Shown here: piece by piece, positions 1-64,000 of the stretch
How positions within the stretch are numbered: position 1 is the first letter of the stretch
Layout: every line of letters starts with the position of its first letter
NCBI GenBank assembly: GCA_030432565.1
Contig: JAUIGV010000002.1
Span: 124,001-188,000, forward strand
Direction of reading: 5' to 3'
DNA: 64,000 nt
DNA from: Verrucomicrobiia bacterium
GTDB lineage: Bacteria; Verrucomicrobiota; Verrucomicrobiia; Verrucomicrobiales; Akkermansiaceae
Notes under the pieces: model-generated
Database searches by the model: none
The model's input: the letters and a program-made list of their open reading frames with translations, nothing else
What the model was told of the DNA's origin: nothing
Program-made: the position numbers and the translations under genes

Positions 1-2473
1 TCAGGCGGCGATAGAACATTTGGCTGGTTTCAGGATTGTCGAAGATGGCATCGAAGAGCCGGTTGTAGCCGCTTTTGAAATCGTTGTTTGAGCCGCCCCA
101 TTCGTATCGTTCGTCGGTGACGAGGAAGGTGGTGGGGCCGGCAGGGCCTCGTAGGTCGCCGGAACCGAGCCAACGGTGGCCATAGCTGAAGTCACGATCC
201 CAGGGGAGAATCATCCATTCCCCGAAGCGATTCCGGTGAACGTAGTAATTTTTTTGAGGGTTGAAGATGGAATCGACTACGTTGACGGCGAGGTAGTTGA
301 CGAGTGAGGGAAGGTCGGTGTTTTCGAGCAGGAAATCGAGTTGATTGGGACCGTTGAGAGAGGAGGTGAAAGCGGCGAGGTCGGTGAGGCTGGAATTGTT
401 TCGAGCTTCGAAACCGGTGGTGGAGGCAAGCCAGGAACCATTGCCGGTGGCCTTGTAAAAGGAACCGTCGGGGTCAAGGAGGTCGTCGTGGCGATTCAGG
501 AATTCGTTGTCGGGTTGCTCGACCATGATGCCGAGCGAGTGAAAAGTGCCGTTGCGTTGAACGCGGACGGGGAAGGTTTCGGGTGCCGGAATGCCCATGG
601 CTTGGAGGTTTCCCATGGGGAGGATGTCACGGAGATAGGATGAGTCCGGGTAGGCGGCGTTGACGTTGATTTGATCAACGCGGGGAGCGTCTGGATGAAG
701 GAGGAAATCGTGCCCGGGGTTCGCTTCGAACTGATGGGGCTTCTTTTCGAGGGAGGCGGTGGTGGCGCCGCGGAGGTGAACGAGGACGTTGTCGTAGAAT
801 TCGCCCTGCCAGAAAAGGGAACATCGGGTCCCGGAGCGGGTGTCGGCCGCGGGGAAATTTTCGGGGGGGAGGAACCACCGGAGGACGGGAAGTTGGGTAG
901 TGAGGGAAGGTTCGGGGATGACGGTGCCGAAGTATTCCGGGGAGTCGGTGGTGAGATTGAGTGGGAGCCGGGTCGTCATGGAGAAAGAGTCCGAGACGAT
1001 GATGCGCCAGCGAATCATTTCCCCGGGCGAAGCTGGGTTGGAGGGAATGGTGGCAGAGTAAAGATTGCCATTTGAGGTCATGGTGACTGTGGAATGGGAG
1101 TCGAACATGCGCCGGTATTGCAGAGTGGCGGAGCTGATGGAGCCAGCCGGGGAATCTGCGAGAGCGGAGATGGTGATGGAGCCGTCGGGGTTCGTTTGGA
1201 AAGTGTGATTGGTGATGTAGGGTGTCGGGATATTTTCCGCTCCCGGAGTGGGTGTGCCCAGATGGACGTAGGTGTTGCTGGAAAGGCCGTAGCTGACTCC
1301 GGAGTATTGCGCGGGATACTGTGGGGAGAACTCGGTGAGAATGGTTCCGTTTTCGTCGCGGAGGGCGAGGTATTCGCCGGAGCCGGAGAGGGAGAAACCG
1401 AAGGTGTCCGAAGTGAGGACGAGGTATTCTCCGGGCTGGATGACGGTGGCTGGGAAGAGGAATTTGTCGGGGTTCGTCGCGCTATCAGTGAGGGCGTAAT
1501 CGGTGAGGTTGAGAGAAAATTTGTTGGGGTTGTGGAGTTCGATCCAGTCGTCACCGGAGGGGTTGATGGCCAGGAATTCGGAGAGGATGAGGGGGGCGGA
1601 AGGCTCGTTGACTCCGATGGTGAAGGACCGGGACTCAATGCCGGTCGACAAGGTGTAAGTGGTGGTGGACGTCGGAGAGACTTCGTACCCGGTGAGTCCG
1701 GAGACGTCGATGTTGCCCGGGTTGAGGGTGAGAGCCATGGTGTTTTCAGTTTGCCAGGAGAGGGTGTTCCCCTTGGCGACAAAGAAGGTGATGGATGCTG
1801 ATGGTCCGGAAGTGGAATGGTGGGAGGAAACATCGTCGATCCAGAAGCCGGGATTGGAGCCGAATTCGGTTCCGAATTTGAATCCGGAGGGAGTGGCGGA
1901 TGACGGAGTGGATTGAAAACGGCTCAGGCCGGTGGCCGTGGAGGTGAAGCTGGTGCCATTGGCGTCGGAGAGGGCGAGGTCATAAGAGGCGGAAGGAGTG
2001 CCCCAGTCGTGACCGGTGACGCGGAACCGGTAGACATTTTTGGTGTCGCCCGCGTCGTCACAATCGCCGTCGTTGTTTTGGTCGATGGAGGGGAGGACGT
2101 CGCCGAGGGAAAAGGTGGTTCCCCAGCCGCCGGAGAAGGCCTGCCAACCGTTCTGGTAGCGCAAGTTGAGGGCTGAGGTGCCCGCTCCGGTTTCGATGAT
2201 GAGGGAGAATTGGCGGTTCGAGGTTTGGCGAACCATGAAGGAGGTTTCGAGGTGCCAATCTTTGCCCCAATTAATGGATTGCGCGAGAGATTGTCCGCCG
2301 CCGGTGAAGCGAGCGGCCTGGGATGAGCCGGGGGCAAATCCGGGAGTGGCCACGGCACCGGCATTGGTCCAGCCGGAGTCGAAGGGGGAGGCTTCGAAAT
2401 CACCGTTGATAAGGGAGGATTGGGCCTGCGCGTTGGTTAGGGCGAGCAGCGAAAAGGCGACAGCTTTGAACAC
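1..2473 (-). CDS. CotH-kinase/lamin-tail secreted protein, C-terminus off the window
   Basis: An 824-codon frame stays open to the window edge, so the C-terminus is missing. The start is GTG at 2473; the in-frame TAA at 2479-2477 rules out any earlier start. A signal peptide covers roughly residues 1-17. Residues ~20-200 form a beta-sandwich shared with the next two genes (NLRYQNGW, HDWGTPSASYDLALSDA, FGSNPGFWIDDV). A lamin-tail-like domain follows at ~294-400 (ILSEFLAINPSGDDWIELHN). From ~545 the frame resembles CotH: LRGATT early and the acidic motif ILPWDRDFSYGH near residue 750. CotH proteins are atypical kinases of spore coats and, in environmental bacteria, secreted proteins of unclear substrate. 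It lies 3 nt after the upstream gene, so the two are probably cotranscribed. Family confidence is high; function is inferred. Confidence 0.85.
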   Translation of the reverse strand, partial: MFKAVAFSLLALTNAQAQSSLINGDFEASPFDSGWTNAGAVATPGFAPGSSQAARFTGGGQSLAQSINWGKDWHLETSFMVRQTSNRQFSLIIETGAGTSALNLRYQNGWQAFSGGWGTTFSLGDVLPSIDQNNDGDCDDAGDTKNVYRFRVTGHDWGTPSASYDLALSDANGTSFTSTATGLSRFQSTPSSATPSGFKFGTEFGSNPGFWIDDVSSHHSTSGPSASITFFVAKGNTLSWQTENTMALTLNPGNIDVSGLTGYEVSPTSTTTYTLSTGIESRSFTIGVNEPSAPLILSEFLAINPSGDDWIELHNPNKFSLNLTDYALTDSATNPDKFLFPATVIQPGEYLVLTSDTFGFSLSGSGEYLALRDENGTILTEFSPQYPAQYSGVSYGLSSNTYVHLGTPTPGAENIPTPYITNHTFQTNPDGSITISALADSPAGSISSATLQYRRMFDSHSTVTMTSNGNLYSATIPSNPASPGEMIRWRIIVSDSFSMTTRLPLNLTTDSPEYFGTVIPEPSLTTQLPVLRWFLPPENFPAADTRSGTRCSLFWQGEFYDNVLVHLRGATTASLEKKPHQFEANPGHDFLLHPDAPRVDQINVNAAYPDSSYLRDILPMGNLQAMGIPAPETFPVRVQRNGTFHSLGIMVEQPDNEFLNRHDDLLDPDGSFYKATGNGSWLASTTGFEARNNSSLTDLAAFTSSLNGPNQLDFLLENTDLPSLVNYLAVNVVDSIFNPQKNYYVHRNRFGEWMILPWDRDFSYGHRWLGSGDLRGPAGPTTFLVTDERYEWGGSNNDFKSGYNRLFDAIFDNPETSQMFYRRL

Positions 2474-2476
2474 GGA

Positions 2477-4435
2477 TTATTCGGGGATGGTGACGCGGTA
2501 GAAACGGACGTTTGCGGCGACGCCGGATTCCGTGAAGGTCTCGGTGGTGGCGGTGGCGGTGGCCTGGGAGATTTCGGTCCAATCGACGAGATCGGGAGAC
2601 GACTCGATGGAGTAGTTGGTGCCAATTTGAGCCGAGTAGTCGAAGCTTACGGCTCCGGTTTCCGGATGAAACGAGAAGTTGGAAATGACAGGGGGGCCGG
2701 AGGGCGGGGCTTCTCCATTGAAGAATCTGACGTCATCCACGACAAAGCCGGGGCCATTTCCAAACTCGCTGCTGAAGCGGACGCGGATGGGAGGTGCGGT
2801 TGGAATTGAATTTTGGAACCTGACCAGGCCCGGGAGGGTGTTGGTGATGGCGGAGCTGTTGGGGGCAGAAAGGCCAAGGTCGTAGGTGGCGGTGTCGAGG
2901 CCCCAGTCTGTTCCGGTGATGACGAGGCGGTAGACGGCTCCTGGCTGGACGGCGGGAAGGCCGAGACCTTCTCCCCAGTTGTCACCGACGAGATTATTGT
3001 CAAAAGCGTTCCATGTTTGGGCGGCTCCGTTGGCGGTGCCTTGAAAGCGGATGTTGATGTTCCCGGAGGGGGCATCGACGAGCACATTGAAGGCGCGTTC
3101 CGGAGTGTCTGGGGCCTGGAAGAAGCACTCAAGAGTCCAATCAGCCTCACCGGCGACATCTTGGTTCAGGAAGGCAAGGAAATCGAGGGACGCGGAGAAA
3201 TTGGAACCAGGAGCGATGCCTTCGGTAATAGAGACGCTTCCGGTGGTCCAGTTGAGAGCCACGGCTTGGTCTGCTTCAAAGTCACCGTTGAGCAGGAGGT
3301 TGCCATCGGCAGAAGCAATGGTGGTGTCGAGGGCCACGGTGGGGGTTCCTCCGCCGGAGTCATTGGAAACGATGGCGAGGAGAGCGGAGGTGGCGCGAGG
3401 ACTGCCAGCGGGGTCGAGTTGGATCCGAAGGTTGGCCGATGCTCCCGGAGCAATGGTAATGGGGAGGGCGGTGAGGAGAGTGTAGGAAGCTGTGTCCGGT
3501 CCGGAAATGGCGGTGGTATCGGCGATGATGAGGTCCTGGGTGGTGCCGGTGTTATTGAGGGTGAGATCGACGATGACGGGGGCATCAGCGGAGGTGAGAC
3601 TGAGATCAGCGAAGGGGTTGGCTTGGTTTAGGGTGAGGTTGGGGTCGTCAAGGATGAGTTCGACATCACGGGTGACGTCGGAAAAGGCAGAGGCTCTGTC
3701 GCTGAGGCGGAGGGAATCGAGGATGCCGCCCTGGGAGTCGGCACTGTAACTTTGGACACCAATGCGGGTGATTCCGCCGTCGAGGGTGGGGAGTTCTTCC
3801 ATGATCGTGGTGTCGGGTGTGGGAAGGCTGGTTTCACCGCCGGAGAGGTCGGGATTGATCCAGACCTCGAGGCTGTCTTCGAGGCCGGTATCGTCGATGG
3901 TAAGGCGGCCGAGGATGAGGGCGGTTTCGCCGGCAGTGAGTCGATCAGCACCCTGCCCGGCTCCTTGCAGGGTGGCGAGGGCAAGACGGACTTCGGAGCC
4001 GGTGGCGACGATACGAGGGTTGGCGGGAGCGAGAGAGTTTTGGTTAAAAGTGATGCCGCCACGAGAAGCGTCGGTGGGTTGATTGAGGAGGAAAGAGAAC
4101 CAGATGGTGCCCTGAAGGGGGGTGTCGAGAGCGCGGGTGCATTGGGATCCTCCGATGTTGCTGCCCTGGATACTTTGTGGGTTTTCGGATTGGGAAACGC
4201 CATATCCGGTGGAAGCGGGTGCGGTCAGGTCGTTGGCAACAACCGTAATGGTGTTCGTGTTGGCCCAGCTGTCATTCTGAAGCCAGCCGAAGCCGCCCTC
4301 TTGTCCGTTTCCAGGAGAGGAGTCTCCGAGGGGAGATGGGGTGAGGTCGTTGAAGTCGGCGATGACGATACCGGCCGAGAGCGGTGAGGAAAGTGCGATG
4401 CTGCTGCAGAGCGCGAGGATGGAGAGTCGATACAT
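2477..4435 (-). CDS. Large secreted beta-sandwich protein
   Basis: Predicted 652-residue exported protein. I start it at ATG 4435, where a signal peptide begins (MYRLSILALCSSIALSSPLSAG); an upstream in-frame start would add a non-signal leader running into the terminator. The N-terminal ~250 residues look like a LamG/PEP-type jelly roll. A CARDB/Ig-like segment follows near 270-380. Residues ~390-570 carry the domain shared with both flanking genes (GDFEAD, TDWGLDTATYDLGLSAP, EFGNGPGFVVDDVRFF). The C-terminus is the module YSIESSPDLVDW...VRFYRVTIPE seen on other secreted proteins here. No catalytic motif is visible. It is probably surface-attached or carbohydrate-binding, which is inference. 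Confidence 0.85.
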   Translation of the reverse strand: MYRLSILALCSSIALSSPLSAGIVIADFNDLTPSPLGDSSPGNGQEGGFGWLQNDSWANTNTITVVANDLTAPASTGYGVSQSENPQSIQGSNIGGSQCTRALDTPLQGTIWFSFLLNQPTDASRGGITFNQNSLAPANPRIVATGSEVRLALATLQGAGQGADRLTAGETALILGRLTIDDTGLEDSLEVWINPDLSGGETSLPTPDTTIMEELPTLDGGITRIGVQSYSADSQGGILDSLRLSDRASAFSDVTRDVELILDDPNLTLNQANPFADLSLTSADAPVIVDLTLNNTGTTQDLIIADTTAISGPDTASYTLLTALPITIAPGASANLRIQLDPAGSPRATSALLAIVSNDSGGGTPTVALDTTIASADGNLLLNGDFEADQAVALNWTTGSVSITEGIAPGSNFSASLDFLAFLNQDVAGEADWTLECFFQAPDTPERAFNVLVDAPSGNINIRFQGTANGAAQTWNAFDNNLVGDNWGEGLGLPAVQPGAVYRLVITGTDWGLDTATYDLGLSAPNSSAITNTLPGLVRFQNSIPTAPPIRVRFSSEFGNGPGFVVDDVRFFNGEAPPSGPPVISNFSFHPETGAVSFDYSAQIGTNYSIESSPDLVDWTEISQATATATTETFTESGVAANVRFYRVTIPE

Positions 4436-4461
4436 GGTGTTTGAGGAGAGTGGGTGGTTCG

Positions 4462-4503
4462 AAAAAAGCCCCGGCCATCCCGTCAAGGATGGGCGGGGCT
4501 TTG
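4462..4503 (-). terminator. Rho-independent terminator downstream of the PEP-CTERM gene
   Basis: Read on the minus strand, AGCCCCGCCCATCC and GGATGGCCGGGGCT form a long GC-rich stem around a short loop, followed by six T. It lies just after the PEP-CTERM gene stop at 4514 and before the next start at 4435, so it separates that gene from the two downstream genes. Confidence 0.85.
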
Positions 4504-4513
4504 ATGAGGCAGC

Positions 4514-5230
4514 CTAGCGACGACGGCGTGAAACGCCGAAGGTGAGGGCGAGGAGGGCGAGGATGCCGGTTGAGGGCTCCGGGATGGTAGACACGGTGAC
4601 GTTATCAACCGAGAATCCGGGGTTGGAGCCGAAGGCGCTGTTGAAATTGAAGGACAAGGCTGGATCCGTGGTGGGGTCACCCGATTGGAATGCTGTAATT
4701 CCAGACGCGGAGGAGGTGAAGGCGGAGCCTCCGGCATCGGAGACCTGGATGTCGAAGCTGGCGGTGGGTAATCCCCAGTCGTTCCCGGAGACATTGACGC
4801 GGTGCCATTCTCCGTCCGTCAATCCGCCAAGGCCAGCGATGGGTGCCCAGGCTGCCCCATTGAAGGCGGCCCAACCTCCCTGGTAACGGAGGTTAACGGT
4901 GGCACTGTTGGTGTTTGGGGCAACTGAAATGGAACTGACCTGAAGGTTGAACTGCCGGTTGGCGGTGGCTTGGACATTGACGTAGAAGTCGATTGAGAAA
5001 ATTGATGTGCCTCCGTCGAAAGTGGCACCGAGAGGCCCGGAACCGGCCGCGATGCTGGCGAAGTTGGCGGAACCTTCGGCTCCAGTCCCGGTGGTGATGG
5101 TGGCTCCCGTGGTGGAGTCCCAATCGCTGTTGAAGGATCCGGCTTCGAAGTCGTCGATCACAACGGTGGAGGCTTCGAGTGGAATTATTGTGGCAGCCCC
5201 CAGGAGGGCGAGGATAGACGATGTTTTCAT
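4514..5230 (-). CDS. PEP-CTERM sorted exported protein
   Basis: 238-residue exported protein. The chosen start, ATG 5230, opens a clear signal peptide (MKTSSILALLGAATIIPLEA); the frame is open further upstream but encodes no signal-like sequence. The body is essentially one copy of the domain shared with the two downstream genes (NLRYQGGWAAFNG, NDWGLPTASFDIQVSDAGG, AFGSNPGFSVDNV). The C-terminus is a textbook PEP-CTERM signal: IPEPSTG, a hydrophobic helix, then four Arg. PEP-CTERM proteins are processed by exosortase and linked to exopolysaccharide or biofilm; no exosortase is in this window. A terminator follows directly. It is divergent from the ECF sigma gene, with about 147 bp between them for promoters. 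Confidence 0.9.
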   Translation of the reverse strand: MKTSSILALLGAATIIPLEASTVVIDDFEAGSFNSDWDSTTGATITTGTGAEGSANFASIAAGSGPLGATFDGGTSIFSIDFYVNVQATANRQFNLQVSSISVAPNTNSATVNLRYQGGWAAFNGAAWAPIAGLGGLTDGEWHRVNVSGNDWGLPTASFDIQVSDAGGSAFTSSASGITAFQSGDPTTDPALSFNFNSAFGSNPGFSVDNVTVSTIPEPSTGILALLALTFGVSRRRR

Positions 5231-5377
5231 AAGTATTCTTTTTGGTTGGGCGGTAAGAAGCCCCTCTTCCAACAGGAGTGTCGCCAGTGGGTGGAATAAC
5301 ACAGGAAGAACGATTTTTTTAGGAAATCGCAATTTGAGGTGGTAGACGAAGGTGTTGGGACACTTAGACACAAAAGG

Positions 5378-5971
5378 ATGAAAGAGTCGCAGGATAATGA
5401 TGATTTCAGTGACGAGGTTCGCAATGAGATCACGGCGGAGGCGATGGCCGGTGACTTGGGGGCCTTTGAGAGAGTGGTGCAATGGCATCAAGGGGCGGTG
5501 AGGGGTTTTTTTGCAGCAAGGTTATCGCGGAAGGAGGATGCGGAGGATTTGGCGCAGGAAGTGTTTCTGACGGCTTACCGGAAGCGGGCGAGTTTTTCGA
5601 ACGAGGTTAAGGTGGAGGCCTGGTTGCGGGGGATCGCGCGAAATTTGTTGCGCAATCATGTGCGAAAGTTTCGGGCCCAACCGATTGGCGGAAGTGAGGA
5701 ATTACAGATGGTGCTGGACGAGGGAATGAAAGAGGAAAGTGAAGGGGAATTGGTGGAAGCGTTGAGAGAATGTGTGAGCGAACTGGGCGGAAGTTCCAGG
5801 GAATTGGTGACCGAGCGATACCTGGAAGGGATTTCGGTCCGGGAATTGGAATCAAAAACGGGGCGCGGGTATTCGGCGTTAACGATGCAGTTGCACCGGA
5901 TTCGAGTGAGTCTGGCAGCGTGTATCGAGAGTAAATTGGGTTTTCCCCTCAACCCCGAAATAAGAAGATGA
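5378..5971 (+). CDS. ECF RNA polymerase sigma factor, Rhodopirellula/Verrucomicrobium type
   Basis: 197-residue sigma-70 family factor from ATG 5378; a longer form from a non-ATG start at 5339 is possible but adds no homology. Region 2 spans about residues 30-95, with the core-binding motif EDAEDLAQEVFLTAYRK. Region 4 spans ~145-190 as a helix-turn-helix (ERYLEGISVRELESKTGRGY). This matches the gvs1-type ECF group common in Planctomycetes and Verrucomicrobia. It overlaps the FecR-domain gene by ATGA, so the two are translationally coupled and that protein is the likely regulator. It probably directs transcription of surface or carbohydrate-use genes, possibly the divergent PEP-CTERM gene; that link is inference. 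Confidence 0.93.
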   Translation: MKESQDNDDFSDEVRNEITAEAMAGDLGAFERVVQWHQGAVRGFFAARLSRKEDAEDLAQEVFLTAYRKRASFSNEVKVEAWLRGIARNLLRNHVRKFRAQPIGGSEELQMVLDEGMKEESEGELVEALRECVSELGGSSRELVTERYLEGISVRELESKTGRGYSALTMQLHRIRVSLAACIESKLGFPLNPEIRR

Positions 5972-7557
5972 CGGATCGAAATCTTGAGGAATTGCTGGCA
6001 AAGGCGGTGCAAGGTGACCTTTCTCCGAAGGAGGTGGATTGTCTGGTGAAGTGGTGTCGGGAGGATGATGCGGTGAGGCAGCGCTTGGTGCGATTGATGC
6101 AGGTTGAGCGGCTCACAGGGTTGGCTCTTGAAGATGATGGGAAAGAATTCTCTCTGGAATTCCGGTATCGATTGGAGGCGGAAGGTGATGAAGCCTTTGC
6201 AACGGGAGTGGTCTCGGAACTAAAACGGGGGAGGATCGTAAAATGGATTTCTGCCGTGTCAGCATTGGCAGCAGTCGTGTTGCTTTCCTTGTTCTTGGTT
6301 TTGAGGAGTGGCGATAAGGTTGTGGGCGAAATTGTGAGAGTCGAGGCAGGCGAATTTTCCGGTGATCGAAAGGAGCTGAAAGCTGGAGACCGGGTGAGTT
6401 TTGATCAGGGTTTGGTGGAATTGCGGTTTTACACCGGAGTGAGGGTGGTGATCGAGGCTCCGGCCGACTTTGAAGTGACGGGGAAGAACGAAGCGTTTTT
6501 GCATCGGGGGAAATTGGTGGCGGAGGTCGACGATGAAACGGCCCATGGATTTGTCATTGATGGCCCGTCGGGAAGGCTGGTGGATTTGGGAACCAAGTTT
6601 GCGGTTTCCGTGGAAGACAGTGGCGAAATGGAAGTGCATGTGATTGAGGGGATGGTCGATGCGACCGCGACAGGAGGGACGACCTCCCGGGTGAAGCGGA
6701 ACGAAGCGATGCGGTTGGCGGACGGAGAAGCCGTTCCGGTGATGGCCGATGTGGGCAAATTTGTGACAAGAATGCCGGATTATGAAAACGGGCCTCCGAG
6801 GTCGGTGCGATGGAAGTTTGATGAGTCGGATGGTGGGGAGGTTCTCGATACGGGAACAGGATTGGCTGATGGCAAAGCCACCGGGAAACTCAAGTCGTTT
6901 TCAGGTCTTGGAAATGGTCCGCGCAGAGTGAGCGGAAAGTTTGGCAAGGCCCTGGATTTTGATGGAGAAGATGCTTTCGTGGAAACGGAATACACGGGGA
7001 TTACCGGGAGTGGGCCTCGCACCGTGGCATTTTGGGTGAGGGTTCCGGAGGATTTTGATCAGATGCAAGGGTATGGGATTATCAACTGGGGGGATGTCAG
7101 GGTCCCGGGAGGAGCGTGGCAGATTTCAGTGAACGGGACGGAATCCGACGGTCCTTTGGGGAAGCTGCGGATCGGAACAACCTCGGGCCAGGTCATCGGG
7201 ACCTCGGATCTTTGCGATGGAGAGTGGCACCATTGCGCCGTAGTAATGTATGGAGATGAGGCCGGGAAGCCCAACACGGCGACGCATATCTTGCTTTATG
7301 TCGACGGAAAGCTGGAGCCTGCGGCAAGGAAGTCGTTGCAAGTGGTGGATACCGTTGAACCTACTTTACCTGGCCGTGAGTCGCACGGAATCTGGATGGG
7401 GCGGAATCTGGGCTTCGAACGTGAGGATTCTCCCAGTGGTCAAAGTTACGGGAAATTTTTCCGGGGAGCGATTGATGAAATGGTCATTTGCGACATGGCT
7501 CTCAGCCGCGAGAAGATTGTCAGACTATTGGAGTTTAACGAGATGCCCGAGGAGTAG
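5968..7557 (+). CDS. FecR-domain transmembrane protein with C-terminal LamG domain
   Basis: 529 residues. Residues 1-85 are a charged cytoplasmic region that may hold the anti-sigma part. One membrane helix lies at ~90-112 (WISAVSALAAVVLLSLFLVL). A FecR-like domain at ~118-265 contains FYTGVRVVIEAPADF, LVDLGTKFAVSV and MEVHVIEGMV. A LamG/concanavalin-like domain occupies ~285-525 (SGPRTVAFWVRVP, DGEWHHCAVVMY, RGAIDEMVICD). This is the usual partner of Verrucomicrobium-type ECF factors, reached here by a 4-nt overlap. A role sensing an extracytoplasmic glycan and releasing the sigma factor is inferred. Its 3' end overlaps the convergent phosphatase gene by 23 bp. Confidence 0.9.
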   Translation: MTDRNLEELLAKAVQGDLSPKEVDCLVKWCREDDAVRQRLVRLMQVERLTGLALEDDGKEFSLEFRYRLEAEGDEAFATGVVSELKRGRIVKWISAVSALAAVVLLSLFLVLRSGDKVVGEIVRVEAGEFSGDRKELKAGDRVSFDQGLVELRFYTGVRVVIEAPADFEVTGKNEAFLHRGKLVAEVDDETAHGFVIDGPSGRLVDLGTKFAVSVEDSGEMEVHVIEGMVDATATGGTTSRVKRNEAMRLADGEAVPVMADVGKFVTRMPDYENGPPRSVRWKFDESDGGEVLDTGTGLADGKATGKLKSFSGLGNGPRRVSGKFGKALDFDGEDAFVETEYTGITGSGPRTVAFWVRVPEDFDQMQGYGIINWGDVRVPGGAWQISVNGTESDGPLGKLRIGTTSGQVIGTSDLCDGEWHHCAVVMYGDEAGKPNTATHILLYVDGKLEPAARKSLQVVDTVEPTLPGRESHGIWMGRNLGFEREDSPSGQSYGKFFRGAIDEMVICDMALSREKIVRLLEFNEMPEE

Positions 7558-10500
7558 ATTCAAGCTGCCATTGGCCTCGATAGAAGAGAGACGTGGATTC
7601 TGACGGTAACGAAGGAAGGCTTAGGGTCGTTGTTGAGCCGTCGGATTCTCGAATGAAGGACGAGGCGGGCAAAGGAGTCCAGGTGATGAGGTCGCTTGAG
7701 CTGGCGATGACGAATTGCTCGGCACGGGCTCCGGCGGGAAAAGGGGAAGTGAAGGCTGCTTGGTTGTTGTTGGTGGCTGCGGTGGGCTCGATCGTTGGAG
7801 CTGTTTCGAGGACTTGAACTTCGGCGGTTTGAGAAGTTTCACCGTTGATGGTGAGAGTGAAGGTGGTTGCTTCACGAGGAGAGACTTCGAGGAAGCCGAT
7901 GCCGTTGACGGTAAACGGGCTGACGTCTTCACCGTTGAGGGTGACTGTTTCGCCAGGGGTGATGTTCCAGTGGAGAAGCGAGCTTTGTCCCGGGATGATG
8001 CGGGGAATGAGAGCTTCGAAGGAATTGATCGCCGGAGCAGGGAATGTAGCAGGGGCCTGGTTGGTGAGAGTGCGCCCGTCACTGAGTTCGATGCGGTAAG
8101 TAAGAGAGTTGTCGTAAACGGGTGGTCGGACGAGGCTGTCCCGGGTCCGGATGGCGTAGATTAACTCGTTACTTGTTTCGTCGTAGACTCTGAGAACGGG
8201 TGAAGGGTTGATTCCGGTGGTGATAGCCGGGAGGTAGCCGGTGGGGACTCTTCCGTCGTTCTCAGTTTGGGAGATGGTGAGAGGCCAGTCGTCGAATTGC
8301 GATCCGGTTGAGGGGAATTCGGGGTCGGCATGAAGGGGCCAGGTTTCAAAGGTGATCCGGCGGTTGCTTTTGTTCATCCGAATGATGCCATATCCGGCGC
8401 CCCGGTCGTGGAGGTTCGCCGGAGAGATGTTGCGAGTCTGATTGTAATATTGGTGAGGGTTTCCAACGGCGAGAACGCGGAGGTGATGGGGAAATTGCGA
8501 GGTCAGGTTTGACTGGCCTGTTGGCAGGTTGCCGGTGCCATCGAAGAAGAAGTCTCCCGTGTAAGGACTCACTGTGTTGGTGCGGCCGGCCGAGTTATTG
8601 ACGGGGTCCCAGGCCCGCGGGAAAAAGTTGGCAATGGCAGGAGCGGTGAAGGAAAATCCGGCGTCGGCCGGGCCGTCGATGCCGTGGTGGGCGAAGGTGG
8701 CGAGGTGTTGGTCTCCGGCGATTTGAAACATTCGGGAGAGGCGCAGGAGTTCCCATGTTTCGTTGCGGCGGTGGGTGGGCCAGCCGTGGGTGTCGCGGTC
8801 ATTGAGTCCAAATCCGTATCCGCTGTTGGCGTGGGTGTGGAGGTTTCCAAACGGGGATTGTGAGACGACGCATTTGATTTCCTGATCATCCCAGTCCTCG
8901 GCCCAGGCGCGAAGAAAGTCTTTCTGGCGGTTGCCGAGAAGGAATTGCTGGTTGAGGTCGGCTGGTGGATTTGTGCTGCCGGTTTTGAATTTACGATCTT
9001 CGAGGATGGCAAACCCGATTCCACCATAAATCATGCCGGTAAAGTAGGTGGGAATCCCCTGGGCGACCGGGGGCGCAGGTTGGACCGGGTTGTAGGGATC
9101 GCTGTCAGGAAGGTGGAGGGTCTGGGTTCGTTCGACCATCTTGACCCAAGTCGCAGGTTCATCGTACCCGCCGGTGTTTTGGCTGGTGGTGAAGATGCCG
9201 CCCTCTCCCCAGAGATTGCCTTGGAAAACGTCGTGATCATCGGGAATACAAATAGTGGGGCGGTCTTTGGTGATTTCCCGGGCCTGAAGTACCCAGAGAT
9301 ACCATTTATAAAGGTAGTCGTGGTGGCGGTTGAAGTCGATGCTGCTGTCCTCGGGGGTGGGTTGTCCTTCGTAAATCTGGTCGCCCAAGGCAAGGAAGAC
9401 ATCGGGATCGTGTTTGGCGATATGATTGAAGGCGAGAGTGTGGGGTTGCCAAAGGCGAACGGGTGACCAGTCGAATCCGTCGTTCTGAACCTGCCCGTCC
9501 GCGATACGCTGGCAGGTTGTCGCGGCGACCGAGATGCTTTCTTGGTCGGTCGGGTTTTTACGAATGAATCCGTTCCAGTGGTATTGTGTTCCGTCGATAG
9601 TGATCGTGGTGCGGGTCTCAATTTCGCGGGTGTCATCCCAATCGGAAACGCGGAAGGTCGCGGTGTAAGATGAGAGATTGTCGGTGGTGTCGATGGGGGC
9701 GCTGGCCACGGTTTGCCACACTTCGCCGTTCCGGACTTCGAGAAGTAGATCGGAAGTGTTGGCGAGGTCCATGGGTGGAAGTTGGGCGGTAAGTTTGAGC
9801 GTATTACGGCTGAGGCTGTACATTGAGCCAAGGATGGCGAGGTGTCGGTCGGGCTCGGGATTGAGGGCGGGGCCTGATCCGGTAAAATCATCAAACCAAA
9901 ACCGGGCGTCGTTTGCTCCTTTGTGAGAAAGGAGGGCGAGAGAACCGAGAATCTGATCGGAGGGTACTTCGGCGATGGCGCGGCTTCTGAAGGTGTTGTT
10001 GAGATCGAAGGCGTCGAGCGTGAGCCGGTAGGTCCCGGAGTCGGGTAGATAAACGGCGTTGAGATCCAGCCGGGTGTTGTTCGAGAGTGACACCTGGGGC
10101 TCACCCGCAGCGAGGAGGTTGGTTCCTCCGGTGGTCATATCTTCGATGACGGCTGAGCCATCACCCCTCATCCCGAGGAAGATTCCGAAGTCGCGGCCCA
10201 AGCCGTCGTGCACGAGGAGGGAACCTCGCCAATCGAGTGAGGGTCCGGCGCCGAGGATGAAGCCGGAACGGGCGCCACTTGAACTGTTACCGGCATGGAG
10301 TCCGGTGCGAACAGAGAAGGTGAAGTTCTGTCCGTTGCCCCGGAGGGTGGTGTTGGTTTTATGGAGGGTTCGGCGATCGCGGTCTCCGAGGATGCAGTTG
10401 ACCCGGCCATTCCGAACCTCCCAGTCGTGCAGGCGATTTCCCCAGAAGCCGGGCCCGGGCCAGACCTGGTTGGGGGTGGTGTTCCAGTTGATTTGGAAGT

Positions 10501-11635
10501 CTTCGCGAGGAGCGTCCTCACTCCACGAGTCGAGGCGAACGTTGTCGATGGATTGGAAGTTGTTCTCGGGAGTGGGAGTGCCGCGGAAGCGAATGCCCAG
10601 CGCTTTTCCTGCGTGGGCATCAAGAGTTCCGGGAGGGACGGCGAGGTGGTAGTGGAACCATGAGCCAACAGTGGGGGATTTGAAGTCGTAGGACCGTGAG
10701 GCGATGGGTTGGACGATCCCATCTTCTTCGACGTAAAGTTCGGCGGTGAAGTTGCGCTGGACAGGTGTTCCGGTTGATTGGCCTCGCTGGAGAGTGAAGT
10801 TTTCAAGCCGGGCGAATCCGCCGCCTCCATTGATGGCCTGAAAGGAGGCGAAGAGACGTTTGTCCGCAAAGGAGGTTGGCACCGGGGCAAAAACTGAACG
10901 CTGGGTTTCGTAGGTTGCGGGGATGGTGGAAAGATCCGAATCGATGCTTTGGATGATGGTTTCGTTTCCGGTGATGGTATCATCGTCGGTGGTGAAAAGA
11001 ATGACGCGGACGCGGTTGGAATCGGAGTTCCAGTTGAAGGCATCCCGCCATTGGTAGGTGACCTGAAAGACCTCGCCTGCAATTAGGGTGTGGCCGGTAT
11101 CGATGGCGAATCGACGTTGGGCATTGGCGGAGAGAACGGCGTTGCGACTCCCGTCGAGGGCGGTGTTGGCGGGATTGAAGCGAGTGGCCTGGCTGGCTTG
11201 GTTTACGGTGCCGAGATTGTACCAAAACGGCGTTTGTTCGTAGTTGCGTCCATCGATGGGAGAAGTGTCTTCGTTGAAGTCTCCATTGCGGACTCCCGGC
11301 CCGACAAGGGTGAGGTTGGGGATAAAGTCCCCACCGGGAGTGGCTCCGCTGAAGATCGCGGCATCGAATCGCAGTGAGTATGAGGCTCCGGTTTCGATGA
11401 GGTGGGGAGTAAGTTGGCGAATCTCGCCGGAGTCTTCGAAAGTCAGTCGCCATCCGCCGTTTCCGTAATCCGTGCGGTCATTGATGACCTGGCCGCTGCC
11501 CTCCCACGCAATGACGGAGAGGTCGGAGACGGGGGTGCGGTCGATTCCGTTATTGATTTCGCCTCCGGGGTTGAGCAGAGAGACAGGAGCGGCGATGGCC
11601 GGAGTGAGGAGGGCGATGAGGAAGAGTCTGAACAT
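7535..11635 (-). CDS. Secreted PhoD-like metallophosphatase with beta-sandwich modules
   Basis: 1366 residues with a signal peptide (MFRLFLIALLTPAIAA). About the first 390 residues are beta-rich, including a block shared with the adjacent sulfatase (ALDGSRNAVLSANA, FQVTYQWRDAFNW, GGFARLENFTLQRG). A LamG-like domain follows at ~400-610. The PhoD-like calcineurin fold spans ~690-1140, with metal-site motifs FLALGDQIYEG, ICIPDDHDVFQGN, QSPFGNLH and QIAGDQHLATFAHHG. C-terminal Ig-like domains end in the SSSDLITW...LFYRG module. PhoD enzymes are secreted alkaline phosphatases or phosphodiesterases. Only 5 bp separate it from the sulfatase stop upstream, so they form an operon. The length and accessory modules are far beyond a typical ~500-residue PhoD. 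Confidence 0.9.
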   Translation of the reverse strand: MFRLFLIALLTPAIAAPVSLLNPGGEINNGIDRTPVSDLSVIAWEGSGQVINDRTDYGNGGWRLTFEDSGEIRQLTPHLIETGASYSLRFDAAIFSGATPGGDFIPNLTLVGPGVRNGDFNEDTSPIDGRNYEQTPFWYNLGTVNQASQATRFNPANTALDGSRNAVLSANAQRRFAIDTGHTLIAGEVFQVTYQWRDAFNWNSDSNRVRVILFTTDDDTITGNETIIQSIDSDLSTIPATYETQRSVFAPVPTSFADKRLFASFQAINGGGGFARLENFTLQRGQSTGTPVQRNFTAELYVEEDGIVQPIASRSYDFKSPTVGSWFHYHLAVPPGTLDAHAGKALGIRFRGTPTPENNFQSIDNVRLDSWSEDAPREDFQINWNTTPNQVWPGPGFWGNRLHDWEVRNGRVNCILGDRDRRTLHKTNTTLRGNGQNFTFSVRTGLHAGNSSSGARSGFILGAGPSLDWRGSLLVHDGLGRDFGIFLGMRGDGSAVIEDMTTGGTNLLAAGEPQVSLSNNTRLDLNAVYLPDSGTYRLTLDAFDLNNTFRSRAIAEVPSDQILGSLALLSHKGANDARFWFDDFTGSGPALNPEPDRHLAILGSMYSLSRNTLKLTAQLPPMDLANTSDLLLEVRNGEVWQTVASAPIDTTDNLSSYTATFRVSDWDDTREIETRTTITIDGTQYHWNGFIRKNPTDQESISVAATTCQRIADGQVQNDGFDWSPVRLWQPHTLAFNHIAKHDPDVFLALGDQIYEGQPTPEDSSIDFNRHHDYLYKWYLWVLQAREITKDRPTICIPDDHDVFQGNLWGEGGIFTTSQNTGGYDEPATWVKMVERTQTLHLPDSDPYNPVQPAPPVAQGIPTYFTGMIYGGIGFAILEDRKFKTGSTNPPADLNQQFLLGNRQKDFLRAWAEDWDDQEIKCVVSQSPFGNLHTHANSGYGFGLNDRDTHGWPTHRRNETWELLRLSRMFQIAGDQHLATFAHHGIDGPADAGFSFTAPAIANFFPRAWDPVNNSAGRTNTVSPYTGDFFFDGTGNLPTGQSNLTSQFPHHLRVLAVGNPHQYYNQTRNISPANLHDRGAGYGIIRMNKSNRRITFETWPLHADPEFPSTGSQFDDWPLTISQTENDGRVPTGYLPAITTGINPSPVLRVYDETSNELIYAIRTRDSLVRPPVYDNSLTYRIELSDGRTLTNQAPATFPAPAINSFEALIPRIIPGQSSLLHWNITPGETVTLNGEDVSPFTVNGIGFLEVSPREATTFTLTINGETSQTAEVQVLETAPTIEPTAATNNNQAAFTSPFPAGARAEQFVIASSSDLITWTPLPASSFIRESDGSTTTLSLPSLPSESTSLFYRGQWQLESTPRASR

Positions 11636-11640
11636 GACAA

Positions 11641-14600
11641 TTAAGGCTGATGGATGAGTCGGAAGAAGCGGATCCCGTCAGCCGGAATGACCGCGGATTG
11701 GGAAAATCGGCCAAGCCCCGGTCGGTGGAAATGCTCTTCTTCACCGATGACGAAAAATTGGCCGCCGGGGAAGGCGTCACCCCAGTTGACAAGGTCGGTG
11801 GAAGATTGAATTTGAAAGGACGTCGCTTGTCCAAGAGATGAGACGGGATAACTGATACTGCTTGAGGTCGAGGTCCGGGAGACGGTGAGTGGGTGGGTTT
11901 TGGTGAACTCGGCGGGGTTGCTGCCGGTGAAGAATTCGAGTCCGTTGGAAATACCATCGAGATCGGGGTCCGCTGAGAAAAGAGAGTCGGCTCCGGAGAG
12001 CATGTGGGTTTGTTCTGACCAGATTTGATAAGCTTGGATGGAACGGACGAGTGCGATTTGGTTCCCTTGGTAATGGTAGTCGAAGAGGTATCCGGCTGGC
12101 GGAACGTTGGCATCGCGGAAGCCATCGACGAGGGTGGTGTAGGTGATAATGGGGTAGATGGCTTCGGTTAGGTTTTGAGCCGACCAAGTGAGGGTGGTGT
12201 TTGAAAGATTGAGTTCTCCGGTGGAGACAAGTTGATCGGATTGAGCTCCGTCGATTTCTAGGTGGAGCCTTCCAGGGGCGGCGTTGTGGATGGTCAAGGT
12301 CCCAATGCCCTGGCCCGGGGAAATGGTGCCGGGACCGGTGAGGGAATGAGTCAGAGTGCCGTTGCCGGAAAGTGTGCCGTTCTCCGCGAGGATCACGTCG
12401 GAGGAGAGGGTGGTGTCCGCGGCCAGAATGATTTCTCCACCGGTAATGGTGGTGGTTCCGGTGTGGGTGGGAGAGGATTTGATGAGCAAGGTGGAAGTTC
12501 CGGACTTGGTGAGAGAGGCAGATGGATGATATTCCGAAATCTGGCCTTCTAGAATGAAGGTGGCGGTTCCGTCTCCGGTGATTTCGAGATCGTTGTAAAG
12601 GGCGAGGTCCTGCTGGATGAGGAAGGTGTAGTTGGAGCCCATGGCATCGAGACGGATGCTTGGAGGCGTATTGTTGAGGGCGTTGGTGAGGAGAAGATCG
12701 TTTCCGCGCAGGGTGGCGGATTGGGGGGATGGAGCATCGAACGATCCGGTGAGGTGGAGCGCGTTGAGCATGAAGGTGAGGCCGCTGATACGGGTCATGT
12801 CATTGTTGGCCTCATAGGAGAATTCCGGGGTCGCCGGGAATTGAAGGACGCAGCCGGGGAAGGCGTCGGTTCGAAGGAGGGTGTCCGGCGAGTTGGTTTC
12901 GGCATCGATCCAGGCGGAACCTTGAGACCAATCGACAAAGGTTGGTGTGTTGACACCGCCTTGCCCTAGGGTTCCGCGTTGAAGTTCAAAGTTGTCAAGT
13001 CGGGCGAATCCACTGCCTGATTGAGCGGCGTTGATTTCGATGAAGAGTCGTTTGCCTTGTGCACTGGCGCTGATGGGATTGAAGAGGAGGGTTTCGGTTT
13101 GGTAACTTGAGTCGGAAGTGGAGGTTCTGGATACGAGTTGCTGGAGATCGGTGCGGGATCCAGTGAAGGTGTTGTTGGAGGTGGTGAAAAGGGTGACTGC
13201 GATGAGGTCGGAAGCGTCGTTCCAACCGGAGGCGTCGCGCCATTGGAAAGTGGCCTGGAAGATTTCTCCACTTGATAAATTATGACCGGTATCGAGTCCG
13301 GCGGCACGGGCAATGGTTTCGGCGATGATGGCATTTCTGGATCCGTCCGCCGAGAGGCTGGTGTTGGTGAAGTTTTCCGAGGAGGTGCCGGTGCCTGTGT
13401 TTTCCCACGAAGAGGTTTGCGCGAAGGTTTGCACACCTCCCGCACCACCCGCATTAAAGTTGCCGTTGCGCAAATCCCCCCCGACGAGAGTCAGGTTTGG
13501 AGTGAAATCTCCCTGTAGCGTTGCCCGGGGTGCGAACACGAAAGTGTTGTTTAGGTTGATGGAAGAAGGCGCGCTTCCAAGCCCGGCATGACGAGGTTTG
13601 TCGGCGGTGGTTTCGAAAGCGGTAAAGTCGTTGAGGAGGTCTTCGACGATGCTGGGGTTGGTGGCGGCGAGGTCTCTTGTTTCTCCCGGATCTTCCGAAA
13701 CGTTAAAAAGTAAGAAGGGTGAGTTGGCGGCGTTCCTGGCAAGCTTCCAGTCGCCTTTCCGGACACTCACTTTGGTGTCGTTTCGAATGGTGATGACTTC
13801 GTGGGGGACGCCGGGAATGGTGGAGTTGAGATAGGGGAGAAGGCTGACGCCGTCGATTTCGGCGGGAGGGCCTGCGCCAGCGGCATCGAGGCAGGTGGGG
13901 AGAATGTCGATGGAGTGGATGGGGGCGTGGTAGGTGGCATTCTCCGGAAGCCCGGTTCCTGCAATGATCATGGGGACGCGCGTTCCGCCCTCAAAGATGG
14001 AGCCTTTGAAGCTGCGTAGAGGAGTGTTGTCGGCTCCGATTCCGGAGGCACCTCCGTTATCGTTGATGAAGATGACGAGCGTCCTTTCGGTAAGTGAGAC
14101 CGAACCATCGCCTGCGGGGTTATCGAGGGTGTCAAGGATGTTGCCAATTTCGCGATCCATGGTGAGGACCATGGAGGCGTAATTTTTGCGAGTACCCGAG
14201 AGGGCTGTCAGGCGTGGATCACCAATGTCAGGGGAGGGGCCGATGGGTGAGTGAGGGGCGGTGAAAGAAACATAGAGGAAAAAGGGATCGGGGTCAGCGT
14301 GGTGTCTCTTGATGAAATTCACGGCACCCGTTCCGAATGCATTGGTGACGTAATTTCTGGTGGTGTTCCAGGGCGGGGTGGTCTCGAGGACGGTATCAGA
14401 GAAGGGGGAGGTGATGGTTTCACGCAGGGTTCCAGATCCCGTCGTTGTCCCGATGGTGTAATTTCGGGAGCCTTTCCAAATTCCAAAGAATTCATCGACG
14501 CCTTGATTTTCGGGTCGGTTGCCGAGTCCGCCGCCATTGTCGCGCGCGCCGAGGTGCCACTTGCCCACGACGCCGGTGGTGTAGCCCTCGGATTTCATTC

Positions 14601-14967
14601 GGTCAAAGATGGTGGTTGTGTCGGGTGAAAGTCCGTCAATGTTATTGGCCCCCATGAGGTTGTTGATGTTATATTCGTATCCAATTCGTTGTTGGTAGGA
14701 TCCGGTGACGATGGCAGCTCGGGAGGGCGAGCAAACAGCTGCGGTGTAGGCATTCGTGAGGAGGGTTCCCCGCTGGCGGAGGGCGTCGAGGTTGGGGGTG
14801 GGGACCGGCGATTCGGGCTGACCGGGATTGAGAGTTTGAAGGTAATCATCCATGAAACCCCAGTCGGCATAACCGGCGTCGTCTGAAATGATTACGACAA
14901 CATTGGGACGCTGTGCGAGGAGGGGATAAATCAGAAAGAAGAGTAAGGCGGCCGGAAGAAATCTCAT
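11641..14967 (-). CDS. Secreted sulfatase with beta-sandwich and autotransporter-type repeat modules
   Basis: 1108 residues. Signal peptide MRFLPAALLFFLIYPLLA is followed directly by the alkaline-phosphatase-fold start RPNVVVIISDD. The formylglycine motif CSPSR lies near residue 80 (AAVCSPSRAAIVTG), with GKWHLG near 138 and the metal/substrate region IFINDNGG near 300; the catalytic domain ends about residue 465. A ~180-residue domain shared with the neighbouring phosphatase follows. Next come passenger-associated repeats (TKSGTSTLLIKSSPTHTGTT, GTISPGQGIGTL) at ~790-930. The C-terminal module is FQIQSSTDLVNW...FFRLIHQP. It probably desulfates marine polysaccharide. The CSPSR Cys needs conversion to formylglycine by a maturase not found here. 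Confidence 0.93.
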   Translation of the reverse strand: MRFLPAALLFFLIYPLLAQRPNVVVIISDDAGYADWGFMDDYLQTLNPGQPESPVPTPNLDALRQRGTLLTNAYTAAVCSPSRAAIVTGSYQQRIGYEYNINNLMGANNIDGLSPDTTTIFDRMKSEGYTTGVVGKWHLGARDNGGGLGNRPENQGVDEFFGIWKGSRNYTIGTTTGSGTLRETITSPFSDTVLETTPPWNTTRNYVTNAFGTGAVNFIKRHHADPDPFFLYVSFTAPHSPIGPSPDIGDPRLTALSGTRKNYASMVLTMDREIGNILDTLDNPAGDGSVSLTERTLVIFINDNGGASGIGADNTPLRSFKGSIFEGGTRVPMIIAGTGLPENATYHAPIHSIDILPTCLDAAGAGPPAEIDGVSLLPYLNSTIPGVPHEVITIRNDTKVSVRKGDWKLARNAANSPFLLFNVSEDPGETRDLAATNPSIVEDLLNDFTAFETTADKPRHAGLGSAPSSINLNNTFVFAPRATLQGDFTPNLTLVGGDLRNGNFNAGGAGGVQTFAQTSSWENTGTGTSSENFTNTSLSADGSRNAIIAETIARAAGLDTGHNLSSGEIFQATFQWRDASGWNDASDLIAVTLFTTSNNTFTGSRTDLQQLVSRTSTSDSSYQTETLLFNPISASAQGKRLFIEINAAQSGSGFARLDNFELQRGTLGQGGVNTPTFVDWSQGSAWIDAETNSPDTLLRTDAFPGCVLQFPATPEFSYEANNDMTRISGLTFMLNALHLTGSFDAPSPQSATLRGNDLLLTNALNNTPPSIRLDAMGSNYTFLIQQDLALYNDLEITGDGTATFILEGQISEYHPSASLTKSGTSTLLIKSSPTHTGTTTITGGEIILAADTTLSSDVILAENGTLSGNGTLTHSLTGPGTISPGQGIGTLTIHNAAPGRLHLEIDGAQSDQLVSTGELNLSNTTLTWSAQNLTEAIYPIITYTTLVDGFRDANVPPAGYLFDYHYQGNQIALVRSIQAYQIWSEQTHMLSGADSLFSADPDLDGISNGLEFFTGSNPAEFTKTHPLTVSRTSTSSSISYPVSSLGQATSFQIQSSTDLVNWGDAFPGGQFFVIGEEEHFHRPGLGRFSQSAVIPADGIRFFRLIHQP

Positions 14968-15032
14968 GAAGGAATCCCGATTGAAGCGAAAATCCCGAAT
15001 AGCGGCAATGGTGATTCCTCAAACTTCCGGAA

Positions 15033-15794
15033 TCACCGGGGAGCCACGGTGATTCTAAGAAAGGCTCTTGGCGTGTTTGTCCACGGTGCCGTAAGTTCCA
15101 GTTCGCCTCCGTTGCCGGGGACGGCCGGGGTGGCCAGCGGTGCCCAGTTTTCCAACCTTAGATCAGGTGAAGATTCAATCCTGTATTGGCGATTGGGGGA
15201 ACTGGAAGAGAAGGTGGCACTCACGTCTTCTCCAAAGACGATACCAAGGATGTTGAAGCGAGAGAGTGGATCGGTCGGATCAGTGTCCCAAATGTATTCA
15301 TGGAGACTACCTCTTCCGTCGTGATCCAAATCGGTGTTGGCATCAGCGAGGACCAGGCTTCGGTAGTGGAAACTCTCCCACCAATCGGGAACTCCGTCGC
15401 CATCAAGGTCGCCCGAAAGAGGGTTGGGGATGGCAGTTGCGCCGGAGGAAGCGTGACCGTCAAAACCCGCGCCAAGAAAACGGCGGGCCTGTCCGGCGAC
15501 GGGAGGTGACCATCCCTGATAAGAGGAGGTGGCGAAACCATCGGAATGACCTCCCTGAAAACGAACCTGGTTCCCGGCAAGGGGGGGAGACCAACCTTGA
15601 AAGGTTCCCGAGTCTGATCCGTCATGACCTCCGCCGGTGTATCGGGTGAATTCGCCGCCGACGGGAGGGGAATAGGAGAGGAAAGTGGCTTGGTCAGAAC
15701 CGTCTCCTGATCCGCCGTGAAAACGATCACCGGGAGCAGCACCTGCGGAGGAAAGGGAATTGGCAAGGACGAGCAAGACTTGATAAGCTTTCAT
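15033..15794 (-). CDS. Secreted protein with 27-residue Gly/Asp repeats and calcium-type loop
   Basis: 253 residues from ATG 15794, where a signal peptide begins (MKAYQVLLVLANSLSSAGA). Residues 24-104 are three exact-length 27-residue repeats, each starting R(F/Y)xGGxxDG and containing (W/Y)SPPxxG, followed by a partial fourth. An EF-hand/dockerin-like segment follows (GDLDGDGVPDWWE, DANTDLDHDGRGSLHEY). The C-terminus is the shared module YRIESSPDL...AFLRITVAPR. The gene lies 4 bp after the SUMF1-like gene and is presumably cotranscribed with it. No enzymatic motif is visible. A calcium-stabilised surface role is inference. Confidence 0.85.
   Translation of the reverse strand: MKAYQVLLVLANSLSSAGAAPGDRFHGGSGDGSDQATFLSYSPPVGGEFTRYTGGGHDGSDSGTFQGWSPPLAGNQVRFQGGHSDGFATSSYQGWSPPVAGQARRFLGAGFDGHASSGATAIPNPLSGDLDGDGVPDWWESFHYRSLVLADANTDLDHDGRGSLHEYIWDTDPTDPLSRFNILGIVFGEDVSATFSSSSPNRQYRIESSPDLRLENWAPLATPAVPGNGGELELTAPWTNTPRAFLRITVAPR
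15483..15725 (-). repeat. Three in-frame 81-bp coding repeats
   Basis: These encode residues 24-104 of the repeat protein as three consecutive 27-residue units of identical length. Each has R(F/Y)xGG, DG, then SPP(V/L)xG. A truncated fourth unit (RFLGAGFDGH) follows. The units differ at many codons, so this is an old duplication. Confidence 0.85.
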
Positions 15795-15798
15795 CGGT

Positions 15799-17241
15799 CT
15801 AGGGCGTCGGGGCTGTCCGCACACCGCGGAATCCATGGTGGTCAGCGTCGCTCACCCGGTCATCGGCTGAACCGCGGTCGGAGGTGCGGCTGAATACAGG
15901 GTTGATGGCATACGAACCTCCTCGGGCGCAATAGTTGTAGGGTTCACGGGGCCAAAGATTTGAGTAGGAGGAATACTCATTTCCATCGCCGTGGGTGTGA
16001 GTGAAGTTAAATCCGCTGATGTGATCCAGAGTGGTTGTGAATTCGCGGACATTGCCGCCGAGATTCATGACGCCGTAGTAGCCGGCTCCGGCCTGTTCGC
16101 GGGTGGTTGCGCCGGTGGCGAAAATGCCGGCCCGGACAGGGCCGCGTGAAGCGAAGGTCCGATCAATCAGGGCATTGGCTCCAGCCGGAAGAGCGGTTTC
16201 GGTGCCACTCCCATCGATTCCGTCTTGTCCGTTGAGGGAAACGAGGGTGGTGTTACCCCAAGGGTATTCGTTGATCCAAGCTTGCTTTGGTCCCCGGCAG
16301 GCTTTCTCAAATTCCAGTTCGGTCATGGGCCTGAGACCGGCCCAATCGAGATAGGTCAGGGTGCGGGAAACTCCCCCGATGTATCCGCAGGCCCGATCGG
16401 GAGCCGAGCTTTGGTAGATGCCGTCAACCAGTTCAAGGGTGTTCCGGTTTCCACCGCCAACGTTTGGGAAATAGGGAGTGGCAATTCCCGGGTCGAGCGA
16501 GTTGAGGAAGTCGACATACTGCCCTTCGGTCACTTCGTATTTCATACAATAAAATGCCCGGTATCCTTTTGGGTAGCTTGCGGGAATCGGGGCCGAGGCA
16601 AGATCGTTTGTCGCGTTGAGATTTCCGGCTTCGTTTCCTATGGTAATTTCGTCTTCGCTGCTGACGAGGAAGGGGGCTGAAGTATCAGGGGCGGCATAGA
16701 AGTGGCCTGCTTCACTGCCTCCCGAGCCTAAATAGAAGGCTCCTTCCGGAATGTAAACCATCTCAACTCCCATCACCTTGATGTCCAGATCATCGGGCGA
16801 GGGGATTCCCCCGGCCGCCAGATCGACATGAAGTTTCATGTTGGTGCAGGTCACCGTGCCGCTTCCGGAGGTGTTACGTCTGACAAAGGCTCCCGGGCGG
16901 GCACCATCACCATCATGGGGGATGTCGATGGCGGTTCCTCCGGTGGGGGTATGGCCGGCCGCGGTGAAGTGAACGTGTTTCCACAAGCCGCCATTTTGAC
17001 GATATTTGGCAAAGATCCAAACGGCGTCCCAGTTGGTCACGGAAATGGTCCCGCCGGACTCGGTCCAACTTTCGTGCCACGAGTTGTCCCAACTCAAGCT
17101 GAATTGGATGTCGGCCTCACCACCACCGGTATCGACCAGAGTGACATTGTCGATGGAGAGGTTGTTTGCCTGACTGGTTGATGGAATCAGAACCAAGATC
17201 GGAATGAGGGTTTTGAGCTGCTTTTTTAGGAGCGTTTTCAT
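15799..17241 (-). CDS. SUMF1/FGE-sulfatase-fold secreted protein, no catalytic Cys pair
   Basis: 480 residues with a lipid-free signal peptide (~1-25). Residues ~28-150 are a beta domain often preceding SUMF1 domains in Bacteroidota and Verrucomicrobiota (NSWHESWTESGG, WDAVWIFAKYRQNGG). From ~155 the formylglycine-generating-enzyme fold follows: VEMVYIPEGAFYLGS, MKYEVTEGQYVDFLN, RPMTELEFEKACRG and ARGGSYAINPVFSRTSDRGS, ending GFRGVRTAP. True aerobic FGEs carry two Cys just after the GGS motif; none is present here. It is therefore unlikely to mature the sulfatases and more likely acts in ligand binding. It is the first gene of the block with the repeat protein. Confidence 0.88.
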   Translation of the reverse strand: MKTLLKKQLKTLIPILVLIPSTSQANNLSIDNVTLVDTGGGEADIQFSLSWDNSWHESWTESGGTISVTNWDAVWIFAKYRQNGGLWKHVHFTAAGHTPTGGTAIDIPHDGDGARPGAFVRRNTSGSGTVTCTNMKLHVDLAAGGIPSPDDLDIKVMGVEMVYIPEGAFYLGSGGSEAGHFYAAPDTSAPFLVSSEDEITIGNEAGNLNATNDLASAPIPASYPKGYRAFYCMKYEVTEGQYVDFLNSLDPGIATPYFPNVGGGNRNTLELVDGIYQSSAPDRACGYIGGVSRTLTYLDWAGLRPMTELEFEKACRGPKQAWINEYPWGNTTLVSLNGQDGIDGSGTETALPAGANALIDRTFASRGPVRAGIFATGATTREQAGAGYYGVMNLGGNVREFTTTLDHISGFNFTHTHGDGNEYSSYSNLWPREPYNYCARGGSYAINPVFSRTSDRGSADDRVSDADHHGFRGVRTAPTP

Positions 17242-17406
17242 CCTATCCGAATATAGAATACCGGGATCAGGAAGCTCCGCATGAATTATGAGAATGTGTG
17301 CATAATATGATGTTTTGGATGGTAGGAAATTCCGGTCTCTCCTGATAGGAGATTAATGGTGATGCCGTTTTCATGGGACGGTAGTTTTCGCGGTCGATTT
17401 TTTTAG
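17242..17406. promoter_or_regulatory. Divergent intergenic region with inverted repeat
   Basis: 165 bp between two divergent operons, so it should hold promoters in both directions. The only structure I see is TCTCCTGATAGGAGA at 17338-17352, a 6-bp stem with a 3-nt spacer, about 55 bp before the plus-strand start. It could be an operator half-site pair or chance. No riboswitch was recognised. Confidence 0.35.
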
Positions 17407-19944
17407 ATGAAGGTGTTTCGAATTTTGGGAGTTTTGGGAGGGGCAATCCTGCTGTGTGGAGAATTACGTGCGGATCAGCCGGAAGGTGTTGAAGATTTCA
17501 TTCTGGATTATTGTGCCGACTGTCACGACCGGGCGTCGAAGAAAGGAGGGCTTGATTTGGAGTCCCTTTCTTTCGAGTTGGGCGACCGCGAAAACTTTGC
17601 GCACTGGGTGAAAGCCTACGACCAAGTGGCGGACGACGTGATGCCTCCCAAGAAAAAGGATCAGCCCAATGCCGAAGAGAAGGCGGCCTTCTTAAAGTCT
17701 TTGAACAAGCAACTGACTGAGGCCGGCTTGAAAAGGCGGGAGAATGGCCGGTCTGAATTGCGCCGTCTGAGCCGGGCGGAATATGCCAACACCTTGAAAG
17801 ATGTTCTCGGTTTGCCCCATCTTGAATTAGAGGAGATGCTGCCGGCGGATGGCATCGCGCACGGGTATGTCAAGAGTGCGGGGGCGCTGGATTTTTCGCA
17901 CGTCATGATGACCCGCTACATGGAGGTGGCTGATGTGGTTTTACGGAAAGCCCTGGCGTCGAGTTTGCGACCTGAGAAATCCAAGGTGATCCGGGCGGAG
18001 CTGAAGAGTATCAAAGGGGTGACCGATACCTTGCAGACCTTGCGGGTGCAGTTAAAGCAGCGCACGGCCATTCCCCTGATCGGGAAGAAGATTGATGAAA
18101 CCCTCATTGCGACGAAGGGAAATTTTGCGAAGAGGAATCCGGGGATTCTCGAAGATCCTCCACCACACTTTGACGGGGTGGCGACCTTCATGAATGGAAG
18201 GTCGAATCACAATATCGTGGTGAAGCCGTTCAAGGTGAAGCAGACCGGGCTCTATAAAATTCGGGTCAATGGTTGGAGTCTCATCAATGATCATGGCAGG
18301 CTTTTGCCAAGCGATCGCATGGGAGTGGTGGCTTTTTATGGAGCCGGCGGGAGGTTGTTGGGACGTTGTGAACTGCCCCCGAATGAGGCTGGCACCGGTG
18401 AGGTGACGGTGTGGGTGGAGAAGGATGAGCCGATTGAATATTTGGCCGTTTCGGCGGATCACGACAATTACCAACTGACCGACAAGGGAGGGCATCGCTA
18501 CACGCGCTTCAAGAGTCACGGGGTGGCCTTGAAGTGGTTTGAAATGGAGGGACCGCTGGAAAAAGACTGGCCTCCACAGAGTCATCGCAAGTTGTTGGGC
18601 AACCTTCCCCTGGAAGCCGTGAAAGGGGACAAGGACGGTCCGGGATACCGGGTGGTGACGGAGAATCCCAGGAAGGATGCCCGCAAGTTGATTCGGCAGT
18701 TTATGGTGAGAGCCTATCGTCGGCCTGTTCGGGAGGATGACATGCAGATTCCCCTGGGAATGATCAGAGCCCGTTTGCAGAATGGGGATTCATTTGTAGA
18801 GGCGATGCTTTCGGGATACCGGGCGGTCTTGACTTCTCCCGGCTTCTTGTTGATGGATGAGTCTCCCGGCAATCTGGATGGCTGGGCGTTGGCGAGCCGG
18901 CTTTCCTACTTTCTTTGGAACTCCCCGCCGGACTGGGAACTCCGGGACAAGGCGAGAAGCGGTGAGATTTTGAAAGACGAGGTCTTGCGGTCCGAGACCG
19001 AGCGCCTTCTCAAGAGTCCAAAGAGCCAAAGGTTTGTGAATCACTTCCTCAACTACTGGGTTGATTTGCGGAAGATCCGTCTCACCGAACCGGACGACGC
19101 CCTCTACCCGGAATACAATGACTTCCTCACCGAATCGATGATCGAGGAAACGCAGGCTTACTTTCTTGAAATGCTGCGAGGGGACCATGGCGCGTTTCAT
19201 GTCCTGGACTCGGACTATGTCATGATCAATCAGCGAATGGCCCGGCTTTACGGCATTGAGGGAGTGATGGGGGCGAAGCCTCGCAAGGTTACTTTGCCGG
19301 AGGACAGTGTGCGCGGTGGAATGATCACGCAGGGGAGTATTTTAAAGATCACCGCCAATGGCACGACGACCTCTCCGGTGGTGCGCGGGGTCTTTGCCTT
19401 GTCGCGGTTTTTGGGAACGGAACCTCCGCCTCCTCCTGCGGCCGTTTCGGCGATCGAGCCCGATATCAGTGGCGCAACAACGGTGCGGGAGCAGCTTGCG
19501 GCTCATCGCGAGGATCCGAGTTGTGCCAGTTGTCACAAGCTGATCGATCCTCCCGGGTTCGCGCTGGAAAGTTTCGATGTCATGGGAGGATATCAGACCC
19601 ATTACCGGGCGGTTTTGAAAGCCGGGGAAAAAGGGGTGGAGGGCACCTTCGGAGGAAAGCCCTCGCGCTACAAGTATGCTCTTCCCGCGGAAACGGCCGG
19701 AGTGCTTCCGGATGGGCGGGAGTTCCGGGAGATCAATGAGTTTCGTGAATTATTGCGAACGAAGGAGAAGGAGATTGCGCAAAATCTGCTTCAGCAATTG
19801 ATCGTTTATGCCACGGGAGAGCCTGCGGGATATCTTGATCGCCCCCTGATCGAAGAGATGCTGGGAAGGCTTGAAGAAAAAGAATATGGTGTCCGCTCGA
19901 TGATTCACGAGGTGGTCCAAAGTCAGTTGTTTAGAAAAAAGTAA
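17407..19944 (+). CDS. Planctomycete-type cytochrome c, DUF1587/1595/1592/1588/1585
   Basis: 845 residues, signal peptide at ~1-22. A PSCyt1-like haem site CADCH lies at ~36-40. DUF1587 is near 118-190 (LRRLSRAEYANTLKDVLGL). A long beta insert ~200-385 precedes the DUF1595-like segment (KLIRQFMVRAYRRPVRE). DUF1592 follows (ASRLSYFLWNSPPDWELRD). DUF1588 has a second haem motif (PSCASCHKLIDPPGFALESF), and DUF1585 is C-terminal (IAQNLLQQLIVYATGE). These exported proteins are expanded in PVC bacteria. A role in periplasmic electron transfer linked to polymer degradation is proposed but not proven. The partner DUF1552 gene starts 4 bp downstream. Confidence 0.93.
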   Translation: MKVFRILGVLGGAILLCGELRADQPEGVEDFILDYCADCHDRASKKGGLDLESLSFELGDRENFAHWVKAYDQVADDVMPPKKKDQPNAEEKAAFLKSLNKQLTEAGLKRRENGRSELRRLSRAEYANTLKDVLGLPHLELEEMLPADGIAHGYVKSAGALDFSHVMMTRYMEVADVVLRKALASSLRPEKSKVIRAELKSIKGVTDTLQTLRVQLKQRTAIPLIGKKIDETLIATKGNFAKRNPGILEDPPPHFDGVATFMNGRSNHNIVVKPFKVKQTGLYKIRVNGWSLINDHGRLLPSDRMGVVAFYGAGGRLLGRCELPPNEAGTGEVTVWVEKDEPIEYLAVSADHDNYQLTDKGGHRYTRFKSHGVALKWFEMEGPLEKDWPPQSHRKLLGNLPLEAVKGDKDGPGYRVVTENPRKDARKLIRQFMVRAYRRPVREDDMQIPLGMIRARLQNGDSFVEAMLSGYRAVLTSPGFLLMDESPGNLDGWALASRLSYFLWNSPPDWELRDKARSGEILKDEVLRSETERLLKSPKSQRFVNHFLNYWVDLRKIRLTEPDDALYPEYNDFLTESMIEETQAYFLEMLRGDHGAFHVLDSDYVMINQRMARLYGIEGVMGAKPRKVTLPEDSVRGGMITQGSILKITANGTTTSPVVRGVFALSRFLGTEPPPPPAAVSAIEPDISGATTVREQLAAHREDPSCASCHKLIDPPGFALESFDVMGGYQTHYRAVLKAGEKGVEGTFGGKPSRYKYALPAETAGVLPDGREFREINEFRELLRTKEKEIAQNLLQQLIVYATGEPAGYLDRPLIEEMLGRLEEKEYGVRSMIHEVVQSQLFRKK

Positions 19945-19948
19945 GCTT

Positions 19949-21247
19949 ATGAAACGCGTGCACGTCTCCACTCAACGTCATTTGTCCCGTCGATCCTTTT
20001 TACGGGGAGCGGGAGCGATGATGTCGCTTCCTCTGTTGGACGCCATGACTCCGGCCTTTGCCAAAGGGGCGGCTCCGGAAGCCCCAAAACGCATGGTGGC
20101 GATCAATGTTGATCTCGGTTTTATGCCCGAGGAGTTTTTTCCGAAGGAGGCCGGCCAGGGTTACAAGCTGTCACCCTATCTCAAAATGGTGGAAAAGTTT
20201 CGCGATCAATTCACGGTGTTCAGCGGACTTTCCCATCCCGAGGTGGACGGAGGACATCAGGCCGAGGTTTCCTTTTTAACCGGCGCGCCGCATCCGCTCT
20301 CGGCGGGGTTCAAGAACTGGATTTCGCTCGACCAATTTGCGGCCCGGCAACTGGGGCACCTGACTCGCTTTCCAACCCTCAATCTGAGAGTGGGTCCGGG
20401 GAACGGATCGCTTGCTTATACTTCGGACGGAGTACGAATTCCTTCCGAGATGAGACCATCGCGGGTCTATCAGCAACTTTTTGTGCAGGGAACTCCGGCG
20501 GAGGTGGAGGCCCAGGTTCGGAGATTGAAAGAAGGGCAGAGCCTCATGGATTCCTTTGCGGGTCGGATCAAGAAACTGCAGCGCGGTGTCAGCGGGGCCG
20601 ACAAGGAACGATTGGATCAATTCTTCACCTCGGTGCGGGAAGTTGAGGAACGCTTGGTGATCAACGAGGAATGGGAGCAGAAACCCAAACCCAAGGTTGC
20701 CATAAAACAACCGAAGGATGATCTCACTCCGGGTGCTCTGGTGAAGAGAACACGCAACATGTTCGATTTGGTCAGGCTGGCGCTGGAGACGGACTCAACG
20801 CGCTTGGTGACGGTCTTGATCAGCCAGGACTTTAATCCGAAGGTGGACTTGCCGGGGGTGAACGTGCCCCATCACGCGCTGACCCACCAGACGCAGAAGA
20901 GAGAAACCCGCGAGCAGTTGGCAATCGTCGAGAAAGCCCAGATGAGTGAATTGGGGAACCTCCTCGCTGGTTTGAGTGCCACCAAGGAAGACGGGGAAAC
21001 CCTACTCAAGCGGACGATGGTGATGCAGGGGAGCAATCTCGGTCACGCCAACCGGCACGACAACCGAAACCTGCCGATCCTGCTGGCGGGCGGTGATTTT
21101 AAGCACGGAAGTCACCTTGTTTTCGATGAAATCAACAACATGCCACTGGCTAATCTTTACCTGAGCATGTTGCAACAGATGGGAGTGGAAGCCGACAAGT
21201 TCAGCACCGCAACAGGGACTTTGCGGGGACTGGAAATGACAGGGTGA
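19949..21247 (+). CDS. DUF1552 family exported protein
   Basis: 432 residues with a twin-arginine-like leader (SRRSFLRGAGAMMSLPLLDA). The remainder is the full-length DUF1552 domain, related to the alkaline-phosphatase-like DUF1501 fold: KRMVAINVDLGFMPEEFFP, FSGLSHPEVDGGHQAE and MQGSNLGHANRHDNRNLPIL. Function is unknown. DUF1552 genes are almost always next to DUF1592/1588 cytochromes, as here. It is the second gene of the pair, and a strong bidirectional terminator follows its stop. Confidence 0.93.
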   Translation: MKRVHVSTQRHLSRRSFLRGAGAMMSLPLLDAMTPAFAKGAAPEAPKRMVAINVDLGFMPEEFFPKEAGQGYKLSPYLKMVEKFRDQFTVFSGLSHPEVDGGHQAEVSFLTGAPHPLSAGFKNWISLDQFAARQLGHLTRFPTLNLRVGPGNGSLAYTSDGVRIPSEMRPSRVYQQLFVQGTPAEVEAQVRRLKEGQSLMDSFAGRIKKLQRGVSGADKERLDQFFTSVREVEERLVINEEWEQKPKPKVAIKQPKDDLTPGALVKRTRNMFDLVRLALETDSTRLVTVLISQDFNPKVDLPGVNVPHHALTHQTQKRETREQLAIVEKAQMSELGNLLAGLSATKEDGETLLKRTMVMQGSNLGHANRHDNRNLPILLAGGDFKHGSHLVFDEINNMPLANLYLSMLQQMGVEADKFSTATGTLRGLEMTG

Positions 21248-21273
21248 AGTTTTCAGGCAGACCCACATCAAAA

Positions 21274-21303
21274 AAAAGACCACCCGTCCCCGGGTGGTCT
21301 TTT
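21274..21303. terminator. Bidirectional rho-independent terminator
   Basis: A 13-bp perfect stem (AAAAGACCACCCG with CGGGTGGTCTTTT) encloses a 4-nt TCCC loop. Runs of A upstream and T downstream let it serve both the DUF1552 operon on the plus strand and gltB on the minus strand. Confidence 0.92.
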
Positions 21304-21327
21304 GAAGATGAAGCGAAGGGTCCCGGG

Positions 21328-24300
21328 TTAATCGACCGCGACGGCGGCTTCGTGCTCTTCCTCGGCTTTTTCGAGGTCGTATTTTTCCTTGGCGATGACC
21401 CGGATCAATTTGGTGAGAGTGGTATCCCAGTTCTCAAGAAGTTCCTTGGCGCGGTGCGAATCGGTTTTTCCGGCGTGCTCTTCGATAAGCGATTTGACCT
21501 CGGCAATATCCTGTTCGCGCATGACGGGGCGGGCGACAACCATTTCCGGATTGAGGCGGCTTTGGAACATGCCATCGATATCGTAAATGTAGGCGGTTCC
21601 GCCTGACATTCCGGCTCCGAAGTTCTTTCCGGTCATACCCAGGATGACGGTTGTTCCATTCGTCATGTATTCGCAACCGTGATCGCCGACCCCTTCAACA
21701 ACCGAGATGGAACCTGAGTTGCGGACGCAGAAGCGTTCGCCGGCCCGTCCATTGACGAAGAGCTTGCCCCCGGTGGCACCATAGAGGCAGGTGTTTCCAA
21801 CGATGGAATTTCTGGCGGCGATGAAGTCCTGATTCATGTTTTCCGGCGGGCGGACGATGATTTCGCCATTGCTCATGCCTTTACCAACGTAATCGTTTCC
21901 TTCACCGATGAGGGTGAGTTTGATTCCACCACAGAGGAAGGTTCCGAACGATTGTCCCGCAGAGCCGCGGAAGGTAAGGTCGATGCTGTCTGCCGGGAGT
22001 CCGTGGTTTTCGTAAACCTCGGCAACGCGCCCGGCGGTTCGGGTGCCAATGTTGCGATCGGTATTTACAACCTGGTATTCCCTGATGAATGGTCCGCGGT
22101 CCATGAGGTTGCCGGTCGGATTTTCTCCTTCAGCGGTTCCGGTATGGGCGGCAAGGTCCCTGAGGATTTCGAGGTCCAGGGCGGGCTTGTGAATACCATC
22201 GTTGCGGTCCTGGGTGCAGATGCGAACGGCATCTTCGTCGGCCTTGTCGGAAAGCACTTTGCTCAAATCGAGGGTGTTGGCCTTCGGGTGATCGGGAACC
22301 TCACGTTGTGCGAGGAATTTCTGCGGGCGGCCAATCAATTCGTTCATCGAACGAACTCCGAGGGATGCCATGATCTCGCGGGCCTCCTCGGCCACTCCCA
22401 TCATGAAGTTGACGACGTGGTCCGGCGATCCCTTGAACTTGGCGCGCCACTTCGGGTTTGTGGTGGCGACTCCAACGGGGCAGTTGTTGAGGTGGCACTT
22501 CCGGACATAAACACAGCCCATCGCGATCATGGCGATGGTTCCAAAGTTCATCTGCTCGGCTCCCAGGATGGCGGCGATGACCACATCGCGTCCGGTGCGG
22601 AGTCCGCCGTCGGTGCGGAGGGTGATGTTGTTGCGGAGCTTGTTCATCATGAGGACCTGATGGGCTTCGGAGATACCGAGTTCCCATGGAAGTCCGGCGT
22701 GCTTCGTACTTGAGAGCGGGGAGGCGGCGGTGCCGCCATCGTGCCCTGAAATGAGCACGTTGTCGGCGCTGGCTTTGGCGCACCCGGCCGCCACAGTGCC
22801 GACGCCGGATTCGGCGACGAGCTTTACGGTCACCTTTGCCCGTGGGTTGACTTCCTTGAGGTCGTGAATGAGTTGGGCCAGATCCTCGATTGAATAGATG
22901 TCGTGGTGAGGAGGAGGGGAGATCAGTTGGACGCCGGGCTGTGTGTTGCGCAGGCGTGCGATGAGGGCGTTGACCTTGTGACCGGGAAGTTGTCCGCCTT
23001 CTCCGGGCTTCGCTCCCTGGGCCATTTTGATTTCCAGTTCGTCGGCATTGACGAGATAATGCGCCGAAACCCCGAAGCGGCCGCTGGCGATCTGCTTGAT
23101 GTAGGATCGGGCAAAGTCTCCATTTGGATAGGGCTTGAATCTACGGGCGTCCTCGCCACCTTCGCCGGAGTCGGACTTGCCGCCAATACGGTTCATTGCG
23201 ATGGCAAGGGTCTCGTGGGCTTCGGGAGAGAGTGCTCCCATGGACATGGCCGCGGTCGTGAAGCGCTTCACGATTTCTCCGGCGGGTTCCACTTCCTCAA
23301 GCGGGACGCCGGAGGCGGGGATCTTGAAATCCAGGATGTCCTTGATGGTGATGGGGTCGTTGGCAAGGGTGACTTTCACGTAGTCGTCGTAGTCTTCTTT
23401 CCTGCCGTCGCGGACGAAGGTGTGGAAGTTTTTGATGACGTCAGTGGTGAGCGCATGAGCCTCGCCCGATTTGCGGTAGCGGTTGTAGCCGGGATCGCCC
23501 AGGTCGAGAGGTTTGTTTTGTTTCACTTCGGTCTCAAAGGCAGCCCGGTGGCGAATGATGGTTTCCCCGGCAATCTCCTCGAAGCCAACTCCGCCGATTC
23601 GTGAGTGAACACCGGTGAAGGCATAATCGACCACTTCCTTGCCAACTCCGAGCGCTTCGAAAATTTGGGCTCCCTGATAGGAATTGAGGACGGATATCCC
23701 CATTTTGGACATGATTTTGAGGAGGCCTTTTTCGAGGGCTTTGCGGTAGTTCGCCATCGCAAGCTCCGGTGTCATGTCCTCGCCAAGTTTGTTTTTTGTG
23801 TCGGTGGCGACGACCTGTCGAACGGTGGCATAGCCGAGGTATGGACAAACCGCGGTGGCGCCAAATCCGAAGAGGCACGCGATCTGGTGGGTGTCGCGTG
23901 CTTCTCCGGTGTCGATGACAAGTGAGGTGCGCAGGCGCTTACGGCAGCGGTTGAGATGGTGATGCACCGACCCGGTGGCAAGAAGTGACGGGATGGGGAC
24001 TCGTTCGGCCGAGGTCGCGCGGTCTGAGAGGACGAGAATTTCGACTTTATTGTTCACGGCCTTCTCGGCCTCGGCGCAGATGCGGTCGAGCGCTTTCTTC
24101 ATCCCGGCCTCGCCTTCGTCGACAGGCCATGTGGTATCGATGACCTGGGTGGAAAAGCCGTGTTCCTCGCGCTTGACGAGAGTTTCAAGCTCCTGCTCGT
24201 AAAGGAGGGCTGATTCCAGGCTGAGAATGCGGGCGTGCTTTGCGGTCTCCGAGAGGAGATTGCGTTCTGCCCCGAGTCCGGCACCCAAGGTCATGACGGC

Positions 24301-25911
24301 CCACTCACGGATCGGGTCGATGGGTGGGTTGGTAACCTGGGCGAAGAGTTGCTTGAAGTAGGTGAAAAGGAGACGCGGGTAGCGGGAGAGGGGCGCCAGC
24401 GGAATGTCATCGCCCATCGAGAATACGGCTTCCTGTGCGCCTTTGATCATGGGAGGAAACACCATGTCGAGGTCTTCGGCGGTGACGCCGTGGGTGACCT
24501 GCTGACGTGAAAGCTCGAGTGGTTCGAAGTCAACGGTGGGCACATGTGCGGAGTGGTCGGTGAAGGACTTGAGTTCGACACGATTTTCGTCGACCCACTT
24601 GGCATAAGGTTTTTGGGATGCAAGCTGCGCGCGGATCTCCTTGTCATAAAGAACTTCTCCGGTTTCGGTGTTGGCGGAGAGCATTTGACCGGGGCCGAGG
24701 CGGCCGCGACGGATGATTTTTTCGTCAGGCAGAATAATCGCTCCGGATTCGGAACCAATATAAAGAAGTCCGTCTTCGGTGAGGGTAAAACGGGATGGCC
24801 TGAGGCCGTTGCGATCGAGACTTGCGCAAAGGGTGCGACCATCGGTGAAACACAGTCCGGCGGGGCCGTCCCAGGGTTCGGAGAAGGAGCGGATGTAGTT
24901 ATAAAAGGCGCGTTCCTCTTCGGTCAGGTCCGGGTCGTGGCGGAAGGCGGGTGGCACGAGCATGCGCATGGCGTGCTCGAGCCGGCGGCCGGACAGGACC
25001 AGGATCTCAAGCGCGTGGTCGAGCGATGCCGAGTCGGACTCCCCGTCGCTCATGAGGTTTTTGACGAGTTCAATATCTTCGCCCCAAAGTTCCGAACTGA
25101 AGAATTCCTCGCGCGATCTCATCCAGTTTCGGTTTCCGCGCACCGTGTTGATTTCGCCGTTGTGGCACATCATGCGGAAGGGTTGTCCGAGGGGCCAGGC
25201 CGGGAAGGTGTTGGTTGAAAAACGCTGGTGGTAAAGGGAAATGCCGGTTTGGAAATCGGAATCTTGAAGGTCGCTGTAGAACGCCCTCAGGGTTGCGGGC
25301 ATGGCGAGGCCCTTGTAGCTGATGAGGCGGCTGGAAAGGGTGGGGATGTAAAAGGCGGCTTCGTCTTTAAACTCGCGCTCAATTTCACGACGAACAAGGT
25401 AGAGAAGTCGTTCGAAATGATCGGTGTCCACGTCAGCGGGACGGCTGACGATGAGGTGGTAAATTTCCGGTTGGGTGAGGCGGGCCAGTTCACCCAGTTC
25501 GTCCGGGTTGACCGGAACCTCGCGCCAGCCGATGAACGGGATTTTGCGTTTGACGAGGACGGACTCGGCGAAGGACTTAATGTTCGCGGCGATTCCTTCG
25601 GGGAGGAAAAAGACTCCGACTCCGAGATCACCGGCGTCGCCGGTATAGCCAAACTCCCCGGCTGCCTTGGCGAAAATGGGGCGTGGGATCTGGCAGAGAA
25701 TGCCGGAGCCGTCGCCGGTCTTCATGTCGGCGTCGACCGCCCCACGGTGGGTCATGTTGCAGACCGAGGTCAGGGCGTAGTCGAGAATATCGTAGGATTT
25801 CTCTCCACGGAGATTGGCAATGGCTCCCATTCCGCAGTTGGCGGTTTCATTATCCCATTGGTGCAGAGTGCCTGAGGAATCGGGGGTGTGACGTGGATGA
25901 TAGAAGTTCAT
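21328..25911 (-). CDS. gltB: Glutamate synthase large subunit
   Basis: 1527 residues. It converts glutamine plus 2-oxoglutarate to two glutamates using electrons from the small subunit or ferredoxin. I chose ATG 25911 because the N-terminal nucleophile then falls at Cys26 (ETANCGMGAIANLRGE), giving the usual short propeptide. The class-II glutaminase domain runs to ~430, the central domain to ~780 and the FMN/synthase barrel to ~1230. The 3Fe-4S cluster motif is CVYVRKCHLNNCPVG (C-x5-C-x4-C). The C-terminal GXGXG helix follows (GGKLFVNGRAGERFCVRNSG). No gltD is in this window. It is transcribed alone and shares a terminator with the convergent DUF1552 gene. Confidence 0.98.
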   Translation of the reverse strand: MNFYHPRHTPDSSGTLHQWDNETANCGMGAIANLRGEKSYDILDYALTSVCNMTHRGAVDADMKTGDGSGILCQIPRPIFAKAAGEFGYTGDAGDLGVGVFFLPEGIAANIKSFAESVLVKRKIPFIGWREVPVNPDELGELARLTQPEIYHLIVSRPADVDTDHFERLLYLVRREIEREFKDEAAFYIPTLSSRLISYKGLAMPATLRAFYSDLQDSDFQTGISLYHQRFSTNTFPAWPLGQPFRMMCHNGEINTVRGNRNWMRSREEFFSSELWGEDIELVKNLMSDGESDSASLDHALEILVLSGRRLEHAMRMLVPPAFRHDPDLTEEERAFYNYIRSFSEPWDGPAGLCFTDGRTLCASLDRNGLRPSRFTLTEDGLLYIGSESGAIILPDEKIIRRGRLGPGQMLSANTETGEVLYDKEIRAQLASQKPYAKWVDENRVELKSFTDHSAHVPTVDFEPLELSRQQVTHGVTAEDLDMVFPPMIKGAQEAVFSMGDDIPLAPLSRYPRLLFTYFKQLFAQVTNPPIDPIREWAVMTLGAGLGAERNLLSETAKHARILSLESALLYEQELETLVKREEHGFSTQVIDTTWPVDEGEAGMKKALDRICAEAEKAVNNKVEILVLSDRATSAERVPIPSLLATGSVHHHLNRCRKRLRTSLVIDTGEARDTHQIACLFGFGATAVCPYLGYATVRQVVATDTKNKLGEDMTPELAMANYRKALEKGLLKIMSKMGISVLNSYQGAQIFEALGVGKEVVDYAFTGVHSRIGGVGFEEIAGETIIRHRAAFETEVKQNKPLDLGDPGYNRYRKSGEAHALTTDVIKNFHTFVRDGRKEDYDDYVKVTLANDPITIKDILDFKIPASGVPLEEVEPAGEIVKRFTTAAMSMGALSPEAHETLAIAMNRIGGKSDSGEGGEDARRFKPYPNGDFARSYIKQIASGRFGVSAHYLVNADELEIKMAQGAKPGEGGQLPGHKVNALIARLRNTQPGVQLISPPPHHDIYSIEDLAQLIHDLKEVNPRAKVTVKLVAESGVGTVAAGCAKASADNVLISGHDGGTAASPLSSTKHAGLPWELGISEAHQVLMMNKLRNNITLRTDGGLRTGRDVVIAAILGAEQMNFGTIAMIAMGCVYVRKCHLNNCPVGVATTNPKWRAKFKGSPDHVVNFMMGVAEEAREIMASLGVRSMNELIGRPQKFLAQREVPDHPKANTLDLSKVLSDKADEDAVRICTQDRNDGIHKPALDLEILRDLAAHTGTAEGENPTGNLMDRGPFIREYQVVNTDRNIGTRTAGRVAEVYENHGLPADSIDLTFRGSAGQSFGTFLCGGIKLTLIGEGNDYVGKGMSNGEIIVRPPENMNQDFIAARNSIVGNTCLYGATGGKLFVNGRAGERFCVRNSGSISVVEGVGDHGCEYMTNGTTVILGMTGKNFGAGMSGGTAYIYDIDGMFQSRLNPEMVVARPVMREQDIAEVKSLIEEHAGKTDSHRAKELLENWDTTLTKLIRVIAKEKYDLEKAEEEHEAAVAVD

Positions 25912-26068
25912 GGTCGGAAAGTCGTTGGGGGGATGAGCAGTTGCCGTACCCTCCGGAGAGAGCTTCAGAATATGGTTGAGCGGGGTGAGTTGCCAAGTGG
26001 AACTTGTTTGTTGAATAAAATGGAGGAAACCTTGAATTCTTTGCGATCCTGCCCGTCTAATGTCAGTC

Positions 26069-26446
26069 ATGCGAAACAGATCATACCTTTTGGCGGCTAT
26101 TTTAGGTCTTATTTTCTCATCAGGAGCGGGTGCCCAGCAGATCTCGAGAGAGTTGGCGGCGGAATTAATTGCCGAGGCCAATCAGATTCGTTCGGCCGAT
26201 ATCACGATCGGGCCGATTCACAGTGTTGAGCGTAAAATGGATACGACGACAACTCTCCTAGGCGGGGTTTGTGTGACCTTCATCGCTCCGGAGATTAAGG
26301 ATGGGCGGCGTCGCAGGGTCACATTGACGCGAACATTTTTCTATGACAAGGAGTGGGGTTGGTATCTTTACGCCCTCGAAACTGACCGTGGAGGTGATAT
26401 TATCGACATTGTCAGCCAGCACAAAGGGCGGTTGATTTTGAGGTGA
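26069..26446 (+). CDS. Small secreted protein of unknown function
   Basis: 125 residues from ATG 26069 (a start 9 nt earlier is possible). A signal peptide (MRNRSYLLAAILGLIFSSGAGA) is followed by about 100 soluble residues with no recognised domain. They include ELIAEANQIRSADITIGPIH and a basic strand GRRRRVTLTRTFFYDKEWGW. It is divergent from gltB and followed by its own terminator, so it is a single-gene unit. The signal peptide and terminator support it being real; function is unknown. Confidence 0.75.
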   Translation: MRNRSYLLAAILGLIFSSGAGAQQISRELAAELIAEANQIRSADITIGPIHSVERKMDTTTTLLGGVCVTFIAPEIKDGRRRRVTLTRTFFYDKEWGWYLYALETDRGGDIIDIVSQHKGRLILR

Positions 26447-26471
26447 TTGGCTGGATTTTAAAGCACTTCCA

Positions 26472-26503
26472 GAAGGCCGGAATGTGAATTCGGGCCTTTT
26501 TTG
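26472..26503 (+). terminator. Rho-independent terminator after small secreted protein
   Basis: AAGGCCgGAA pairs with TTCgGGCCTT around a short TGTGAA loop, followed by a T run. It lies 26 bp after the stop of the small secreted protein and before the GNAT start. Confidence 0.8.
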
Positions 26504-26542
26504 TGGACTGGAATTCGGAAGAATGCCCATCTTTTCGCGGAG

Positions 26543-27019
26543 ATGAGCACGTTTTCCGGGAGTATCGAAGGGTGTGAGCTACGGGAAATCCCTGTGGAGT
26601 CATTCGGGTATCAGGAGTTGCGCCGACTGAGATTTGCGGAGCTCCGAAAGCCGCTGGGTCTTGAGTGGACGAAGGCTGAAGGCGAGGCGGACCGGCTCGA
26701 TCGGCATTTTGGACTTTATCTGGAGGGGTTGCCGGTCGGGACGGTCGTGGTGGCGGCGATAGGTTCGGGGCTTGCCAAGCTTCGTCAGATCGCGGTGTCA
26801 AAGGCGGAGCAGGGAAGAGGTCTGGGGCGCTGTCTGATGGACGCTGTTGAGAGTCTACTTGCCGGAGAAGGAGTGACTCAAGTTGAGCTCCACGCGCGGC
26901 TGGAAGTTGCTGGGTTTTACGATTCGTTGGGCTATCGACGGCAGGGAGAGCTCTTCGAGGAAATTGGAATTCCTCATGTGAAGATGGTCAAGTCCCTCAA
27001 GAGGGGTGGGTCAGCTTGA
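26543..27019 (+). CDS. GNAT family N-acetyltransferase
   Basis: 158 residues. I use ATG 26543 because an earlier in-frame TTG lies inside the preceding terminator. The acetyl-CoA binding motif A is clear: LRQIAVSKAEQGRGLGRCLM (Q/R-x-x-G-x-G). Motif B follows (VELHARLEVAGFYDSLGYR), then the end strand GIPHVKMVK. It belongs to the small stand-alone GNATs of the ElaA/YjcF type; the substrate is unknown. Its last 23 bp overlap the 3' end of crcB on the opposite strand. Confidence 0.9.
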   Translation: MSTFSGSIEGCELREIPVESFGYQELRRLRFAELRKPLGLEWTKAEGEADRLDRHFGLYLEGLPVGTVVVAAIGSGLAKLRQIAVSKAEQGRGLGRCLMDAVESLLAGEGVTQVELHARLEVAGFYDSLGYRRQGELFEEIGIPHVKMVKSLKRGGSA

Positions 27020-27377
27020 TTCCGGCGATTACGGCGATCAGTCCCAAGGCGACGGAAAGGAGCACCTTCAGGATCGCGAAATGAGTGAGTCCGGTGGTCC
27101 AGAGCGAGTGGGTTTCCCGGGCGAAGGTTGAAAATGTTGTGAATCCGCCCAGGAATCCGGTCGCCAGAAAAGGGAAGACCCAGCTGGGAGCGCTTTTGCC
27201 GGTGAAGTAGCCGAAAAGACAGCCGATGAGGAAGCAGCCAAGGAGATTGCAAACCAAGATCCCGGCCGGGAATCGCTGGAGTGAAGTGTTTTGGGCGAGG
27301 GATTGGACTCCGGAAGATAAGCCGTAGCGTGCGAGGGAGCCAAGTCCTCCCCCAAGAAAGACAAGAAGGGCGTTCAT
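26997..27377 (-). CDS. crcB: Fluoride ion channel CrcB/FluC
   Basis: 126 residues, four membrane helices, the usual length for a FluC subunit working as an antiparallel dimer. Signatures seen are GGGLGSLARYG at the start, AGILVCNLLGCFLIG in helix 2, and GFLGGFTTFSTF, the Na+/F- pore segment in helix 3. It exports toxic fluoride. Its ATG overlaps the trpF stop (ATGA), so it is coupled to trpF. No fluoride riboswitch is visible upstream. Function is well supported. Confidence 0.96.
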   Translation of the reverse strand: MNALLVFLGGGLGSLARYGLSSGVQSLAQNTSLQRFPAGILVCNLLGCFLIGCLFGYFTGKSAPSWVFPFLATGFLGGFTTFSTFARETHSLWTTGLTHFAILKVLLSVALGLIAVIAGIKLTHPS

Positions 27378-28015
27378 GAGAGAGCTGCCAAAAGGGCTCG
27401 GACCTTGTCAAAATCCTTGTGTCCGGGAGATGACTCGGCACCGCTGGCGACATCAAGGGCGGCTGGTTTGACCGTGGCGAGCGCCTCGGCTGCGTTTGTC
27501 GGGTCAATCCCGCCCGCCAGGAGAATGGAAAGGTCGGGATGCTTCTGCGCGAAATCCCGGGCGATGGACCAATCAAAAACTTTTCCGGTCCCACCGTAAT
27601 CCTTGCCGGCCGGGGTATCGATGAGAAGGGCGAAGTTCCTGGTGGGAAGTTCGTAGTCGGGGAGACGGTTTGCGGAGACCGCCTTGATGACAGGAATCCC
27701 TTGTTCGAGAAAAAAGTGAATATCCTCCTCGGTTTCGTCGCCGTGAAGCTGGACGACATCGATGAGACATTCGTCGATGAGTTCGCTGGCCAAATGGTGG
27801 GAGTTGTTGACGAAGACGCCGACCCGGACGATGTCTCCGGCAACGTGGGATGCGATGGTCGACGCGTGCTCGGGCGAGCAATATCGTTTGGAAGCGGGCC
27901 AAAAGTTGAGTCCAAGAGCTGTGACCTCCAGCTCGGCAAGGCGTTCGGCGTCCTTAAGAGTCGTGACACCACAAATCTTGAGAGAGGGAGTTGAGGAAAA
28001 GAAGTCGTCGAGCAT
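27374..28015 (-). CDS. trpF: Phosphoribosylanthranilate isomerase
   Basis: 213 residues from ATG 28015. TrpF catalyses the Amadori rearrangement of phosphoribosylanthranilate in tryptophan synthesis. Family motifs: LKICGVTTLKDAE with the catalytic Cys, GLNFWPASKR, VQLHGDET, the catalytic Asp in LLIDTPAG, and the phosphate-binding LLAGGIDPTN. It overlaps crcB by 4 nt. Other trp genes are not in the window, so the pathway is dispersed. Confidence 0.96.
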   Translation of the reverse strand: MLDDFFSSTPSLKICGVTTLKDAERLAELEVTALGLNFWPASKRYCSPEHASTIASHVAGDIVRVGVFVNNSHHLASELIDECLIDVVQLHGDETEEDIHFFLEQGIPVIKAVSANRLPDYELPTRNFALLIDTPAGKDYGGTGKVFDWSIARDFAQKHPDLSILLAGGIDPTNAAEALATVKPAALDVASGAESSPGHKDFDKVRALLAALS

Positions 28016-28199
28016 ATTTGTGGTTGGGCCCAGCGTAGCATTTTTAGGAGTTGCTGGGAATGACGGATTCATCCAAGTCAACTCTCCGCGAGCTTCCTTT
28101 TTTCAGACGGCCTCTCAAGCGCTTTCGTGATTCCATGAGTGACCATTTTTCCGAATCACTCGAGGGCCAAGCAGGCTGCCGGAATTTTTGGTCGACGTG

Positions 28200-30497
28200 C
28201 TATGGATCTTTTCGGAAGAGAAAGGAGTCCGAGGTAACAAGTGCGACCAGCGTTTCCTTTAGACTCCCTTCGCTGTCGACGTAGGCCTTGTCCATGGCCA
28301 TGAGGGTTGGAGAATCGTTTAGGGTTTCGTTTCGGCCCATGAAAAAGCGGAAGAGGTGGCGGATGAAGACCTGGCGGACGCGCGAGCTTTTGGCGAGCTT
28401 GTGCATGAGTTCGACGGGGTTCTTCACGGGGCCGTCGAGTTCCGGGTCGCCGGTGCCGAAGAGTTGGCCGCTCATGTTAACCGGGATTTTGAATTCGGCA
28501 GCTCTGGCGTTTTTGTCGGGATTCTTCCGGTTGAGCATCTCGAATTCGGCTTCAACAAGGTGGCCGTCTGGGCCTGCCAGATGCTTCGTGCGATAACGTC
28601 CGAAGTCGTCATAAGCTTCGAAGGGGTTTCCGAGAGGGTTCATTTTTTTATGACAACGCCAGCAATTTTCACCTTCGACGACCGAGAAGCGTTGGCGGAT
28701 TGTTTTGTCATGCCACTCGGGGAGTTGCGCTTGAGCTGCAATGGGAAGTTCGGGGACATCGTACCCCAGAAGGTGTCCGAGGATCCATTTGCCGCGACGG
28801 ACAGGGTCGGTGTGGAAATTGGTGCTGTGAGCGACAAGCCAGGCAGGGTGGGTGAGGATGCCGGCTCGCTGGTCTGCGGGCATTTCAAGGGGGGTGGCAC
28901 CGCGTGCTTCCCGGTGGCCTTTGGCCATATTGTAGGCGAGCTGATACCCAAAAGGTTGGGCCGCTTTTTCCGCGTCAGCTTTTGATAGGGTTGTTCCTTT
29001 TTTGCTCTTCTTTTTTCGGAGTGCTCTAACGGCGAAGCGATTGGTGGTAAGCAATTCCTCGAGGACATTTTTATCTTCAGCGAGAACGTGCAATACCGTC
29101 CAGTCGGCGTCCCGGACCAATTCCTTGGGGTCGTGTTTGCCGCCGTGGCGGGTGTCGTCTTTGAAGACCTCCGTTGCTTTGGAGTAGTCAAAATATTGTT
29201 GGAAGAACTGAATGAGTTTGGGGCGTGAAAATGTGCCACGGCGGTGGTCTTTTGATTGCATCCATACAAAATCACGGGAGCCTACTGCAACGGAGCCCCG
29301 GAGAAGCCGGGTGTCATCATAGAGTTTGCGAAACTCACGCTCGACGTCTTCCCTGGTCTTGAGTTGCCCCTGCTCGGCGGCCTCGAGGACGCTTTTAACC
29401 GGATGATTATGGAGAGTGTAGGAGAGGGCAAAGCCCAGTTCGGTGGGTGAGAGCATGCGTCGGCCATCAGGAAGTTCCTCGCCCCGGCCGAGTTCGACCC
29501 GGAAGAGGAAGTCAGGTGAGAGGAGAATGGAGGTGATGCTACCCTCAAGTCCGTGCGAGAGTCCCCCGGTTTCAAGGTTGGGTGCCAGCACCCCACCGAC
29601 CCAGCGGTTGGTTTGGGCTTCGGTGGGCTTGCGCTTGGTGAAAAATTCAAAGAGGAAGGTGAAGATGTCTGCCATTTGCTTTCGAGTCGGACTGCCCTTG
29701 ATGGCGAGGAAGTTCTGAATGGCCCTGTGTTTGGGGCCGGAGAAGGTGGGGACAAAATCCTCGGCATTGCCGTGCCTGGGCGGTGTCGAGGCCTTGCCTC
29801 TGACCATGGCGGAGGCCACGCGTTTGGCGTTGGTCTTCATGGTGAGAATGGTGGCTTCATCGGCGTAGAGGCTGGCGTAGTCGTGAAAACCGGTTTCGTT
29901 CTTTTTCATCGGAACGACGAAGTCGAAGCCGAGTTCAAAGTCCTTCATGAGGCGTTGATAAGTGTCTCCACTGATCCGCCAAACCCGAGCTTTGGTAAAG
30001 GATGGGCCTTGATGTTTACCACTAAAAAGGGAGTTGTGATCAACCCGGTTGGCGTAGCGGGGAAGTTCCAGTTCCCAGTCGCTTTTGCCGAGCTTGTAGG
30101 ATTTGAGGAGCCCACTGAGGGCGAGTTCAAAAGCGACCTGGTCTTTCTTATCGGGTTGTTCTTTTTTTGGAGGAGGCATTTCTCCGGTGTTGACCATCTC
30201 GTGGATGCTCAGCCAGCGCTTGCTGTCGGCCGGGTCGAAGGGTTGACCGATGAGGTCGTGGAGTTGGAATTTCCCCTTGGGTTTGGTTTCTCCGTGACAG
30301 TCGACGCAGTGGGTGTCGAGGAAGTCCGAGAGAACGGCATGGGCAGCTTCCAGGTCGGCACCGCTTGGGTTTTCGGCGGTCGCAGGTGTTCCTGGGTCCT
30401 GTCCCCACACCGAAGGAGGTAGAGATGCCCCGGCGATGACCAGAAGAAAAATCGCAACAACGGAACGTCGGGCAATCAATGGGATTAGGCCATCCAT
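28200..30497 (-). CDS. Cytochrome c-type protein with DUF1592/1588/1585
   Basis: 765 residues with a signal peptide around residues 12-32. Two haem motifs are visible: DTHCVDCHGETKPKGKF near 63 and ENCWRCHKKMNPLGNPFEAY near 630. DUF1592 is indicated by GLSHGLEGSITSILLSPDF, DUF1588 by GILTHPAWLVAHSTNF and RRGKWILGHLLG, and DUF1585 by the C-terminal SLKETLVALVTSDSFLFRK. It is a divergent relative of the 17.4-kb cytochrome, shorter and lacking a clear DUF1587. It starts 13 nt inside the upstream DUF1552 gene, so the two are coupled. Confidence 0.92.
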   Translation of the reverse strand: MDGLIPLIARRSVVAIFLLVIAGASLPPSVWGQDPGTPATAENPSGADLEAAHAVLSDFLDTHCVDCHGETKPKGKFQLHDLIGQPFDPADSKRWLSIHEMVNTGEMPPPKKEQPDKKDQVAFELALSGLLKSYKLGKSDWELELPRYANRVDHNSLFSGKHQGPSFTKARVWRISGDTYQRLMKDFELGFDFVVPMKKNETGFHDYASLYADEATILTMKTNAKRVASAMVRGKASTPPRHGNAEDFVPTFSGPKHRAIQNFLAIKGSPTRKQMADIFTFLFEFFTKRKPTEAQTNRWVGGVLAPNLETGGLSHGLEGSITSILLSPDFLFRVELGRGEELPDGRRMLSPTELGFALSYTLHNHPVKSVLEAAEQGQLKTREDVEREFRKLYDDTRLLRGSVAVGSRDFVWMQSKDHRRGTFSRPKLIQFFQQYFDYSKATEVFKDDTRHGGKHDPKELVRDADWTVLHVLAEDKNVLEELLTTNRFAVRALRKKKSKKGTTLSKADAEKAAQPFGYQLAYNMAKGHREARGATPLEMPADQRAGILTHPAWLVAHSTNFHTDPVRRGKWILGHLLGYDVPELPIAAQAQLPEWHDKTIRQRFSVVEGENCWRCHKKMNPLGNPFEAYDDFGRYRTKHLAGPDGHLVEAEFEMLNRKNPDKNARAAEFKIPVNMSGQLFGTGDPELDGPVKNPVELMHKLAKSSRVRQVFIRHLFRFFMGRNETLNDSPTLMAMDKAYVDSEGSLKETLVALVTSDSFLFRKDP

Positions 30498-31915
30498 TCG
30501 TTCAGAGGAATGTGTTGGTTGATGTGATCGGCGGCTTCGAGGTCGAGGTCGCCATATTGTTTCCTTTGGTCTCCGGCGGCATGCAAGAGCGACAGGTAAA
30601 AATTTCCAATGGTCTGGTGACCACGATTATTGTGGCCCGGGTATTGTAAATAACGTCCGGTTTTGAAAATGCCACCGGCATCGCCAAGGACAGTCATGGG
30701 CCAGAGGTAATAGGGACTGTGGTGGCGGTCGCCGTGGTCAGAGAAGTAGATGATGGCGGTGTTGTCGGCCATGGTGCCATCACCTTCCGGGACGGCTTTG
30801 AGCTTTGTCCAGAGCTTGGCGATTTGCTGCATGTGAAAGTCCATGAGGACCCGGCGGGTGGCAAATTCACCGACGGGTGCTCCTTCTTTGAAAACCCCAC
30901 CGGTGCCGGGGTTCACGGTTGTGCCGTCCTGATGACCTTGAATCATGTGTCCGATGTGGTGGACTGTTTTGCTTCCCAGTCCCAGACCGGAGAGCCGCAT
31001 TCCGAGATGTTCGCAGCGGATGGTGCAAACGTTGGTGAGTCCTGCGATAAGGGAGGAGGCGGAGAGATCGAAATGAGCCTTGAGGCGTTCGATTTCGATC
31101 TCGCTGGTGAAATGTTCCTTGATTTCCGGAGCAGCGGCTTCGAGTTGCCTCGACATGTTTTTGAGTCTGGCCTGTCGTTCGCGCAGGGTTTCGAAGCCAT
31201 GCAGGTAATGGCCCATCTTTTCCTTCTCGCCGGAGGAGAGTCGTTTTTGGTAGCGCTTCACATCATCGACCATGAAGTCGAGCATATTACGCTCCAGATC
31301 GATGGCGGTTTTTGCAGAACCGGTGGTGGCGATGGTGCCGAAGAGGTCGGTGTAGGCGAGCATTGGGTCGGCATAATAAGGGAGGGCTTTGCGCGGACCC
31401 GAGGCAGAGAGATTGGGGTAGGTCACCGACTTGCCAAACTGCTCCATGGTGAGGCCGATGTGCGGGACGACTCCGCCGAGACGTTTGGCGAGGGCCCAGT
31501 CGATGGTTTCAGCGCGCGGGAAACGTTTGCCGTTGTAGGCTCCGAGGGCGCCGAAGCCGGCCTCGTGGTCACCGGCCATCATGCGGCCGCTAAGGCCCTG
31601 GATGAGGGTGAGCTTGTCTTTGAAGGGTTCCAGGGCAGCCATGCCGGGTGCCAGTTTTGTGTTCCGGAGTGGGAAGTCGATCCAGCTTGTGAGTTCTCTT
31701 GCGTGGGGGCGCTCTTTGAGGGGGGCGACACCCTCGGGTTGAATTTCGTTGGTAAGAACTCCGTTCGAGCGAAGAACAAAAACAAAGCGTTTGGGGAGCT
31801 TGGCCGGGTTTCCGTTGGCCGCAGTTTCGGCCCTGAGCTGGGAAAGGAAGGGAGTGAGAGAACAGGCTCCTGCTCCCAGTCCAAGGGTTTTGATAATCTG
31901 TCTGCGATTGATCAT
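30485..31915 (-). CDS. DUF1552 family exported protein (second copy)
   Basis: 476 residues with an RR-type leader (INRRQIIKTLGLGAGACSL). DUF1552 features include KRFVFVLRSNGVLTNEIQPEG, LTLIQGLSGRMMAGDHEAGF and IIYFSDHGDRHHSPYYLWP. Here the DUF1552 gene precedes the cytochrome, the reverse of the 19.9-kb pair. It begins 33 bp after the esterase gene, so the three probably form an operon. Function is unknown. Confidence 0.92.
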   Translation of the reverse strand: MINRRQIIKTLGLGAGACSLTPFLSQLRAETAANGNPAKLPKRFVFVLRSNGVLTNEIQPEGVAPLKERPHARELTSWIDFPLRNTKLAPGMAALEPFKDKLTLIQGLSGRMMAGDHEAGFGALGAYNGKRFPRAETIDWALAKRLGGVVPHIGLTMEQFGKSVTYPNLSASGPRKALPYYADPMLAYTDLFGTIATTGSAKTAIDLERNMLDFMVDDVKRYQKRLSSGEKEKMGHYLHGFETLRERQARLKNMSRQLEAAAPEIKEHFTSEIEIERLKAHFDLSASSLIAGLTNVCTIRCEHLGMRLSGLGLGSKTVHHIGHMIQGHQDGTTVNPGTGGVFKEGAPVGEFATRRVLMDFHMQQIAKLWTKLKAVPEGDGTMADNTAIIYFSDHGDRHHSPYYLWPMTVLGDAGGIFKTGRYLQYPGHNNRGHQTIGNFYLSLLHAAGDQRKQYGDLDLEAADHINQHIPLNEWMA

Positions 31916-31948
31916 GGAGATGGTGGGTGGTTGGGGACAAAGGATGTA

Positions 31949-32863
31949 TTACTCACCCAGAATTTTAATCATCGCTTTGGCGGAGGCGTCTCCGACCAGG
32001 CAGTAGCTTTCGGCACTGTTGTGCCAGTGGCTTTTTTGGCGACCGGGTTTGTGCTTCTGAAAAGCGCGGGTTTCCACGGCGGTGCATTTTTTAAACTTGG
32101 CGGCTGCCGCGACTTGGGCGGGTTCGATGCTTTTGCCAAGGAATCCCGCCACTCCCGTGGCATCCGGCCCGCCCATGCCACTGGTGGCGATGACAAAGGG
32201 GAGGTCCTCATTACCGAGATCCCTGCGGACGTCCTTGACGAAATGAGTCATGTTTTTCTCATACTCTGCCGCGAGGTCCTTCTTGCATCCGTCATTCCAG
32301 CCTTGATGCCAGAAGAAGCCAGCGAGTTCGTATCCCTGGTCTTTATAGGCGGGGAAGTGGTCGCCGATTTTAGCGAGGGCTTCCTTCACTTCGGCGAGAA
32401 GCTGGGTGTATTTTTGGCCGGTATTTCCAGACCCGGGTGGCCGAAAGGGGCCGCCGAGGGCCTGGCCTCCCCACGCACATTTGATGAGAAGAACTTGTTC
32501 TTCAAAGTGATTACCGATGACGTGGCCAAATGCGAGTTCCGGGCCGATGCTATCGGGTCGGGCTCCGAGTCCTGGTTTGAGATTCGAAGTGACCAGGTCT
32601 GCTTTCGCGGGTTGGTGGCAATACCAAACATCCGCACGCTCGACCCAACCGTCTTCATCCTTCAGATAGGAAAATTGCTTTTGGCCGGCCGCAAAAGGGA
32701 GGTCGCCGTCTTTGTCCATTGTGATACGACCGTGGCCTTGCATGTTGGACTGGCCGGCGAGGATGAAAACCTTCACCGGCTTACTGGCATCGATAACCTC
32801 GGCGAGGGCGGGACGGGTAGCGGTGAGTATGACGAGAAGAATGGGGGTTAGGAGGGATTTCAT
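31949..32863 (-). CDS. Secreted SGNH/SASA-type carbohydrate esterase
   Basis: 304 residues from ATG 32863, with a signal peptide (MKSLLTPILLVILTATRPALA). The nucleophile elbow is FILAGQSNMQGHG (Ser in GQSN), with oxyanion-type Gly in KCAWGGQALGG and FFWHQGWND. This is the sialate O-acetylesterase/CE6-type family (DUF303), which removes acetyl groups from plant or algal sugars. The C-terminal HWHNSAESY may supply the catalytic His. It is the first gene of the run that continues into DUF1552 and the cytochrome, suggesting polysaccharide use. Confidence 0.9.
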   Translation of the reverse strand: MKSLLTPILLVILTATRPALAEVIDASKPVKVFILAGQSNMQGHGRITMDKDGDLPFAAGQKQFSYLKDEDGWVERADVWYCHQPAKADLVTSNLKPGLGARPDSIGPELAFGHVIGNHFEEQVLLIKCAWGGQALGGPFRPPGSGNTGQKYTQLLAEVKEALAKIGDHFPAYKDQGYELAGFFWHQGWNDGCKKDLAAEYEKNMTHFVKDVRRDLGNEDLPFVIATSGMGGPDATGVAGFLGKSIEPAQVAAAAKFKKCTAVETRAFQKHKPGRQKSHWHNSAESYCLVGDASAKAMIKILGE

Positions 32864-33406
32864 GGTGGTTGGGAATCGTTCGGGCTTCTGTGGCAGCACC
32901 GTGACTTTTGGTTGGGTGAGATTGGCGCAAGTTTCAGTCACCAGGCTGTGCGGGAGCTCTCGTCAAATTCAGGGCGGACGCGGTCTGCGATGCCATCGTA
33001 AGCATTCTTTCAGGACCATCGTCCACCTCGGGCGCCAAAAGCCACAGAACGCTCATCCAGCCACGCGTGGTGGCAGGTTCATGGATGCCACCAAAGACCT
33101 TTTGATGGGTTTTGAAGGTCCGGTCCGGATTGGTGATCATGGCGATGCGACGGGGCTTGGGCGTGTTGCGAGGTCGGAATGAAGATGGCGAACTATCGGA
33201 ATAAAGGGCCGTTTTTTAGGAGTCAGGTCAATGATAATGATAGGTTGAAATCCCTGATCTCAAGACGAACAGTGATGCTTTATCCCGATTCGACCAGTTT
33301 TCCTGCTTGATGTTTTTTGGGGGAGATATTGGTGAAACATCGGTGTTCAAACCTATGTTGTCTTCGGCAGGGGTTCTCGCCCCGTCCGCTCCTTTATTTG
33401 AGGGCA
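32864..33406. other. Mostly empty intergenic stretch
   Basis: About 540 bp without a recognised gene. A minus-strand frame of 68 codons at 33140-32934 (from MITNPDRTFKTHQKVFGG) has plausible codon use but no signal peptide, ribosome site or family match, so I do not call it. No RNA gene was seen before the terminator at 33407. Confidence 0.4.
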
Positions 33407-33435
33407 CAAAAAAACTCTCCAGTAATGGAGAGTTT
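33407..33435 (-). terminator. Terminator of the tRNA-Asp transcript
   Basis: Minus strand: AAACTCTCCA and TGGAGAGTTT pair around TTAC, followed by a T run. It lies about 30 nt downstream of the tRNA-Asp 3' end. Confidence 0.88.
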
Positions 33436-33465
33436 GGTGGGGTGGCAAAACACTTTGAGAAAAAG

Positions 33466-33542
<77 letters not shown>

Positions 33543-33627
33543 GCGTTGCCGGTTAGGACGGGCGGAACCTAGGATGACCGACGGGTAGGAACAAGAACTA
33601 ATTTACCCGTTTTGACATTTTTTTCGC

Positions 33628-34554
33628 TTAGGAAAGTTCGGCCACGGCAGCCTCCAATGAGGCGGCATCTTCGATGGAAATAATGCGGGCTTCCTTGTCG
33701 ATCCGGGACATGAATCCTGCGAGAACCTTGCCCGGCCCAAGCTCGATAAAGAGGTCGTGACCCTGCTCGCGGAGGAGGCGGATGGATTCGATCCAGCGGA
33801 CCGATCCAGTGACCTGGTCTTTGAGGGATGCGCGGATGGCCTCGGGGCCGACGGCTGGAGCGGCGAGGAAATTGGAAACGACGGGGATTTTTGGCTCGGT
33901 GAATTCGGTGGCGGCGAGGGCCTCTCCGAGTTGGTCCTGGGCACCGGCCATGAGACGTGAGTGGTAGGCTCCGGCGACTTGCAATTTTTTGCCCATGCGG
34001 AGTCCGTATTCCTTGGCTTTGGAGACCGCGGCGTCGATTCCTTCTTCCTTTCCGGAGAGCACGGTCTGGCCGGGGCAGTTGAGGTTGGCGACGTCGACAT
34101 CGCAATCGGCGGCGAGGCGGGCAACATCTTCCTCGGAGCCTCCAATCATGGCGGCCATGGTACCGGGATTGGCTTCGCAGGCTTCGTCCATGAGTTCGCC
34201 GCGGCGGGCGACAAGTTTGAGCCCTTCTTCAAAGGTGAAGGTGCCGGCGGCGCAATGTGCGGTCATTTCTCCGAGGGAAAGTCCGGCCGCCGCGACGGGC
34301 TCGAGCGAGGGGACTTTTTCACGAAGGATTTCGAGAAGGGCAAGTCCATGGAGGAATAGGGCGGGTTGGCAATTTCCGGTACGGGTCAGGTCTTCGGCAG
34401 GGCCGTTGAACATGACATCGGTCAGTGAACGGCCGAGGACGGCGTCTGCTTTTTCGAAGAGTGCTTTGGCGCCCGGGTAGGCTTCGACGAGGTCCTGGCC
34501 CATGCCCACTTTTTGGGCACCTTGTCCGGAGAAGAGAAGAACTGCTTTGCTCAT
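33628..34554 (-). CDS. fabD: Malonyl-CoA:ACP transacylase
   Basis: 308 residues, normal length. It loads malonyl groups onto acyl carrier protein for fatty-acid synthesis. Visible motifs are FSGQGAQKVGMG at the N-terminus, the nucleophile Ser93 in GLSLGE (usually GHSLGE, so a Leu replaces the His next to the active Ser), R118-region ARRGELM, and the catalytic His in VAGAYHSRLM. No other fab genes are adjacent. It follows glycerate kinase on the same strand with an 11-bp gap, so the two may be cotranscribed. Confidence 0.96.
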   Translation of the reverse strand: MSKAVLLFSGQGAQKVGMGQDLVEAYPGAKALFEKADAVLGRSLTDVMFNGPAEDLTRTGNCQPALFLHGLALLEILREKVPSLEPVAAAGLSLGEMTAHCAAGTFTFEEGLKLVARRGELMDEACEANPGTMAAMIGGSEEDVARLAADCDVDVANLNCPGQTVLSGKEEGIDAAVSKAKEYGLRMGKKLQVAGAYHSRLMAGAQDQLGEALAATEFTEPKIPVVSNFLAAPAVGPEAIRASLKDQVTGSVRWIESIRLLREQGHDLFIELGPGKVLAGFMSRIDKEARIISIEDAASLEAAVAELS

Positions 34555-34565
34555 GAGGGCGCGAG

Positions 34566-35672
34566 CTAAGCCTGTCCGTGCAGGGGGAGCAAGTCACTTA
34601 GCTCACGAACTTTCCGTGTGAGAAGATTCGAGGTGTCCGTCATGAGGGTTTCGAGAGGGAGGTCGAAGTCGGTGAGAGCTCCGCATTGTTCGAAGAGGCC
34701 GGATTGACGGACTTCATCTGAAATATGTCCGGCAATGGCGATGACGGGGGTGCCAAGATCGCTGGCGAGTCGGGCGATGCCCACGGGGCCTTTTCCGGAG
34801 AGCGACTGAGCGTCGAGTGATCCTTCTCCGGTGATGACAAGGTCGGCTTGCTCGATCCGGGCGGGGAGATCAAGGGCTTTTGAGACGAGGTCAAAGCCGG
34901 GGTGAAGTTCGGCTCCGAGGAAATGCATCATGCCAAACCCCAGTCCGCCGGCAGCTCCTGCTCCGGGTCTTTCGGCGAGGTCCCGGGCTCCGGTGACTTT
35001 GATGAGATGGGCGAGAAATGCCTCGAGAGTTTCTTGTTGGGCTGCGGTCGCTCCTTTTTGCGGGCCGAAGATGGCGGTGGCGCCGTTGGGTCCGAGAACG
35101 GGGTTGTCAACGTCGCAGGCAACATCGATGGGTGGGAGTTCGATGAGCTGGTCGCGGTCGATGATGGCGAGCTTGTCCAATCCGGCGGGGCAGGGGGAGA
35201 GCGGTTCCTCCTCGGAATCAAGGAGGAGGACGCCCAGGGCATCGGCCATTCCAACGCCACCGTCGTTGGTGGCGGAGCCGCCGATGCCGATGAGAATGCG
35301 CTCGACGTCTCTTTGTCCGGCGGCGTGCCGGATCATGAGCCCGGTGCCGTAGGTGGAGGATTGCAGAATATCGCGATCCGCTTCCGGGATGAGTTCGAAG
35401 CCCGAGGCGGAGGCCATTTCCATGACAGCGAGCCCGGTGCCGGTGATGGCGTAGCGGGCTTTGAGGGGCCGATGAAGGGCGTCGACGGTATCGCATTCCA
35501 CCCACCGCCCGCCGAGAGCCGCGAGCATGGTGGAGGTGAAACCTTCCCCCCCGTCGGCAATGGGGCAGAGGTCAACTTCACAGCTGGAAGGGAGTCCTTT
35601 CCGCACCGCTTGCGCGACTTCGGGGGCTGGGAGGGATCCTTTAAACTTATCGTTGGCAATGAGGACGCGCAT
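34566..35672 (-). CDS. Glycerate kinase (GlxK/GarK family)
   Basis: 368 residues. It phosphorylates D-glycerate, usually at the 2-position in this family. Motifs: VLIANDKFKGSLPAPEVAQA at the start, CPIADGGEGFT, LIGIGGSATNDGGVGMADAL, GAGAAGGLGFG and DLVITGEGSLDAQSLSGKGP. The length fits. It lies just upstream of fabD and downstream of the DUF4870 gene on the same strand. No glyoxylate or glycerate pathway genes are nearby. Confidence 0.94.
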   Translation of the reverse strand: MRVLIANDKFKGSLPAPEVAQAVRKGLPSSCEVDLCPIADGGEGFTSTMLAALGGRWVECDTVDALHRPLKARYAITGTGLAVMEMASASGFELIPEADRDILQSSTYGTGLMIRHAAGQRDVERILIGIGGSATNDGGVGMADALGVLLLDSEEEPLSPCPAGLDKLAIIDRDQLIELPPIDVACDVDNPVLGPNGATAIFGPQKGATAAQQETLEAFLAHLIKVTGARDLAERPGAGAAGGLGFGMMHFLGAELHPGFDLVSKALDLPARIEQADLVITGEGSLDAQSLSGKGPVGIARLASDLGTPVIAIAGHISDEVRQSGLFEQCGALTDFDLPLETLMTDTSNLLTRKVRELSDLLPLHGQA

Positions 35673-35704
35673 GGCGTCAATGAAGCAGAACCGAGGCCAA
35701 ACCT

Positions 35705-36097
35705 CTAGCTGACAAAGCGGATGCAGAGAGGGTAGCGGTAGGAGACTCCCTCATTCGATTTTACGGCTGCAATAATCGTGACGATGATCCAGAAGATGCC
35801 GAGCGCTGCCAAAAGGACGAATCCGATAAAGACAAGACAGAGAACGAGTGCGATCAGCCCGTAGAGCGTGCAGGAGATATTGAAGTTGAGAGCTTCCTTG
35901 GCCTGCTCTCCGCCGAAGCGATATTCATCTTTTTTGATCAGGAACATCACCAGGGGGCCGAGGATATTTCCAAATGGGACTCCCACGCATGCTGAGAATG
36001 CCGAGAGATGGGCGAACATGCCCCACTGGCGTTCGGCATTGGGAACGCCGGAGGGGTGGGAAGGGGGATGCTGGGTTGGAGGTTGAAGTTGATTCAT
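35705..36097 (-). CDS. DUF4870 membrane protein
   Basis: 130 residues from ATG 36097; the longer frame from 36175 is not supported. A Pro-rich N-terminal tail is followed by RQWGMFAHLSAFSACVG and a Gly/Pro loop, then helices ending at about residue 115. The signature FGGEQAKEALNFNISCTLYG identifies the DUF4870/Tic20-like family. Function is unknown. It lies 32 bp upstream of glycerate kinase on the same strand. Confidence 0.9.
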   Translation of the reverse strand: MNQLQPPTQHPPSHPSGVPNAERQWGMFAHLSAFSACVGVPFGNILGPLVMFLIKKDEYRFGGEQAKEALNFNISCTLYGLIALVLCLVFIGFVLLAALGIFWIIVTIIAAVKSNEGVSYRYPLCIRFVS

Positions 36098-36215
36098 GGG
36101 GGAATGATAAAGTCTGGGGTGAGCCTGCCCATTATAAAAGATTCGGCTAATTCTCACTGCAAGTCTGAGAGGCAATTTGCTAGCCGTCAGATTCCAGTTG
36201 TGTCAGCCTAAGCTC

Positions 36216-36716
36216 ATGTCAGACGAACTTACACGCATGAGTCTTTTGTGGGAGACCATTCAGAAAGAGGAGGAATACCCAATTTTTCGACTGACCTACC
36301 TGAGTAAACCCACCAAACCATTCACCGATGAAGACTTCGATGATATCGAAAGCAAATCGGTTGAAGCCAATAATGCCAGGGATGTGACCGGGCTTTTGGT
36401 GGTGAACGAGGACCGCATTCTCCAGATTCTTGAAGGGCGCGAGGATTCGGTTCGCGAACTTTATGAAAAGATCGAACGGGACAGCCGTCACACGGTGATC
36501 AAGTTGGTCTGCGCGGTGGAGGACGAGGTGCGGCTATTGCTGACCTGGAACATGGTGGTGCGAGGCTTGAACGGGACGCCCCCTGATCTCCTGAAGCAGT
36601 TTTCACAAGTCTATGACGAGTTGTTGCATGCGGATGGAGAGACTGAAATCTCCATAGACCAAGTAGAGCTTTTTAAGGAGCTTGCTCTTTTTGGAGGCCT
36701 GCCGAAGACGATTTGA
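36216..36716 (+). CDS. BLUF-domain blue-light photoreceptor, short form
   Basis: 166 residues from ATG 36216. The BLUF domain starts at about residue 22 after a short N-terminal extension (LTYLSK, ANNARDVTGLL, ILQILEG, IERDSRHT). BLUF proteins bind FAD and signal blue light through a Tyr-Gln-flavin hydrogen-bond network. Tyr28, Asn52 and Gln70 have exactly the spacing of AppA Tyr21, Asn45 and Gln63. Trp113 and Met115 in LTWNMV match the Trp/Met region. A ~45-residue C-terminal tail has no recognised output domain, so it probably signals by protein contact. It is divergent from DUF4870, and intergenic repeat copy A begins 15 bp after its stop. Confidence 0.9.
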   Translation: MSDELTRMSLLWETIQKEEEYPIFRLTYLSKPTKPFTDEDFDDIESKSVEANNARDVTGLLVVNEDRILQILEGREDSVRELYEKIERDSRHTVIKLVCAVEDEVRLLLTWNMVVRGLNGTPPDLLKQFSQVYDELLHADGETEISIDQVELFKELALFGGLPKTI

Positions 36717-36730
36717 TGGGAGGAACTGCC

Positions 36731-36790
36731 AGAAATTTACTTTTGGCGGGAGGGTATCGAAGGCGCCTTTGGAGCGGAAGAGGGGGCATC
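36731..36790 (+). repeat. Dispersed intergenic repeat, copy A
   Basis: Copy A contains TTTGGCGGGAGGG, then GAAGGCGCCTTTGGAGCGGA, then a G-rich end. It includes the palindrome AAGGCGCCTT. Related copies lie at 37626, 40296 and 44028, all in the same orientation and all between genes. Confidence 0.75.
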
Positions 36791-36970
36791 GAGCACTTCG
36801 GAGGCTAGGCGGTCGACGCGGGCCCCGTCTCCATGGTGGCGATGTTCGCCGGCACCACCAGCAAGCCCCGAAGCCCATTTCCGGAATTCGGCTCAGAAAG
36901 GGGCCGAATCTTTGCTCACTCGCTCGATCAGCCTTGTTGATCGGCTGTGAGATGATGAAATCCCGTCCGG
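36791..36970. other. Gap after repeat copy A, no gene supported
   Basis: About 180 bp before the next start. Short frames on both strands show no family match. No RNA gene or terminator was recognised. Confidence 0.4.
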
Positions 36971-37528
36971 ATGAAATCCCGTTTTCGCACGATCATAATG
37001 AGGGTTCTCCTGATGGGAATCGTCGGAGTCATCGCCTTGCTTGGCGTGGTCTGCCTTCCCCGTCCGGTGGAAGGGGTTTATGCGTCAACTCCCGTGATTG
37101 AATGCCTGTGCACCGATGGCACCCACTTCTTCCGCTTTCACAAGGAACGAGTCGTTTATCATACCTCCCACGATTCGCTGGCCATCCTGCTGGGGCGATA
37201 TGAAGTGAGGGAAGATGGAGGAGTGTTGGTCTACAGCATTCCTCTCAGGCCCGATGATCCTGAAGAGCTGATTTTCACCCTCAAAAAGCCCCGCCTTGCT
37301 TTCGCATTCGCCTCAGGTCTCGAAGACGATGAGTCGGCGGTCTTGCCGCGGCTTCCCCTCATGGAGGAGAAGGCAACGATCATTGCCAAACAGGAAGTGT
37401 TGCAGACCTTCTTACCGGACGAGGCGACCATCGTGTCCACCTTTTATAATGAGGATCACAAGATCATCCGCAAGGAAACGAAGGTCCGCCAAGGGCCAGT
37501 GAGGGACGAGCCGGGTGCCGGGCCATGA
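36971..37528 (+). CDS. Membrane-anchored hypothetical protein
   Basis: 185 residues. One N-terminal hydrophobic helix at ~10-30 (IIMRVLLMGIVGVIALLGVVC) could be a signal anchor. The remainder is soluble, containing ECLCTDGTHFFRFHKERVVY, LLGRYEVREDGGVLVYSIPL and a charged C-terminus. I do not recognise a domain. The pattern of a metabolite or surface-associated protein with beta strands is only an impression. It sits between repeat copies A and B. Confidence 0.65.
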   Translation: MKSRFRTIIMRVLLMGIVGVIALLGVVCLPRPVEGVYASTPVIECLCTDGTHFFRFHKERVVYHTSHDSLAILLGRYEVREDGGVLVYSIPLRPDDPEELIFTLKKPRLAFAFASGLEDDESAVLPRLPLMEEKATIIAKQEVLQTFLPDEATIVSTFYNEDHKIIRKETKVRQGPVRDEPGAGP

Positions 37529-37625
37529 CCGGACGTCTTGCTTCTTGGCTGTTTTCCCTCGCCATGACCCGGTGTTTTCTTTGCGATCGCCTTCCCACAG
37601 TCGAGCGTTCCGCCAAATCAACCGC
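37529..37625. other. Short gap before repeat copy B
   Basis: 97 bp with no gene or RNA signal recognised. It ends where repeat copy B starts. Confidence 0.4.
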
Positions 37626-37694
37626 AGCAATTTGCTTTTGGCGTGGGGTGCTTGAAGCCGCCTTTGCACCGGAACGGAGGGGGTAAAGGGGGAT
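37626..37694 (+). repeat. Dispersed intergenic repeat, copy B
   Basis: Copy B begins AATTTGCTTTTGGCGTGGGG, then CTTGAAGCCGCCTTTGCACC, and ends GTAAAGGGGGAT. It differs from copies A and C in the palindrome core (GCCGCC for GGCGCC). It ends about 7 bp before the DUF3365 remnant begins. Confidence 0.8.
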
Positions 37695-37700
37695 ACCGGG

Positions 37701-38025
37701 CGGACTTCAATGAGAGACCGCAATCCCCAACATGCTCCCGATGAGGCCGATCGCGGCATCCTTGAAGAATGCCAGACTCTCAAGGAAAAGGGGTACGTTT
37801 CCCGACCACCAGTTGGTGCGGGTGGATGGCGACACGGTGCGATTTAACCAACCAATCGTAATCAACGAGGTCTGTCTGAATTGTCACGGACCATCGGTCG
37901 GACTGAAACCCGGGCTTAAAACCCTGCTGGATGAACTTTATCCGGACGACAAGTTCCGGGATTTTCAGGTGGGTGATCTGCGAGGTGCCTTTCGGGCCGA
38001 GATCAAAGACGATGTTCCGGAGTGA
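37701..38025 (+). pseudogene. Frameshifted, 5'-truncated DUF3365 (Tll0287-like) haem protein
   Basis: Two frames carry successive parts of one DUF3365 domain. The first, from 37701, reads RTSMRDRNPQHAPDEAD and continues to QTLKEKG. After a shift near 37790-37810, the second frame carries HQLVRVDGDTVRFNQP, INEVCLNCHGPSVG (a CxxCH haem site) and FQVGDLRGAFRAEI, stopping at 38025. The N-terminal half and any signal peptide are absent, and the repeat unit abuts the truncation. DUF3365 proteins are periplasmic haem sensors or electron carriers. This copy is almost certainly dead. Confidence 0.78.
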
Positions 38026-38033
38026 TCAATTGA

Positions 38034-38543
38034 TTAGTCCTGGCCGCCGCCACACCCGAAGTCCCGGGGAATGAGAAGGGCGTTGATTTTCCCTTGGTTG
38101 GAGAGTTCGCTCCAGTGATTGATGTCAAAATCGATCACCATGATTCCGGAGGTTGGAAGGTTCTCGAGATAATCGCCGGTCAGACGATGGCAGAGATCAG
38201 TCCAGGTGGGATTGTGACCCACCAGCATGACGGACGAGAGGCTCTCATCCAGCTTGCTCGCGAATTGCACCACTCCACCGGGAGATGTTCCGTAGAACGA
38301 ATCGATAAACTCGATCTGCTCTGTTGGAAAGCCAAGGGCTTCGGCGAGGAGAGCCGAGGTCATACGGGTTCGCACCGAGGGGCTGGCGTAGATGGCTTCG
38401 GGGATTAACCCGCGTTCTTTGAGGGCTCCACCCATGATGGGAGCCGCCTTTCTGCCACGCTTGTTTAAGGGGCGGTCAATGTCACGTAGTTCGGGATATT
38501 TCCAGGAAGACTTGGCGTGGCGGGATAGGATCAGTCGTTTCAT
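38034..38543 (-). CDS. SixA-type phosphohistidine phosphatase
   Basis: 169 residues of the histidine phosphatase superfamily. The catalytic motif is LILSRHAKSSW (RHG replaced by RHA, as in SixA), followed by RDIDRPLNKRGRKAAP, IYASPSVRTRMTSALLAE and the second His in VMLVGHNPTW. SixA dephosphorylates HPt domains; the substrate here is unknown. Its ATG overlaps the sulfatase stop by 4 nt (ATGA), implying cotranscription. Length is normal. Confidence 0.92.
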   Translation of the reverse strand: MKRLILSRHAKSSWKYPELRDIDRPLNKRGRKAAPIMGGALKERGLIPEAIYASPSVRTRMTSALLAEALGFPTEQIEFIDSFYGTSPGGVVQFASKLDESLSSVMLVGHNPTWTDLCHRLTGDYLENLPTSGIMVIDFDINHWSELSNQGKINALLIPRDFGCGGGQD

Positions 38544-40258
38544 TTTTGGGGGAAGCCGTCGTCGGTGTGTCCCTTGTGTGTGGGCGTATTGCGTTTTCCG
38601 GCATCCAGTTCGGCCTCGCGCCGGAGGAGGAAGGTGCGGGAGATTTTTTGAGCCTTCTCGCGATCCTTGTCGTCGTAGTCCCAGAATTCCTGAATAACTT
38701 GCTCGGCTTTGGGAAAGTGCGAGCCGTCATCGCCCACGCGCTTCCGTGTTTCGGCCAGCTGCTTCTTTAAGTCGGCGACGAGTGCGGCATTGGCCGGGTC
38801 GTTGTAGAGATTGATCGTTTCGTGGGGATCGTTGATGAGGTCATAGAGTTCCCAGCCGGGAGGCGTTTGATATCCCCCGTCATAGTTGCAGCCATAGAAG
38901 TAGATGAGCTTGTGGGTCTTGGTCCGGATGCCGACGTGGGCGGGATTGTCATGGTGGACCATGTGCATCCAGTAGCGGTAATAGGCCGTTTGTTTCCAGC
39001 CCTCGGGTTCTTTTCCGGTTTCGAGATGCTTCTTGAAGGACCGGCCCTGCATGGAGGAGGGGGGCTTGATTCCGGCCATATCGAGCATGGTGGGGCCGAA
39101 GTCGACGTTCTCGACGCAGCTGTCGATGACGGTGCCGGCCTTGATGGATTTAGGGTGGCGCACGAGGAGGGGCATCCTCTGGGATTCTTCGTACATCCAA
39201 CGCTTGTCCTGAAAGTCGTGCTCTCCGAGCATAAAGCCCTGATCGCCGGTGTAGATGATGATGGTGTTGTCCATTTGTCCGGTCTCCTCGAGGTGTTTGA
39301 AAAGACGGGCCAGATTGTCATCGATCCCCTTCACGCAGCGAAGGAATTTCTTGAGATAGGCATTGTAGGCCATGCGGGTGTTTTCCTTGTCGCTGTGGTT
39401 TTTGGGATCAAAGTTCCCGGGAAACTCGGCAGGGAAGCGCGGGGGGAGATCCATGAGGTAATTCCGGCGGGGATTGCGGGATCCGTTGGAGGTTCCGATG
39501 TGCGGGATGAGTTCGTCCCGATAGCCCCGGGTGGCGAGGGAACCCCAGCGTGGGTCCCGCTTCCAGAGGGTTTCAGGCTCGGGGATGTCGACATCCTTGA
39601 GGTAACTCTCGTAGCGGAGAGCATTCTCGAAGTAGTCGTGGGGAGCTTTGTAATGGTGCATCAGAAAGAATGGTTTTTCCTGATTCCAGCCCTCCTTGAG
39701 CCATTTGAGGGTGATTTCAGTGATGACATCGGTGGAGTGTTTTCCCTCGAACTTGACCGTGTTTTGCTTCCAGGGCTTGTCGCCACGGATGCGGAACTCG
39801 GGATCAAAATAAGATCCCTGCCCGGCGAGGACGGAGTAAAAGTCGAAGTCGGCCGGTTCGTCCTTGAGGTGCCACTTTCCGATCATGGCGGTGTGGTATC
39901 CCGCTTTACCGAACTCGATGGCGAGGGTTTGCTTTCCGGGAGGCACCCGGCCGGCCAAGTCAAAGGCTCCGTTGGTATGATTGTATTGCCCGGTGAGGAC
40001 ACAGGCCCGGGAGGGAGAGCAGATGGCGTTGGTGCAAAAGGCGTTTTTAAAAAGCGCGCCTTCCTGAGCGAGGCGATCGATCGTTGGGGTGGGCGCAATT
40101 TTGGCGAGCCGGCTCCCGTAGGCGGAGATGCCGTGCGCGGCATGATCGTCCGACATGATGTAGAGGATGTTGGGCCTGGAGTCGTGTTCGTCTTCTTGCT
40201 GATCGGCGAGGGACAGGCAGGGAAGGAGGATCAAGAGGGATGAAAATTTGAATGACAT
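38540..40258 (-). CDS. Secreted sulfatase
   Basis: 572 residues from ATG 40258. The signal peptide (MSFKFSSLLILLPCLSLA) leads into RPNILYIMSDDHAAHGI. The formylglycine motif is ICSPSRACVLTG, followed by GKWHL and TGDQGFMLGEHDFQDKRW; the C-terminal substrate region is MHMVHHDNPAHVGIRT. It resembles N-sulfoglucosamine sulfohydrolase or iduronate-2-sulfatase-like enzymes common in PVC bacteria. It needs an FGly maturase. It is translationally coupled to sixA. Repeat copy C lies 38-92 bp upstream of its start, between gene and promoter. Confidence 0.94.
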   Translation of the reverse strand: MSFKFSSLLILLPCLSLADQQEDEHDSRPNILYIMSDDHAAHGISAYGSRLAKIAPTPTIDRLAQEGALFKNAFCTNAICSPSRACVLTGQYNHTNGAFDLAGRVPPGKQTLAIEFGKAGYHTAMIGKWHLKDEPADFDFYSVLAGQGSYFDPEFRIRGDKPWKQNTVKFEGKHSTDVITEITLKWLKEGWNQEKPFFLMHHYKAPHDYFENALRYESYLKDVDIPEPETLWKRDPRWGSLATRGYRDELIPHIGTSNGSRNPRRNYLMDLPPRFPAEFPGNFDPKNHSDKENTRMAYNAYLKKFLRCVKGIDDNLARLFKHLEETGQMDNTIIIYTGDQGFMLGEHDFQDKRWMYEESQRMPLLVRHPKSIKAGTVIDSCVENVDFGPTMLDMAGIKPPSSMQGRSFKKHLETGKEPEGWKQTAYYRYWMHMVHHDNPAHVGIRTKTHKLIYFYGCNYDGGYQTPPGWELYDLINDPHETINLYNDPANAALVADLKKQLAETRKRVGDDGSHFPKAEQVIQEFWDYDDKDREKAQKISRTFLLRREAELDAGKRNTPTHKGHTDDGFPQK

Positions 40259-40295
40259 CTTTTTCCGAGTTTCGACGAAATGGAGTTCCCCGCAA

Positions 40296-40350
40296 CGACA
40301 AAAGGGCCTTGAAGGCGCCTTTGGAGCGGAGGAGGGAGAAAAGGGGGGAT
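40296..40350 (+). repeat. Dispersed intergenic repeat, copy C
   Basis: Copy C keeps CCTTGAAGGCGCCTTTGGAG, then CGGAGGAGGGAGAAAAGGGG and GGAT. Its left end (TTTGCTTTTGGCG in B and D) is degenerate. It sits upstream of the minus-strand sulfatase. Confidence 0.75.
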
Positions 40351-40646
40351 TCAATTCGCACGCGACCTCCTCAAACTCATCGCCCACGGGGCCGACCTTC
40401 ACGAACTTCGCTCAGAGGGCAAGGACCGCAGCCTTCATGTGCAAGGAAACGCAGGCGATCGCAGTCTGGCGCTTTATGCCAAGGCCCCTCCTATTGTAAA
40501 CGATCAACGGATCCCCTCCATCCAAAGTATGCGTCACGCGGGGGATGTCCCAGGACTCGTTGAAACTGCTGGCGGTCAGTCAGGGGGAGTTGTATTTTTC
40601 AAGGTGGTTTCTTCCTCCACGGTAGCGCCAAGATCCGCGGGCGTGG
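40351..40646. other. Gap between repeat C and transposase remnants
   Basis: About 300 bp. One plus frame continues to 40640 without a stop (from FARDLLKLIAHGADLHELR) but matches nothing I know and has no start or ribosome site. It is probably decayed sequence near the mobile-element remnants. Confidence 0.35.
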
Positions 40647-40830
40647 TCAAGCCGAAGACAGCTTGCTGGGGGGCAGTATCCCATCCTTTGACAAGGCTTC
40701 ATCCAGCTCATCCAGATCCTGATGGCCGCAGACCTTCCGAAAGCCTTCTTCATCCCATAGCAAGCCACTGGCAATCCATCGACTCACCATGTCTTTCTTT
40801 TTTGTTCCAACGCTTTACGTGACCCGTGGC
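40647..40830 (-). pseudogene. Transposase C-terminal tail, frameshifted remnant
   Basis: The minus-strand frame at 40790-40647 reads MVSRWIASGLLWDEEGFRKV followed by CGHQDLDELDEAL. From memory this resembles the tail RWxAxxLLxAExxFRRVxGHxxLPxL of some mutator/IS256-like transposases. In another frame just upstream, HVKRWNKK fits the preceding VKRW motif, with a +1 shift in the A-rich tract. No catalytic part remains. The family name is uncertain; the remnant status is better supported. Confidence 0.5.
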
Positions 40831-40950
40831 ACCAAGCCAGTTGCGGAGAGAGCGGTCAAACGAAGACCAAAAACCTACCAATATCTGACCAACCACCGCC
40901 ACACCTTTAAGGAAATATACCACCGCGAAAGCTCACGCAGGCCCGCTTAA
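40789..40950 (+). pseudogene. IS4-family transposase C-terminal remnant
   Basis: A 53-residue plus-strand frame ends at TAA 40948-40950. It contains RAVKRRPKTYQYLTNHRHTF and KEIYHRESSRR, which resemble the C-terminal end of IS4-family (DDE_Tnp_1) transposases, where RAxKRRPKxYxxLTxPR is common. No catalytic DDE part precedes it. It overlaps the opposite-strand remnant, implying juxtaposed decayed insertions. Confidence 0.6.
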
Positions 40951-41057
40951 CCTCGTGCCATTCATGCCCGGCATACCTTTCTTAGAATATTGTTTAAGGT
41001 AGGAGAATTTACAATTCGTTGACGGACGGCGCGGCGCAATTGTGAGAGAACATCCGC

Positions 41058-42287
41058 ATGAAACGATTGATATCCATGATTCTGGCCCCATACCTCACGG
41101 TAGCCGTTTTCGGCGGTCCGCAGCCTTGGGCCCCGTCCTACTGGTATGTGGCGTTCAATCTCGAGCGACAGGTATGGCACGCCACGGATATCATCATCGT
41201 GAACGAGGGAGAGAAAATCGACGGCAAGGTGACGGTCGAGGGGGTTCTTCACGGATCGAAGGCCGTGGGGGACAAGCTCGATTTTCCGGGTCTGGCAAAG
41301 CTCGCGGATCCGAAGGAAAGGACCACGTATGTTCCGGACCCGGATGCGCCGCCGACGATTCAAGCAGCGCCATTTCCCATACCGGTGAAAGGTTCCAAGC
41401 CGAAGGTGATCCCCGGCAAGCGGATGATTCTTTTCCTCGGCGGCGGTGGAAAAGAAATCGTCGTGCATTATTGGTCGGGAACAATGCGAGTTCCTCCGAA
41501 GCCGGACAATATCGACGAGCATCCGATCACACGCAATGTGGCTTTGATCGATGGCGAGCGGCTTTTCGCCAAGACGGGAAAACTCGATGCCCCCATCATT
41601 CCCGTTGTGGACCTCGGCATGTCGGTGGGAGATTTGCGTGAGATCATCGCGGCGATCCGCGAGGGACGGGAGGGAATCAAGCGGTGTGAGGCGATGGACG
41701 AAGCCAAGACTCGGGCGGCGGAGGCAGTGCGTCTGATCGATTCGAGCAACTATCGGATACAGAGCAAGGGATTTGAAATCCTCTTCGGTTGCGGAGCTGA
41801 AGCCATTCCCCACATTCAGGCATATCTTGAAAAACATGGCTTTGATAGGCGGATTACCACGATACTTGAACAGATCAGGGCCGCTGGATGGGCGAAGGAG
41901 CCTGACTTGCGTCCGGACGAGGCTGTTGTTCCGCTGCTCATTTATCTGGCCGACAAAGAGATTGAATTCTGGAGGCGCACCTTACCCACTCTGGAGGTCA
42001 ACTGGTGGAATCAGGAGGATGATGAAAACGGGCAAAGGCGTTGGGAATTGCAGGAGCGCGCTCAGTTGACCGCAAGAGTGGTCAGAGCACTTGGAGCGGT
42101 CGGAACGCCGGAAGCACTTGCAAAGGTCACCGAAATGCGGGACTTCAGCAAATCCCGGACTTGGCTGAGGTATGACATGGATGGCAGGGGTGGCGGACTG
42201 TATGGGACCTGTCTGGCTACGCTGGGTGAACTGACGGCCGAGAAGAGAAGGGAGCTTGATTTTGGAAATCCCGGCGGCGGCGGGTGA
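41058..42287 (+). CDS. Secreted HEAT-like repeat protein, unknown function
   Basis: 409 residues. A signal peptide (MKRLISMILAPYLTVAVFGG) is followed by a beta-rich region to ~160 (WYVAFNLERQVWHATDIIIV, MILFLGGGGKEIVVHYW). A helical region with HEAT/armadillo-like spacing follows from ~190 (RLIDSSNYRIQSKGFEILFG, VVRALGAVGTPEALAKV). The 3' end has a GC run, and a one-base shift there would extend the protein by ~20 residues (NGHYISEKYGNEFRELIRA) to 42349. I do not recognise a family. Confidence 0.7.
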   Translation: MKRLISMILAPYLTVAVFGGPQPWAPSYWYVAFNLERQVWHATDIIIVNEGEKIDGKVTVEGVLHGSKAVGDKLDFPGLAKLADPKERTTYVPDPDAPPTIQAAPFPIPVKGSKPKVIPGKRMILFLGGGGKEIVVHYWSGTMRVPPKPDNIDEHPITRNVALIDGERLFAKTGKLDAPIIPVVDLGMSVGDLREIIAAIREGREGIKRCEAMDEAKTRAAEAVRLIDSSNYRIQSKGFEILFGCGAEAIPHIQAYLEKHGFDRRITTILEQIRAAGWAKEPDLRPDEAVVPLLIYLADKEIEFWRRTLPTLEVNWWNQEDDENGQRRWELQERAQLTARVVRALGAVGTPEALAKVTEMRDFSKSRTWLRYDMDGRGGGLYGTCLATLGELTAEKRRELDFGNPGGGG

Positions 42288-42420
42288 ACGGACACTATAT
42301 CTCCGAAAAATACGGTAACGAATTCCGCGAGTTGATCAGAGCGGCCTGACCTTGATGGTTCGCACCAGGAAAAATGACACTGGAAGAGCCGCTGATCAAG
42401 AGGTGAGTGCAAGTGATTGC

Positions 42421-43944
42421 CTATTTGCCCGGCTCCATCATCCGCCCCATGAAGAGGATGCTCCCCTTCACCCGATCACGGATCAGGTAGAGAAATGGAC
42501 GGTCGGCTTTGAAAGTGGGGGTAAAGGGCACCGACTGCGGCACCGACAAGGGCACAGACATCGCAACTGCTGTGGCGGCCGCAGCTTCGGTTCCCTTTTC
42601 GCTCACTTCGACGAAGGCTTTGTGAAGTACCTTCGTGATGTAGAGTTTCTTATCAGGATCCGTTGCGTGGCTCATCCCGTCGAAAACGGCACCCTTCTGC
42701 GAGCGCGGATCAACAAAGGCCCGGAGCATCCCCATCTTCTGCAGCGTGGCCGGTGTCTTGGCATCGCCCAAAGTGTAGTCGGTCTCGACTTTAAACTTCG
42801 GCAAAAAGACATGGACCTCTCGCTGATCCAGCTTCGCAATCCAAGCAGCAAGATTCTCGGGCGTGAGTTTTTCTTCGACTGCCGCAAGCTGCCCCGGATC
42901 ATTAGGTGCGATAAGCAACATCGACAACTCATCGCCCTTGTATGGAAGGTCCAGCATGGCGAAGCCGTCCTTTCCTGGATCAGTCTGCCGCCTCTGACCG
43001 AAGTTGCTAATTTCCAAAGGTGTTGCGAAGAACGAGCCGTCGCCCTTGAAGGCCGCGTAGCTGGCCTCCTTGAGGGCGTTTGCATTCATCGTCGGCTTCA
43101 TCACCTTCGTTCCATCAGCCCGGGTAAAATCACGATCTTTGGTCTTTTCGACTTTGAAGGGTTTCGCCCATTCGCCCTTGAAGTAGATAGCGTTGACCAG
43201 GACCATCCTCGTGAGATTGCTGATTGCGCCTTGGGGGATCAAATTCTTGATGCGCTTCTCGGTTTCGCCTTCGACCCAAGAGTTGATTTCCAGCCGGACC
43301 TTCTCGGATTCCCCTTTGAAGTCGACAGGAAAGGCGCCTCCGGTTTTGTAAAACTTCCCAATTTTCTCAAGGTAGTCATCCTTGAACGGATAGCTCTTCT
43401 CAACCCACAAGGCGTTGGCAATGTTCAGCTCGTATTGATCAAGCTCTGACCGAGCGGCGTTGATTTCTTCCACAAGTTTCCTCTCCTTTGGGTCCACGCG
43501 AAACCGAAATTCCCCGGGGTCGCGTTTGGACTGCAACTCCTCCAACTGCTTTTCCAGATTCGCGATCTTGGCCTTGGTTTTCGCCACAAGCGCGGGATCC
43601 TTTTCACCGTGAAAGCGCTCGTTCAAAGCGGCCATACCAGAGTGGATCGGGACCATGTTCCAGGGGGTCGTAGCATCGCCGGTCGCAGTCGATTTGGGAT
43701 AGCGCAGCACCTTTCCCATCTGCATTGCGGTTTCGCCATGCGCGCCTTCGGCCGTCATCGCCAGCGCGTTCGAAATAGAGTAAGGAGAAAAGAAGAGGTT
43801 CTTTCCCTCTTTTTCTTCGGCAAGCTGCCGGTAAAGATCGCAGGCGAAGTTGGTATTGGCCTCGATCGCGGGGTTCGGTTCGGCGGCAAGGCTCGTAGCG
43901 CATACTACGAAGGCAGGAATCAGGGTTTGGAGAGTCATGTTCAT
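42421..43944 (-). CDS. Secreted serpin with long charged insertion
   Basis: 507 residues with a signal peptide (MNMTLQTLIPAFVVCATSLA). The serpin core is recognisable: NLFFSPYSISNALAMTAEGA, LVNAIYFKGEWAKPF and the C-terminal RPFLYLIRDRVKGSILFMG. An insertion of ~60 charged residues near 112-172 is coiled-coil-like and explains the length above the usual ~380. The hinge EKGTEAAAAT is the inhibitory consensus (P17-P8). The loop continues SVPLSVPQSVPF, aligning with the human alpha-1-antitrypsin segment IPMSIPPEVKF and placing Leu466-Ser467 as P1-P1'. It probably traps a chymotrypsin- or elastase-like serine protease outside the cell. It stands alone. Confidence 0.93.
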   Translation of the reverse strand: MNMTLQTLIPAFVVCATSLAAEPNPAIEANTNFACDLYRQLAEEKEGKNLFFSPYSISNALAMTAEGAHGETAMQMGKVLRYPKSTATGDATTPWNMVPIHSGMAALNERFHGEKDPALVAKTKAKIANLEKQLEELQSKRDPGEFRFRVDPKERKLVEEINAARSELDQYELNIANALWVEKSYPFKDDYLEKIGKFYKTGGAFPVDFKGESEKVRLEINSWVEGETEKRIKNLIPQGAISNLTRMVLVNAIYFKGEWAKPFKVEKTKDRDFTRADGTKVMKPTMNANALKEASYAAFKGDGSFFATPLEISNFGQRRQTDPGKDGFAMLDLPYKGDELSMLLIAPNDPGQLAAVEEKLTPENLAAWIAKLDQREVHVFLPKFKVETDYTLGDAKTPATLQKMGMLRAFVDPRSQKGAVFDGMSHATDPDKKLYITKVLHKAFVEVSEKGTEAAAATAVAMSVPLSVPQSVPFTPTFKADRPFLYLIRDRVKGSILFMGRMMEPGK

Positions 43945-44027
43945 TCATGAAAAAGCGAGCCCGTGAGCCACTATTTTCTCAAATTGATATAATCCTTCGC
44001 CCGCAATACCGACGCCGTCAAAACCCA

Positions 44028-44095
44028 CGAATTTGCTTTTGGCGGGAGGGCTTTGAAGGTGCATTTGGACCGGAGCCGACGGGGGAGAAAGGAGA
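44028..44095 (+). repeat. Dispersed intergenic repeat, copy D
   Basis: Copy D reads GAATTTGCTTTTGGCGGGAG at its left end, GCTTTGAAGGTGCATTTGGA in the core, and GGGGGAGAAAGGAGAT at the right. It lies between the serpin start and the IS3 orfA. Confidence 0.8.
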
Positions 44096-44205
44096 TTGCA
44101 TCAAGTTCCTCAACAGCAATTCCGGGGATCATGATGTCGTGGCCTGGCCCCGGAAAATTGGAGGAGTGATGACGGGAGATTTGGTGTTAAAACCAAATCG
44201 AAAAG

Positions 44206-44472
44206 ATGAATAGAAGTCGCTTTAGCGAAGAACAGAAGGTCAGCATCCTGGAAGAAATTCGGAGCGGAAAGAGTCGCAAGGAAATCTGCTCGGAAGACAA
44301 TATCAGCTCTCAGAAAATTTTACTCTGGAAACGCAAGTATGGTGAGACGGACGTCAAAGAAGTCTGGAAATTAAAGGCTCTCGAAGATGAAAATACCCGG
44401 ATGAAGCGCATCATCGCCGATCATGCGATGCAGATCGATATCCTGAAGGCAGTGAATTCAAAAAAGTGGTGA
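44206..44472 (+). mobile_element. IS3-family transposase OrfA, orfB missing
   Basis: 88-residue InsE/OrfA-type protein. A helix-turn-helix (FSEEQKVSILEEIRSGKSRK, then EICSEDNISSQKILLWKRKY) is followed by a leucine-zipper-like coil (LKALEDENTRMKRIIADHAM). In an intact IS3 element an orfB with DDE catalysis overlaps in the -1 frame; here nothing continues past 44472. I see no clear terminal inverted repeats. It is most likely a remnant, though the reading frame itself is intact. Confidence 0.85.
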
Positions 44473-44748
44473 GCGTGGCGTCAAAATGAAAGGTGAGGTG
44501 CACGCTAGGGGGGCAAGGGACGATCAAGGTCTTCAATGCCGGGGGACGACTCTCTAAGACTATCGAGATCGAGGCCGATGATTCCGGTGAAGATGGCCTC
44601 ATCCTGCCGTCGGCGTGATTTCCCGGAGCTGAGGCACAGGCGTGACCATTTTTAGGGATGAGCTTGGACTTTCGATAATACAAACTCCACACCTGTTGCC
44701 CAAAAAAGGTTCATTTGGGGGCGTTTTCATGCCTTTTCGTTCCAAATC
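44473..44748. other. Gap with a possible 3' gene fragment
   Basis: An open frame ending at TGA 44616-44618 reads GTIKVFNAGGRLSKTIEIEA and DDSGEDGLILPSA. It looks like the tail of a protein, with no start upstream in frame. Its family is unknown to me. No other gene or RNA is supported here. Confidence 0.35.
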
Positions 44749-44781
44749 AAAAAAAGAGCGCTCCCGGTTAGGAGAGCGCTC
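44749..44781 (-). terminator. Terminator of the tRNA-Ser transcript
   Basis: Minus strand: GAGCGCTC repeats as an inverted pair around TCCTAACCGG, followed by seven T. It lies about 27 nt downstream of the tRNA 3' end. Confidence 0.88.
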
Positions 44782-44807
44782 AATCCCTTGTGGGATAGGA
44801 AATAATA

Positions 44808-44897
44808 TGGCGGAGGGGGAGGGATTCGAACCCTCGGTAGCTTGCGCTACGTCGGTTTTCAAGACCGGTGCATTAAACCAGACTCTGCCACCCCTCC
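44808..44897 (-). tRNA. tRNA-Ser (TGA)
   Basis: 90 nt including an encoded CCA. The acceptor stem is GGAGGGG with CCCCTCC. The anticodon loop is CTTGAAA, giving anticodon TGA. The long variable arm (class II) is formed by GTAGCGCAAGCTAC, and the T arm contains GGTTCGAATCC. Confidence 0.96.
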
Positions 44898-44968
44898 GCG
44901 TTGGCGCGACTTTCAGGAAAGACTCGGATATTGGCAAGTCACAATCTTTGAAAAGTTGGTTTTTCTAA

Positions 44969-45070
44969 ATCGAGGCCGGGATCCTGAAGGAGCTTGGCGC
45001 TGTCCCGGAAGTGGCGTTCACCTCCAAGGTTCGAAATGAAGACGCGGACGATTTGGAGGGCCCGTCATGA
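44969..45070 (+). pseudogene. Possible 3' gene fragment upstream of tRNA-Ser
   Basis: A 33-codon frame, opened right after a TAA and closed by TGA, reads AGILKELGAVPEVAFTSKVR and NEDADDLEGPS. It looks like a protein end with no beginning. I could not assign a family. It lies about 70 bp beyond the tRNA-Ser 5' end. Confidence 0.3.
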
Positions 45071-45177
45071 TTGCCGGTCAGATTTTTGGGCTTCCCAATG
45101 GGCGCTGCGTCCTCAAGCCCACAATGATTGGAAGCGATCCTGCGATTCGGTTCGCCTCGAGACAGCCCGTCCAAAAG
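45071..45177. other. Short gap before eboE stop
   Basis: About 107 bp downstream of the minus-strand eboE-like gene. No terminator-like hairpin or gene was recognised. Confidence 0.4.
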
Positions 45178-46302
45178 TCAGCGGGTGCGGACCCATTCGT
45201 ATTCGGCGCTGATTTGATCGGTCAGCGGTTTTTGGAGCTGATCGGGAAGGACTCCCCAGGTGTAGGTTTCGATTTCGAGGTGCGGACAGGTCTCGGGATG
45301 TTTCTTGAGGTAGGCGAGCGCGGCTTCGGCGTGATCGAGGGTCGAGGCGAGGGGCGCAAGGGGTTCGGAGTAAAGTGGAACGTGGAAATGGATCCGGCCT
45401 TCGGTCGCTGCGGTGATGCCGTCGAAGTCGGGAAGATCTTTGAAGCGGGTGAGTGGATCGGTGTTGAGAATAACCTGGTGGAGATAGGTCGGTTCGTCAA
45501 ACTGACGGATGGCTTCGAGGGACTCGGGGTTTTGCGGGTCGAAGGAAAGGGCGTTTGAAAGGTGGATTTTTGAGATCCGAAGGCCTGCGTCGGTGAGAGT
45601 CTTGAGCGATTGGTGGCAGTCGTCGAACTCGAGCGCGAAGTGGCATGTGTCGTAGTTGATGCCGATATGTTTTTTGACCGGATCGGAATCGAGGTCCTGT
45701 CCGGCACACCAGGCGAAAAAGCGTTCGAAAAAAGCGAGGGTTTCCCGGGTGTTTTCGAAGTGGCCCAGTGGTTCGGGTTCGAGGCCGAGGTGAAGGTCCT
45801 TGCCGGTAGTTTCAGCGAGGGATGCGATGGTGAGGGCGCAGGAGTATAGGTTGGCGAAGATGAGGGTTTCATCCGCTTCAAATTCTTTGAAGGAACCCGG
45901 GAGGGTGGAGACGGAGCCGCCAGATTCGGTTGGGCAAATGCGGGCAATAATGGAGAAGAGTTGTTCTGTATAAACGAGACGGTCAGGCTGGGTCCAGTCG
46001 GGCTTGTAAACGTTTTCCTTCACCCGGGTGTCGTGAAAGGCGCCATACGGAAAGCCGTTAATGGTGAAAACGTAGCAGTTTTCCTGGTCGAGCCAGGCTT
46101 CGAAGTGGTCGAGATGACGGTCTTCGAGAAGTTCGAGGGCGGCTTGGGCCGAGAGGCGCAGGCCAATCGCGAATTTTTCGCCGGAAGCGACGCGGTCTCG
46201 CACGGCCAGGACATCGGTTTTGAGAACGTGGAAGGTCTCGTCCCAGCTCTCAGCGGGATGGATGTTGGTGCAGTAGGCGAGGTGGTGGCTTTCGAACTTC
46301 AC
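45178..46302 (-). CDS. eboE: EboE-like metabolite-traffic protein (xylose-isomerase-like barrel)
   Basis: 374 residues from GTG 46302, which places HHLAYCTNIHPAESW at the N-terminus as in EboE. Longer frames run into the next gene on a shadow frame. Motifs are consistent with a TIM-barrel metal enzyme (LGLEPEPLGHFENTRE, INYDTCHFALEFD, HLEIETYTWGVLP). The ebo cluster is proposed to traffic a metabolite to the periplasm, originally noticed next to scytonemin genes. It is separated from the EboB gene by a secreted protein gene. Confidence 0.85.
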   Translation of the reverse strand: MKFESHHLAYCTNIHPAESWDETFHVLKTDVLAVRDRVASGEKFAIGLRLSAQAALELLEDRHLDHFEAWLDQENCYVFTINGFPYGAFHDTRVKENVYKPDWTQPDRLVYTEQLFSIIARICPTESGGSVSTLPGSFKEFEADETLIFANLYSCALTIASLAETTGKDLHLGLEPEPLGHFENTRETLAFFERFFAWCAGQDLDSDPVKKHIGINYDTCHFALEFDDCHQSLKTLTDAGLRISKIHLSNALSFDPQNPESLEAIRQFDEPTYLHQVILNTDPLTRFKDLPDFDGITAATEGRIHFHVPLYSEPLAPLASTLDHAEAALAYLKKHPETCPHLEIETYTWGVLPDQLQKPLTDQISAEYEWVRTR

Positions 46303-46340
46303 CCCCGCTTCATAGCGATGGTGGCCATGGTCGCAAGGAT

Positions 46341-47183
46341 TTACCTTTGGATTGCCACGACGCGGTAAAACCGGAAGTTGTTTGCGAGGGGATAAGAGCG
46401 CGTGATGGGGGTGCTGGTGCCGTTGCGAGTTTCGACGGTGGTCCACCCGGGGGCGGAGAGGTCGGAGGTCCCTTCGATCCGGTAGCGGAAGCGGATATCG
46501 CTCAGCCAGGTCAGGGAGATGGAGTTGTTGCTGATGACACTCGAAACCATGGGTGCGATGGGTGGCAGGAGTTCGTCTTTTTCAAAGAGAATCTCAAAGG
46601 AGCTCGGCTCGAGGGTGAAGCCAAGGTTGTTCCCGGTGCCGTTGGAGACTGTTCCGGTGGCTGTGGAGAGCGCTGACGGATCAATCGCCGACGGAGCGAT
46701 ACCGGAGCCAAGAAAGGTGTTGTTCGTCCCTCGCAGGGAGAGTTCCAAGCGGGCAGGCTCTTCGGCAATCCTGAATGGAAATTTAGGGAAGGTGCCGTTG
46801 TCAGAGGTGTCAATGGTAAGGTCAACGACCTCGGCGCCGGGGTAGTTGAAGGTAAAGGTGTGGAAGGTTGTGGGAGCGTTTGGGGAAGCGGATTCGACAA
46901 AGCCTTCCCACTCGAAGTTTCCCACGGTGAGGATAATCCCGAGCTTGATGTTTGTCCGGAAATCATCTTCGAACCGTCCCGGGAATGGTAGGTTGACCCG
47001 GTTTTGCGGGATTGCGGCGTCGTCGTAAGTGACCCTGATTGTTAGTGGCGTACCGGCTGGTAGATCCTCTCGAAGCAAGACACCGTTGCCTTCGTCGAGG
47101 GAGCCGGAGGCTTTCCAGACGACGATTTCTCCCGGTGCAGCAAGTGAAAGGGCGAGAAATCCTACAGCTTGAAGTTTGGACAC
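46341..47183 (-). CDS. Secreted beta-sandwich protein inside the ebo-like cluster
   Basis: 280 residues from GTG 47183, overlapping the end of the TatD-like gene by 22 bp. A signal peptide (SKLQAVGFLALSLAAPGEI) precedes a beta-sandwich with FTFNYPGAEVVDLTIDTSDN. The C-terminus is the shared module FRYRIEGTSDLSAPGW...FRFYRVVAIQR. No enzymatic motif is visible. It is not a known ebo component, so it looks like an insertion into the operon or a lineage-specific partner. Confidence 0.8.
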   Translation of the reverse strand: MSKLQAVGFLALSLAAPGEIVVWKASGSLDEGNGVLLREDLPAGTPLTIRVTYDDAAIPQNRVNLPFPGRFEDDFRTNIKLGIILTVGNFEWEGFVESASPNAPTTFHTFTFNYPGAEVVDLTIDTSDNGTFPKFPFRIAEEPARLELSLRGTNNTFLGSGIAPSAIDPSALSTATGTVSNGTGNNLGFTLEPSSFEILFEKDELLPPIAPMVSSVISNNSISLTWLSDIRFRYRIEGTSDLSAPGWTTVETRNGTSTPITRSYPLANNFRFYRVVAIQR

Positions 47184-47959
47184 TGCGAGAGGAAGTTTTT
47201 GGGGTTCTCGAAGATGACCTTGTCGATGATCCCGGGGGGATGCTGGCGCTTTTTCATTTCGAGGGCCGTCTTAATCACGGCGAGAGGATCGGAGATTCCC
47301 CAGTCGCAGGCGGAATTCATCCAGATATTTTCCATGCCGAAGGTTTCAAGAATGTCGATGGCCCGGGCAGGGGAGCATTTGGACTCGGGGTAAAGGGTCA
47401 TGCCGGCCCAGTAGCCTTGATCGAGGACGAGGGGCGCGGTGTGCTCTTCGACGTGGTCGATGATGACGCGGCTCCGGTCAACATTGGCATTTTCGAGCGC
47501 ATCGAGGATGAGGCGGGTGCCTTTTAATTTATCCTCGAGGTGGGGAGTGTGGATGAGGATGGCCTGATCATATTTTTTTGCGAGTTCCACGTGCTCTTCG
47601 AAGATCGCGAGCTCGTTTTTGGTGTTTTTGTTGAGGCCGATCTCGCCGATGCCAAGCACGGTGGGCTTGTCGATGAAGTCAGGGATGAGGGCCATGACTT
47701 CGCGGGCGAAGACGGGATCCTCGGCTTCCTTGGGATTGATGCAGAGCCAGCAAAAGTGCTTGATGCCGAACTTCGCGGCACGGGCGGGTTCGTATTCGGT
47801 GAGCTGGCGGTAGTAATCGTAAAATCCCTGCGGGGATGCGCGGTCGAATCCGGCCCAGAACGCGGGTTCACAGAGGGCTTCGCAGCCAACCTGGGCGATG
47901 GCCTGATAGTCAGCGGTGGTGCGGCTGACCATGTGGGCGTGAGGCTCGATGTATCTCAT
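47162..47959 (-). CDS. eboB: TatD-family hydrolase, EboB-like
   Basis: 265 residues. Metal-dependent amidohydrolase fold: IEPHAHMVSR (HxH), the central GIGEIGLNKNTKNE, LIHTPHLE, IIDHVEEHTAP and IWMNSACDWGISD. This differs from generic TatD DNases and matches the EboB branch seen beside EboE. It overlaps the upstream small gene by ATGA and the downstream secreted protein gene. The ebo assignment rests on sequence flavour plus the nearby EboE, so it is good but not certain. Confidence 0.82.
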   Translation of the reverse strand: MRYIEPHAHMVSRTTADYQAIAQVGCEALCEPAFWAGFDRASPQGFYDYYRQLTEYEPARAAKFGIKHFCWLCINPKEAEDPVFAREVMALIPDFIDKPTVLGIGEIGLNKNTKNELAIFEEHVELAKKYDQAILIHTPHLEDKLKGTRLILDALENANVDRSRVIIDHVEEHTAPLVLDQGYWAGMTLYPESKCSPARAIDILETFGMENIWMNSACDWGISDPLAVIKTALEMKKRQHPPGIIDKVIFENPKNFLSQCPNFKL

Positions 47960-48237
47960 GATTCCACCTCCTCTTTATGCGCGCCATAGGCAAACTGGAT
48001 TCCGGCGGATTCGGCAGGTTCGGTGGAATGGTCTGAGAACGCGAGGTGCACGGCTTGGGCCCGGGTGGTGCCCTCCGGAGGGTTCTGCATGGCCTGAAGA
48101 GCTTTCATGAATGCCGGGTGCCGAAAGTCGGCCTCCCCCTCGTGGCGATCGACGCGATCGAGAAAGGAGGCGATTTCAAGAAGCTTGAATCGCGCGTCCA
48201 TGAAGTAGAGATCCTGGATTTCTTGCTTCGTCGGCAT
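47956..48237 (-). CDS. Small conserved-looking protein upstream of EboB
   Basis: 93 residues: QEIQDLYFMDARFKLLEIAS, then FLDRVDRHEGEADFRHPAF. It is soluble and helical, with no signal peptide. It overlaps EboB by 4 nt, so it is cotranscribed and probably functionally linked. It is far shorter than EboA, the usual partner. I do not recognise a domain. Confidence 0.75.
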   Translation of the reverse strand: MPTKQEIQDLYFMDARFKLLEIASFLDRVDRHEGEADFRHPAFMKALQAMQNPPEGTTRAQAVHLAFSDHSTEPAESAGIQFAYGAHKEEVES

Positions 48238-48260
48238 ACGGAAAGATAGTTGGGATTCGC

Positions 48261-48623
48261 TTATTTCGCAACGCCGGTCTCGCGGGCGAAGAACTCCGGG
48301 TTGAGATCGGCGAGCGGTTCGCGGAGTTTGTCGAGTTCTTCGGCCGGACCGTGAAGCTCGAGGCGGAAGAGCTCGGAAAAAGTGAGGGCTTCTTCGATGC
48401 AGGAACCGACGTTTTCGAGGTGTGCCAGGACGCCGGCGGCGCCAACGTAGGCTTCGCGGCAGAAAACGACGTCACCATTGATCGAGAAGTCGTAATAAAG
48501 GCAGGTTTCTTCGGTGCCGGTGCGGGCCACGAATTCCTTCATCGTTTTCTTAAAGGCTTCGAGTTTGCCCTCCTCGACTTTGAAGTAGGGATGAATGCTG
48601 ACGGCTTGAGAAAGTGAACTCAT
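48261..48623 (-). CDS. Antibiotic-biosynthesis-monooxygenase-like protein
   Basis: 120 residues with the ferredoxin-like ABM pattern: IHPYFKVEEGKLEAFKKTMK, then CLYYDFSINGDVVFCREAYV and a middle LEHLENV-like segment. ABM proteins act as cofactor-free oxygenases or quinol-handling enzymes, but many have unknown roles. It lies 23 bp upstream of the small protein gene on the same strand, so it belongs to the same operon as EboB/EboE. Confidence 0.8.
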   Translation of the reverse strand: MSSLSQAVSIHPYFKVEEGKLEAFKKTMKEFVARTGTEETCLYYDFSINGDVVFCREAYVGAAGVLAHLENVGSCIEEALTFSELFRLELHGPAEELDKLREPLADLNPEFFARETGVAK

Positions 48624-48734
48624 GGGGAGAGTGTGCAGATTGAATGAAGAAGAGTGAAGGGTGAATTTGCGGAGCTTGAATGATAGGTTTTTGGTGTGCT
48701 TTGGTCCGGATTTCAGGTCGGCGGGTTATTCGGG
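48624..48734. other. Short gap, nothing recognised
   Basis: 111 bp between the ABM-like gene start and the end of the fusion gene. No terminator, RNA or promoter is recognised. Confidence 0.4.
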
Positions 48735-50573
48735 CTATTGACCAAGCTCTGTCGCGATGGGGATGCGGGTGTGGGCGGTTTTGGGATCTCCGAGAGCGAT
48801 GGCGTTTTTTGGAAGGGGGGACTCCTTCGGAATGGTGGTGAGGACGAGGGAGCGGTTGGGGGAGAGTTTGAGTCGCAGTTGGTGCGCAAGCCGCCCCATG
48901 GACCAGCGGGCGTTGATTTCACTGACGGGATGCCAGGTGAGGCCTTCCGGGGTGCGGTGGAGAAAGGAATCGATGCAGACCGGGCCGTGATAATCGTGGG
49001 ATTCGAGGAGTTGTTGGAGGGCACTTCGGATCTCTTTTTTTGCGGCGGGGAGGACTTCGTTCGCGATGAGGCGGGCGTGTTCCGGGGGCAGCCCGCTGGC
49101 GGGTTTGGGTGCCGAGGTGGAGGAGATCCATTGTCCTGAGGAGCTTACTTTCTGGTGGCAGACCCCGAGGAAGCGCAGGCCGCCTTGGTCGGCCGGATTG
49201 GCTTGATAGAGGAGGGAAAATTCCCGCTCCTTGTTGAGCCAGGGTTCGATGAGGTATTCTCCCTTGATGGATGGGATTTGCCCGGGGGCGAATTTGAGCA
49301 GGCCCCGTCCGGCGGAGCCGAGCACAGGTTTTGCGAGCCAGTTGGAGACGGGGTGGGCTGCGATGAAGGTCTCGATTTCTGCGGGATTGCGGCAAACCTG
49401 GGCGGGGATTGTGTGGCCGAGAAGAGTGCGGAGTTTGAGGCCGAGTTTTTTTGAAAGGAGGTCGGGATTTGGAGTTCCCCACGGTTGTTCCTGTCTGATT
49501 TTTCGGTTATCGTGAACTTCCTTGAATCCGGAGAGAGGTGAGACTTCGGGGAAGATGAGGTTGTGCTGCGCGAGAGATTCGCGGTGTTCGTCGCGGGGCG
49601 GATTGCGGAGGAGGACGAGATCGTCAGAGGAGGGAGCGGCGAGGGCGAAGGCATATTCCAAATCTGCAGCCAGTTGCTCAAGGCGTTTGGGCGGAGTCCA
49701 GTTCCTGGAACCGGAGGCAAGTTCGACATCGGGATTGAACCAGTAGAGGTCGGGGCTGCGACCCCGAGAGGCCTGGTAGCGTTTGATTGAGGCGATGAAG
49801 TGCTCGTCCATTCCGGCCTTGCGCCGGCCTTCTGCGTTGAAGGGTGCCATACCTTTGGCGCGGATGGGGGAAAGCGGGAAGTGGAGTTGAGTGTGCCAGG
49901 CGTCCCAATCGGATTGGGCATTTTGTTTCCAGCGCCGCAGCCATTTCAGGCCGTAGCCGACATGGGCGATCTCGTCTTTGTAGATTTTTGCGAGGAGGTC
50001 GGCTGATTTTTGATCACCGGCTTGTGCGAGAACCTGCGAGTAGTGTTTGGCGTAATCGAGGTTGGCTTGCTCGAAGGTCAGCGAGAGGCGGGAGACATAA
50101 TCAAGCGGGCTTTCCATCGAGGAAATGTGCGACCAGATCATGGGGCTGAGGTGATAGTCGCCAAACTTCAGCCCGCATTCTCCCATGCGTTCGAGATACC
50201 AACGGGTGTGATTTTGTTCTTCCTGGAGAGTTCGCAGGACCCCCTTGCGAAAGGAATCGGGAGCGTCCGGGAATTTGAGGAGAGCGAGCGCCATGAGCTC
50301 GACAGCAAGGAGTTCGTGGTTGGCGAAGAAGTGGAGGAGAATGCCGCGTTGTTCTTCGTCGTGGATTTGATCGGCGGAAGGAAAAGGCGATTTGCCGTGA
50401 TTGGCCCGGGGCTTGAGGTGATCGGGGCGACCGGGGAGCGCTGGCGCAGTGAATCCACCCCGGCGCGGAGGATCGAGGGTCAGGGAGGCGGGGGCATGGG
50501 TGAGTTTGTCCTCCAGTGAGGTGGACATCAGGACGCGCTCGGCGAACTCGGAGACGGTGTGCGGTGGGGTCAT
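48735..50573 (-). CDS. Fusion of DUF455 ferritin-like domain with ATP-grasp domain
   Basis: 612 residues from ATG 50573 (a TTG start 12 nt upstream is possible). Residues ~10-265 are DUF455 with ferritin-type ligands: HDEEQRGILLHFFANHE, RTLQEEQNHTRWYLERMG and YKDEIAHVGYGLKWL. Residues ~330-610 look like ATP-grasp: NWLAKPVLGSAGRGLLKF, the segment GEYLIEPWLNKEREFSLLYQ and the metal-binding SEINARWSMGRL. DUF455 proteins occur alone in most genomes. The fusion suggests a ligase whose substrate is handled by the di-iron-like domain, which is inference. It is divergent from msrA. Confidence 0.85.
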   Translation of the reverse strand: MTPPHTVSEFAERVLMSTSLEDKLTHAPASLTLDPPRRGGFTAPALPGRPDHLKPRANHGKSPFPSADQIHDEEQRGILLHFFANHELLAVELMALALLKFPDAPDSFRKGVLRTLQEEQNHTRWYLERMGECGLKFGDYHLSPMIWSHISSMESPLDYVSRLSLTFEQANLDYAKHYSQVLAQAGDQKSADLLAKIYKDEIAHVGYGLKWLRRWKQNAQSDWDAWHTQLHFPLSPIRAKGMAPFNAEGRRKAGMDEHFIASIKRYQASRGRSPDLYWFNPDVELASGSRNWTPPKRLEQLAADLEYAFALAAPSSDDLVLLRNPPRDEHRESLAQHNLIFPEVSPLSGFKEVHDNRKIRQEQPWGTPNPDLLSKKLGLKLRTLLGHTIPAQVCRNPAEIETFIAAHPVSNWLAKPVLGSAGRGLLKFAPGQIPSIKGEYLIEPWLNKEREFSLLYQANPADQGGLRFLGVCHQKVSSSGQWISSTSAPKPASGLPPEHARLIANEVLPAAKKEIRSALQQLLESHDYHGPVCIDSFLHRTPEGLTWHPVSEINARWSMGRLAHQLRLKLSPNRSLVLTTIPKESPLPKNAIALGDPKTAHTRIPIATELGQ

Positions 50574-50678
50574 TCCGTTTGGCAAGAGATCGTTTGAATC
50601 CGGCTCTCTGCAAAGAAAAATCCGTGGAAGGGTTCAGCTGGAATAAATCTTCATCTGTGTCAGTATGTTCCCAGCAGC

Positions 50679-51455
50679 ATGAAAATTCGATTGATCATTC
50701 TTGGAGCGGTCGCAAGTTGGGCCGTGATGGCAGGACTCGCGGAACCACTCCCCAAAGCCGACGGCAAGGTCTCGGCGACCATACTTCCTCTCGATGCCAA
50801 GACGGCAAAGGTAAAATACGAAACCGCGACCTTCGGCTTGGGCTGATTTTGGGGACCTGACTCCGAGTTCGGAAGTCTCAAGGGTGTTCTTCGCACACGC
50901 GTTGGCTATGCGGGTGGTGATAAGGCTAACCCCACCTATTACAGCCTGGGGAAACACACCGAGGTGATCTCAATCGACTTCGATCCCAAGGTGTTGAAAT
51001 ACGAGGATCTTCTGGAAATTTTTTGGTCGGCCCACCGGTGTGATCAGATCAATACCTCGCGCCAGTATATGAATGCGGTCTTTTTTCACGACGAGGCGCA
51101 AAAGAAGGCTGCCGAGAAATCCAAGGCCGCCGCCGCCGCAAAGCAGGGGGTGGGGGTCGAGGAGGTTCAGACCACGATTGCTCCGGTCGGGAAATTTACC
51201 TACGCCGAAGGTTACCACCAAAAATATTATCTCACCCGGTTTGGCGATATTCGGGATATCCTCACCAGGACTTACAAAACTGAAAAGGAATTGGCCGACT
51301 CCACGGTTGCGACCCGGCTCAATGCCTATCTGGGATCCGGGATGAAGCGTGACTGGGCGGTGTTTATCAAAGAGCTTCCGGACTACGGAATGCCGGAGGA
51401 GTTGGAGAAAGCTCTTTCCAAGGCGGCCGTGCGCATGCTCGACGAAGCAAAGTAG
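50679..51455 (+). CDS. msrA: Exported selenocysteine peptide-methionine sulfoxide reductase A (in-frame TGA = Sec56)
   Basis: 258 residues with TGA 50844-50846 read as selenocysteine; a stop-obeying reading would give only a 55-residue stub. From ATG 50679 the frame reads a signal peptide (MKIRLIILGAVASWAVMAGL), then ATFGLG-U-FWGPDSEFG, which aligns with the MsrA nucleophile motif GCFWG. The same frame continues without stops to TAG 51455: VGYAGGDKANPTYYSLGKHT, then SIDFDPKVLKYEDLLEIFWS, SRQYMNAVFFHDEA and TYAEGYHQKYYL. MsrA reduces S-methionine sulfoxide; Sec greatly raises its rate in known cases. A hairpin with G in its loop follows the TGA. Alternatives are a mutated or mis-sequenced Cys codon. 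No sel genes are in the window. Confidence 0.85.
50859..50877 (+). promoter_or_regulatory. Candidate bacterial SECIS element
   Basis: GACTCCGAGTTCGGAAGTC folds as GACT:AGTC and CCG:CGG with one bulged A and loop AGTT. The loop G (50867) lies 21 nt after the TGA. Bacterial SECIS models want a hairpin with G in the first two loop positions about 16-37 nt past the UGA, as I recall them. The upper stem is only seven pairs, so this is suggestive. Confidence 0.6.
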
Positions 51456-51528
51456 CAATCGGTCGATTTCTTTTGTTAGATGCATCTTCCGCCCTTGCGG
51501 GAGGGCCGGATACGGGCATAATCATTCC

Positions 51529-51732
51529 ATGAAAAGCACCATCATATGTGGAGTCTGCGCGCTCGCGTTTTCGGCTCTGGTTTCCTGCGAGTCCAGTAAC
51601 AGTCGCCGGGCCGGCGGGGCTGCTTTTGATGATTCGGAGCTTGGGCGCAAGCTTGACGCCAACTCCCATCTCCCGGATCCCGACAACCCGAGCGGGCAGT
51701 CGTTCGAGCAGTGGCGGGATACCGTTCGGTAA
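51529..51732 (+). CDS. Small lipoprotein
   Basis: 67 residues with a lipoprotein signal (MKSTIICGVCALAFSALVSC; lipobox LVSC). The mature ~48 residues are acidic and Gly/Ser-rich (GAAFDDSELGRKLDANSHLP), with no domain. It lies 73 bp after msrA on the same strand. Function is unknown; existence is supported by the lipobox. Confidence 0.75.
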   Translation: MKSTIICGVCALAFSALVSCESSNSRRAGGAAFDDSELGRKLDANSHLPDPDNPSGQSFEQWRDTVR

Positions 51733-51808
51733 TCGCGGGAAATAGCGATTCCGGGCAATCTCGTTTTTTCTGATTGTCCAAGGCTCCGTGGCACGGTTTG
51801 TTTCAGCC

Positions 51809-52909
51809 ATGGACCCAAGGTATATCCAGCTGGCAAAGCAGCTCATTCGTTATTCCACTGCTCTCAGAAAGGGCGAGAAGATCCTCTTGGATCTTGTTGA
51901 TACGCCGGAGGATATGGCGCTGGCCTTGATTCGCGAGGTCCGTTCGCGGAAAGGGATCCCGTTTTTGCGCCTTGGATCGAATCGACTGAGCCGTGAGTTG
52001 TTGATGGGTGCCACCGATGAGCAGTATCAGACGACTTCCAGGCATCTTCTCACGGAGATGAAAGACATGGATGCCTATATCGCCATTCGTGGTTCGCACA
52101 ATATTACCGAGACCAGCGATGTTCCTGCCAAAAGGATGGGAACTGCGATGAAGCACCTCCGCAAGGTTTTGGATCACCGGGTTAAGAAAACAAAATGGTG
52201 CGTTCTGCGCTGGCCGCATCCAGCGATGGCGCAGCAGGCGGGAATGAGTACCGAGGCTTTCGAGGACTTTTACTTCGATGCCTGCTTGCTCGATTATAAG
52301 AGCTATCTCCCCGCGATGAATGCGCTCAAGCGTTTCATGGAGAGAGCCAACGAGGTCCACATTGTCGGGAACGGAACCGACCTTCGCTTTTCGATTAAGG
52401 GAATGTCGGCCATCGCTTGTGGTGGTCAGAATAATATTCCCGACGGCGAGGTCTTCACTGCTCCGGTCAAGGATTCGGTGGAGGGAGTGATCTTTTACAA
52501 TGCTCCGACGATTTACCGGGGGATTGGTTTTGATGGCATCAAGCTGACTTTCGAGAAGGGCAGAATTGTAAAGGCCGAGGCAGACGGCGGAATGACACGC
52601 GAGCTGAACAAGATCCTCGATAGCGACGATGGGGCCCGTTACATCGGCGAGTTTGCGCTTGGATTTCATCCGGTTGTGCGCGAGCCCATGCGCGACATTC
52701 TCTTTGATGAGAAGATTGCCGGAAGCTTCCACTTCACTCCGGGACAGGCATATGAGGAAGCCGACAATGGCAACCGCTCAACGGTGCACTGGGACATGGT
52801 TAATATTCAGCGCAAGGACTACGGAGGAGGGGAGATCTACTTTGACGGGAAGCTTTTCCGCAAAAACGGGCGCTTCCTCGCCAAGAGTCTCGAGAAGCTA
52901 AACGGTTAA
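51809..52909 (+). CDS. M29-family (thermophilic-type) metallo-aminopeptidase
   Basis: 366 residues from ATG 51809; an upstream GTG start at 51788 is possible. M29 signatures are [19 protein letters not shown], the metal-ligand region [40 protein letters not shown] and WDMVNIQR near the C-terminus. M29 enzymes are dimeric two-metal exopeptidases such as aminopeptidase T/II. No signal peptide, so cytoplasmic. It lies 43 bp upstream of hisD on the same strand. Confidence 0.93.
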
Positions 52910-52952
52910 GCGCGCGGCTTGTTCTTTCATCCATCAGAGCTTAGTAGTGGCC

Positions 52953-54242
52953 ATGAAAATTCTCACCCACGAGGACAAAGCCTACCCTGCGTTTGTCAAA
53001 AAATTGTATCGCCGGGCGATTCCGAGCAATGTCGTTTCCGACACGGTGGCGGCAATCGTCTCCGAAGTGCAGAAAAAAGGGGATCGTGCCTTGATCGCTT
53101 TCGCAAAGAAATTTGATGGAGCAACTCTCAATCTAAAATCGCTGAGGGTAACCGCTGCTGAATTGAAACTGGCACGGGACGCGGTGAGTCAGGAAACAAA
53201 GGATGCCATCAGGTCTTCCTTGAAGAACATCCATGCTTTCGCGGCCAGGAGCCTTCGTAAAAACTGGAAGGCAAAGAACCCTCAGGGAGTGGAAGTGGGT
53301 GAGCGATTTGTGCCTTTCGATCGGGTTGGCGTTTATGTTCCGGGAGGCAAGGCTCCCCTTGTATCGACCTCGCTGATGACGGCGGGATTTGCGCAAGCGG
53401 CAGGTGTTCCCGAAATTGTGGCGGCGACCCCGCCGGGTGCGGATGGTTCGGTGAATTCCGATTTGCTCTATGCGCTCGAAGCCGCCGGCGCGACTGAGAT
53501 TTACAAAGCCGGCGGGGCCCACGGGATTGCCGCGCTCTCACTTGGCACCCAGTCGATCGCCCCTGTCGATAAGGTTTTCGGTCCGGGGAATAGTTTCGTC
53601 GTGGAAGCGAAACGTCAAATGGTGGGAGCGGTTTCGATCGATCTTCTCCCCGGACCGAGCGAGGTTCTAATTGCCTCGGACGCGACCGGGAATGCTCGCT
53701 TTTTGGCCTCGGATCTCTTGGCGCAGGCGGAGCACGGGCCGGACTCCGTTGTCGGAGTGGTCACTCATTCGAGAAAGCTCTTTAAGGAAATCCAAAAAGA
53801 ACTTGAGATGCAGTTGGCGGAAACGCCACGTCGTGAGATCGCGACCAAGGCTTTGAAAAAAGCGGGGTTCCTTTTGCTGACGAAATCGATGAAGGAATCG
53901 ATTTCCATTGTGAATGACTGGGCTCCGGAGCACCTGATTCTGGTCGCAAAGGACGAAGACAAGTGGCTGGACGAGGTCAGGACGGCGGGCGCGATTTATG
54001 TCGGGAACTACTCGGCGGTGGCGGTGGGAGATTTTTTGGCCGGTCCGAGTCATACCTTGCCGACCGAGGGATCGGGACGCTCGTTTTCAGGTTTGCGGGC
54101 CGATCAATTCCAAAGGCGTGCGAGCGTGGTTCGGATGGACCAGAAAGCGGTTCGTAAATCACAGCGGGTGGTCGAGCACTTTGCAAAAATGGAAGGCTTG
54201 CACGCTCACGGTCGATCTGTGACCTTAAGGGCTGATAGTTAA
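52953..54242 (+). CDS. hisD: Histidinol dehydrogenase
   Basis: 429 residues from ATG 52953. It carries out the last two steps of histidine synthesis, oxidising L-histidinol to histidine with two NAD. Motifs: VGVYVPGGKAPLVSTSLMTA, AGGAHGIAALSLGTQSIAPV and KVFGPGNSFVVEAKRQM. IDLLPGPSEVLIASDATGN, the catalytic Glu-His in WAPEHLILVA and AGPSHTLPTEGSGRSFSGL also fit. Full length. It is followed within 3 bp by the TPM-domain gene, so it is probably cotranscribed with an unrelated gene. Confidence 0.97.
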   Translation: MKILTHEDKAYPAFVKKLYRRAIPSNVVSDTVAAIVSEVQKKGDRALIAFAKKFDGATLNLKSLRVTAAELKLARDAVSQETKDAIRSSLKNIHAFAARSLRKNWKAKNPQGVEVGERFVPFDRVGVYVPGGKAPLVSTSLMTAGFAQAAGVPEIVAATPPGADGSVNSDLLYALEAAGATEIYKAGGAHGIAALSLGTQSIAPVDKVFGPGNSFVVEAKRQMVGAVSIDLLPGPSEVLIASDATGNARFLASDLLAQAEHGPDSVVGVVTHSRKLFKEIQKELEMQLAETPRREIATKALKKAGFLLLTKSMKESISIVNDWAPEHLILVAKDEDKWLDEVRTAGAIYVGNYSAVAVGDFLAGPSHTLPTEGSGRSFSGLRADQFQRRASVVRMDQKAVRKSQRVVEHFAKMEGLHAHGRSVTLRADS

Positions 54243-54245
54243 ACG

Positions 54246-54905
54246 ATGTCGAAGCGAAGGGACGAGTCAGAACGCCGCAAAAAATACCGGGCCGGTAGTT
54301 TTGCCATTAGCGCGATGACTTGCCCCGGTTGTCGGGCGATTATTGAAGAGCCGGTTGAGAACTGCCCCCGCTGCGGTTACTCCGGCCACAGTGTGGTGAA
54401 AAAGTTTCCCTTCGCGGCTCCGACGATCGAGCGTTATATCGATCCAAACGGACACTTTGGTCCGGCTGACCGCGAGTTGATAGATGAGGCATTGTCTGAA
54501 TTGGCCACGCGCTTTCCTCAAGTTCGTTTCAGTTTCTGTGTGATCGATTTGGAGCAGGAAACCGACCCTCGTGAATTTGGTTTTTGGATGTTGAATGCGA
54601 GTCCGGTCAATGATCCGGTGGAAGAGAAGCTGAGGCCGTGGACCATTCTCCTGTTGATTGATGGTGCGAATGATCGGGTCTCGGTCACGTCGGGTTATGC
54701 GATCGAGCCATTCCTGAATGAAGAACGATGGGTGGCACTTTTGCAGTTTTCCGGAAGATTGTTTTTGAGGCGGGATTACGGGGCGGCGGTTTTAAATTTT
54801 GTAGAGGGGGCTGTTGGCGTGCTGTCCGAGGGCGCGGAACGGACCGAGCGGAGATTGAGTCTGGGGAAATCTGAAAACCTGGGGGAGAAAGGGCGATGGA
54901 AGTGA
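54246..54905 (+). CDS. TPM-domain protein with N-terminal zinc ribbon
   Basis: 219 residues. Zinc ribbon near residues 26-44 (CPGC...CPRC). A TPM (Psb32/TLP18.3-type) domain follows from ~60 (GPADRELIDEALSELATRFP, ILLLIDGANDRVSVTSGYAI, FSGRLFLRRDYGAAV). TPM domains act as acid phosphatases or in membrane-protein assembly in chloroplasts; in bacteria the role is unclear. It overlaps the following TPM-like gene by 10 nt. It is transcribed after hisD. Confidence 0.85.
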   Translation: MSKRRDESERRKKYRAGSFAISAMTCPGCRAIIEEPVENCPRCGYSGHSVVKKFPFAAPTIERYIDPNGHFGPADRELIDEALSELATRFPQVRFSFCVIDLEQETDPREFGFWMLNASPVNDPVEEKLRPWTILLLIDGANDRVSVTSGYAIEPFLNEERWVALLQFSGRLFLRRDYGAAVLNFVEGAVGVLSEGAERTERRLSLGKSENLGEKGRWK

Positions 54906-55702
54906 AGCGAGTCTTGCTGATTTTGCTGGCCCTGTGGGTTCCTGCAAGTGGAGGGCAGGGAGATACACCGCTCAGGCCCGCGAATGGAATTTACGATCCG
55001 GAAGGGTGGCTTGATGAGAGGGTGAAACTGGAGATGGAGGGTAATATTTCGGTAGCCCGCGAAAAGGGGGATGCAGCGGTTTTTGTTGTAATTCTGCCAG
55101 GGGATGCAGGGGCCGGCGGTGATGAAGCTGCGCTTGAGATGGGGCGTAGCTGGGGGGGGGAGGGCTTATGGGGATTACTCCTTCACGTGATTGATGATCC
55201 GGAGTCACCGCGATATTTTGGCGAGTTTAGTCGTGCGACCGATTGGTCGGAACAACAGACCGGAGACTTTCAGGCTTCCATTCAACGGGCGCTTTCCGAA
55301 GCGGCTCGCAAGGCAAAATTGTCAGCAGATCCCCAGTCGCAGATCGCAAGTGGCACCCGCATTCTATCCGAGGAGTTGGGTTATCTGGGGCTCGTCATGG
55401 AGAAGATCGAGCACAACAACGCCCAGGCAAGAGGGGACAGGGACTCCGGCGCAACGGCTGGGAGTGATTCGCCGGTTCGACCAGAATCGATCATTCTTGT
55501 GGTGATTGGCGTTTTGATTGTGATTTCCGTCTTCGTATTCTTCAGGTTGAAGAATGAAGAAGAGCGCGAAATGGAATACTATTTTCCGGCAACCTCGCCG
55601 AGGAAGCGTTTTTTAGCGCCATGGTCCGGCGGGGGCAATGTTTTGATCCAGTTCAATGTTACCAACCAGGGTGACAGGCGCGAAAGCGAAAGGAGATTTT
55701 GA
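54896..55702 (+). CDS. Membrane-anchored TPM-like protein
   Basis: 268 residues with a signal peptide at ~1-20 (VLLILLALWVPASGGQG). A TPM-like domain runs ~25-170 (GIYDPEGWLDERVKLEMEGN, GLWGLLLHVIDDPESPRYFG). A single C-terminal membrane helix lies at ~198-220 (SIILVVIGVLIVISVFVFF). It overlaps the zinc-ribbon TPM gene by 10 nt, so the pair is expressed together, one cytoplasmic-side and one exported. The codons for WGGEG fall on a run of nine G at 55152-55160. Confidence 0.78.
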   Translation: MEVKRVLLILLALWVPASGGQGDTPLRPANGIYDPEGWLDERVKLEMEGNISVAREKGDAAVFVVILPGDAGAGGDEAALEMGRSWGGEGLWGLLLHVIDDPESPRYFGEFSRATDWSEQQTGDFQASIQRALSEAARKAKLSADPQSQIASGTRILSEELGYLGLVMEKIEHNNAQARGDRDSGATAGSDSPVRPESIILVVIGVLIVISVFVFFRLKNEEEREMEYYFPATSPRKRFLAPWSGGGNVLIQFNVTNQGDRRESERRF

Positions 55703-55766
55703 ACAAATCCGGGTGGCGAAGGTCTCTTATCCTGACAGCTGTGATGGATCGGCTGTCTTGCGAGTA

Positions 55767-55777
55767 CCCCCCCCCCC
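55767..55777. repeat. Eleven-C homopolymer tract
   Basis: An unusually long C run between the TPM-like gene and the DUF1501 gene stop (convergent). It is prone to slippage but lies outside any coding frame. Confidence 0.7.
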
Positions 55778-55834
55778 GAGCGGAGTCGGGTTCGAGATCA
55801 CAAGCTTGAGAATCCGGCTCCGTTTGCTTGTCCT

Positions 55835-57304
55835 TTATGAAAGAATATCCTTGATGATTTTGGCGTGTTTGACGCCAATCAATTTTTCATTCAGGCCTTG
55901 TCTTGGAAACGAAAGTCGCGCGGCATCAAGCCCCACGAGGTGGAGAAGGGTGGAGTGGAAGTCGCGAAGGTGGACCTCCTGGCCGGGAAGGGAGCGGTAG
56001 CCCATTTCATCGGTTTCGCCGTGAGTGATACCTGGCCTGATCCCGGCGCCGGCCATCCAAAGAGTAAAGGCGTTGGGATTGTGATCTCGGCCGAGGAAGG
56101 CCATTTTCGCACCGTTTCGATTCTCCTGCATCGGGGTTCGGCCGAATTCGCCGCTCCAGACGACGAGGGTGTCGTCAAGCATTCCCCGTTGTTCAAGGTC
56201 GGTGAGCAGAGCGGAGATCGGCTTGTCAATGGATTGGCACTTGTTGATGAAGCCAACGTTGAGAGCCTCGGATTTATTGGAGCCATGGGTGTCCCACCCC
56301 CAGTCATAAAGTTGAATAAAACGGACTCCGTTTTCAGCGAGCCTGCGGGCGAGGAGGCAGTTGTTGGCGAAGGATTCCTTGCCCGGCTTTGTCCCATACA
56401 TTTCGTGGACGGACTCGGGTTCGTCATCAATGGACATGACCTCCGGGACTGACGTCTGCATGCGGAAGGCCATTTCATATTGGGCAATCCTGGTGACGGT
56501 TTCATCGTCGGCAAGCTCCGCGAATGTTTCGTGGTTGAGCTCCTGAAGAGCGTCGAGAGTTCTCCGGCGTGACTTTGCAGAGATGCCTTGAGGGTTCCGG
56601 GTGTTTAGAACGGGATCTCCGAATGAGCGGCACTGCACTCCTTGGTAAACAGAAGGGAGAAAGCCGGAGCCCCAGAGGGATTTACCGACACGAGGGACCC
56701 GCCCGCCGGAGAGCAGGACCATAAATCCGGGGAGGTTCTGGTTCTCCGATCCCAACCCCCAGGTCACCCACGAGCCGATGGCCGGATAGCCCAGTCTGGG
56801 ATGGCCGGTTTGAACCATCAGTTGGGCGGGGCCATGGTTGAATTGATCGGTCTTCATCGTTTTGATGAAGGTCATTTTATCGGCATGCTTCGAAAGCTCG
56901 GGCAGGCGATCGGAAATCCAGGCTCCGGAATCGCCGTGTTGTTGGAAGGGATAAACCGGTCCCAGCATCTGTGGGGTGCCCTGAATGAAGGCAAAGCGTT
57001 CGCCTTCGAGGTAGCTCTTGGGGCAGTCCTTGCCGTCGTATTTCTTGAGAATCGGTTTGTAATCGAAAAGCTCGAGCTGCGAAGGAGCACCGATCATGTG
57101 AAGATAGATGACTCTCTTGACCTTGGGATTGGAGAGAGGAGACTGCGGGGCCAAGGGGGCGGCCGGATCACGGTTGATCACCAAGGGGCCGGTGGCCGAG
57201 GCGTCCTGCGTGAGCTGGTTGGCCAGCCACATTCCCCCCAGTCCGGTCGTGCAATCGCGGAGAAAGTGGCGTCGGGTGGTGTTCTGAAGATTGAGATAAC
57301 TCAT
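55835..57304 (-). CDS. DUF1501 family exported protein, orphan
   Basis: 489 residues with a twin-Arg-type leader (TTRRHFLRDCTTGLGGMWLA). DUF1501 features follow: VKRVIYLHMIGAPSQLELFD, WGWDTHGSNKSEALN, WSGEFGRTPMQENRNGAKM and GRDHNPNAFTLWMAGAGIRP. DUF1501 is an alkaline-phosphatase-like fold, function unknown. It usually follows a DUF1549/DUF1553 cytochrome protein; here the upstream gene is a DsbD N-domain protein instead, so the normal partner is missing from this locus. Confidence 0.92.
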   Translation of the reverse strand: MSYLNLQNTTRRHFLRDCTTGLGGMWLANQLTQDASATGPLVINRDPAAPLAPQSPLSNPKVKRVIYLHMIGAPSQLELFDYKPILKKYDGKDCPKSYLEGERFAFIQGTPQMLGPVYPFQQHGDSGAWISDRLPELSKHADKMTFIKTMKTDQFNHGPAQLMVQTGHPRLGYPAIGSWVTWGLGSENQNLPGFMVLLSGGRVPRVGKSLWGSGFLPSVYQGVQCRSFGDPVLNTRNPQGISAKSRRRTLDALQELNHETFAELADDETVTRIAQYEMAFRMQTSVPEVMSIDDEPESVHEMYGTKPGKESFANNCLLARRLAENGVRFIQLYDWGWDTHGSNKSEALNVGFINKCQSIDKPISALLTDLEQRGMLDDTLVVWSGEFGRTPMQENRNGAKMAFLGRDHNPNAFTLWMAGAGIRPGITHGETDEMGYRSLPGQEVHLRDFHSTLLHLVGLDAARLSFPRQGLNEKLIGVKHAKIIKDILS

Positions 57305-57350
57305 TGGGTTTCGGCTTCAAGGTATTCCGGAAGGCTGATGAAGCAACCCG

Positions 57351-58172
57351 TTAGAGAGCAGGACTCGCCTCGATTTCAAGGTAGCGGTCTCCGACTTTTA
57401 AGACGCCGGGTACGCTTGCTTTCCCCTTGGGTGAGAATTCGGATCGGGCGATCTTTAGCGTGAATGTCCCGTCCTTTTCTTCAACGAATTTTTGTTTTTG
57501 GTCGGAAGAAATCTGGCCGTCGCTGGAGAAAAAATAGGGCTTTCCGAGCGGGCTCTTGAGGTCGCCTCGAAAGTTGAGGGTGATGGTTTCCGCGTCCGTT
57601 TTGCTGTGGAGGATGGCCTTCACTCCGTGCTTCTTTGAGGGGAGTTCCTTGATCGCTTTTGCAAGGAGGGCTTTGGCGGTCGGAACGGGTTTGGGCGCGG
57701 TGGTCACCGGAAGGGTCAGTTCGAGGGTCTCGAAGCCAGGGAAGCAACCTTTGGCGCAGCACATCCAGGCAGACTCGGCTTTAAAGGTCACGTGCTTGGC
57801 CGTGATTTGGGCGGGCGGGGTGATGGTAACCATTAGGGTCACATCCCGCTCGTATCCATGGCACGGATATTCGGCCATGAAGGTGTTCTCGGGATAGGGC
57901 CAACGGATTTCGGAAGCGGTAAATCCCTCCGGGAGAGACCATTCAAGCGAGGTGGCCATGCCTACAATTCCGGGGTTCTTCCAATAGGTGTGAAAGCCGG
58001 GGAGGTGGTTAATGTGAAGGCCGAGGGTTAGTGGTTTTCCAGGGCTCACTCCGGTTGACCCGGAGATGAGGCCAATCTCAAGGCCCGGTCCGGTAAGCCG
58101 GGGGTCTTTTTCGGCGCGCACCGAAAAAGAGATCAGAAGAAAACAGGTTATGAAGGAAAGAGCTCTCACCAT
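57351..58172 (-). CDS. Exported DsbD N-terminal-domain protein
   Basis: 273 residues from ATG 58172, signal peptide at ~1-20 (ALSFITCFLLISFSVRA). The DsbD-alpha/DUF-type beta-sandwich is recognisable: LTLGLHINHLPGFHTYWKN, GIVGMATSLEWSLPEGFTAS and AESAWMCCAKGCFPGFETL. The CC-x-x-GC cluster may carry redox-active Cys. Full DsbD also has a membrane and a thioredoxin domain, both lacking. It may act in periplasmic thiol relay; substrate unknown. It lies 50 bp downstream of LysM and 46 bp upstream of DUF1501. Confidence 0.82.
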   Translation of the reverse strand: MVRALSFITCFLLISFSVRAEKDPRLTGPGLEIGLISGSTGVSPGKPLTLGLHINHLPGFHTYWKNPGIVGMATSLEWSLPEGFTASEIRWPYPENTFMAEYPCHGYERDVTLMVTITPPAQITAKHVTFKAESAWMCCAKGCFPGFETLELTLPVTTAPKPVPTAKALLAKAIKELPSKKHGVKAILHSKTDAETITLNFRGDLKSPLGKPYFFSSDGQISSDQKQKFVEEKDGTFTLKIARSEFSPKGKASVPGVLKVGDRYLEIEASPAL

Positions 58173-58222
58173 TGCCTTATGATACGTGGGCAAGCGACCT
58201 CTAATTTTCAGGAAAGGGGCTG

Positions 58223-58720
58223 CTATTTTGGAATGACGTAGGTTTTTCCTGTCCGGATTATGGTACCACTGAGATTGTTTGCTTTCTGGATTTTTGAAAC
58301 CGTCGTGCCGTACTTGCGCGCAAGACCGTAAAGAGTGTCGCCCTTCTGAACGGTGTGTCTGATCGTCTTGGGTTTGACCACGACGGGTTTTGGTTTGGGC
58401 TTTGGTTTCGGCTTAACAACGGGCCGGGGTTTTGGTTTTGGTGCCGGGGTGACCCTGGCGGTTGGAGCCGGCCGGGGTTGGTAAATCGGCTTTGGGGCTT
58501 CTGCGATGCGCGGAGAAGGTTGGGGCTCCGGTTTCGGTTCACGTCGTTTCAGCTTTGTCCCTCGCTTGGGCGGGTTGTCTGCCCACTCTTCAATATAGTT
58601 GCCGTCTTCATCAAACGGTCCGATGTCGGGATTGTATGAAGGTGTGCCATGTTTGGAACAACTGGTCAGACCAAACATGATAAAGAGGAAACAGGGGATG
58701 ATGCAGGTGTGCAGGCTCAT
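58223..58720 (-). CDS. LysM-domain lipoprotein with Pro/Lys linker
   Basis: 165 residues. The signal ends in a lipobox (FGLTSC). A low-complexity linker of Pro, Lys and Arg covers ~50-118 (PKPKPRPVVKPKPKPKPKPV). A single LysM domain ends the protein (RHTVQKGDTLYGLARKYGTT, KIQKANNLSGTIIRTGKTYV). LysM binds peptidoglycan, so it is probably an outer-membrane lipoprotein reaching the cell wall. It is the first gene of the minus-strand run toward DUF1501. Confidence 0.92.
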   Translation of the reverse strand: MSLHTCIIPCFLFIMFGLTSCSKHGTPSYNPDIGPFDEDGNYIEEWADNPPKRGTKLKRREPKPEPQPSPRIAEAPKPIYQPRPAPTARVTPAPKPKPRPVVKPKPKPKPKPVVVKPKTIRHTVQKGDTLYGLARKYGTTVSKIQKANNLSGTIIRTGKTYVIPK

Positions 58721-58846
58721 TGAGGCAGGAAGTCGAGTCGTAAGGACAGCGATACAAACTCTGTCGGTTGTTAAGATAGCTAAACTATGCTACGTGTGAG
58801 GCTTTGTCGACCTGTCATCCTAAGAAAAAGCAAGCGCCTGATTCCG
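58721..58846. other. Short gap, promoter region of LysM gene
   Basis: 126 bp upstream of the LysM gene (minus). No hairpin terminator or RNA is recognised. A TTGTTAAGATAGCTAAACT stretch near 58770 is AT-rich, but I cannot support a promoter call. Confidence 0.4.
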
Positions 58847-59287
58847 TCAGGCTTGGTGCGCTGGGATTATCTCCAGTCGAATATCGCCGGTAGGAATGAT
58901 CGTATCAGCGTGTTCGAAAAATAACCGCCGGATCATATCAAGGCGATCACGGCTGCGGGGGAGAGGGACGACTTGTTGGGGGGTGCGGTCCAGCGGGTCC
59001 GAAATCCTCAGTTTGAACTGCGAGGCAAGGAGGATATGGATCCGGTACCCTAGCAAATGGTGATTTTTCTCCAGGCGGGGCAGGATGGAAAGGAATTTGC
59101 CGATCATGCGATTCGGACTTGGGTGCAAGAAAACTCTTCTGAGTTCCAAAAGAGTGTTGCCACCAATTCCGCGATCCTTGCTGTATGTTTCTCCAAGTTC
59201 GCGGTCGATCCAATCAATGATGGCGCTGGCGATGCCGCCGGGATGCCGCAATTTGATGGGGGTAACAAGCTGCTGACCTGAGTTCAT
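58847..59287 (-). CDS. Hypothetical protein, weak support
   Basis: 146 residues of uneven quality: AIIDWIDRELGETYSKDRGI, KFLSILPRLEKNHHLLGYRI and RRLFFEHADTIIPTGDIRLE. No signal peptide, no domain. A shorter start at an internal Met (RMIGKFLSIL) is possible. It may be real, as the plus strand offers only weaker alternatives. No operon partner. Confidence 0.5.
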   Translation of the reverse strand: MNSGQQLVTPIKLRHPGGIASAIIDWIDRELGETYSKDRGIGGNTLLELRRVFLHPSPNRMIGKFLSILPRLEKNHHLLGYRIHILLASQFKLRISDPLDRTPQQVVPLPRSRDRLDMIRRLFFEHADTIIPTGDIRLEIIPAHQA

Positions 59288-59365
59288 CTGATTTAGAAAA
59301 AAGGTGAATGCGCGCTGGAATTTTTCAAGAAATAAATGAGACTGAGTCTCAGTAACACTTAAGGT

Positions 59366-59563
59366 ATGTCGAAAACGATTTGCGATTGGTCCCGGAAGGA
59401 GATTGAGAGGAAGGCTTCAAAGCTTCGGGAGTTGACTGAAGATCCATGTTTTTATTGCCGGAAGTGTGGCCGGGTCGCAAACACGAAAAAAGCCCTCTGC
59501 AAGGCAAAGGGCTTTGAGTTTGAGGAAAAGTCTGAAGAATGCCGACTTGCCTATTTGAGGTAG
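59366..59563 (+). CDS. Small Cys-rich protein
   Basis: 65 residues: ICDWSRKEIERKASKLRELT, then DPCFYCRKCGRVANTKKALC. Six Cys in pairs suggest a zinc knuckle or small metal-binding fold. The function is unknown. Its last 13 bp overlap the 3' end of dps on the other strand, and the dps terminator is built from its codons, so the two genes share sequence. Confidence 0.8.
   Translation: MSKTICDWSRKEIERKASKLRELTEDPCFYCRKCGRVANTKKALCKAKGFEFEEKSEECRLAYLR
59485..59516 (-). terminator. dps terminator inside the convergent small gene
   Basis: Minus strand: AAAGCCCTTT and AGAGGGCTTT pair around GCCTTGC, then a T run (TTTTTTCG). It lies 35 nt after the dps stop yet inside the plus-strand coding sequence of the small Cys-rich protein. 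Confidence 0.78.
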
Positions 59564-60033
59564 CTGTTGAGGAACCAGACGGCTTTTTGGTGGGTGGAAA
59601 TCCGGCCAATCAGGAGATCTTCGGTTTCGGCATCTCCTGCTTCTGCCGCGATAACTCGCGCCTTGTGGGCGGCGGCGATCACGATTTCGTGGGCGAGAAG
59701 AACGGATGAAACCCAGTCTTTTGCCGGAGCTGCAGCAGCTGAGGGGCCTTCGGGAACGGTGGACATCTCGGCGAGTTTTTTAAGACCGCCTTCGGCATAA
59801 TGTCCGAGCGCGCGGACCCGCTCGGCAATGTCATCGATGGCGACAAAGAGTTCCTCGTATTGGGTCTGAAACATTTGGTGAAGAGTGAGAAAATCAGTTC
59901 CCTCAACGTTCCAGTGGGCGAGGTGGAGTTGCCCGAGAAGGCCATAGGATTCTGCAACTACGTGATTCAAGTGTGAGGCGATGGCGGTAATGGCAGTCGC
60001 ATCAATATTTTCGGTGGATTTGGTAATACTCAT
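59551..60033 (-). CDS. dps: Dps family DNA-binding ferritin-like protein
   Basis: 160 residues. The Dps ferroxidase motif is LHLAHWNVEGTDFLTLHQMF, then QTQYEELFVAIDDIAERVRA and the tail DLLIGRISTHQKAVWFLNSY. Dps dodecamers oxidise iron with peroxide and protect DNA under starvation or oxidative stress. Length is normal. It is monocistronic and followed by a terminator that overlaps the next gene. Confidence 0.96.
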   Translation of the reverse strand: MSITKSTENIDATAITAIASHLNHVVAESYGLLGQLHLAHWNVEGTDFLTLHQMFQTQYEELFVAIDDIAERVRALGHYAEGGLKKLAEMSTVPEGPSAAAAPAKDWVSSVLLAHEIVIAAAHKARVIAAEAGDAETEDLLIGRISTHQKAVWFLNSYLK

Positions 60034-60144
60034 TGGCTTGACGATAAGAAATTTGGCGGATGGGGCAACTGTTGAGTCAGTATATTTCCCCTGTTTAGCC
60101 TTCTAAGAAATCGGTTCTTGGCCTAAAACCGCACCGTCGGTGAG

Positions 60145-60292
60145 GCACTCATCGATGGTTTCGGGAAGCCCGTCGCACGGGCAGGAAATTGATGGGGAAT
60201 CCGGTGAAGTCGATCTCGATGTATTCCGGAGCGGTCCCGCCACTGTAAGTTTACTTTCCAATGGAAATGAATGAGCCAGATCGCCAGCCTGA
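60145..60292 (+). promoter_or_regulatory. Cobalamin riboswitch
   Basis: Recognisable pieces in order: the GCCCGTCGCACGGGC hairpin at 60168-60182, GATGGGGAATCCGGTG near 60191-60206, GCGGTCCCGCCACTGTAA at 60230-60247 and the B12 box AGCCAGATCGCCAGCC near 60273-60288. It ends about 57 nt before the TonB receptor ATG, so adenosylcobalamin or a related cobamide should repress that gene, most likely by translation or early termination. Confidence 0.92.
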
Positions 60293-60348
60293 AGTCTTTT
60301 GACAATCATGGAGCCTGCGGAGTTCGGGTTCCTGTCTTGAAAAAATAA

Positions 60349-62190
60349 ATGACCAAAGAAAAAACCGTCCTTCCGGGACTGTTGGGGCTTCTTGGCTTGG
60401 GTATTTCATCCGGCCAAAAAGTCGAAGAGCTTGAGCCGTTGACGGTCCTTGCGCGAAGAATTGAATCTGCGAGTGATGAAAATGCCTCGTCGGTGGGCAT
60501 CATTACCTTCAATGAGTTGGCGAGAATGCAACGGCATCGATTGCTGGAGTCCCTTGATCTCATTCCCGGGACACAGGTGCTCTCCACTGCCGGGCTTACG
60601 GGGAATACCGGAACGGCAATCATTCGCGGTCTTCCGAGCCGATACCAGCAGATCATGGTGGATGGAGTGCGGGTTTCGGACAACACGAATTCGATGGGGA
60701 ACTTCCTCGCCAACGGGCAACTGGGACAGATTACCAAAATTGAGGTGCTGCGGGGACCGCAGAGTGTGCTTTACGGCACAGGTGCTGGTGGTGGTGTGAT
60801 TGGTTACGAGACTTCAGTGGGTTCGGGAGATCCGGTGCATCAGCTTTTTGCCGAGGGTGGTAGCTTCGAGACTTTTCGAACGACCCTCGGTTCGCGTGGA
60901 CAGCTTGAGGATTTCGCCTATGGAGTTGAGATTGGCTATCAATTCTCCGGGAATGATACTTATGAGGCTCTGCCTCTGCACGACTACGGCCAGAGCTCCC
61001 TCAATTTGGCGCTGCAATGGCAGCTGGAAGAGGATCTTCGCCTGAAGGTGACCTATCGCGGCACTGACAATCTTCTTGAAACCCGGGCTTCCAATGCGTT
61101 TGGAGTTTCAAGTTCTGAGATCGAAACAGAGACGGCATTGCTTTCCGCAAACCTCTTCTACCAAGTCAATCCCGGCTGGAATGCGCGCCTGACCACGGGG
61201 GTCTATTACGAAAATTACCGAGGCGATTTCGACGGTTTTCGATTTGGGACCGATCAGGAACGATGGACCATCAACTGGAGCAATGAAGTCGTTCTCAGCG
61301 ATGCGGTCACTTTGGTTGCCGGCTTGGAGGGGTCGGTGAGCCACTTCGACAATTCAGGCGGACGGAGTGTCGATGAGTCCATCGCCGGAGCGTATGCCAA
61401 CTTCTACTATCGACCGGTTGAAGCACTCTTGCTCGAGGTTGGAGGAAGATATGATGAGCATAATGAATTCGATGGAGATTCTGCGTGGAATGCCGGAGCG
61501 GTTTATTCTTTCGGCGAATCAGGAACGCGTATTCATGCCAGGGCCAGTGAGGCTTACCGCAACCCAAGCCGTCTTGATTCCGAGTTCTTTCCCTCGTTCT
61601 TTTCCAACCAGCTCGCCAATCCGGACCTACGATCCGAAGAAATTGTCGGGTGGGAAACGGGATTCACCCAACGTCTCGGAGATCATGAATTTGGCGTGAC
61701 CTATTATAAACAGGAGTTGGAAGATGCTATTGTTACGAGCTTTCCGGCTGCGGGAACCACCCGCCGGATCAATCGGGCAGGAGTGTCGGCGGTGAGTGGC
61801 CTCGAGATCTCGGCGAACGGGAAGTTGATTTCCGACCGATTGGGATATCGCATGGCCTTCACCTCCCAATTTGACGAGGAGGTGATTGATCTCCCAAATC
61901 AACTTGTTTCCATTGACCTGAGTTATGATGCAGACCGTTGGTTGATTGGGGCGGGGGTTTCTTATGTTGGTGAAGCGGCCTACCTGGCTCCCGGAAATCC
62001 CCAAACCGATTCCCGAACTTTGACCAGAATATACGGTCATTTTCAGGTGACCGAGTCGCTTGCATTGCATGCCCGGATCGAGAATGTCTTTGATCAGGAC
62101 TATCAATTGTTTCCGGATACCTTTGGAGAAGGGACCGGAGTGGAGGGACCCGGCAGGTCCGTTTTTGCAGGTGCCACTCTTTCCTGGTAA
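60349..62190 (+). CDS. btuB: TonB-dependent cobalamin receptor (BtuB-like)
   Basis: 613 residues; the first ~22 residues look like a weak signal peptide (VLPGLLGLLGLGISSG). A TonB box-like segment LEPLTVLARR is followed by the plug domain (LLESLDLIPGTQVL, TAIIRGLPSRYQQIMVDGVR, IEVLRGPQSVLYGTGAGGGV). A beta-barrel rich in alternating strands ends in aromatic Trp (FAGATLSW). Ligand inferred from the upstream cobalamin riboswitch, since receptors alone do not name substrates. It imports corrinoids across the outer membrane with TonB energy. No periplasmic or ABC partner is adjacent. A perfect hairpin follows the stop. Confidence 0.92.
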   Translation: MTKEKTVLPGLLGLLGLGISSGQKVEELEPLTVLARRIESASDENASSVGIITFNELARMQRHRLLESLDLIPGTQVLSTAGLTGNTGTAIIRGLPSRYQQIMVDGVRVSDNTNSMGNFLANGQLGQITKIEVLRGPQSVLYGTGAGGGVIGYETSVGSGDPVHQLFAEGGSFETFRTTLGSRGQLEDFAYGVEIGYQFSGNDTYEALPLHDYGQSSLNLALQWQLEEDLRLKVTYRGTDNLLETRASNAFGVSSSEIETETALLSANLFYQVNPGWNARLTTGVYYENYRGDFDGFRFGTDQERWTINWSNEVVLSDAVTLVAGLEGSVSHFDNSGGRSVDESIAGAYANFYYRPVEALLLEVGGRYDEHNEFDGDSAWNAGAVYSFGESGTRIHARASEAYRNPSRLDSEFFPSFFSNQLANPDLRSEEIVGWETGFTQRLGDHEFGVTYYKQELEDAIVTSFPAAGTTRRINRAGVSAVSGLEISANGKLISDRLGYRMAFTSQFDEEVIDLPNQLVSIDLSYDADRWLIGAGVSYVGEAAYLAPGNPQTDSRTLTRIYGHFQVTESLALHARIENVFDQDYQLFPDTFGEGTGVEGPGRSVFAGATLSW

Positions 62191-62213
62191 GACCGCCCCG
62201 CAAAAGAGCGATG

Positions 62214-62251
62214 TGCATGAGGGAGGTTTTTTGCAAAACCTCCCTCATGCA
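62214..62251. repeat. 17-bp perfect inverted repeat after btuB
   Basis: TGCATGAGGGAGGTTTT and AAAACCTCCCTCATGCA form a 17-bp perfect stem around TTGC, 23 bp after btuB. It has no U-run after the stem, so it may act as a strong stabilising hairpin or protein site rather than an ordinary intrinsic terminator. Confidence 0.8.
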
Positions 62252-62325
62252 GGAACAACAACGCACGTTCCTTTCGGAACACTTTTAAAATGATAGTTAA
62301 AGCATCGGTTGTCACCGAAAAAACG

Positions 62326-63213
62326 TCATGCCGGACGGTTGGTTTTGCGAATTTCAGTGCCAATACCAGACTTCGTAAAGATCTCTAACAAAAGAGTGTG
62401 AGGGGTCCTGCCATCGATGAAGTGGACTTTCTCAACACCGCTCTCCAGGGCTTCCAAAGCCGAGGTGATTTTTGGGATCATTCCACCGGTGATCGTTCCG
62501 TCCTCCATGAGGTCCCGCGCCTCGTCGCCGGTAATTGACTCGATCAGCGATGATTGATCAGAGGGGTTGCTTAGGAGGCCGGGCACGTCGGAAAGATAAA
62601 CAAGTTTGGCGGGTTTTAGCGCACAGGCCAGTGCCGCGGCTGCCAGATCCGCGTTAATATTGTGCGTCTCGCCGCTTTCGATATGTCGCCCGAGAGGCGA
62701 GACCACCGGGACCAATCCGACCGAGAGCGCATAAAGCACATCTTCGGTGAGACAGTGATTCACCCGTCCAACCCGGCCGATGTCAACCTCCTCACCGGAT
62801 TCATCTTTCCCGGAGAGTTGTGTCGCTTGAAAAACCGATGTGCCGTGGATCGAAGTCGCGCGGCCACCGAACTCGTTGATGGCATCAACGAGCCCTTGAT
62901 TGATTTCGCCATGAAGCGTCCGGTCCACGATCTTGATTGCTTCCGGGGTCGTGATGCGAAGGCCACCCACAAACTTGGCCTCGAGGCCTGACTTTTCCAT
63001 TGCCGCGGAAATGGCCTTGCCTCCTCCGTGAACGATCACCGGTTTGATTCCGGCCACCTCAAGAAAAACGATGTCGCGCATGACCTCCCGAACCAAGCCC
63101 GGATCATCCATCGCGGAGCCTCCCATCTTGATCAGGAAGGTCTTTCCGCGAAACCGCTGGAGATAGGGCAGGGCCTTAATGAGGACAGAAGCTTTTTCAG
63201 CTGCAGTAGTCAT
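62326..63213 (-). CDS. argB: Acetylglutamate kinase
   Basis: 295 residues from ATG 63213. It phosphorylates N-acetylglutamate in arginine synthesis. Motifs are TFLIKMGGSAMDDPGLVREV, VIVHGGGKAISAAMEKSGLE, KFVGGLRITTPEAIKIVDR, VSPLGRHIESGETHNINAD, YLSDVPGLLSNP and TGGMIPKITSALEALESGVE. Length is normal. It is divergent from the methyltransferase gene by about 42 bp. Confidence 0.97.
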   Translation of the reverse strand: MTTAAEKASVLIKALPYLQRFRGKTFLIKMGGSAMDDPGLVREVMRDIVFLEVAGIKPVIVHGGGKAISAAMEKSGLEAKFVGGLRITTPEAIKIVDRTLHGEINQGLVDAINEFGGRATSIHGTSVFQATQLSGKDESGEEVDIGRVGRVNHCLTEDVLYALSVGLVPVVSPLGRHIESGETHNINADLAAAALACALKPAKLVYLSDVPGLLSNPSDQSSLIESITGDEARDLMEDGTITGGMIPKITSALEALESGVEKVHFIDGRTPHTLLLEIFTKSGIGTEIRKTNRPA

Positions 63214-63254
63214 GGCTCCATCGTAAAGAGTCGGCGTCCGCTTGACCATTGCGA

Positions 63255-63881
63255 ATGAGAGCTTATCACGGAGTCGTGAAACGACAGGTGGTTCCCGAGA
63301 TTCTCGATTCCCTTCCGGGAGACGATCCGGGGGCTTTAAGGAGTCGCCGGGATCTGCGACTCATCAACTTCCTCATGGGAAACGAACGTTGGATCATGAT
63401 GCAGAATCATGATGGGGGGGTAATCGAGCTTGGAGCGGGCGAGGGGCAACTGACCCGAAGGCTTGCGGAGCGGGGAAAGGTCGTCGGATTGGATTTTCAA
63501 GAACGTCCTGATGGACTTGATATTCCCTGGGAGACGGGTGATCTCTTTACAAGCCTTCCCAAGGTGGACGGCGAAACCGTGGTGGCGAATCTTATCCTGC
63601 ATCATTTCGAGGACCGTCAATTGGCCCGGCTGGGAAAGTTAATTCGGAGGCGTCGCGCTTTGATTGCGGTCGAGCCGTGGCGCAGCCGGATCTCGCTTGC
63701 GGAGGGGTATGCTCTTTGGCCGTTCATCAACCATGTCACCAAACATGATATGGTGGCGAGTATCCGGGCAGGATTTCGAAAAGGAGAGCTACGCGGGCTT
63801 TTGGACCTGGGTGATGAGTGGGAGTGGAAAGAGGAGGTCTCGTTGCTTGGCGGGCTTCGTGTGTTAGCTTGGCGAAAATGA
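63255..63881 (+). CDS. Class I SAM-dependent methyltransferase
   Basis: 208 residues from ATG 63255 (a TTG start 6 nt upstream is possible). SAM-binding motif VIELGAGEGQLTRRLAERGK, the acidic loop at VVGLDFQERPDGL and motif LILHHFEDRQLARLGKLI. It resembles the small methyltransferases found next to type III PKS and FAD-reductase genes for lipid or quinone synthesis; that link is inference from the next gene. It overlaps that gene by ATGA. Confidence 0.85.
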   Translation: MRAYHGVVKRQVVPEILDSLPGDDPGALRSRRDLRLINFLMGNERWIMMQNHDGGVIELGAGEGQLTRRLAERGKVVGLDFQERPDGLDIPWETGDLFTSLPKVDGETVVANLILHHFEDRQLARLGKLIRRRRALIAVEPWRSRISLAEGYALWPFINHVTKHDMVASIRAGFRKGELRGLLDLGDEWEWKEEVSLLGGLRVLAWRK

Positions 63882-64000
63882 AGTCGATCGAAATTGCAGG
63901 AGGAGGCCTGGCCGGTCTCTCTCTTGGTATCGCTCTGCGAGAGCGGGGGGTGCCGGTCATCGTTCGTGAAGCGAGCACTTATCCCCGGCACCGGGTCTGT
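63878..64000 (+). CDS. FAD-dependent oxidoreductase, partial at window end
   Basis: 41 codons from ATG 63878 run off the window. They read SIEIAGGGLAGLSLGIALRE, the Rossmann FAD-binding start GGGLAGLSLG, then a geranylgeranyl-reductase or monooxygenase-like REASTYPRHRVC. The ATG overlaps the methyltransferase stop by 4 nt, so they are coupled. Substrate cannot be judged from this fragment. Confidence 0.75.
   Translation, partial: MKSIEIAGGGLAGLSLGIALRERGVPVIVREASTYPRHRVC

What the first reader, a model, noticed from the sequence alone, without database searches (positions are those of the whole stretch)
50679..51455. MsrA with an in-frame TGA exactly at the catalytic cysteine: likely selenoprotein
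The reading frame from ATG 50679 meets only one stop, TGA at 50844-50846, and it falls where every MsrA has its nucleophilic Cys (GCFWG; here GLG-TGA-FWG). The frame then runs stop-free to TAG 51455 with full MsrA homology on both sides. Sec-containing MsrA is known from a few bacteria and algae. A standard caller would annotate only the 164-residue remainder from 50964 and miss the active site.
Basis: partly seen in the sequence, partly recalled or inferred. Interest (0 to 1): 0.92.

Follow-up and report, generated by a model that had tools for sequence, protein, structure and literature searches.

The report
Selenium-containing methionine sulfoxide reductase (MsrA)
This verrucomicrobial gene almost certainly encodes a protein-repair enzyme whose catalytic residue is selenocysteine, read from a codon that normally means stop; the enzyme type is known from a few other bacteria, but I found no description of it in this lineage.

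Summary
The frame 50679-51455 encodes a 258-residue MsrA with one internal stop, TGA 50844-50846, at the catalytic Cys. All 23 copies that show the site in the 58 genomes searched (the window's own and 22 relatives) have one TGA at that column, and dN is far below dS on both sides in 9 of 9 relatives compared. The genome holds tRNA-Sec with anticodon UCA, SelA, SelB, and a SelD that itself has an in-frame TGA. A hairpin at 50859-50877 fits the published bacterial SECIS model, and its bases change together across 36 loci. The selD genes show a similar hairpin, missing from the one Cys-type SelD read. Closest known enzyme: the two-domain selenoprotein MsrA of Clostridium oremlandii. Two features differ: a signal-like N-terminus and one extra Cys (Cys121) in the active-site loop, which may resolve the oxidised Sec. 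Sec-MsrA is an established family, so this is a new member, possibly a variant. Sec insertion, activity, export and the role of Cys121 are inferred, not shown.

The parts
50679..51455 (+). msrA selenoprotein gene: 258 aa with Sec at codon 56, terminated by TAG 51453-51455
50679..50741 (+). N-terminal hydrophobic signal-like segment (residues 1-21), possible export signal
   Evidence: sequence; Kyte-Doolittle scan of relatives; model pLDDT under 50 at residues 1-21
50844..50846 (+). UGA codon for Sec56 at the catalytic position (GUFWG)
50859..50877 (+). SECIS upper hairpin GACUCCG-AGUU-CGG-A-AGUC; apical loop AGUU at 50866-50869, 19 nt after the UGA
51039..51041 (+). codon of Cys121 (HRCDQ loop), the only Cys of the protein; candidate resolving residue
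51240..51452 (+). C-terminal helical domain (about residue 188 to the end), as in C. oremlandii MsrA
   Evidence: domain limits of C. oremlandii MsrA from passages of PMC4333827

Best explanation
The gene is a bacterial selenoprotein MsrA. During translation, SelB carrying Sec-tRNA-Sec (made by SelA with selenophosphate from SelD) binds the hairpin just downstream of UGA 50844 and selenocysteine is inserted at residue 56. Sec56 attacks methionine-S-sulfoxide and releases methionine. The oxidised Sec is then reduced, perhaps through a bond with Cys121 in the active-site loop, and finally by an external thiol reductant. The N-terminal segment probably directs the enzyme out of the cytoplasm. Shown by sequence: conserved UGA, selection on both sides, machinery genes, SECIS-like hairpin with linked base changes, fold and active-site residues. 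Inferred: actual Sec insertion, activity, export (about 0.75) and the role of Cys121 (about 0.5). The confidence given below is for a Sec-inserting MsrA, not for the last two.
For: Single TGA at the same column in 23 of 23 copies holding the site: the window and 22 relatives of 40-91% identity. Six of these 23 genes end in TGA themselves (one other, L026, is cut at its end), so TGA is still a stop. Machinery in the window's own genome: tRNA-Sec 54.4 bits (cut-off 47), called tRNA-SeC with anticodon tca by ARAGORN; SelB 315.6 bits (cut-off 242.25); SelA 489.1 (267.9); SelD 386.7 (125) with one TGA in SCGGU. Of the 23 genomes with TGA-MsrA, 20 have SelB over the cut-off; the other three are 80, 88 and 65% complete. 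Codons +1 to +14 after the TGA have low synonymous variation: ratio 0.56 on 13 columns against 0.85 on 145, permutation p 8e-5, second lowest of 146 contiguous windows, the lowest being the overlapping -2 to +12. Hairpin region (codons 4-12) in the most stable 5% of synonymous versions in 28 of 36 TGA loci and 8 of 43 Cys loci. Pairing rule at the apical stem: 36 of 36 TGA loci, 3 of 43 Cys loci. selD control: 29 of 30 loci have TGA; the one with TGC lacks the hairpin. Top structural match C. oremlandii MsrA, Z 21.7, 205 residues, 40% identity.
Against: No direct proof of Sec. RNAalifold on 23 sequences chose another structure with no compensatory pairs. Codons 1-14 as a whole are not more stable than synonymous versions (mean z -0.17); only codons 4-12 are (mean z -1.84; 13 of 23 loci at or under 0.05 with gene-set codon usage). 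The 19-nt hairpin alone is -6.9 kcal/mol. The pairing rule was framed after seeing the sequences, and the loci are related. G008 (88% complete) has TGA-MsrA but neither SelB nor tRNA-Sec over the cut-offs, though it has a TGA-SelD. Four same-genus genomes (G012, G013, G022, G024) show no copy of this gene. Cys121 is missing from 6 of 35 named TGA loci.
Confidence: 0.96

Rival explanations
1. Sec is inserted, but the enzyme is regenerated as a 1-Cys type like C. oremlandii MsrA: no internal resolving residue, an external thiol such as glutaredoxin acts directly, and Cys121 has another role.
For: C. oremlandii MsrA, the closest solved relative, has no Cys and is reduced by glutaredoxin (passages of PMC4333827 and PMC4479559). 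6 of 35 named TGA loci lack Cys121; the three of these that were printed (L107, L108, L110) have a Cys elsewhere, in GYCGG.
Against: Cys121 is the only Cys in the window protein, is present in 29 of 35 named TGA loci and in 0 of 43 Cys-type loci, and lies in the loop aligned with HNP of C. oremlandii MsrA. That this loop borders the active site in ordinary MsrA is recalled, not tested.
Confidence: 0.4
2. The TGA is a mutation or assembly error in a decaying or truncated gene.
For: An in-frame stop in one genome alone would look like this.
Against: The same TGA in 23 of 23 copies with the site; dN far below dS downstream of it in 9 of 9 relatives compared.
Confidence: 0.01
3. UGA is read as another amino acid (Cys or Trp) by a changed code or a suppressor.
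For: The residue stands where other MsrA have Cys.
Against: UGA ends 6 of the 23 copies; no Cys codon occurs at the site in 35 of 35 named verrucomicrobial loci; the Sec machinery and a SECIS-like hairpin are present.
Confidence: 0.02

Closest known systems
Selenoprotein MsrA of Clostridium oremlandii, CoMsrA (PDB 4lwj, 4u66)
   Same: Sec at the GCFWG/GUFWG site; catalytic domain plus C-terminal helical domain over 205 aligned residues; the active-site residues named in the passages, Trp18, Tyr47, Glu55, Tyr90, His137, Tyr140, are kept as W58, Y87, E95, Y130, H180, Y183.
   Different: CoMsrA has no Cys, this one has Cys121; N-terminal extension of about 40 residues with a signal-like stretch; from Verrucomicrobiota. 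A single origin of Sec in both is not rejected (p-AU 0.309).
Cys-type MsrA relatives in Bacillota (Planococcus, Sporosarcina, Domibacillus), haloarchaea, Cyanobacteria and Atribacterota
   Same: 39-49% identity; the match reaches residue 217 or beyond, into the C-terminal part, in 43 of 43.
   Different: TGT or TGC at the site in 43 of 43, no Cys at the place of Cys121 in 43 of 43.
Ordinary MsrA relatives in the same genome (C65, C30)
   Same: Match over residues 36-189 and 49-184, 36 and 32% identity.
   Different: No in-frame stop.
Marine metagenomic Sec-MsrA (Global Ocean Sampling, PMC2398784)
   Same: MsrA is in its table of selenoprotein families, with 9 in the column that I read as Sec sequences (passages).
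   Different: The word Verrucomicro- does not occur in that text; the sequences were not compared.

Membership tests
Bacterial selenoprotein MsrA | MsrA catalytic domain PF01625 | tested here: met
   131.7 bits, cut-off 23.7
Bacterial selenoprotein MsrA | In-frame UGA at the catalytic Cys, motif GUFWG/H | tested here: met
   GLGUFWG; motif as in passages of PMC13188914
Bacterial selenoprotein MsrA | Bacterial SECIS downstream: 4-16 bp upper stem, 3-9 nt loop, G in the first two loop positions, 16-37 nt spacing, MFE at most -7.5 | tested here: met
   7 bp with one bulged A, loop AGUU, 19 nt; -14.3 kcal/mol for 51 nt, -8.1 for codons 4-12 and -6.9 for the 19-nt hairpin alone, so the energy criterion depends on the segment; criteria
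Bacterial selenoprotein MsrA | Host has selA, selB, selC, selD | tested here: met
Bacterial selenoprotein MsrA | Sec present in the protein and methionine-S-sulfoxide reductase activity | not testable with these tools
   needs 75Se labelling, mass spectrometry, enzyme assay
Two-domain CoMsrA-type MsrA | C-terminal helical domain | tested here: met
   Z 21.7, rmsd 3.2, model 46-255 on 4lwj 6-210
1-Cys type MsrA (CoMsrA class) | No Cys besides the catalytic residue | tested here: not met
   Cys121 present; whether it resolves is untested
2-/3-Cys MsrA (E. coli, M. tuberculosis classes) | Resolving Cys towards the C-terminus (position recalled) | tested here: not met
   no Cys after residue 121; a Cys elsewhere might still resolve

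The most novel reading that the evidence does not exclude
A lineage-specific, probably exported, Sec/Cys two-residue MsrA. After Sec took the active site, a second residue, Cys121, arose in the active-site loop (absent from the deep TGA branches L108-L110 and from 43 of 43 Cys-type relatives), so that the enzyme resolves through a Sec56-Cys121 bond, at a place where, as far as I recall, no described MsrA has its resolving Cys, and outside the cytoplasm.
Probability: 0.4. Interest if true: 0.6.

Novelty: new member of a known kind. Interest (0 to 1): 0.45.

Why it matters
It extends selenoprotein MsrA to a clade of Verrucomicrobiota in which a gene caller that stops at TGA would drop the active site. 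The clade offers a clean comparison of Sec and Cys forms of one enzyme type. Two named species with the gene, Roseibacillus ishigakijimensis KCTC 12986 (with Cys121) and R. persicicus KCTC 12988 (without it, but with two other Cys), bear culture-collection numbers, so Sec insertion and the role of the second Cys could be tested. The short hairpin, with a natural register shift and an A-U/G-C swap, is a compact case for studying what SelB needs.

Tried and rejected
Pseudogene, sequencing error, changed genetic code and an independent downstream gene from GTG 50964 were considered and rejected on conservation, selection and UGA use as a stop. One search covered the wrong Rfam family (SRP RNA); done correctly. 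One search read minus-strand loci on the wrong strand; redone, and nothing is used. RNAalifold and the 14-codon stability test did not support the hairpin; told above.

Rows left out: L095 and L114 (no site on the contig) from the codon counts; L134 (match stretched over a second frame, 11 TGA) and L112 (dropped by the tree program) from the tree; L134, L111, L112 and L152. L134 is counted among the 43 Cys loci. The window itself is not in the trees; L077 (91% identical) stands near it. Whether Sec arose once or twice stays open: the free tree put CoMsrA among Cys forms, but a single Sec clade is not rejected, p-AU 0.309. In the 387-genome phylum search only G000 and G289 scored over 300 bits, both with TGA; listed hits with one TGA at 128-134 bits (G223, G382, G221) were not examined and may be ordinary MsrA with the match running past the stop. 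The 6 viral-contig relatives were not examined. The model's coordinates were not at hand, so the Sec56-Cys121 distance was not measured. The own genome was not searched for further selenoproteins.

Full report
WHAT IS THERE. The frame from ATG 50679 to TAG 51453-51455 holds one internal stop, TGA 50844-50846, codon 56. Read through, it is a 258-residue protein with a PF01625 MsrA domain at residues 49-185 (131.7 bits). The TGA falls in GLG-U-FWG, aligned to residue 16 of C. oremlandii MsrA. The window's genome has 5.93 Mb in 82 contigs. The closest named relatives of the gene lie in records titled Verrucomicrobiales or Akkermansiaceae, most of them metagenome-assembled, so the host is inferred to belong there.

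CONSERVATION. Of 58 genomes searched, the window's own included, 23 hold a copy that covers the site, and 23 of 23 have TGA at one alignment column. Two more copies, G003 and G021, match only one side of the site, G003 at a contig end. Four same-genus genomes (G012, G013, G022, G024; 77, 96, 72 and 85% complete) list only ordinary MsrA matches. dN is far below dS before and after the TGA in 9 of 9 relatives compared. Six of the 23 genes end in TGA; the end of one, L026, is cut off. The window's own genome also has two ordinary MsrA relatives without a stop (C65 and C30). In a wider sample of 387 genomes of the phylum, two matches exceed 300 bits, G000 and G289 (another genus of the family), both with one TGA.

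MACHINERY. tRNA-Sec with 54.4 bits (cut-off 47), read as tRNA-SeC with anticodon tca. The Rfam model also reaches its cut-off in 5 of 14 control genomes, so the anticodon matters. SelB 315.6 bits, SelA 489.1 and SelD 386.7 with an in-frame TGA in SCGGU are over their cut-offs. Across the 58 genomes SelB is over the cut-off in 37, of which 20 have TGA-MsrA; of the 21 without, 3 have it, and these are 80, 88 and 65% complete. One of the three, G008, also lacks tRNA-Sec over the cut-off, but it has a SelD with a TGA.

SECIS. Codons +1 to +14 after the TGA show low synonymous variation: mean ratio 0.56 on 13 scored columns against 0.85 on 145 others, permutation p 8e-5; this is the second lowest of 146 contiguous windows, the lowest being the overlapping -2 to +12. 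In the window the hairpin is GACUCCG-AGUU-CGG-A-AGUC at 50859-50877. It meets the bacterial SECIS model quoted in PMC13188914 (passages): stem of 7 bp with a bulge, loop of 4 with G second, 19 nt from the UGA; energy -14.3 kcal/mol for 51 nt, -8.1 for codons 4-12, but -6.9 for the 19 nt alone, against a criterion of -7.5. Across 36 TGA loci (35 named and the window) three forms occur: CCG-AGUU-CGG (26), C(C/U)CA-GUU-UGGG (8) and CCCG-GUU-CGGG (2). The third base of codon 8 pairs in each form, and the third base of codon 9 is G in the 10 loci of the last two forms, where it can pair, and never in the other 26; this rule holds in 36 of 36, against 3 of 43 Cys-type homologues. The rule was framed after looking, and the loci are kin (16 distinct 19-mers). 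Stability of codons 4-12: 28 of 36 TGA loci and 8 of 43 Cys loci fall in the most stable 5% of uniformly drawn synonymous versions; with the gene set's codon usage 13 of 23 do. Against it: RNAalifold found another fold without compensatory pairs, and codons 1-14 as a whole are not unusually stable (mean z -0.17). As a control, 30 selD loci were read: 29 have TGA and mostly a hairpin of the type ACGCA(A/G)-GU(U/C)-(U/C)UGCGU, with A-U and G-C forms exchanging; the one with TGC, L222, lacks it.

DISTRIBUTION. In named genomes (the best 80 of 431 relatives kept, and one of the two search patterns demanded a Cys codon) 78 loci show the site: TGA in 35 of 35 verrucomicrobial loci (L089 has no group in its title but branches inside them), Cys in 43 of 43 others. 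Several named loci lie on contigs of the same length as unnamed ones, so the two sets overlap. On a tree of 76 rows the two groups part at one branch with support 100/98. With the C. oremlandii sequence added, one origin of Sec is not rejected (p-AU 0.309).

PROTEIN. The predicted model (mean pLDDT 83.7; residues 1-21 under 50) matches the two-domain C. oremlandii MsrA with Z 21.7 over 205 residues; other MsrA structures reach 15.6 at most. The active-site residues named in the passages read of PMC4333827 are kept. [quoted passage not shown]

HOW IT DIFFERS. The window protein has exactly one Sec and one Cys, Cys121, in the loop HRCDQ. A Cys stands there in 29 of 35 named TGA loci with the site and in 0 of 43 Cys-type loci. 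The TGA loci without it include the branch L108-L110, sister to the rest, and R. persicicus L107, nested inside Roseibacillus. This suggests a gain after Sec and one later loss; it is inference and depends on the root. Three of those without Cys121 (L107, L108, L110) have a Cys in GYCGG, and L092 and L106 have both, so another resolving place is possible. The N-terminus has a charged start and a hydrophobic stretch in the close group: Kyte-Doolittle maximum 1.67 or more in 27 of 28 TGA rows from L077 to L105 (L101 the exception), and 1.11 or less in 7 of 7 from L106 to L112; two Cys-type Atribacteria rows (L113, L117) also have one (only 48 of the rows were printed). Export is likely but untested; no signal-peptide program was at hand.

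KNOWN OR NEW. Sec-MsrA is listed as a bacterial selenoprotein with motif GUFWG/H (PMC13188914, passages; PMC9312934, passages), and MsrA is in the selenoprotein table of a marine metagenome study (PMC2398784, passages). Searches joining selenoproteins with Verrucomicrobi- (17 of 17 listed, 20 of 49 listed, 9 of 9) and Roseibacillus with selen- (4 of 4) showed, by title, no paper on a verrucomicrobial MsrA; passages of two of them (PMC4807772, PMC3281104) hold none either. Subscription papers and preprints are mostly not covered. The verdict is a new member of a known kind, with features that may make it a variant.

Noticed in passing
L074:1480-2529 (+), own genome: SelD of the same genome is itself encoded with an in-frame TGA (SCGGU), with a downstream GU-loop hairpin.
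   Followed up: yes
L222: A relative with Cys-type SelD (TGC) lacks the hairpin, a natural Sec/Cys contrast.
   Followed up: partly
window 60146-60306 (+): Cobalamin riboswitch (40.1 bits) just upstream of a TonB-dependent receptor gene at 60349-62190, perhaps a vitamin B12 receptor.
   Followed up: partly
window 51529-51732 (+): Small 67-residue reading frame with a lipoprotein-like start after msrA; no Pfam match.
   Followed up: no
window 7535-14967 (-): Two large adjacent genes, one with a PhoD-like phosphatase domain (1366 aa) and one with a sulfatase domain (1108 aa).
   Followed up: no
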